Notes under the pieces: generated by a model
Seen by the model: the letters and a program-made list of their open reading frames with translations, nothing else
Databases searched by the model: none
Told to the model about the DNA's origin: nothing
Part shown: one piece after another, positions 1 through 24,852 of the stretch
Layout of the letters: the number at the start of each line of letters is the position of its first letter
How positions within the stretch are numbered: position 1 is the first letter of the stretch
Virus record (IMG/VR): IMGVR_UViG_3300048925_000156
Coordinates: 1-24,852 of that record
Source: a virus
Direction: 5' to 3' (one strand)
DNA: 24,852 nt
Translations under genes and position numbers: made by a program

Positions 1-226
1 GTCGAACCCCGGAAAATCCGCCAAGATAGAGATAGAACTCGTCGAGAAGGATACCCACACCTGAAACACCATAGGTGCCGGCCACACCTGGTGCCTCCTC
101 ATATATGGCCTTCACATCATGGCCTTCCAAGGTCGCGACAGCGGTTAGTACATCGCAAAAAGTATCTTTCATGCTGTTGCTGACCCAGAGGTCATAGCTG
201 CTGCCGATAATGATGGGCGCGCCCAT
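1..226 (-). CDS. Partial hypothetical protein, 3' end outside window
   Basis: An open minus-strand frame runs from ATG at 226 off the left edge, giving at least 75 codons without a stop. It begins MGAPIIIGSSYDLW and continues with a mixed hydrophobic and acidic pattern (for example IYEEAPGVAGTYG, then GVGILLDEFYLYLGGF), which looks like a folded soluble protein. I do not recognise the family. The ribosome binding site is weak, with only AGAATAAG upstream, so the true start may differ. It lies beyond the last late gene and is divergent from the SOS-box gene at 463-807. It could be a host gene flanking a prophage or another accessory gene. Confidence 0.45.
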   Translation of the reverse strand, partial: MGAPIIIGSSYDLWVSNSMKDTFCDVLTAVATLEGHDVKAIYEEAPGVAGTYGVSGVGILLDEFYLYLGGFSGVR

Positions 227-351
227 GAGTCTTATTCTGATTTCGATAATGGAATGCTGAAGAAGAGACGGATTCAGCCATGTAGCCAATTTTCAATAGG
301 CCTCTCCGCTTCGATTATTATCTTTTTGGGCTGGAAAAGGCCATGCGTGGG

Positions 352-377
352 CGGCTGCTTTTGGCCGAAAGCAGCCG
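352..377. repeat. Palindromic element, 10-bp perfect stem
   Basis: CGGCTGCTTT at 352-361 is the exact reverse complement of AAAGCAGCCG at 368-377, with a 6-nt loop (TGGCCG). No T-run follows on either strand, so it is not a canonical intrinsic terminator. The wording resembles short GGCTGCTTT/GGCCGAAAGC palindromes I associate with intergenic regions of Pseudomonas-like genomes; that link is from memory. It is the only notable structure in 227-427 and sits between the two divergent genes. Confidence 0.6.
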
Positions 378-427
378 TTCACTACAGCTCGTCGCCTCAC
401 TCTCGCCGCTCCACCGCGCCTCGATTA

Positions 428-443
428 CTGTATATCCAAACAG
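428..443 (+). promoter_or_regulatory. LexA (SOS) box
   Basis: The sequence is CTGTATATCCAAACAG, a perfect match to the CTGT-N8-ACAG core with the usual AT-rich spacer. The flanks are TA on the left and TT on the right. It ends 19 nt before the GTG start at 463, where a LexA dimer would cover the core promoter. LexA1 of pseudomonads uses this same operator class. I could not assign clean -35 and -10 hexamers. Confidence 0.85.
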
Positions 444-462
444 TTAAACGCAAGGCGTTCCC

Positions 463-807
463 GTGGATCCATCCGATATCGAAAACACCGACGACTGGCT
501 CGGCTGCCCGACGCCGCTCGAAACCTGCCGGCAACAGCTCAGGCTTTACGAAAATGAGTTTGAGGAATTGAACCGGCAGCTTCGCGAAGAGCGGGAACGT
601 ATATTTAAGCTGGTCGAGATGCACGCCGAAGCCATCCAGCAGCGGAACGGGTATATGGCGACACTGCGTGAAAAAGCGGCAGAGACGGCATCGCTCCGTC
701 GAGAGATGTCCAGCCTGCGCACTTCGGCAAACGCGCACAAGAAGGAAGCGGCAGCCCTTCGCGGCATGTTGGAAGGGCTAACACCCAACACGAAAACTAT
801 CGTGTAG
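463..807 (+). CDS. SOS-regulated small coiled-coil protein, accessory gene
   Basis: This 114-residue protein starts at GTG 463, six bases after an AAGGCG ribosome binding site. From about residue 25 to 105 it is almost entirely charged heptad-like helix (for example EEFEELNRQLREERERIF and LRREMSSLRT), so an extended coiled coil is predicted. No catalytic or transmembrane motif is visible. It is transcribed against the phage late operon and directly controlled by the LexA box at 428-443, so it should be silent until DNA damage. Its TAG stop (805-807) touches the Rz stop (808-810) with no gap. A role at prophage induction is inference. It could also be a host SOS gene adjoining a prophage. Confidence 0.8.
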   Translation: MDPSDIENTDDWLGCPTPLETCRQQLRLYENEFEELNRQLREERERIFKLVEMHAEAIQQRNGYMATLREKAAETASLRREMSSLRTSANAHKKEAAALRGMLEGLTPNTKTIV

Positions 808-1323
808 TCATTCATAACGACTTGGCGCCAACGCCCTAACATAAGCCTGGCAAGCCTGAAGCGCGATCAATCCCCGGTCACCCTCACTTGTGATGGCGAC
901 AATTCGTTGAGCATGCGCTGGGTCAAGTCGGGCGCGTACGGTTGCATGATCCACGCCGCCGGAGCTGGCGGTGGCAGGCACTGAACAGCCACCGGCTGAA
1001 CCCGCATCGATGAGGACTGACAGCCGCAGATCAGAAGTGGCAAGGCGATCGCGCAGAATAGCCTGGTCTTTTTGGGCATTTGTCATTTTCTCGGAGTGGG
1101 TTTTGTCACTGGCCGCCAGCCGCTGCTCGAGCGCCAGCCGCTTGTCCTGCTCGGCCTGGTGCGCGGTGGCGGCCGCCAGGCTCAGCTGATTCAGGGTTTC
1201 GGTGTGCAGCCTGGACTGCTCGGCCAGATGCCCTTCGTAGCGCCAGTCCTGAACCTGCCAAGCCAAGGCAGCGCCGGCGAGCGCCAGCACAACCGCGCCG
1301 ACAACTCGCCACGGCACGACCAT
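808..1323 (-). CDS. Rz: i-spanin (Rz-like), inner-membrane lysis protein
   Basis: About 171 residues. An N-terminal hydrophobic signal anchor (RVVGAVVLALAGAALAW, roughly residues 5-21) is followed by a long helical, Gln- and Glu-rich periplasmic domain (residues ~25-100). This is the topology of Rz-type i-spanins, which join outer-membrane Rz1 to fuse the two membranes in the last lysis step. The ATG at 1323 overlaps the hydrolase stop (TGATG), implying translational coupling. A GTG one codon earlier is an alternative start. Rz1 is nested in another frame (867-1079), which is the classic arrangement and strongly supports the call. The C-terminal region has cysteines (GGCS, LQACQ). Confidence 0.88.
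   Translation of the reverse strand: MVVPWRVVGAVVLALAGAALAWQVQDWRYEGHLAEQSRLHTETLNQLSLAAATAHQAEQDKRLALEQRLAASDKTHSEKMTNAQKDQAILRDRLATSDLRLSVLIDAGSAGGCSVPATASSGGVDHATVRARLDPAHAQRIVAITSEGDRGLIALQACQAYVRALAPSRYE
867..1079 (-). CDS. Rz1: o-spanin lipoprotein (Rz1-like), nested in Rz
   Basis: This 70-residue frame lies entirely inside Rz in a different reading frame. It starts MPKKTRLFCAIALPLLICGC, a positively charged n-region, a hydrophobic core and a lipobox with the acylated Cys at position 20. The mature part is short and proline-rich (LPPPAPAAW), typical of Rz1 outer-membrane lipoproteins that bind the Rz periplasmic domain. Size, lipobox, proline content and nested position all agree. Confidence 0.88.
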   Translation of the reverse strand: MPKKTRLFCAIALPLLICGCQSSSMRVQPVAVQCLPPPAPAAWIMQPYAPDLTQRMLNELSPSQVRVTGD

Positions 1324-1748
1324 CACGGCACATCCTTGAAGAACACGTGTCCGCCGAGCAACAGCGTCTGTTTGGCTTTTACCGACCAGCCGGGTGCAGC
1401 CTTCATGCTGAGCGCGTAGTAGTGCGTGGCGCCGCTGGTAGGATCCGACACCTTGCCGTCGATTACCTGGTCAGCAGCAATCCGACACTGCGCCAGCTCG
1501 CGGAACGGGATCTCCCGCGCGCCACTCAGGAATGGATAGTTCGGGTCACCCTTGTTCCAGCAGCTGAACTGGTACGGCTTCTGGCACACGCCGGCGTAGC
1601 CCTCCCCCCACCATGAATTGGTCTTGCCGTCGAACACTCGGTTGCGAATCGTCCAGGCCACGGCAATCTTTCCGGCCAGACTCTCGCCGCGCGCCTCGCC
1701 CCACAGGGTGCGAGCAAGGACGTCGCGGTCTTTCTCGGTTACAGGCAT
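1323..1748 (-). CDS. Endolysin: SleB-type cell wall hydrolase
   Basis: A 141-residue protein starting at ATG 1748, seven bases after GGAG. A much longer frame is open upstream, but the ribosome binding site and family homology place the start here. It matches the hydrolase_2/SleB-like family: ARTLWGEARGE (residues 12-22, with a Glu at 18 as probable catalytic acid), AWTIRNRV, a Trp/Cys region (WWGEGYAGVCQ, QFSCWNK), then ATHYYAL and GHVFF. It should cleave peptidoglycan glycan strands. No signal peptide is visible, so release would need a holin, which I do not find here. It is followed by overlapping Rz/Rz1 and preceded by a terminator-like hairpin at 1764-1789. Confidence 0.85.
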   Translation of the reverse strand: MPVTEKDRDVLARTLWGEARGESLAGKIAVAWTIRNRVFDGKTNSWWGEGYAGVCQKPYQFSCWNKGDPNYPFLSGAREIPFRELAQCRIAADQVIDGKVSDPTSGATHYYALSMKAAPGWSVKAKQTLLLGGHVFFKDVP

Positions 1749-1763
1749 CACTTTTCTCCAGGC

Positions 1764-1789
1764 AAAAAAATACCCGCTCGACGGCGGGT
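1764..1789 (-). terminator. Intrinsic terminator-like hairpin upstream of endolysin
   Basis: On the minus strand ACCCGC pairs with GCGGGT across a 6-nt loop and is followed by ATTTTTTT. It lies 18 nt after the fibre-chaperone stop (1807) and just before the hydrolase ribosome binding site. It would separate tail from lysis transcription unless antitermination operates. Confidence 0.75.
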
Positions 1790-1806
1790 TGACGGGGTTC
1801 AGCTGA

Positions 1807-2220
1807 TTACGCCGGGCGGGATGGCCTGGCCGATGGTTCCGGGAATCCCGGCGCCCCGTCCTTCCAGCCTCGGACGGCGGTGCGGTACTCGCGCCATTGC
1901 TGAACCGTTCCGGGCATGGCCGATGGGTCGCCGTCCTCAAGCGCAATGAGCTGATCGGTGATGAACGCCACCTCGGCGGCGCGCCAAGCGTCTTCGCACG
2001 CGATTTCGCTGAGCCGGTCCCAGTGCGCCTGCTCTTCGGGAGTCTGGCTTTCAGGCGGCTGCGGCGCCGGACTGGTGCTGAAAATCCCACCCTCTACGGA
2101 GACGAACAGGAAATTGCCGGCCTCGATGCTGGCCACGGCCTCGGCGTATTGTTCTTCGGTGATCTCGATGCCGCCCTCAATGGGTGCCGTGCTGATCTGG
2201 TTGGTTGCTGCGTATGGCAT
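1807..2220 (-). CDS. Tail fibre assembly chaperone (Tfa-like)
   Basis: A 137-residue acidic protein starting at ATG 2220 behind GAGG. The N-terminus has the ITEEQYAEAVASIEAGN pattern of Tfa-type proteins that describe fibre cap or chaperone domains. The C-terminal half is a Trp-rich helix region (EEQAHWDRL, QQWREYRTAVRGWKDG) followed by a proline-rich tail, also typical of the family. It lies 11 nt after the fibre gene, the usual place for a fibre-specific chaperone. It should assist trimerisation of the 2232-3455 product and may remain bound at its tip. Confidence 0.8.
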   Translation of the reverse strand: MPYAATNQISTAPIEGGIEITEEQYAEAVASIEAGNFLFVSVEGGIFSTSPAPQPPESQTPEEQAHWDRLSEIACEDAWRAAEVAFITDQLIALEDGDPSAMPGTVQQWREYRTAVRGWKDGAPGFPEPSARPSRPA

Positions 2221-2231
2221 GTGAACCTCGA

Positions 2232-3455
2232 TTAGAACCAGCGGCCGACGGACGAGAACCAGAACAGATAGCTCTGTGCTGTCGTCGAGCCAAGCGCAAG
2301 GTTTGGGGTCTCTGTCGCTGGAGAGCGGCCCATGTTGATGAACGCACCCAAATACAGGTTGGTAGAAGATGTCAGCGACTGGCGTGTTGCATAAAGCTGG
2401 TTCCCAGTTGCAGATCCGCCAGTGAAAAACGCAAGGTCGCTGGACGACGATACGTTTCCTACAAATTCCGCCGGGCGGGCAATCGCTGGTGCAATAAATG
2501 CTCCGGGGCCAACCGCAACGTTCGCCTGCCGGGTGCCGTCAAAAGTCATCTGCCCATTGGCGTACAGCGTTTTCCTGTCGCCGGTGGTGGTGTCGATGGA
2601 ATAGCTCATCACGGCACCGGTCGGAACGCCCGCCGCTTGACTGACCGGGCCCACAATATCCGCCACCGCCGCTGACTTGAGCCCGAGCCCAGTTCGGGCC
2701 GTGGCCTGTGTGGTGCCGCCCGTGCCGCCTTCGGCTACCGCGATTGCGCCGCCGATCGGCCGGGTAACGAACTGGCGCCAAGCCCCGAAATTCCCATTGT
2801 TCTGGACGCGGGTGTAACAGTTATCGGTGAGCAGGCCTGTCGCAAACTGCTTGGAATAACCGGCAGCCGCGTGGTTGATCACGTCCAGGTAAGCCGACTC
2901 CGGCACGTTGATGCCGCCGCCGTTGAATACATAGCTGGCTGGCACTGGGAGCGCGTTTGCATCGACGCTTGCGGCTTGAACGATGTTCGCCCCGCCGTTA
3001 CGTCCGTAGTCGCCGACCTTCGTCATGCGACCCGCTGTGGTGTCGAGACGACTGGATGTTGGCACCAGCCCCAGAGCAGTTTGTGCAGCTGCCTGCGTCG
3101 TCGCCCCGGTGCCACCTTTGCTAAGCGGCAGCGTGTCGTAGTTGCCGGTCGTGCCCAGCGCGGCCAGCTTGGCACCGTACTGATTGACCAGCGCCCTGAG
3201 CGCGTCGGCCGAGTCCTTGACGTAGCCCTGCATCGGCGCCAAAGCGTATGCGCCAGCAGCATTGGTTGCGCCCTGGTAGTTGGGCGAGATCGACATCGCG
3301 GTATCGCTGGCGATGTTGATCACCTCATACCAACCACCGTCAGGCCCACGGAAGGCATCACCAACCCGGGCATTCGAAATGAAAGCCGTGCCGGTACCGA
3401 TAACCGCGTTTGAATTTTGGACGACAGAAACCGTCCCGGTTTTGTACCAGGGCAT
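2232..3455 (-). CDS. Tail fibre protein
   Basis: 407 residues, ATG at 3455 behind TGGAG. The N-terminal ~80 residues (MPWYKTGTVSVVQNS..., with GTGTAFI) form a small beta-rich attachment domain common to phage fibres. Then come two copies of a fibre repeat, LSKGGTGATTQAAAQTALGL and VAEGGTGGTTQATARTGLGL, at about residues 111-130 and 241-260. Between them is a segment ending GNFGAWRQF, as seen in pyocin-knob-like modules. The C-terminal ~140 residues are Ser/Thr/Gly-rich and probably form the receptor-binding tip. Its partner is the adjacent Tfa-like chaperone. Fibre tips usually vary between strains, so receptor specificity cannot be read here. Confidence 0.85.
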   Translation of the reverse strand: MPWYKTGTVSVVQNSNAVIGTGTAFISNARVGDAFRGPDGGWYEVINIASDTAMSISPNYQGATNAAGAYALAPMQGYVKDSADALRALVNQYGAKLAALGTTGNYDTLPLSKGGTGATTQAAAQTALGLVPTSSRLDTTAGRMTKVGDYGRNGGANIVQAASVDANALPVPASYVFNGGGINVPESAYLDVINHAAAGYSKQFATGLLTDNCYTRVQNNGNFGAWRQFVTRPIGGAIAVAEGGTGGTTQATARTGLGLKSAAVADIVGPVSQAAGVPTGAVMSYSIDTTTGDRKTLYANGQMTFDGTRQANVAVGPGAFIAPAIARPAEFVGNVSSSSDLAFFTGGSATGNQLYATRQSLTSSTNLYLGAFINMGRSPATETPNLALGSTTAQSYLFWFSSVGRWF

Positions 3456-3480
3456 CGATTATCTCCAGAATGGTTTGAGA

Positions 3481-4143
3481 TCAGGCCAGCAATTTGGCGC
3501 AGAGAAATGGCCTGTGGCCTTGGTCAGTCCAGGCGGTGAACGCGAGGCTGTACATCAGGATTCGGCCGCCAGCGTAGTCGACGCCAAGGGCGCAACCGCC
3601 GCCAGAACCTGCGGACTGGCAGTTCATCGTGAACGGGTTCAGCGATACGTACTCACCGGGCCCGAGGCTTTTGCCTATGCCCCAGATGTAGCGGCGACTG
3701 ACGCCCAGCTGTTCCATACCGAGGTATGTCCAGTTGCCAGCCGCAAACGTCACCACCACGGCCGGGGCGCCGCTGTCGTAGACAAGCGCACCATCAGGCC
3801 CCCAAAGGCGCATGCCGTATGCGGCCGTGCCCATGGATGCCCAGGCAGCGACGAAGTAGGCCCCGCTCAAAGTCCCGTCGACCACTGAGGCGGCCATTGA
3901 GAAGCCAGTCCAATTTCCCGGCCCGCCGGTGAACCAGACCGATATCGGCACCTGAATCGATCCCGTCTGGTTCGGACGGATAAAGACCATTGGCGGATCC
4001 TGGCTCGTCACCGCCCGGGCGAATGCACCCGAGGCGGTTCCGTTGCCGGAGTACGTCCCTTTGGTGAGGACGCATAGCCTGGGCGCCTCGGAGTCGATTT
4101 GAACAAAGGAGTTGTCATTGATGCTCTGAAATCCATAGCTCAT
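3481..4143 (-). CDS. Tail tip-associated protein (YG...N...D family), larger copy
   Basis: 220 residues, ATG 4143 overlapping the previous stop by four bases (ATGA). It begins MSYGFQSINDNSFVQID; the spacing of Y3, G4, N11, D17 and V25-L26 matches the neighbouring 117-residue protein without a gap, so the two share an N-terminal module. The rest is Gly/Ser/aromatic-rich beta sequence (WFTGGPGNWTGFSM, AAGNWTYLGMEQLG), suggesting a receptor- or tip-binding sandwich domain. It lies between gpJ and the fibre, so it is probably a distal tail decoration or adhesin. Precise function is unknown. Confidence 0.65.
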   Translation of the reverse strand: MSYGFQSINDNSFVQIDSEAPRLCVLTKGTYSGNGTASGAFARAVTSQDPPMVFIRPNQTGSIQVPISVWFTGGPGNWTGFSMAASVVDGTLSGAYFVAAWASMGTAAYGMRLWGPDGALVYDSGAPAVVVTFAAGNWTYLGMEQLGVSRRYIWGIGKSLGPGEYVSLNPFTMNCQSAGSGGGCALGVDYAGGRILMYSLAFTAWTDQGHRPFLCAKLLA

Positions 4144-4493
4144 GTTCCGTACCTGATTGCGTATCCCTTTGCCACGACGCTTGTGCCGATGTCAGTAGCG
4201 CTCGCTGATGGATTTCGGAACCGGACCACAACCTGCCCGACCGACACAGTGACGTATGGGTAGGACTTGCTGTTGGCCTGGCCATCCGTTTCCGACGTCT
4301 GCACGTCCTGTGCTCGCGTCGGGATGATCATGAACACGCAGTTCGCCGGGTTGAACCCCGGAATGTTCAGCGTGTAACTGGCCGTCGGAACGCTGAAATC
4401 CAGAACGCCCTGCCACAACACCTGGTAGGTGAAGCTGTTGGTGTCCATGGAAAGGTTACCGTTCTCGTCCCAGACCCTTGCCCCATAAGTCAT
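4140..4493 (-). CDS. Tail tip-associated protein (YG...N...D family), small copy
   Basis: 117 residues, starting at ATG 4493 and overlapping the gpJ stop by four bases. It opens MTYGARVWDENGNLSMDTNS and continues as an all-beta domain (SYTLNIPGFNPANCVFMIIP, YVTVSVGQVVVRF). The first ~26 residues align without gaps to the downstream 220-residue protein, so the pair probably arose by duplication of an attachment module. Translational coupling to gpJ implies the product works with the tail tip, most likely as a structural or receptor-contact protein. No enzyme motif is seen. Confidence 0.65.
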   Translation of the reverse strand: MTYGARVWDENGNLSMDTNSFTYQVLWQGVLDFSVPTASYTLNIPGFNPANCVFMIIPTRAQDVQTSETDGQANSKSYPYVTVSVGQVVVRFRNPSASATDIGTSVVAKGYAIRYGT

Positions 4494-7400
4494 GCGTCGA
4501 GGTCTCCAAGTTGCACACGTTTGACGCCGTTTTGGTCAAACACTTTGATGGCCCTGTTGGTCATCGTGAGACGCCCGCCACCTGGAGCTGGTCCGTTGAA
4601 TTCGAGATTTCCAGCCTTGTCCAATCGCCAGCCGATCGTGCCGGCAACATAATTGTCGGATTGAATGAACGACCCGATTTTTGCGTTACCGATCGACCCG
4701 TCCTTCACCAATAGCGTGTTGATAAAGACTTGGCCGCCCTCCACCGCGAACGGAATCGCGATGGCTCCACCAGCAATGGTGTTTACGATCGCAAACCGGT
4801 CGGCACTCACCAGAAACTGACTTTGCAGCCCCGCCGGACCGTTCTCGATACCAAGACCGATCCCGGCGGCGATGTACTGCCCGGTCCCGGAGTTGTACTG
4901 CATCTTCACCGACCAGCTCGCGGACATCTTGCCGTTCACGTCGTTGACGATCGACGTGTTCTGCTCGATCGCCGTTTGCTGCTCGCCGACTTTCGTATTC
5001 AGTTGGGTGATCGATTGCGCGGTAGCCTGCTGGTTGGTCGCCACGACCAGATCAAGCGTAGTGATGCTGGCCGCGTTTTCGCCGACCTTTGCGTCAAGCG
5101 TGGTGGTGCGCTGGGCAAGCGCTTCGTTATCCGACGCCCGAACCTTCTCCTCTGTCGCAATGGCGGCAGTGCTGCTCCAGCCTTTCAACGCATCCGCGAG
5201 ATCGCCCTCCCCGTTATCGTCGCGGGAAGATGCTCGCAGAGCCTGGAAGGCAGCGGCCTGTGCAGTTACCTCGCCGTCGAGCTCGGTGATGTCCGCGGTA
5301 TTGGTCGCCACCTGCTGGGCCAGCCCGTTTGCCGTTTCCACACTCTGGCCAACGTCCGCCCAGTAAGCAGTGTTAGGTGGAGGCGTATTGAGCGGCACTG
5401 GCTGCACGGCTTGGTACAGCCGCTGCCCCTGCTGGACCATATCGTTCTTCAGATAGGTCTTTTCTGGGTCGTAGAGGAGGATGTTATCGAGCGCATCAAT
5501 CTGGTCCTGAAGGCCGGGGATTTTGTCGATCTCATCGACAATGTCCTGCCCAAGCTCAGTGCGCCCCACCTTTCCTGCCAGAGCTGCGAGGTACGCTGAA
5601 ACATCGTTTGAGGTTTGTGCTGGGACGTAGAGAAAGGCGCTTTTCCCGTAAGCGTTCGATGAGCGGATGAAGTAGTAGTAGTTCTTCCAGAATCCGAGCC
5701 CGGTGTGCGTGAACGTCAGGCCTTGCCCAAGATACTCAGCATCCGCTGACGTTGCCGTCGGTGAAGTGCTGAAGAAGTATTCGTAGGTCCCACCATTCAA
5801 GCCGTTTTGCGAGTTGCTCGGTATCAGCACGATGTTATCGATCGATGACTGAACCACGCAGCTTTCCGGGATGGGCGGACCGTTGATGCTGACGGTGATC
5901 GTCGCCTCACCGGAACGAGCCATCGGACCGACTGCCGCCACGCTCATCGTGTAGTTTCCGGACGGCAGACCGTTTATGGCGATCTCCGTCGAAGTAGCCG
6001 GCACGTTGTGCGACTGAATCGCCGTAGAGCCTTGGCGGACGATGACGATGTATTCCTTCACGATGCCCGTCGGTGGAAGCCAGGACAGGACGCCCTGCGT
6101 TACCTCCGCCGTGGTGTCCTGCGCCCACGTCAGCGCGCTCGGCGTACCGAGACCGCCGGCCGGCAGATTGATGAAGCCGATCGGGTTGTACGGCTGGCCC
6201 ACGGCATCATCGAAGATCGCCGCCTCATACTGCTTGACCTGGACGGTGCAGCCTTCGCTGTCGCCCATCGACCAGTCCGAAACAATGAACTCGCCCAGGA
6301 TGTTCAGCGACGGCAGATTGACCCGCACCACGCGACCGGGCCGACAGTTATAGCCGGCGAAGTTCATCGGAATACTGATCGCCCCGCCCGCGCGCCGACG
6401 GCGCAACTCCATGTTCGCCAGGCGCTGAGCCTGATACGGATCGGTGACGTAGGAATAGGTCAGCGTTTCTGCTGCCTCCCCGCCGTCCTCAACGATCCAT
6501 TCAGCGACACTGACCTCGGGGTAGTCGGTTTCTGTCCACGACTGCAACGGATCTATAAATGTGCCCCGCACCGTGTTGATTGCCGAGTCGTTGGTCGGCT
6601 CAGTGCTGCCGGTGACCGTTCCGATCACCATGTCCTCGTTGATCTCGAAGTCATACGGGCCGTAGTAGGCGCCGGCCTGAAGCATCCAGCGGCCACCAAC
6701 ACGGATCAAGTGACCACCACATGCCGCTTCCAGCTTCTGCAGCACGCCGGTGCGCTGCTCGTCAGCACCGATCACGCACCCGGTGCGATAGCGCTGGCTG
6801 GTGGAACCGTCAGCATTGGTCAGCGCTTCGTCGCACACGTTGGCCGCACTGGCGAACGTCTCGAACACGATCTCATCGTCCGGCACGCCGCAACGGGCAC
6901 GCAGGAACCAGAGCAGGTGCAGCGCAGTATTGGCGCTGTAAACGGCGGTGCCGGTGCGTGGGTCGTAGATGTCGTTGCGACCACGTACCACAAAACGGGT
7001 GTCCGGAATGCCAGACGGGAACTTTTCCGCGCTGTATTGGAGCGAAACCCGGACGAATGACAAGCCTCTGCCGATCTGGCTGTCCTTCCAGTCTGGGCAA
7101 TTGGCCTTCAGGAAGGCGTTCACCTGGGTCGGATTGACCACCAGCTCATAGGTCGCGGAGGCGCCGAACGAACCGATTTCCTCTTCGCCAAGGTAGATGC
7201 TTTCAAGTGCGGTGATAGGGCCTTCGCACAACACGTACACCAGGTGAAGCCATTCGCCCTCCCCCTGCACACCTGCCTGTTCCTGAGCCCAGACCAGCAC
7301 ACCGCCGGTGGAAACGCGGCCGAGGATGAAGCGAACCGGCGCCTTCGACGATCGCACGGTCTGCGCCGACGGCTCGTTGTCGCGCAGTGGCGACTTGGTA

Positions 7401-7534
7401 TTGAGCTTTTCCTGCTGCTCCGATGCGTAGAAGGCCAACGCAGCGCCGGTGACCGCACCCCACGGGCCGCCTTGGGCAAAACCAACAACCGCACCAACAA
7501 CAACCGAAGCGAGTTTTCTGACGCCGCCGCTCAT
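4490..7534 (-). CDS. J: Central tail tip / host specificity protein (gpJ-like)
   Basis: 1014 residues. A hydrophobic N-terminal stretch (10-35) leads into the conserved tip scaffold (about 55-450, including APVRFILGRVSTGGVLVW and CEGPITALESIYLG). Fibronectin-III-like domains follow at about 465-550 and 555-645. A 45-residue aromatic module sits at 686-730 (YLKNDMVQQGQRLYQAV, then NTAYWADVG) and looks like a carbohydrate-binding CBM5/12 domain. Next is a Gln/Thr/Asp-rich coiled coil (about 730-870) and a C-terminal DUF1983-like beta region (870-985, LVSADRFAIVN). This is the lambda gpJ plan: a trimer closing the tube and touching the receptor. Its start overlaps the previous stop by ATGA and its own stop overlaps the next gene, so the tip genes are translationally coupled. 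Confidence 0.92.
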   Translation of the reverse strand: MSGGVRKLASVVVGAVVGFAQGGPWGAVTGAALAFYASEQQEKLNTKSPLRDNEPSAQTVRSSKAPVRFILGRVSTGGVLVWAQEQAGVQGEGEWLHLVYVLCEGPITALESIYLGEEEIGSFGASATYELVVNPTQVNAFLKANCPDWKDSQIGRGLSFVRVSLQYSAEKFPSGIPDTRFVVRGRNDIYDPRTGTAVYSANTALHLLWFLRARCGVPDDEIVFETFASAANVCDEALTNADGSTSQRYRTGCVIGADEQRTGVLQKLEAACGGHLIRVGGRWMLQAGAYYGPYDFEINEDMVIGTVTGSTEPTNDSAINTVRGTFIDPLQSWTETDYPEVSVAEWIVEDGGEAAETLTYSYVTDPYQAQRLANMELRRRRAGGAISIPMNFAGYNCRPGRVVRVNLPSLNILGEFIVSDWSMGDSEGCTVQVKQYEAAIFDDAVGQPYNPIGFINLPAGGLGTPSALTWAQDTTAEVTQGVLSWLPPTGIVKEYIVIVRQGSTAIQSHNVPATSTEIAINGLPSGNYTMSVAAVGPMARSGEATITVSINGPPIPESCVVQSSIDNIVLIPSNSQNGLNGGTYEYFFSTSPTATSADAEYLGQGLTFTHTGLGFWKNYYYFIRSSNAYGKSAFLYVPAQTSNDVSAYLAALAGKVGRTELGQDIVDEIDKIPGLQDQIDALDNILLYDPEKTYLKNDMVQQGQRLYQAVQPVPLNTPPPNTAYWADVGQSVETANGLAQQVATNTADITELDGEVTAQAAAFQALRASSRDDNGEGDLADALKGWSSTAAIATEEKVRASDNEALAQRTTTLDAKVGENAASITTLDLVVATNQQATAQSITQLNTKVGEQQTAIEQNTSIVNDVNGKMSASWSVKMQYNSGTGQYIAAGIGLGIENGPAGLQSQFLVSADRFAIVNTIAGGAIAIPFAVEGGQVFINTLLVKDGSIGNAKIGSFIQSDNYVAGTIGWRLDKAGNLEFNGPAPGGGRLTMTNRAIKVFDQNGVKRVQLGDLDA

Positions 7535-7929
7535 TCAACCCTCCACGCGGCCAGTGGCTCGCATATGACACGGGCTGCGCCGTCGTCGGTTGTTGCCCAA
7601 TAATCGCCAGCCCAGAAAACAGCCATGCTTCGGCCGCCGGGCGCGTCGTACAGCACCACGTCACCGCGCTGGATGAAGGCCAGCGGAACCCGCGCGAAAT
7701 GCGTATCCCACGCTGCCTCAAGGCTGCCGTGCTGCTTTTTCAGCTGCCGCTTGGCGCCGGTTTCCGTCGTGTATTTGCCGCGATAGTTCTCGGCCGGGTC
7801 GACACCACAAATCGCCGCCGCGCAGTCGGCAGCGAACAGGCAGCAGTCAAATTCGCCCCATGAAAAAGGCCGCTCTTGGGCGGCCTTGATCACGTCGTTC
7901 AGACGGGTTGTCCAGTCTCGGTAGCGCAT
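7531..7929 (-). CDS. DUF6950-like tail tip protein, NlpC/P60-type cysteine hydrolase fold
   Basis: 132 residues. The frame is open further upstream, but ATG 7929 with GGAAG seven bases before it, immediately after the previous stop, is the natural start. The core WGEFDCCLFAADCAAAICG (residues ~24-42), with RGKYTTETGAKRQL after it, matches the DUF6950 pattern. Cys in FDCCLFAAD is the candidate nucleophile, and GDVVLYD resembles the GDV(V/L) strand of NlpC/P60-like proteins. It occupies the position of lambda gpK, just before gpJ, where such proteins may cut peptidoglycan during DNA entry. A catalytic His is not certain, so activity is inferred. Confidence 0.7.
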   Translation of the reverse strand: MRYRDWTTRLNDVIKAAQERPFSWGEFDCCLFAADCAAAICGVDPAENYRGKYTTETGAKRQLKKQHGSLEAAWDTHFARVPLAFIQRGDVVLYDAPGGRSMAVFWAGDYWATTDDGAARVICEPLAAWRVE

Positions 7930-7931
7930 GG

Positions 7932-8534
7932 CTAACTTCCATAAGTGAATGTCGGTGCGTCCTTCTTCGAGCCCCAGTAGATGGGCCACTCGGACATCTG
8001 GGCGATGGCGTAGAAGAACCGGTCGCCGTCGTGGCGCGCGCGGTGGTTTTCGTCGGTGAAGCGCTCGGTACCGGTGCGGCTCCACTCGGCCATCCGGTCA
8101 ACCACGGGGACGGTGATGCTGTTGCCGTCCTGGCCATTGCCGGCGAACGAGAACTTGGCGGCGTCCATCCGGCCGGAAAACAGAATGTCCGCCGCGTAGT
8201 TTCCGGCTTCGTCGAAGACCACGAACATGACCTTGGCCATCCGGCCACGGCAGCCGCGCACGTTCGTCTCGGAGAGGATGTAGGCATCCAGTCCGCTGAG
8301 GGTGAGTTCGACCGACATCGGCGAGCCGGAGTTGTCGCTTTCCTGCGACTGGCTGACCTGGCCAAAGTTGCCAACCCCCTGATAGGTGATGCCGTCGACT
8401 ACCAGATCGCCGGTGCCGGTATGCGCGAAGACCATGCCGTCCACGAAGTCGAGCTGCACGGCGTACACCGGCATGAATCGGCCGGTGGCGATGATGTTCA
8501 CCACGTTCTGGCTGAACGGAAATGCTGAGGGCAT
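7932..8534 (-). CDS. Tail tip/hub-region protein (gpL position)
   Basis: 200 residues from ATG 8534, which shares bases with the upstream stop (TGATG) and has GGGAGG seven bases before it. A longer in-frame extension exists but overlaps the previous gene. The sequence is beta-rich: MPVYAVQLDFVDGMVFAHTG, DGITYQGVGNFG, then SVELTLSGLD and a segment near ILFSGRMDAAKFSF. That layout (metadata-like strands, then a helix ending in the SGRMD strand) matches hub-ring proteins coded between distal tail protein and gpJ in lambda-like phages. Order and coupling support a baseplate-hub role; the exact family is not certain. Confidence 0.65.
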   Translation of the reverse strand: MPSAFPFSQNVVNIIATGRFMPVYAVQLDFVDGMVFAHTGTGDLVVDGITYQGVGNFGQVSQSQESDNSGSPMSVELTLSGLDAYILSETNVRGCRGRMAKVMFVVFDEAGNYAADILFSGRMDAAKFSFAGNGQDGNSITVPVVDRMAEWSRTGTERFTDENHRARHDGDRFFYAIAQMSEWPIYWGSKKDAPTFTYGS

Positions 8535-9118
8535 CAGAAAGCCTCCCTGAATTGATAACTGCCGTTCGCGACCACAGGGCGCACGGACATAGACCAAGTG
8601 TCAGAGGTCATCCGCATTTCCGAGTAGGGGTTGAGGTACTCGACGGCGGTACCGGCCGTGAGAGTCTTGCGGATCCGCTTGTTGAGCAGCACGGTCACCC
8701 TGCCCTGCGCATTCGCTGATGCAGGGTCGGTAACCTCGAACATTTCACCGGCGATGGTGATGTAGTCGCCGGCGCTGAAGACAGAAGCGTTCGGCGTCGC
8801 GCCGGCGAGCAGCATGTTTCTGGCTTGAGCGTTACCGGTGACCACCGTTAGGGAGCCGACGCTGTTCGTGCGGCGGCGGGTGAAGGCTGGCAGGTTGAAG
8901 GTGCCCATCATCCCGTCCAGTCGCCCAAGAAACGCCGACAGCTCGCGCTCTTGGGCTCTGGTCAGCAAACCGAAGGTCAGCGTGCACTGCCAGTAAGCGC
9001 CCGGGTAGCCGATGATCTGCTGGGCATTCGATAGGGTCGAAGTGAACGCCCTGCTGTTGTTGACGATGCCCCACGTCATTTCTGACGGGCGCAGCGAAGC
9101 CGGCCACGTGAGAGCCAT
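8534..9118 (-). CDS. Distal tail / minor tail protein (gpM position)
   Basis: 194 residues, ATG 9118 behind AAGGAG with a 6-nt spacer. It begins MALTWPASLRPSEMTWGIVNN, has SNAQQIIGYPGAYWQCTLTF, then LTRAQERELSAFLGRLDGM and GTFNLPAFTRRR. Strands that continue (GDYITIAGEMFEVTD, VTVLLNKRIR, DTWSMSVRPV) suggest a split-barrel fold of the distal tail protein type. It follows the tape measure and precedes the hub protein, the place where the ring at the tube's end is encoded. Minor tail protein is a safe label; a specific ring position is inference. Confidence 0.7.
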   Translation of the reverse strand: MALTWPASLRPSEMTWGIVNNSRAFTSTLSNAQQIIGYPGAYWQCTLTFGLLTRAQERELSAFLGRLDGMMGTFNLPAFTRRRTNSVGSLTVVTGNAQARNMLLAGATPNASVFSAGDYITIAGEMFEVTDPASANAQGRVTVLLNKRIRKTLTAGTAVEYLNPYSEMRMTSDTWSMSVRPVVANGSYQFREAF

Positions 9119-9136
9119 GCGGTACTCCTTAAAGGC

Positions 9137-12058
9137 TTATCGCCGCGCGATCAGCTGGCGGATGGTTCCGTTTTGTTTCAGGTCGCGGACGACCAGTTCA
9201 TAGCCACCCTTCGCCCCTTGCATCGCGGCTTCCTTGACCAGGTTGACGGTGGCGTCATCCGGCGTGCCCTGAAAGCTGAAATGCTGTTCGAACACAGGCG
9301 CAGCAGCAGGCGCCGAGGAGATCGGCACGACATTGGATTTCGTGGTGGAGCCGGGAGAACCGACATAGCCGCCATCTGCGTACCCTTTCGAGTTCGCGTT
9401 CATGCGCTCGAGGAATTCCCGGGCGCCAGGCTGGCTGACCACGTCTTTGCGCACCACGAACTCACCGCCGTGCACCACTCCCTTCGGCTCGAACTTGCCG
9501 CCGTCGCCGGTGTAGCCGCCGTCAGAAAAGCCGTATTTCGAGGTGTACCCGGCCGCCGATGCGCCCAAGCTCGAAGAAGTAGCACCGGCAGATCCGGCAG
9601 CAAGCCCATTGCCTGCCGCCGACGCACCAGCACCAGCCAGACCGCTGAACAGCGTACCGAAGATGCCAACCGCCGCCTGACGTACCTGGATGCGGATCAA
9701 GTCGGCAATGATTCCGTCGGCCAGATCCTTGAACGACAGCTTTCCGGTCTTCACGAACTGGATGATGCCGTCTTCCATGTTGCTGAAGGCGTTGGTGAAC
9801 AGGCTGCGAGTTTGCCCGGCTACGTCGCGCGCCTGTTCGGAGTAGGTCTGAAACGCCGATGAGGCGCCGATCGACCAGTCCGATTGGGCTTTGTCCACGT
9901 CCGAGTAATACTGCTGCTGCATGGCGAGGCGTGTTTGCAACGCCGAGCGCAGGGCCTCGGTCTCCTGGTTGTACAGGTTGTCGCTGATTCGCCCCTCGTT
10001 GTGCTGCTGCTCCAGTGCGTCCAGTTGAGACTGGTACTGCTGCTGGATATTGAGTTGCTCCTGCAGGCGCTGCCGCTGCTGATCCCCCATGCCCATGCCG
10101 GCCAGGTTGTTGTCCAGCCCGGTTTGGGCCTTCGCCAACTGGCTTGCAAGGTTGGTCTGAAATGCGGCGAGCTTTTGCGTCTCGTCGGTCGCGATCTTCC
10201 GCAGCGCGTTTTCCTTTTCGAGCGCTGCGTTCTTCTTGAGCTGGGCGGTGATCAGTTCCTGGTTGGCCAGCAAAGACTTCTGATCAGCCGTCAGGGTCTG
10301 CTTGCCCTTGATGTCAGCGAGCTCCTGCTCCCACTTCACCAATGCCTGGCCGGCAGCGCCAAGCTTGTCGACCTCGCCCTTTTGCACGCCGATCAGTGCG
10401 TTTTGCTGCTGAAGAACAGCGTACTGCTGCTTGGCCTGGTCAAGCGCCTTGATGCCGGCGTTTTCGGTGTAGGCCTTCGGCTTTTTCTCGGCAGCCTCTT
10501 TGTAAATTGTGTTTTCGCGGATTGCCTTGAGCGCGGCGGCCTCCTGCTCAGCAGTTATTGCGTAACCTGCTGCGCGGGCTGCGCTGATGCGCTTCTCCTC
10601 GTCCTCAAGCGCCTTGTTCATCTTCTGACGCTTGGTGAAGTTTTGCTCAAGGCTTTTTTCGAAAGCCTCATATGCGGCTTGTCCATCGCGCTGGATTTGG
10701 GCGTTTCGTGCGGCAGCATCAGCTGCGTCCTGCTCAGCCTTGACCTTCTTTTCGTAGGTGGAGATTTCAGTCTCGATTGCCTTTATGCGATCTCGGGTAT
10801 CGTTGTCCTCAAACCCAGTATCAAGCAGGCTCTTCCTGTAGGCCAATTCTTGACGGAGTTTCGTAAGATCTGGGCCTTGGTTCGACTCCCTGCCAACGTT
10901 CAGAATTGCATCCCAGCCGCTTTTTGCTGCTCCAGCGAGATCATTCCAGGCTCTCTCTAGGCTGCCGAGATTCGTCTTCATCGTTGCGGCGCGCTCACCC
11001 AAAGCTTTTGCATAAGCTTCCTGAGCGATGGCTGCAGCGGCCTCCTTCTCGCCCATCTCCTGCGCCGCTCGGACCTGCTCATATACCGAAGCGGTCAAGA
11101 AGTTGTACTTGTTGTTGAGTTCAGCGACCGCCTTCACCGGGTCGTCCGCCAACCGCACAAACTCTGCGATGGTTTCTGACACTGCCTTCCCGGTCGCCTT
11201 CTCGTAGGCGATGGCGGAAGTTGCGATTTGCTCGAAGCTGGAACTGGCGATCTTCCCTGTACCGGCGAGCTGCGCAAGCGCCGCGGCAGCATCCGCCGTA
11301 GTGCCGACGGTGCCGCTGACGCGCTTGGCCATTTCAGACAGCGCGAGCGTCGTGGTGCCGACAGCATTACCGGTTGTTACGAGGGAAAGGCGGTAGGCAT
11401 CCTGCTCTTTCGAGCCTTGGTAGTAGGCCAGACCGAGCACACCTACCGCTGCCGCAGCCACGGTGAAAGGATTGACCAGGCCGAGGACATAGCCGCCCAG
11501 CGCTTTTGCTGCCGGCCCAACACCCCCAAACATATCTTTAAGCTGCCCACCTTGCTGTAGGAAAACGGTGAGTGGCGCCTGACCGCCCTGCAGCGATACG
11601 GCGATATCAGTGAACTGCGCAGGAACTCCCCGCAATGCGGCAGCTGTTGCCTTCGCCGTCATGCCGGTTTTGCCCAGATCCGAGTTGAATCGCCCGAGAT
11701 CTGCTCGCGTGGTATTGATCTTCGTTTGATATTCGGAAAAGGTATCCGCGTCGATCAAGCCAAGCTTCCGGTTTTTGGCCAGTTCCTTCTCTTGCTTGTC
11801 CAGTTCGCCCAGCTTTCGGGTGACAGGATCAATACTGCCCAGCAGCTCTTCCAACTGCTCTTTCTGCGTTTTGACCTTCCTGCCCGTTGTTTCGGAGGAC
11901 TGACCAACGCTGTCGATTCCGTCGGCCAACTTGTCCATCACCGGCTTGGCACGAAGGCCTGCCCCCTCGAGCGCCTCAAGTGCCTTTCGCGTGTCAGCAG
12001 CCTTTTGCTCAGCGTCTCGGCTGTCGATCTCCAAAACGAGGCGGGATGTCTGAGCCAT
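9137..12058 (-). CDS. H: Tail tape measure protein
   Basis: 973 residues, ATG 12058 behind GGAG. Residues 1-140 are helical. Residues ~140-345 match the lambda-type tape measure N-domain (RGVPAQFTDIAVSLQGGQ; hydrophobic 187-212 GGYVLGLVNPFTVAAAAVG). Residues ~400-720 are long Gln/Ala/Lys coiled coil. Residues 705-780 fit the lambda-family C-domain (WSIGASSAFQTYSEQARDV, FVKTGKLSFKDLADGIIADL). Then comes a Gly/Ala/Ser linker and the usual GGYTGDGGKFEPKGVVHGGE segment. It sets tail length and is ejected with DNA. At lambda's ratio of about 0.15 nm per residue, the tail would be near 145 nm. A terminator hairpin and two accessory genes separate it from its chaperones. Confidence 0.95.
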   Translation of the reverse strand: MAQTSRLVLEIDSRDAEQKAADTRKALEALEGAGLRAKPVMDKLADGIDSVGQSSETTGRKVKTQKEQLEELLGSIDPVTRKLGELDKQEKELAKNRKLGLIDADTFSEYQTKINTTRADLGRFNSDLGKTGMTAKATAAALRGVPAQFTDIAVSLQGGQAPLTVFLQQGGQLKDMFGGVGPAAKALGGYVLGLVNPFTVAAAAVGVLGLAYYQGSKEQDAYRLSLVTTGNAVGTTTLALSEMAKRVSGTVGTTADAAAALAQLAGTGKIASSSFEQIATSAIAYEKATGKAVSETIAEFVRLADDPVKAVAELNNKYNFLTASVYEQVRAAQEMGEKEAAAAIAQEAYAKALGERAATMKTNLGSLERAWNDLAGAAKSGWDAILNVGRESNQGPDLTKLRQELAYRKSLLDTGFEDNDTRDRIKAIETEISTYEKKVKAEQDAADAAARNAQIQRDGQAAYEAFEKSLEQNFTKRQKMNKALEDEEKRISAARAAGYAITAEQEAAALKAIRENTIYKEAAEKKPKAYTENAGIKALDQAKQQYAVLQQQNALIGVQKGEVDKLGAAGQALVKWEQELADIKGKQTLTADQKSLLANQELITAQLKKNAALEKENALRKIATDETQKLAAFQTNLASQLAKAQTGLDNNLAGMGMGDQQRQRLQEQLNIQQQYQSQLDALEQQHNEGRISDNLYNQETEALRSALQTRLAMQQQYYSDVDKAQSDWSIGASSAFQTYSEQARDVAGQTRSLFTNAFSNMEDGIIQFVKTGKLSFKDLADGIIADLIRIQVRQAAVGIFGTLFSGLAGAGASAAGNGLAAGSAGATSSSLGASAAGYTSKYGFSDGGYTGDGGKFEPKGVVHGGEFVVRKDVVSQPGAREFLERMNANSKGYADGGYVGSPGSTTKSNVVPISSAPAAAPVFEQHFSFQGTPDDATVNLVKEAAMQGAKGGYELVVRDLKQNGTIRQLIARR

Positions 12059-12073
12059 TATTTTCTCCAGACG

Positions 12074-12099
12074 AAAAAAAACCGCCCAAGAAAGGCGGT
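12074..12099 (-). terminator. Intrinsic terminator after 12128-12478, before tape measure
   Basis: On the minus strand ACCGCC and GGCGGT pair across a 7-nt loop, followed by eight T residues. It lies just after the stop of the secreted accessory gene and just before the tape-measure ribosome binding site. It fits the terminator of an independent accessory transcription unit, but it also blocks late transcripts. Confidence 0.8.
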
Positions 12100-12127
12100 C
12101 TGCACTGTGGTTCGTGGGCTAAGCGAT

Positions 12128-12478
12128 CTACTTGCTTGCCTCTAAGTACTGGTTCACATAATCCATAGACTCACCAATCTTCTGATTCATCGCGGTGAGG
12201 TTTTCCATTTGTTGCGGAGTAACGTGGTTGAAAAGATCTTTTGAATCAACTGATGCTGTGAATTTTTTTGCTTTGGCACGGAAGTTTTCATAGGCTTTCA
12301 ACGCTGTCTTACATGGACCTATATCGTTCTTTTTGACTGACGCCTCACATTCCTTCTGCAGATCTAACGTTACCCTCGCAGACGCAAACGCCTCGTCATA
12401 GGCAGTGGTAACCGGATCCGCAGCGATCGCAGCAGAACAAAAAAACGCACCTGCTGTGATTACGTAGATTTTCTTCAT
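12128..12478 (-). CDS. Secreted periplasmic accessory protein
   Basis: 116 residues, ATG 12478 behind GGGAGG. It starts MKKIYVITAGAFFCSAAIAA, a clear Sec signal peptide with AIAA as probable cleavage site; a Cys in it is not in a lipobox context. The mature ~96 residues are helical and Lys/Glu/Asn-rich, with two cysteines (KECEAS and GPCKTA) that could form a disulfide. It is unlike any tail protein, is more AT-rich than its neighbours, and has its own terminator at 12074-12099. It splits G-T from the tape measure. A role at the envelope, such as blocking superinfection, is inference. The family is not recognised. Confidence 0.78.
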   Translation of the reverse strand: MKKIYVITAGAFFCSAAIAADPVTTAYDEAFASARVTLDLQKECEASVKKNDIGPCKTALKAYENFRAKAKKFTASVDSKDLFNHVTPQQMENLTAMNQKIGESMDYVNQYLEASK

Positions 12479-12624
12479 GCGCCCTCCCTGAGTAATGGCA
12501 GCAATCTACCACCATCCGCAGGAAGCACCAAAGCGGGCTGTACGAATTCCCAGTAGTTCGAATGGCGGAACACGTAGTAGCGTTCGGCCGCCAACCAACA
12601 AGACGAGTTATCAAGGAGATGTCT

Positions 12625-13101
12625 GTGAGCGACTACGCCATACCGGAAGGAAAAAAATTCGTAACCATAAACTTCGCTAGACCAGATGGAGAAGTCTACA
12701 CCAAGCCACCTGGCCGGCCGGTGGTCGTAGCGGCACTTCGGTACGATCCTGAGCATGGGAGTGGCCCAAGAGAGATTTCTGGATACAAGCTAACTTATGC
12801 TCTGGTCGATACCGGAGCCGACCACAACTACGCTACTCCGGCCTTGATTGCAGAGGCTGGCTGTCCGCAGATCGGGATCGCCAGGACTCGCACTGCCAGT
12901 GGGTGGATCGAGTCGACTCAACACACAGCTCACATATTCTTACCTGAAGCGGGCAAACAGTTCGAAACAGACGTTTTTTCATCACCGCTTGTAGACGAAG
13001 GCGGCCTGGGTGAACCCCTCATCATCGGCGTGCTTGTCATCAAAACAGGAAGACTGGTCATGGATTTCCAGGCCAGCATCTACCGCCTCTACGTCGACTA
13101 A
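12625..13101 (+). CDS. Retropepsin-like aspartic protease, accessory gene
   Basis: 158 residues from GTG 12625, chosen because AAGGAG (12613-12618) lies six bases upstream; the frame is open back to 12562, and an ATG at 12619 is too close to the site. Residues 58-71 read YALVDTGADHNYAT, the DTGA active-site turn of retroviral-type aspartic proteases. Residues 132-148 (LIIGVLVIKTGRLVMDF) fit the second hydrophobic-hydrophobic-Gly strand and psi-loop. One copy per chain implies a homodimer. It is antisense to the late operon and divergent from the secreted protein at 12128-12478, with 146 nt between starts. Substrate is unknown. No signal peptide or transmembrane segment is seen. Confidence 0.8.
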   Translation: MSDYAIPEGKKFVTINFARPDGEVYTKPPGRPVVVAALRYDPEHGSGPREISGYKLTYALVDTGADHNYATPALIAEAGCPQIGIARTRTASGWIESTQHTAHIFLPEAGKQFETDVFSSPLVDEGGLGEPLIIGVLVIKTGRLVMDFQASIYRLYVD

Positions 13102-13114
13102 ATCAGCCCTTACA

Positions 13115-13139
13115 GAGCTTTCATACATGATGAAAGCTC
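13115..13139. repeat. Inverted repeat, 10-bp perfect stem after protease gene
   Basis: GAGCTTTCAT (13115-13124) pairs exactly with ATGAAAGCTC (13130-13139) around a 5-nt loop. It begins 13 nt after the protease stop, where a plus-strand terminator is expected, but only GTTCGATT follows, so termination would be weak. Nothing else is firmly supported in 13102-13283. Confidence 0.6.
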
Positions 13140-13283
13140 GTTCGATTAAGGCTGGTGCGGCTAGTTCTATACGCTCCGCCGGGACGGATCGCTCGCCAGG
13201 GTGTTCCATCCTGATTGATCCAACTCTACCCACGATGTCCAAGCTCATAGTCTCATCCCACTCAAACTCCAATTCACGTAGTT

Positions 13284-14014
13284 TTATTCTTCTGCGCCTG
13301 CCGCGAGACACACCGCATCAAGCGCAAACATCACATCGTCCACTTCGTCGCGCGGCAATGGCGAAGGATGCGACTCCAGCCAGTCGGAGATCTCCCGCGC
13401 CGAAAGCGGCAGCGGGAACGCCCCAGCCATGCCGGCGATGTAACGGCGCCCGCGAGACACGTTGCGATAGAGGTTCAGCAAGTAGGCGGTGATAGGGTCG
13501 TTCTCCGGCTCATCCGGTACCGCCAGCTTCAGGCGCGCGTAGACTGCCCGCCGCTTTTCGCTTTCCCCGCCCCACTCTTGCTCCCACTCGAAGCGGCAGA
13601 CGGCTTTCCCACTGACTCGGCTCGCTCCTCAGCGGCTTCATTGGCTGCTGCGGCGCCCTCGCGCAGGACGAAAACGAAGAACTCGATGTTGGTTTCCAGC
13701 AGCTCGGCGGCGATCGCCGGACTGTACTTGATAGGGTTGCCGTCGGCGTCCAGCACGCCCTCCCAGTCCTTCACAATGAAGTGACTGAGCAGCATCGAGT
13801 GGTTCTGGTGCTCGGTTTTCTCACCGGCGACCACGCCCACCTGCCCCTCTTCAAACCGTGCATCGTTGCGCTGAATGCGGCGGCGCATGCGTTCCAGAGC
13901 CACCTGATACTCAGGATTGTCGATGCCGGCCAGCAGCACCTTGGTGTCCTTGTCGAAGTTCGCCCAGCGCTCGCCGGTGACCGCCGGCTTCTTTTTGCCC
14001 AGTTGCAGAGCCAT
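13284..14014 (-). CDS. Tail assembly chaperone G-T, -1 frameshift product
   Basis: The zero frame gives 137 residues up to the G-GGA-AAG slip site at 13610-13604. After a -1 shift, reading resumes at 13604 for 106 residues and ends at 13284, giving about 243 residues. The shifted frame is open without interruption and begins KAVCRFEWEQEWGGESEKRR, running through PITAYLLNLYRNVSRGRRY and ISDWLESHPSPLP. Lambda makes G and G-T from an identical heptamer, and the ratio matters for loading tube subunits on the tape measure. The T part lacks a ribosome binding site of its own and has only an internal ATG near 13481. The fusion is inferred from sequence, not shown. Confidence 0.85.
13529..14014 (-). 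CDS. G: Tail assembly chaperone G (unshifted product)
   Basis: 161 residues, ATG 14014 behind GAGG. It begins MALQLGKKKPAVTGERWANF, with a folded helical domain (KVLLAGIDNPEYQVALERM, SMLLSHFIVKDWEGVLDADG) and a low-complexity Ser/Gly/Ala tail (SAASSGSKSGAGKAKSGG). It sits between the tube and tape-measure genes, the invariant location of the chaperone pair in siphophages. The slip site for G-T lies at codons 135-137. The Ser/Gly tail is exactly the region read in another frame as T, which explains its odd composition. Confidence 0.88.
   Translation of the reverse strand: MALQLGKKKPAVTGERWANFDKDTKVLLAGIDNPEYQVALERMRRRIQRNDARFEEGQVGVVAGEKTEHQNHSMLLSHFIVKDWEGVLDADGNPIKYSPAIAAELLETNIEFFVFVLREGAAAANEAAEERAESVGKPSAASSGSKSGAGKAKSGGQSTRA
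13604..13610 (-). other. Programmed -1 frameshift slippery heptamer
   Basis: On the minus strand the bases are GGGAAAG, phased G-GGA-AAG in the zero frame (13610 is the third base of codon GTG). This is the same heptamer and phase as in lambda G-T. Both codons re-pair well after slipping (GGA to GGG, AAG to AAA). A second G-run, GCG-GGG-AAA, 40 nt downstream is not in a favourable phase. Confidence 0.85.
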
Positions 14015-14094
14015 GGTAATTCCTCAACGCCGCGCCAATAAAAGGGCCGCCCCGGCCGGCGTGAATGCCGAGGCAGCCAAAAGGTCGAGCAGGG

Positions 14095-15255
14095 TTATGC
14101 AGTGACGGTGATCGCCGCCGTGCTGGTTTTGGTGACGTCCGACACGCTGGTGGCGGTGATCGTCGCGGAGCCGGCGGAAACGCCGGTGACCAGGCCCGAA
14201 GAGCTGACAGTGGCAACGCTCGGCGCCGAACTGGTCCAGGTGACATTCTGTGCGGCTTCGGCCGGCAGAGCCGAGGCAGTGAGCTGACGAGTCGCAGCCA
14301 CCGCAATCGACGCGGTCGCAGGCGCCACCGCTACGCTGGCCACCGGCACAAACGGAACGCGGGTAATGGTCGGGCTGACCTTTGCAACGGTGTAGTTCAG
14401 CGTCACCTCGATCAGGTCGCGCTTGCCGCCATTCGGAAGCTCGCCGTCCACTTCCACAGCTGGGAAGTTGAAGGTGTACTTGTTGCCCAGGCTGTCGGTG
14501 ATCGGGAACACGACGCCGATTGGCGCGCGGGTGAAGGTGTTCTTCCAAATCTCCCAGGCCCGCTTCGACCATGCCAGCGTGATGCTGCCGGTGATGGCCG
14601 CCTCGGTGGCGATGTGTGCACCCGGGCCGAGACTTTCAGAACCGAGGCAGCGCTGCGTTTGAAGGCTATTGTCGAGGTTGACGGTCATGGCCGACACGCA
14701 GGCCACGCCTTCCAGCGATTGGCCGTTCACCAAGATCGTGCCGACGTTGTTGTTCGACAGGAACGGGGTGGTGGTCGGCGCGTTCGGCGAAACGACGATC
14801 GAGGTCTCGCTGTCGGCGTAGTCCAGGCACGCCATGTTGAAGGTGGCAGTGATCTTGCCGTCGGACGGGATATCGAGCGCGAAGGTCGAGACGTGCGCCC
14901 CCTTGAACACACCATAGACGCCGACGTCGTCGTAGCCCTTGGCGATGCTGAAGGTGTGGCGGGTGTCGCCAACGCTCAGCACGTTGCCGGTCCAGTTGCC
15001 GTAAAACGCGGCTTCCAGCAGCTGATCGAACGAGCCGAACGAGAATTCAGCCGTCAGGTCGCCGCCGATATCGATGCTAGTAGCCACCGAGCCTTGGCTC
15101 AGGCGGGTGTCGGTGATCTCGTCGCTGACCTGGGTGTTTACGGTCGGGGTCAGCGCGTTGCCAGTGAGGCGCAACGTGTCCCAATTGCCGGCTGGGGTAA
15201 CGCCTGGCGTCACCTCGGGGATGATGTGTGAAACGACTTTTGCGCCAGAGCTCAT
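14095..15255 (-). CDS. Major tail tube protein with C-terminal BIG2 Ig-like domain
   Basis: 386 residues. Residues 1-300 form the tube domain: VSHIIPEVTPGVTPAGNWDT, LTAEFSFGSFDQLLEAAFYG and KYTFNFPAVEVDGELP, all typical of siphophage tube proteins of this group. Residues 303-385 are a bacterial Ig-like group 2 domain (SVAVAPATASIAVAATRQL, WTSSAPSVATVSSSGLVTGV, SAGSATITATSV) that would project from the tail surface, as in lambda gpV. Such domains are thought to bind cell-surface sugars weakly. It starts at ATG 15255 behind GGAGG; a terminator hairpin lies 24 nt upstream. A plus-strand frame of similar length covers it, but is a composition shadow. Confidence 0.92.
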   Translation of the reverse strand: MSSGAKVVSHIIPEVTPGVTPAGNWDTLRLTGNALTPTVNTQVSDEITDTRLSQGSVATSIDIGGDLTAEFSFGSFDQLLEAAFYGNWTGNVLSVGDTRHTFSIAKGYDDVGVYGVFKGAHVSTFALDIPSDGKITATFNMACLDYADSETSIVVSPNAPTTTPFLSNNNVGTILVNGQSLEGVACVSAMTVNLDNSLQTQRCLGSESLGPGAHIATEAAITGSITLAWSKRAWEIWKNTFTRAPIGVVFPITDSLGNKYTFNFPAVEVDGELPNGGKRDLIEVTLNYTVAKVSPTITRVPFVPVASVAVAPATASIAVAATRQLTASALPAEAAQNVTWTSSAPSVATVSSSGLVTGVSAGSATITATSVSDVTKTSTAAITVTA

Positions 15256-15278
15256 TGGAGCCTCCTATTCGCGGGCAT

Positions 15279-15301
15279 AAAAAAACCCGCGCAAGGCGGG
15301 T
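15279..15301 (-). terminator. Intrinsic terminator-like hairpin upstream of tube gene
   Basis: On the minus strand ACCCGC pairs with GCGGGT (5-nt loop), followed by seven T. The T-run is followed by ATGCCCGC, the same wording as at 20037-20053. It lies between the antisense gene at 15369 and the tube ribosome binding site. Confidence 0.8.
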
Positions 15302-15368
15302 GATGCGTGACTTGAACTTCAAATCTGAACTAGGATCCACGGCATTTTTATAAAGGGAGCGCGACAAA

Positions 15369-15914
15369 ATGGATGCAGAAACTTGGAAACTAGTCGTTGA
15401 TATCTCGCAGGCTACGGCTGCGCTAGCTGGTGGGCTTTCAGCCATTTTCGCTGGATGGGCATTGCGGAGTACAAACAGCGCCAGGGCTGACGCTGTGCTG
15501 CTGGGGCAAGCAGCGCTGAACCTAGAACGATCCTATGAAGCCCTTTTCGGGGACGGATATGATGACAACAACCCAAGGTATGAACCAAATGATTGGCTGC
15601 TATCCGCGAGGCTTATTACTGACTTTGTGGCCGTGCAGAGAAAGATCAAAAGCAAGCTCACCAAACTAGAATGTCTCAGCCATGAGGAACACTGGCGAAT
15701 GCAGTTTGCGAAGAGAATAGATTCGCTAGAGCAAAAGAATTCAAATTACTTTCAAAACAGGACTGAACCTGTAGAAAAATTGGCCGTGCGCGCAGTTTAT
15801 TTGTTTGCCACTCCGAACCCAATCGGCAACCTAGAAAGACTACAGTCTCGCGATGTACAGCCTGCATCCGGGATAACAGCAGCATGGCCGAATGGAAAAA
15901 CCTATTCCACCTGA
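15369..15914 (+). CDS. Membrane-anchored protein of unknown function, accessory gene
   Basis: 181 residues, ATG 15369 nine bases after AGGGAG. One transmembrane helix is likely at residues 13-32 (SQATAALAGGLSAIFAGWAL), followed by RSTNSARAD and a soluble helical domain with Trp/Tyr/Phe-rich stretches (EPNDWLLSARLITDFVAVQ, EEHWRMQFAKRIDSL). The family is not recognised. It reads against the late operon and its stop lies 3 nt from the stop of the tail terminator gene at 15918. Codon use is more AT-rich than in neighbouring tail genes, as expected for an insertion. A single anchor plus cytosolic domain would fit superinfection exclusion or abortive-infection proteins, but that is only inference. 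Confidence 0.75.
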   Translation: MDAETWKLVVDISQATAALAGGLSAIFAGWALRSTNSARADAVLLGQAALNLERSYEALFGDGYDDNNPRYEPNDWLLSARLITDFVAVQRKIKSKLTKLECLSHEEHWRMQFAKRIDSLEQKNSNYFQNRTEPVEKLAVRAVYLFATPNPIGNLERLQSRDVQPASGITAAWPNGKTYST

Positions 15915-15917
15915 ACC

Positions 15918-16313
15918 CTAACCGGCGCGAAACCGGATGTTGACGTTGATTTGGTAGAAGCCCTCGAACTCGCCGGCGACCACTTGGCTGGCCTCCATGC
16001 ATTCAAGGTCGCTGGACATCCAGTAGGCGAAGTGCGCTTCGAGCGCGTCGGCCAGTTCATTGATGGCCTTGGTGCCGGTGCGCTCCCGGGCGAAGCACTG
16101 AATGCTGATCTGCCCAGGCTTGCGTGTGTGGGGTCGGTCGGCCATGCCAGCCATGAAGGCCGAAGCGTATTGAATATTCAGCCGGCACCAGAGGCCGGTA
16201 GCCGGCGGCGTGAACACTTCCGGTTGGTTCGGGTAATCGATCCGCGCCTGGTCAATGCCGGTGAAGTCAACCATGCGTCCAGTGATGAGCGCTCTGATCT
16301 GCTCGAAGGTCAT
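15918..16313 (-). CDS. Tail terminator protein, DUF4128-like
   Basis: 131 residues, starting MTFEQIRALITGRMVDFTGI and containing YPNQPEVFTPPATGLWCRLN, then RKPGQISIQCFARERTGT and AINELADALEAHF. This is the pattern of DUF4128/gpU-like tail terminators, which form a hexameric ring that stops tube growth and joins head to tail. ATG 16313 overlaps the previous stop by four bases. Position between the gp10-like gene and tube agrees. The C-terminus (FYQINVNIRFRAG) is a strand usual for the fold. Confidence 0.82.
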   Translation of the reverse strand: MTFEQIRALITGRMVDFTGIDQARIDYPNQPEVFTPPATGLWCRLNIQYASAFMAGMADRPHTRKPGQISIQCFARERTGTKAINELADALEAHFAYWMSSDLECMEASQVVAGEFEGFYQINVNIRFRAG

Positions 16314-16885
16314 TTGTAGGCCTCGGATACGCCGATGAACGCGAGGTCATAAACCCCGCCGGGCGCCTGCGTGGAATGCCCCAGTTCCAGCATCTCGCCG
16401 TAGGGGCTGTTCGTTTGGATGTAGATGACGGGAAACTGGCCCGATGCCTTGATGAGCATGCTCCCCTTGCTGATCGTTTCGCGGCCGGACGGGTCGATGT
16501 TGTCGGTCACGGTCATGTCGGGCGCACCGATCGATACCAGGTGACTGCCTCGGAACGTGCCGCCGATGTAGCCCTTCCCAGCCGCCTGCGCCTTGACGAA
16601 GTAGTTCTCTTGGCGCTCACGCTTGGTCAGCTTCTTGAAGGCCTTGCCATCGGTGCGCTCCGCGTTACGGGCGTCGACGTTCGCATCATAGGCGTCTGCC
16701 AGCGCCACGTTCTTCGTGCGCAGCGCCACGTTGGCCTGCCACAGGTCAGGGTTTCCCACCGGCGAGCGATTCACCACTTCCGTGAGCATGGCGGTCGCGA
16801 TGACGCGCGCCATCTGGGTGATGTCCTCGCCAGCCTGATCAGCGAAGTCCGTAAGGCTATGGCTCCAACCCGCCTTGTTCGTCAT
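16310..16885 (-). CDS. Neck protein, HK97 gp10-like (gpZ position)
   Basis: 191 residues from ATG 16885. Early helix MARVIATAMLTEVVNRSPVG followed by NPDLWQANVALRT is the usual pattern for gp10/gpZ-like proteins, where VN.(S/T)PV(D/G)TG.L...W marks the helix-to-strand joint. The later SPYGEMLELGHSTQAPGGVY matches the family's YA..LE.G.S.QAP.G strand. It should join preassembled tails to heads. ATGA overlaps at both ends tie it into a coupled neck block with its neighbours. Confidence 0.82.
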   Translation of the reverse strand: MTNKAGWSHSLTDFADQAGEDITQMARVIATAMLTEVVNRSPVGNPDLWQANVALRTKNVALADAYDANVDARNAERTDGKAFKKLTKRERQENYFVKAQAAGKGYIGGTFRGSHLVSIGAPDMTVTDNIDPSGRETISKGSMLIKASGQFPVIYIQTNSPYGEMLELGHSTQAPGGVYDLAFIGVSEAYK

Positions 16886-17244
16886 CAGACCTTCCTCAGC
16901 TGGATCTCGTAATGGGCGCCGGCCGGGTCGACTTGGACGTTAACCACGTCGAAATCGTTGATCTTGTGGCCAATGTCCGGAACCCCGCCGATCGTTTCGT
17001 TGGTCAGCGCGATCAACAACTGGTCGGCGGCCCGGATATTCACACCGTCGACCTGTGCAATCTTGAAGGCGTCGAACACACCCCGGCCGCTATAGGCGAT
17101 GACAACAGGGTCGCCCGCCACCTCATTGACCGGATCCCATGTTCCCGGCAGCGTCACACCACCGCTGAATGGCTTTACAGCGTCCGCCAGATCAGTGTCG
17201 AAGGCCTCAGCCAGATCCGCCTGAATTTCTTCACGTAGGCCCAT
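16885..17244 (-). CDS. Head-tail stopper-position protein
   Basis: 119 residues, ATG 17244 behind AGGTGA. It begins MGLREEIQADLAEAFDTDLA, then beta strands (VVIAYSGRGVFDAFKIAQ, INDFDVVNVQVDPAGAHYEI). Between adaptor and gp10-like genes this is the head closure/stopper slot. Homologues in Pseudomonas phages have at times been labelled glutamate 5-kinase, but nothing here resembles that enzyme. Size and fold pattern agree with a small beta-barrel stopper. The assignment rests mostly on gene order. Confidence 0.65.
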   Translation of the reverse strand: MGLREEIQADLAEAFDTDLADAVKPFSGGVTLPGTWDPVNEVAGDPVVIAYSGRGVFDAFKIAQVDGVNIRAADQLLIALTNETIGGVPDIGHKINDFDVVNVQVDPAGAHYEIQLRKV

Positions 17245-17247
17245 GGG

Positions 17248-17637
17248 TCACCTGTACACGTTGAAGCTGAAGCCGCTGGCACGCCATGGCGCGAGCAGGC
17301 CCAGCGCGAACTGGACGCCATCGGGCAGCGCGTTTGATTTTGTGGTGTCGATCGAGGCGAACGTCTTGCTGGTGGTCACCGATCCGGCTTTCACCGTCTT
17401 GGCCTCCAGCGAGCCCTCCATTTGCTGCTGGTACAGCTTTCCCTCAGAGGCGACAACCGCCAGCTCGGCGCCGGCCTGTTTCACCTCTTCTGGAATGGCG
17501 TCCATGTCGATCCCGACCAGGTTGAGCGAGGTCATATAGGCATTCGCCTGCAACACCGCCCGGGCCTTTTTGTCATCTGGAGCCCATGAAGCCCCGAGGA
17601 TGGCGTCAACGTCCGCCACGGTGATGTAGGTAGCCAT
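17248..17637 (-). CDS. DnaT-like / head-tail adaptor-position protein
   Basis: 129 residues from ATG 17637, seven bases after GGAGG; a longer open frame exists upstream but would overlap the preceding gene's stop region. The N-terminus MATYITVADVDAILGASW followed by DDKKARAVLQANAYMTSL matches the family named 'DnaT-like ssDNA-binding protein' in siphophages, although in this position it acts as the connector/adaptor below the portal. Helical N-half and LPDGVQFALGLLAPW C-terminal helix are consistent. I treat the DNA-binding name as historical. Confidence 0.72.
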   Translation of the reverse strand: MATYITVADVDAILGASWAPDDKKARAVLQANAYMTSLNLVGIDMDAIPEEVKQAGAELAVVASEGKLYQQQMEGSLEAKTVKAGSVTTSKTFASIDTTKSNALPDGVQFALGLLAPWRASGFSFNVYR

Positions 17638-17677
17638 CAGGCCTCCGCTTGAATGATTGGGGCCGAGACCCCGGGTA

Positions 17678-18259
17678 TTACGACTTAGGCAGTTCCGCGA
17701 CAGCCCTCTCCAAGGCGTCGAGCGAAGCATTGGCCCGGTACTGCACACCGGCAGCGTCGAGCTGCGCTTTGAGACCGGCGATTTTCTCGGCATTGTCGAG
17801 AGGCTCAGCCAGAGCCTTGAGGCGCGCTACTTCTGCACCGAGAGATTCGACTTCACCAACCAGCTCATCGCGCTTGGCCTTCAGGGCAGTGACGCCCTCA
17901 TGAATGGCGGTCAGCGCTTCGAACAGGCGAATCGGCAGCTCGCCGGCGCCAGGGTGCTCCAGCGGAGCATGGCCTTCAGCCGCTTCGATCAGCAGCACGA
18001 TGCCGTCGCGCTCTGCGTTCAGCTTGTCGATCAGCTCCTGCAGTGCTGCGCCTTCAGCACCGCCTTGGCCGCCGATCACCAGAGCCGGCGCGGGAGCAGC
18101 CTGCCGCAGTGTCACCTCGGGCACATCAACGGCTTCGCCTTCGCGATCTTCGGTGACATTCGCATCGACGATGCGCAAGCCGTGTTCTTTGGCCAGCGCC
18201 TTTACGTCTTCCCGGTATTGGTGAAACGGCCCGGGCAGATACCAGATTTTGTTGCTCAT
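17678..18259 (-). CDS. Coiled-coil protein with HeH/LEM-like C-terminus, capsid-adjacent
   Basis: About 193 residues. Two ATGs are in frame; the one at 18259 lies 8 bases from GAGG, better than the one at 18265. Residues 1-30 (MSNKIWYLPGPFHQYREDVK...) are a compact N-domain. Residues 110-155 form a coiled coil (ALKAKRDELVGEVESLGAEV). Residues 162-190 (LKAQLDAAGVQYRANASLDA...) match the HeH helix-extended-loop-helix pattern found at the C-termini of many phage head and neck proteins. It lies directly after the major capsid gene, so a head-completion or capsid-accessory role is likely. The exact function is unknown. Confidence 0.65.
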   Translation of the reverse strand: MSNKIWYLPGPFHQYREDVKALAKEHGLRIVDANVTEDREGEAVDVPEVTLRQAAPAPALVIGGQGGAEGAALQELIDKLNAERDGIVLLIEAAEGHAPLEHPGAGELPIRLFEALTAIHEGVTALKAKRDELVGEVESLGAEVARLKALAEPLDNAEKIAGLKAQLDAAGVQYRANASLDALERAVAELPKS

Positions 18260-18309
18260 GATCATGTCCTCGCCAAACCGGGCTCAAAGCCCGGCTCAGC
18301 AATCAGGGT

Positions 18310-19278
18310 TCACTTGGAGGCATCACCGATCAGAGCAACACCGGCGGTGTGCTTGATGCTGGTGGCGGTCTTGTCCCAGTTGGTGCCGGTCGCCAGCTCG
18401 GCGTCGGTCGGCGACTTGCCACCGGCGGTGGTATCCCAGGTGTAACCCTTCAGGCCGAGGCCAAAGGTGTAGTCGGTCTGCAGCGTGGTCTCGATGCGCT
18501 CCTTGCCGTTGGTGGTCTGGACGTTGCTGATGATGTCGCGGCCGTCGTGCACCATCGCTGCACCCTGCACCAGGGACAGAACGATTTCCTTGTTCGGTGT
18601 ACCGGTCTGCATCAGTGCCGGGGCGTCGGTGACAACCGAGATCTTGCCGAGAATGTCCACCACGCGGACGTTGCCGGCTTGGAACAACTGCTCACTGTTG
18701 GTGAGCGCCTGACCGACCAGCTTGTGGTAGGTCGTACCCTGCATGATCTGGGTGACCAGCGACTGACTCGCATCGCCGAACTTCGCGTGAGCGTTGTTCA
18801 GTGCGGCCTGGCTGATACCGGCGGTAGCGGACACGTCGTTGACGGCCGCTGCCTGGGCAGTGATGGCGGCGACCAGCGCAGCGATTGCCGTGTTCAACTG
18901 ATCCTTCAGCAGGATCTCGGCGAACGCACGCGATGCCACTTCGATGCCCTGCGCGGTTGGACGCTCCAGCCAGGTCATCTGCGATGGCTCGTAGCGGATA
19001 GGACCGAAGCCGCCGGCGACCTTGACCGAGGAGTTCTTGAGCTCGGTCAGGTCGGTGATCGGTGCGGTGCCATTGGTGGCGTAGCGATCGACACGACGCT
19101 GAGCGGCGGCCAGGGTCTGGAAGAACGACTCCTGAAGGAAGTCGCCGGTGAATCCATCAGGCGACAGCAGGATGGCGCCACGGCTGGCAGCGTTGAACGC
19201 CACCAGCATCTGATCCAGAGTCTCGATGGTCGCCGGCATTACGTATTCGTTGAAGACCTGCATTTGCGACAGGGACAT
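18310..19278 (-). CDS. Major capsid protein, Gp13-like
   Basis: 322 residues, ATG 19278 behind AAGGAA. Features of the Gp13-like major capsid group: MSLSQMQVFNEYVMPATIET, SFFQTLAAAQRRVDRYATNG, LTELKNSSVKVAGGFGPIRY, a helical Ala/Gln-rich stretch, then FQAGNVRVVDILGKISVVTD and LVQGAAMVHDGRDI. It comes straight after the scaffold gene. No capsid maturation protease gene is visible next to it and there is no obvious N-terminal delta domain, so heads are probably built around a separate scaffold that is then expelled. Confidence 0.88.
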   Translation of the reverse strand: MSLSQMQVFNEYVMPATIETLDQMLVAFNAASRGAILLSPDGFTGDFLQESFFQTLAAAQRRVDRYATNGTAPITDLTELKNSSVKVAGGFGPIRYEPSQMTWLERPTAQGIEVASRAFAEILLKDQLNTAIAALVAAITAQAAAVNDVSATAGISQAALNNAHAKFGDASQSLVTQIMQGTTYHKLVGQALTNSEQLFQAGNVRVVDILGKISVVTDAPALMQTGTPNKEIVLSLVQGAAMVHDGRDIISNVQTTNGKERIETTLQTDYTFGLGLKGYTWDTTAGGKSPTDAELATGTNWDKTATSIKHTAGVALIGDASK

Positions 19279-19290
19279 GAGTGATTTTCC

Positions 19291-20001
19291 TTATTTCTGA
19301 GGGAGGTCTGGGAACCGGCTCGCGATTGCGGCCTGTCGTTCCTCTTTGGTGCCGCCGATGTTTCCTTTTGCGGCCCCGCCGCCTTTCCCAGCACCGCCGG
19401 CCCCGCCGCCCGATGCCTTGCTGCCAGCGATCAGCGGGCCGAAGGCCGGATCGTTGGTGAATTCTGCTTTCAGCTCGTCCAGCGTTGCCGCCGAGAGCTT
19501 GCCGGCCGCGTCCAGCACGACGACGGTTGGCTTGCCGTCACGCTGCTCAACGCTGAGTCGGCGTTCGATGTGGGGGAGCAATGCCTTGGCGCTGCCAGGA
19601 ATGGCCAGAGTGGTCGCGATCTCGGTAGCTGTGCGGCCCACGGTCAGATCCCGGATCTGGCCTTGAAGGGTGATGTTGGTGCTTTCGAGTTGGCCGGTCA
19701 GCTCAGCTTCGCGGCGTGCGTACTTTTCGGACCAAGACTTTTCGAGCTCTTCGACGTTGCCGGACTTGCGCAGCGCCTCTTCGCGATCCAGTCGAGCCTG
19801 GTCCTCGGCGGCCTTGCGCTTCTCCGCCTCTGCCTTTTTCTCGTCCAGCAGCTCTTGGACTTTGGATTTCAGGCCGGAAACATCTTCCGGCTGTGGGAGC
19901 CCTTCGATGCCAAGGACGAACTTGCCGTCCTTCTCGACGTACAGGGCTTGGATGGATTCGTCGACGCCTTCGAGGCTGTCCAGTTGGAATTTCAAGGTCA
20001 T
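19291..20001 (-). CDS. Capsid scaffold protein
   Basis: 236 residues, ATG 20001 behind GGGAG. A small N-domain (MTLKFQLDSLEGVDESIQAL, FVLGIEGLPQPEDVSGLKSK) precedes a Lys/Glu/Arg coiled coil at about 45-120 (LLDEKKAEAEKRKAAEDQAR). A mixed domain follows (PGSAKALLPHIERRLSVEQR), then a Gly/Ala linker (SGGGAGGAGKGGG) and a basic C-terminus (EERQAAIASRFPDLPQK) that may bind the capsid protein. This layout directly before the capsid gene is typical of phage scaffolds. A terminator hairpin lies 44 nt upstream. Confidence 0.82.
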   Translation of the reverse strand: MTLKFQLDSLEGVDESIQALYVEKDGKFVLGIEGLPQPEDVSGLKSKVQELLDEKKAEAEKRKAAEDQARLDREEALRKSGNVEELEKSWSEKYARREAELTGQLESTNITLQGQIRDLTVGRTATEIATTLAIPGSAKALLPHIERRLSVEQRDGKPTVVVLDAAGKLSAATLDELKAEFTNDPAFGPLIAGSKASGGGAGGAGKGGGAAKGNIGGTKEERQAAIASRFPDLPQK

Positions 20002-20044
20002 TGCTGTCTCCCAGAGACGTAGTGCAGGCCCTGCCTGCGGGCAT

Positions 20045-20066
20045 AAAAAAACCGCCAGACGGCGGT
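20045..20066 (-). terminator. Intrinsic terminator-like hairpin upstream of scaffold gene
   Basis: On the minus strand ACCGCC pairs with GGCGGT around a 4-nt loop, followed by seven T. The adjoining wording GCGGGCATAAAAAAACC (20037-20053) is identical to 15271-15287 beside the tube gene. It would stop late transcription before scaffold and capsid unless overcome. Confidence 0.82.
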
Positions 20067-20120
20067 CGAATTAGTTGTGAATCTTTGCTGTTCACAGAAT
20101 CAGCCGAGGTCAGCTGGCAT

Positions 20121-20137
20121 GAATAAAATATTTATTC
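20121..20137. promoter_or_regulatory. Perfect palindrome, probable operator
   Basis: GAATAAA-ATA-TTTATTC is a perfect 7-bp inverted repeat with a 3-nt spacer. Its right half overlaps the predicted -35 of the HTH-protein gene. Position, symmetry and dimer-sized length suggest an operator, perhaps for the gene's own product. Being AT-rich, it stands out in GC-rich surroundings. Confidence 0.6.
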
Positions 20138-20162
20138 AAAAACAACAAAATGCCTGTATAGT
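20135..20162 (+). promoter_or_regulatory. Predicted promoter of HTH accessory gene
   Basis: TTCAAA (20135-20140) and TATAGT (20157-20162) are 16 bp apart, giving a reasonable sigma-70-type promoter. The initiation point would be near 20169, with a ~30-nt leader to ATG 20200 and GAGG at 20191-20194. Confidence 0.55.
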
Positions 20163-20199
20163 CTGGCGAAAACCTAGAACCAAATGAATAGAGGCCGCC

Positions 20200-20595
20200 A
20201 TGGCAGATCCAATCGCTCCTGAAAATCAAGCCGTTATCAATGCACCATCTTCTGAGGCGACCTTCAGCAAAACCACCGTCGCCAAACTAAATCTCACTCA
20301 GCTGCAGTTGACAGACGCAAAAGCCAGCATGATTCATGACATGTCCACACAACGACTAGAGCCAGAGGCGATGCTGGAAAAGATCATGCAGGTTCAAAAG
20401 GTTCAAGTAACTCTCGATACCCTGATCGACTCAGTCAGTTCGACTTCAACTCTCAACACCCCTTTCACTGATGCAGAAGCCCAAGGAATGCGCGATTTAA
20501 AGAAGGAGCATGACCTTACAGACCATCAACTGGCCACGATCTACGGAACAAACCAGACCAAGGTCAATCGGGTTCTCAATAACCAAACGAAGTGA
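20200..20595 (+). CDS. Small helix-turn-helix protein, accessory gene
   Basis: 131 residues, ATG 20200 five bases after GAGG. Residues 1-50 are Ala/Ser/Thr-rich and polar; 52-80 are helical (EAMLEKIMQVQKVQVTLDTL). Residues ~105-127 (DLTDHQLATIYGTNQTKVNR...) have classic HTH spacing, A-x3-G in the turn and V-x-R in the recognition helix. It is antisense to the head operon, 18 nt from the MuF stop, and has its own promoter with a palindrome over the -35. Autoregulation or control of phage genes is inference. Whether this short HTH suffices for DNA binding is uncertain, and the family is not recognised. Confidence 0.78.
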   Translation: MADPIAPENQAVINAPSSEATFSKTTVAKLNLTQLQLTDAKASMIHDMSTQRLEPEAMLEKIMQVQKVQVTLDTLIDSVSSTSTLNTPFTDAEAQGMRDLKKEHDLTDHQLATIYGTNQTKVNRVLNNQTK

Positions 20596-20613
20596 CTTGC
20601 TGGGAGCGCGAAC

Positions 20614-21657
20614 CTATAGCCCCACCAGCTCAAATGCCATCGGCTCACGTTCGCGCAGTTCTTTGAGGCTAAAAGTCTTGCCGTTGTCGTCAATGAACTT
20701 GTCCAGCGTCAGCTCACCTTTGCTGAACAGCGCATACCGGTTCGGCCCGAGAATGTCGCGCTGAAACGCCGCAGGTTGCCGAGCCAGCCATTCCTGATAA
20801 CTGGTCTTGCTAGACACCAGCGTTACGCCATAAGGGCCGATTGAGGGGCGAGTCGAACCCTTGATCTCGCGTGCAAACTCGTCCTTCAGCACGGGGATCA
20901 GCGTCGTACGGCAGCCCCAGTGATATGGCGGCTTCGGCCCATCCAGTGGGATCACCGTCTGGTCGACGCTCATGCAGAACAGCGTGGTCTTCGAGTCCAA
21001 AGTCGCCACCCTGCGCATTCCCGCGAGGATGTCGTCGTTCGCCTTCAGCGTCTCCACTCGCGCCGTACTGGCGATGTGGTTGGTCATGGTGCGAACCAGT
21101 GCGCCGGCCTGGTCCTGCTGCAACTGGTGAATGCTGGTCAGGCGCCGACTGATCTGCTGGCTGGTTTCGCCCAGGCTCGAACCGATCTGAATCTCGCCGA
21201 TAATCTCGGCAGCCTTCTTAGTTCCGAACTGGTCGAGCGCACCTCTGATACTGATGCGCTGGATGCCTTTGCGTGCTTCGAGCTGCAGCGGATCGGCCAA
21301 GGCTGCGGCGGAGATCATCTCGGCCGATGGCACATTGAGCCGAACCACCGCGCGGACCACTTTGCCCAGCATCGTCGCGTTGAACTGCGCCTCGTAGGTG
21401 GCGAACTCGCCGAGATCCAGCTGAGCGCGCCCTTTGAGGTCGTCGTAGATGCCCCGCAAGTCGCCCTGGAGCGTTTCTATCTGTGAGTTGTACCGACGCG
21501 TGCCGTAGGCACTCAATCCTTCAGAGACTCGAGCCTTGGCGGTCTTGATGGCTTTGCTGATGAGCGAAGCCACGCGCTTCAGGTTTCCGCCGGCGTACCG
21601 CTGAACGTAAATCTGGTGGCGCGTGGCAGCGTCCTCAAGAAAGCCCTCATTACTCAT
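20614..21657 (-). CDS. Minor head protein, MuF / SPP1 gp7 family
   Basis: 347 residues, ATG 21657 overlapping the portal stop by eight bases. Helical residues 1-200 are followed by the MuF signature at about 213-256: RRVATLDSKTTLFCMSVDQ then GPKPPYHWGCRTTLIPV. The Cys/His/Cys-containing D.KT..C...D......P..P..H..CR form is the family hallmark. MuF proteins are carried inside the head beside the portal and may be ejected with DNA. No toxin-like C-terminal domain is fused here; the ~90 residues after the motif are an ordinary tail. Confidence 0.9.
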   Translation of the reverse strand: MSNEGFLEDAATRHQIYVQRYAGGNLKRVASLISKAIKTAKARVSEGLSAYGTRRYNSQIETLQGDLRGIYDDLKGRAQLDLGEFATYEAQFNATMLGKVVRAVVRLNVPSAEMISAAALADPLQLEARKGIQRISIRGALDQFGTKKAAEIIGEIQIGSSLGETSQQISRRLTSIHQLQQDQAGALVRTMTNHIASTARVETLKANDDILAGMRRVATLDSKTTLFCMSVDQTVIPLDGPKPPYHWGCRTTLIPVLKDEFAREIKGSTRPSIGPYGVTLVSSKTSYQEWLARQPAAFQRDILGPNRYALFSKGELTLDKFIDDNGKTFSLKELREREPMAFELVGL

Positions 21658-23065
21658 CGTTTCCGCCTACTGGTGGCGCACTGGCCAGCTCTTCTTCGAT
21701 CTTCTCGTCGGTACGATCAGCTTCAAGAACACCGCCTTGACGCAGGTTTACCCGAACATCCGACTTCGCAATGAAGCCCTGCTGCCACAGTTGCACCTGG
21801 GCAAGGATGTCTTGCGCGGTCATCGTCTCGTCGAAGAACGACTGATTGAGCCAGAACACGGTACCCTTCTCGTCCGGCACATCCATCATGAAGCGCTCGG
21901 CGTCGAGGATGGCTCGCTTCAGTGCCTCGGATACGTTGCCGGCGATGGTGCCCAGCACGCTGTTGTCCGAGCTGTACCGGATTCGAACAGCCTCTGCCGT
22001 CTCGGCGCCGCTGCCCTTCTGGACGACACGGGCGCCGATCATCAGCATCTGCTCTTCCTTGTCCTTCATCAGGGTTCGGGCGAGCTGGGTTTCGGTGGCC
22101 TGCAACATGACCGCAGACCCGGACTTGCCGAGGTTGTGCCCGCGCCGTGAGCCGATGTGCATACCGTTCGGGTTCAGTTTCGCGAACTCGTCGGCTTCGA
22201 TGCTGGTGGTGATGAACAGTGTCGGCTGGCTGCTGATGAAGCCGCTCTCCTCCACCGTGGCGCTGTTGCCGTAGTGGAGGATGTTGACGTCGGCCAAGTC
22301 TTCCAGCGGCGACTTGTCGATACTGGCGTCGTTGTTCTGGGATCCGTAGAAGTTGAACGGAATGTGATCGAATGGCTGCCCAGATTTGTCGGTAGGCTGC
22401 GTCTCCTCGACGCTTTCTTGGCCTTCCTTGTAGACGCGCTGTACGTATGTCCCATCGACAAGCAACAGGACTCGGTTCTGCGTATACGTCTCGCGGGACA
22501 GATCGGTAGCGTTGAACTCAGACACGCACTCCCGCAGGTTCACGTACACCAAGCGCTTTACGCCGTCGATCACCTGCTCATCCCAGTCAATGATCGACAG
22601 AGCGTCGTAGTGGTGGATCAAGGCGCGCTTGGTGGCGAGATCAGCCATCGAGCTGACACCGCTTTCAGTGGCAACGGTCGGGAAGTCGACCAGAAAACCA
22701 CCTCGCCCGCTGTCCAGGCACTCGCCAACCGATTCCTTCGACAACTGCTCGAGGCTAGTGCCGTCGCCGCTGGCGTTCTCCTTCAGATACTCAACCGCGG
22801 TCGGCAGGGATAGTTCGGCAGTCTTGCGAAACACCGCCCCCATCAGGCCGGTGCGCGTGCGACCGGTGATGTTCAGGAACATTGCCCGCCTCTTGTACTG
22901 CTTGTACCGAGCCAGGTTCTCCGGTGATTTGTTTTCCGGGTCTGGCATCGGCAGATATTCGTCGTGCTTGCGCACCTCTCGCGCACCGGCGACGCAGCGT
23001 TTCACCAACTGCCAGCCAGGCAGGGCTTGTGCGTACTCTGCCCGGGGAGTGCTGAAATTCGCCAT
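21650..23065 (-). CDS. Portal protein, DUF4055-type
   Basis: 471 residues from ATG 23065, six bases after GAGG and 8 nt after the terminase stop; the frame is open to 23215 but that part overlaps terminase. It begins MANFSTPRAEYAQALPGWQL and has YKQYKRRAMFLNITGRTRTG, GGFLVDFPTVATESGV, and a long C-terminal helix with RTLMKDKEEQMLMIGARVVQ. These fit the DUF4055 portal group used by phages with MuF and Gp13-like capsids. It forms the dodecameric DNA gate. The Asp/Glu-rich C-terminus (EEELASAPPVGGNDE) is usual. Confidence 0.88.
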   Translation of the reverse strand: MANFSTPRAEYAQALPGWQLVKRCVAGAREVRKHDEYLPMPDPENKSPENLARYKQYKRRAMFLNITGRTRTGLMGAVFRKTAELSLPTAVEYLKENASGDGTSLEQLSKESVGECLDSGRGGFLVDFPTVATESGVSSMADLATKRALIHHYDALSIIDWDEQVIDGVKRLVYVNLRECVSEFNATDLSRETYTQNRVLLLVDGTYVQRVYKEGQESVEETQPTDKSGQPFDHIPFNFYGSQNNDASIDKSPLEDLADVNILHYGNSATVEESGFISSQPTLFITTSIEADEFAKLNPNGMHIGSRRGHNLGKSGSAVMLQATETQLARTLMKDKEEQMLMIGARVVQKGSGAETAEAVRIRYSSDNSVLGTIAGNVSEALKRAILDAERFMMDVPDEKGTVFWLNQSFFDETMTAQDILAQVQLWQQGFIAKSDVRVNLRQGGVLEADRTDEKIEEELASAPPVGGNDE

Positions 23066-23073
23066 GGATGGCC

Positions 23074-24561
23074 TCAGAAGCTGAATGTGACAGGAATGTG
23101 CGTGACTGCTACGCGCTTGCTCTTCGCGACCGCGAAGTAACGCCATGCATCCGCCGGGTGAGACGCCCAATCGTGAAGCGGCCGATCTTTCCAGCAGCCC
23201 TTCTTGTCGTCCCACTCTTTGCGGTAGTTCTCAAGGGCGGTGATGCCCTCCTCGCATTTCGCCTCGTCAAAGGCGCAGAGCCCGAGGATCTCTCGCGCCT
23301 GGTCGATGCCGTCGTCCACGCCGATCTTCGGCACGACCTGGAACGTCATGCGGTAGTGCTGGCCGTCGATCTCGTAGCCTTCGCGCGCCATTTCCCGGCG
23401 GGTCTTGGCATCGCTGCCGAACTCGCGGTTATCGATGTCGTGCGGCCCCCAGTGCTCGGAGTAGGTGTAGCCCTTGTCCTTGAGCACCTTCATGTAGTGC
23501 CGCAGGCCTTCCCCGCTGTTCTGGTAGAAGTCGATGACGTGGTACTCGTTGCCGACCTGGCGGACGAACCAGATAGCCGTGGAGTCGCCGACGCCGATGT
23601 CCCAGAAGGTCATCACCTGCAAGTGGCTGTTGTCTGGCAACGTGCCGATGCGCTGAGCTGCATAAAGCTTGGTGAACTGCTGAGCGTAGTAAGCGCCCTC
23701 GATCGACTGCTGGAAGGCTTCGGCCGGGATCGACGGGTACTCCCGCTTCATGTCGTCGCCGAGGGTCTTCTCCTTGGCGGCGTACCAGGCGCGCTGGCCC
23801 GGGCTCGTGACAATGCCGTGCTTTGCAGCCAACTCGTTGAAGTAGTCGGTCAGGCGCTGCGGGATGACTGCCTCAGCCGGGTCGAGCCAGTAGGCCTGAT
23901 TTTTCCACCAGCTGAAGAAGAAGAACTTCCAATCCAGCTTGCCCAGCGGCGTGCCGGACAGAAGTTGCTTCTCGGCGCTCTGCGAGTAGTCGAAGAAGTA
24001 GCCGGCCCTGCCCTCTGCCGTTGACTCGATGGTGACGAAACAGTCAGTTGCCACTGCCTCGAAGGCACCGGTGACGATCTCGCGGGCCTTGTGCGGAAAC
24101 TTGGCGCAGATCTTCCCGAACTCGGAGACGTGCAGATAACGCAGCGTGCCGCCCCGGAACGATGTACTGACGTAGAGTGAGCCGCCCTTGCTGAACACCA
24201 GCTCACCGGCCGAATCGTTGCTCGCAGGGTTCGCGGCGCGGATCTCTTTCGGCAGGTTGTCGTAGGCGTACTTCACTTTCTCCCGGAACAGGCGCTTGGC
24301 GTCGTTCAGGGTGTGGGCGATCAGTGCACACTTGGCCGACTCGAACAGAGCGGCGTCCAGTTGGATGATGCAGCACTCAGTGGTGAAGCCGAGCTGCCGA
24401 GCCTTCAGGATGATGTTCCGGGTGTGCATCCCGTCGAAGTATTCGATCTGCTCGTCCGTCATCCGGAAGCGGACTTTCTTGCCCTGCTTGTCGGTGATGA
24501 AGTACAGATTGTTCAACCGCCAACGCTTGTCCCGGAGCAGCTTCATGTGCTCGGGCTTCAT
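23074..24561 (-). CDS. Terminase large subunit
   Basis: 495 residues. The ATPase domain has a variant Walker A (KARQLGFTT, 53-61), Walker B YLHVSEFGK with acidic E147, and coupling motif TIESTAEG (177-184). The nuclease domain has D321 (TFWDIGVGDS), D375 (GPHDIDNREF) and D471 (HPADAWRYF), the RNase H-like metal triad. It translocates DNA through the portal and cuts it at headful or cos. ATG 24561 is one base from the small-subunit stop. All motifs are intact and length is normal. The C-terminal IPVTFSF follows the nuclease directly. Confidence 0.95.
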   Translation of the reverse strand: MKPEHMKLLRDKRWRLNNLYFITDKQGKKVRFRMTDEQIEYFDGMHTRNIILKARQLGFTTECCIIQLDAALFESAKCALIAHTLNDAKRLFREKVKYAYDNLPKEIRAANPASNDSAGELVFSKGGSLYVSTSFRGGTLRYLHVSEFGKICAKFPHKAREIVTGAFEAVATDCFVTIESTAEGRAGYFFDYSQSAEKQLLSGTPLGKLDWKFFFFSWWKNQAYWLDPAEAVIPQRLTDYFNELAAKHGIVTSPGQRAWYAAKEKTLGDDMKREYPSIPAEAFQQSIEGAYYAQQFTKLYAAQRIGTLPDNSHLQVMTFWDIGVGDSTAIWFVRQVGNEYHVIDFYQNSGEGLRHYMKVLKDKGYTYSEHWGPHDIDNREFGSDAKTRREMAREGYEIDGQHYRMTFQVVPKIGVDDGIDQAREILGLCAFDEAKCEEGITALENYRKEWDDKKGCWKDRPLHDWASHPADAWRYFAVAKSKRVAVTHIPVTFSF

Positions 24562-24562
24562 G

Positions 24563-24852
24563 TCAGGCGTCCTTCGATAGTTCGTCCATCATCTTCGAGA
24601 GTTCGTCGGCGTCATCCGTCTTCTCCTTCTCGTCCAGGCCAAATGCCTGACGCTCCAGAACCTGCAGGTTCTTCATTGCAGAGGAAAGCTGGAACAGTGT
24701 TTTGGAATTGCTGGGCAATGCCACGGCGGCGAGCATCGAGGCCCGGCGCATGCCGTTGTTGTCTTCTGAGGTTTCATCCTCGATCGCGTCTTCGATCTCT
24801 TCGCGGCGCTGGATGGTGGTCATCAGATCATCCATCAGCAGGTTCGCAAGGA
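24563..24852 (-). CDS. Terminase small subunit, 5' truncated by window edge
   Basis: The frame is open to the right edge, at least 95 codons; ATG 24835 is internal-looking because LANLL precedes it in frame and no ribosome binding site is evident. The visible part is acidic and helical (TTIQRREEIEDAIEDETSED, MKNLQVLERQAFGLDEKEK, DADELSKMMDELSK), as in C-terminal oligomerisation and large-subunit-binding regions. The DNA-binding N-domain would lie outside. Identity rests mainly on its one-base spacing from the large terminase. Confidence 0.75.
   Translation of the reverse strand, partial: LANLLMDDLMTTIQRREEIEDAIEDETSEDNNGMRRASMLAAVALPSNSKTLFQLSSAMKNLQVLERQAFGLDEKEKTDDADELSKMMDELSKDA

What the first reader, a model, noticed from the sequence alone, without database searches (positions are those of the whole stretch)
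12625..13101. Retropepsin-like protease gene inside a phage tail operon
The product has DTGA at residues 62-65 and LIIGVLVIKTGRLVMDF near the C-terminus, in antisense orientation between the tail chaperones and the tape measure. Retropepsin-like proteases are not part of the standard siphophage tail set. It could act on host or incoming-phage proteins, or with the divergent secreted protein.
Basis: partly seen in the sequence, partly recalled or inferred. Interest (0 to 1): 0.7.

Follow-up and report, generated by a model that had tools for sequence, protein, structure and literature searches.

The report
Retropepsin-like protease as prophage reverse moron
A dormant Pseudomonas virus carries, backwards among its tail genes, a gene for a small relative of the HIV protease, behind a DNA control element that also stands before dozens of unrelated cargo genes in other such viruses; it is probably made while the virus sleeps, to change or protect the host cell.

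Summary
Window 12625-13101 (+) encodes a 158-aa protein with D62-T-G-A. The DTG is invariant in all 29 unique relatives found, and the AlphaFold model matches retropepsins best (Rickettsia APRc, EIAV, FIV, Ddi1, HIV; Z 9-10). It is not a tail gene. It is a 'reverse moron': an accessory gene with its own control region, inserted antisense in the late operon. At this same site phage phiPSA1 has nothing, Aurca01 has a different small antisense gene, and the window and L002 have the protease. Relatives lie at other sites in Pseudomonas, Enterobacter and Rhizobiales prophages; in Salipiger the gene overlaps an S24/HTH repressor gene. Upstream sits a conserved element, CCAGTA-N17/18-GTAGTAGCGTTRTGCC, that precedes about 35 clusters of small ORFs in over 100 prophage contigs, 88 of 92 against the surrounding coding strand. 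I found no record of this element. The enterobacterial version has a different leader, shared with the HK97/HK022 reverse morons. Most likely it is a lysogen-expressed homodimeric protease acting on incoming phage or host proteins. Dimerisation, activity, expression and substrate are untested.

The parts
12625..13101 (+). Retropepsin-like aspartic protease gene, 158 aa, GTG start; Asp62 of DTGA is the predicted catalytic residue
   Evidence: ORF and translation; conservation; model and fold matches
12531..12592 (+). Conserved reverse-moron control element (exact boxes CCAGTA-N18-GTAGTAGCGTT at 12550-12584); probable promoter or activator site
   Evidence: Flank alignment of relatives; one match in the window and none in 100 shuffles; profile hit; found in at least 120 viral contigs
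12613..12618 (+). Shine-Dalgarno-like AAGGAG, six bases before GTG 12625
   Evidence: Sequence
13115..13139 (+). Inverted repeat GAGCTTTCAT-acatg-ATGAAAGCTC after the stop codon; possible 3' end of the transcript. No T run follows, and it did not count as a terminator-like site
   Evidence: Sequence; only partly shared by relatives; not listed
12517..13275 (+). Approximate extent of the inserted cassette (G+C 0.53 against 0.595 for the window)
   Evidence: Comparison with the unoccupied site of phiPSA1; borders approximate
9137..12058 (-). Flanking late gene: tape measure protein
   Evidence: Pfam and PHROG matches
13284..14014 (-). Flanking late genes: tail assembly chaperone (13529-14014) and the following small ORF 13284-13481 (phrog_1189)
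   Evidence: PHROG matches

Best explanation
The gene is a reverse moron: an accessory prophage gene inserted antisense into the late operon with its own control region. Shown by sequence comparison: (1) the product has retropepsin motifs and a predicted retropepsin fold; (2) the cassette sits at a site that is unoccupied in one relative and holds another gene in a second; (3) its upstream element is shared with many unrelated small antisense genes. Inferred: (4) the element is a promoter used in the repressed prophage, with boxes 17-18 bp apart and transcription starting near GTTRTGCC; (5) the protein is made in the lysogen and dimerises in the cytoplasm, so that two Asp62 residues form one active site; (6) it cuts one or a few target proteins. 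The likeliest targets are proteins of superinfecting phages (exclusion), then host proteins (lysogenic conversion). I put protease activity at about 0.75 and exclusion as its purpose at about 0.35-0.4.
For: Retropepsin matches of the model. DTG in 29/29 relatives. Unoccupied, otherwise occupied and protease-occupied states of one site. Variable sites elsewhere: either side of the tape measure, head or minor-tail regions in Enterobacter, where a ~770-bp cassette keeps ~94% identity between unrelated flanks, antisense to head genes in Rhizobiales and overlapping an S24/HTH repressor gene in Salipiger, a position suited to expression in lysogens. Shared element; orientation 88 of 92 opposite. Precedent: Tab of JBD26, an antisense moron with its own promoter that defends the lysogen (PMC10884400).
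Against: No expression, dimer or activity data. The protein is below the Pfam cut-off. No sigma-70 match in the element region, so promoter function rests on conservation, spacing and position. Tab itself does not use the element. The control element is absent from two Pseudomonas relatives, L040 and L041, and L040 shows a TIR-domain gene and no phage gene nearby.
Confidence: 0.7

Rival explanations
1. It is a virion-assembly protease that processes tail or head proteins of its own phage and happens to be encoded on the other strand.
For: It lies within the late region; phages do use assembly proteases, such as the prohead protease in the Rhizobiales prophage.
Against: Relatives with the same tail operon lack it (phiPSA1) or have another gene there (Aurca01); the site varies between phages; antisense orientation; no match in 50,697 phage records.
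Confidence: 0.06
2. It is a lysogenic-conversion or prophage-control enzyme that cuts a host protein, or a repressor or antirepressor, rather than an exclusion factor.
For: The Salipiger relative overlaps an S24/HTH repressor gene by ATGA; the host genus already has a regulatory retropepsin-like enzyme, RimB (PMC11957791); morons often change host traits (PMC7067206).
Against: No substrate known; only one of the loci examined is next to a repressor gene.
Confidence: 0.35
3. It is a catalytically dead retropepsin-fold binding protein.
For: No activity data; similarity to Pfam protease models is below the curated cut-off.
Against: DTG kept in 29/29 unique relatives, some only 22-30% identical to the window protein.
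Confidence: 0.1
4. The shared upstream element is a recombination or insertion site, not a promoter.
For: It sits at the 5' border of many different inserted genes; how morons are acquired is unknown (PMC4378225).
Against: Seen only on the 5' side of the genes, close to their start codons; fixed 17-18 bp box spacing with free spacer sequence fits promoter recognition. I did not search systematically for a matching 3' site. Both roles could hold.
Confidence: 0.15

Closest known systems
HK97 gp23 ('reverse moron product') and HK022 gp23 (srb, 'moron gene product')
   Same: Single small gene, antisense in the tail operon, behind its own leader; the Enterobacter relatives of the window protease carry a homologous leader.
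   Different: The record annotation gives these products no enzymatic function; the Pseudomonas leader has another sequence.
Tab (gp31) of Pseudomonas phage JBD26
   Same: Antisense gene in the late operon with its own promoter, protecting the lysogen (PMC10884400).
   Different: No recognisable copy of the element in JBD26; reported to block virion assembly and not described as a protease.
APRc of Rickettsia conorii (PDB 5c9f, 5c9b, 5c9d)
   Same: Bacterial retropepsin-like protease; top or near-top structural match.
   Different: About 15% identity; not described here as phage-borne.
RimB of Pseudomonas
   Same: Retropepsin-like endopeptidase in the same host genus (PMC11957791).
   Different: Works with RimA and RimK on ribosomal protein RpsF; no direct sequence comparison was made here.
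Enterobacter WP_023330226.1 and WP_247952912.1, 'retropepsin-like aspartic protease'
   Same: Homologous (about 32% identity), also antisense to phage genes.
   Different: Different leader; annotated by name only, no function shown.

Membership tests
Retropepsin-like aspartic proteases (clan AA, A2-like) | Asp-[Thr/Ser]-Gly catalytic motif | tested here: met
   DTG in 29/29 unique relatives; invariant in a 17-row alignment
Retropepsin-like aspartic proteases (clan AA, A2-like) | Hydrophobic-hydrophobic-Gly motif near the C-terminus | tested here: met
   LIIG; G135 invariant; motif in 28/29
Retropepsin-like aspartic proteases (clan AA, A2-like) | Single-lobe retropepsin fold | tested here: met
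   Predicted model only, pLDDT 82.5; leading matches are retropepsins
Retropepsin-like aspartic proteases (clan AA, A2-like) | Homodimer with the active site between the two subunits | not testable with these tools
Retropepsin-like aspartic proteases (clan AA, A2-like) | Peptide cleavage that depends on the Asp | not testable with these tools
   Needs a bench assay
Pfam PF13650 Asp_protease_2 | Score above the curated cut-off (24.3 bits) | tested here: not met
   17.7 bits; subfamily member L079 23.2 bits. Not filed as a PF13650 member
Phage moron / reverse moron | Gene inserted between two genes that are adjacent in a relative | tested here: met
   phiPSA1 unoccupied, Aurca01 another gene, window and L002 protease; the window also has a forward-strand secreted-protein gene in the same interval
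Phage moron / reverse moron | Base composition unlike the neighbours | tested here: met
   Cassette G+C 0.53 against 0.59 (tape measure), 0.63 (tail tube) and 0.595 (window)
Phage moron / reverse moron | Own promoter and terminator | tested here: inconclusive
   Conserved promoter-like element upstream, but no sigma-70 match and no terminator-like site after the gene
Phage moron / reverse moron | Antisense to the late operon ('reverse') | tested here: met
   Window; element-bearing loci 88 of 92
Phage moron / reverse moron | Expressed from the repressed prophage | not testable with these tools
RimB | Sequence relation to RimB, work with RimA/RimK on RpsF | not tested
   No RimB sequence was compared; Pfam listed only Asp_protease_2, gag-asp_proteas and AFOR_C
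Superinfection exclusion / anti-phage system | Protects lysogens against other phages | not testable with these tools
   Needs plaque assays; no PADLOC match

The most novel reading that the evidence does not exclude
Pseudomonas prophages share an undescribed, dedicated promoter class (CCAGTA-N17/18-GTAGTAGCGTTRTGCC with an upstream ATCCA-N3-TGGAT half-site pair) that switches on reverse morons in the lysogen and doubles as a homology handle for swapping cargo genes; retropepsins are among its commonest cargo and act as a protease-based exclusion or conversion system.
Probability: 0.4. Interest if true: 0.78.

Novelty: new variant of a known kind. Interest (0 to 1): 0.6.

Why it matters
Morons are the usual carriers of prophage-encoded traits but are hard to recognise, and how they are acquired has been called mysterious (PMC4378225). 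A 40-bp motif that marks dozens of unrelated reverse-moron families would let them be listed by pattern search, would define a set of genes expressed in lysogens, and would suggest how cargo is exchanged. A retropepsin as common cargo, with ClpP-like cargo behind the same element, would make targeted proteolysis a moron activity that can be tested directly by changing one aspartate.

Tried and rejected
Rfam search of 14 element loci: no match. RNA reading of the element: RNAalifold on 47 diverged copies gives -0.26 kcal/mol and no compensatory pairs; the upstream inverted repeat does not covary beyond shuffles (z 1.9 and 0), so it is treated as a DNA site. Sigma-70 promoter: none found at 11900-13600. 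Link to Tab of JBD26: no element found there. Partnership with the secreted protein 12128-12478: no homologues beside the protease. PADLOC, NCBIfam and PHROGs: no match for the protease. A search with the short Salipiger relative found no viral contig. The Pseudomonas element was not found in E. coli genomes. Literature searches for retropepsins in prophages, reverse morons and the literal motif gave nothing relevant; only open-licence papers are searchable, and Tsao 2018 on Pseudomonas morons is not held. Juhala 2000 was not looked up.

Full report
1. Observation. The ORF runs from GTG 12625 to the stop at 13101 on the + strand, with AAGGAG six bases before the start. An ATG at 12562 in the same frame lies inside the conserved control element and is unlikely to be used. 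The product has D62-T-G-A and LIIGVLVI...LVMDF as reported. Pfam sees Asp_protease_2 below its cut-off (E 0.006); PHROGs, NCBIfam and PADLOC see nothing.

2. Family. Close relatives (48-78% identity) are in five IMG/VR contigs and in Pseudomonas japonica; distant ones are in a Rhizobiales genome, Salipiger and other Pseudomonas genomes. A protein search of plasmids found two Enterobacter phage-plasmids annotated 'retropepsin-like aspartic protease', and from these 24 further viral contigs. None is in 50,697 phage records by tblastn. In an alignment of 17 diverse members the invariant residues are F17, P32, V33, A59, L60, D62, T63, G64, G135, L144 and M146. Of 29 unique ORFs, all keep AL-x-DTG-[AC]. 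A second subfamily (L079) reaches RVP_2 and RVP models weakly.

3. Fold. AlphaFold2 with that alignment gives pLDDT 82.5 and pTM 0.78. The leading solved matches are retropepsins: FIV, Rickettsia APRc and HTLV by Foldseek (13 matches at E below 0.001, all retropepsins), and APRc, EIAV, Ddi1, FIV and HIV proteases at Z 9-10 by VIA-align. A dimer could not be modelled.

4. Place. The gene lies between the chaperone-region genes (13284-14014, -) and the tape measure (9137-12058, -). Related phages give a same-site comparison. phiPSA1 has only about 60 bp between the chaperone-region gene and gp03, and its left junction GGCAGCAATCTACCAYCATC matches the window at about 12497-12516. Aurca01 has at this point the same control element followed by a different antisense gene (MAKQPPKSGSAWTATEIS...). 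The window and L002 have the element and the protease. Elsewhere the gene lies on the other side of the tape measure (L004, L006), beside head-region or minor-tail genes (Enterobacter), and antisense to head genes in Rhizobiales. In Salipiger its ATG overlaps the stop of an S24/HTH repressor gene. The Enterobacter cassette is about 770 bp and keeps ~94% identity where the flanks share nothing. This fits the definition of a moron quoted in PMC4378225, and antisense it is a 'reverse moron', the term used in the HK97 record.

5. Control element. Aligning the 5' flanks of the Pseudomonas-type genes showed a block more conserved than its setting: CCAGTA, 17-18 free bases, GTAGTAGCGTTRTGCC, with a half-site pair ATCCA-N3-TGGAT upstream. 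The window's own copy departs in the last bases (GTAGTAGCGTTCGGCC). Among loci fetched by protein similarity, 10 of 12 distinct Pseudomonas-type genes have the element upstream; at L039 and L042 it is some 350-500 bases away. Mechanical ORF calling after the element gives 35 clusters, 18 with two or more members: the largest is a family without a Pfam name (29), the second is retropepsins (13), and others hold BRCT and ClpP-like domains. The element points against the majority coding strand in 88 of 92 cases, and annotated phages (AUS531phi, phiAH14a, OQ658365) and P. aeruginosa plasmid-prophages show it before small genes antisense to the tail operon. Spacer length is 18 in 98 and 17 in 10 copies while spacer sequence is free, and there is no consensus RNA fold: this looks like a DNA site with two boxes at promoter spacing. 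The conserved boxes were partly fixed by the search pattern, so their conservation is shown without bias only. No sigma-70 match was found, so which sigma factor or activator reads it is open. Enterobacter relatives have a different leader (a terminator facing the late strand, then a conserved block), homologous to those before HK97 gp23, HK022 gp23 and ES18 gp25 and also present before a second small gene in some of the same prophages. So the protease family rides on each host group's own moron leader.

6. Mechanism. Shown: predicted fold, catalytic motif, insertion, shared element. Inferred: expression in the lysogen, dimerisation, cutting of specific proteins. Exclusion of incoming phages is favoured slightly, because Tab, a characterised antisense moron in a Pseudomonas prophage, defends the lysogen (PMC10884400). 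Host modification is nearly as likely, since the host genus already uses a retropepsin-like enzyme, RimB, as a regulator (PMC11957791). A tail-assembly role is unlikely.

7. Novelty. Retropepsin-like proteins in bacteria and reverse morons are both known kinds. The combination, and above all the shared Pseudomonas element with many cargo genes, I could not find described, within a library that lacks most subscription papers.

Noticed in passing
window 15369-15914 (+): A second antisense ORF (181 aa, G+C 0.49) between the tail tube gene and the next late gene, next to a terminator-like repeat facing the late strand; L002 has only about 70 bp there. Probably another reverse moron without the element; no Pfam match.
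   Followed up: partly
window 20200-20595 (+): A third antisense ORF (131 aa, G+C 0.48), also preceded by a terminator-like repeat facing the late strand (ATAAAAAAACCGCCAGACGGCGGT).
   Followed up: partly
window 12128-12478 (-), terminator-like site 12079-12101: Small protein with a likely signal peptide (G+C 0.44) followed by its own terminator-like site; phiPSA1 has an unrelated protein in the same slot behind similar upstream DNA, so this slot also exchanges cargo.
   Followed up: partly
L156 (element-driven ORF) and L010:9063-9614 (+): ClpP-like proteins as antisense cargo: one behind the Pseudomonas element, one in the Enterobacter phage-plasmid close to the retropepsin gene.
   Followed up: partly
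L022:3795-4170 (also L025, L030): A second copy of the enterobacterial leader in the same prophage, before a different small gene (MSNIRYIEGLKL...).
   Followed up: partly
L077 and 28 further loci: The most frequent cargo behind the Pseudomonas element is a protein family starting like MAQYASDTVKYL, without a significant Pfam match.
   Followed up: no
L068 (element-driven ORF, 207 aa): Cargo protein MTSLLFYTDDNEATVVTDTLIATK... that by eye recalls proteasome-like Ntn hydrolases; no Pfam match, so only a lead.
   Followed up: no
L040:63-1950: A relative of the protease without the element, beside a TIR-domain gene in a Pseudomonas chromosome.
   Followed up: no
window 14095-15255 (-): The tail tube protein carries a C-terminal Ig-like Big_2 domain.
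   Followed up: no
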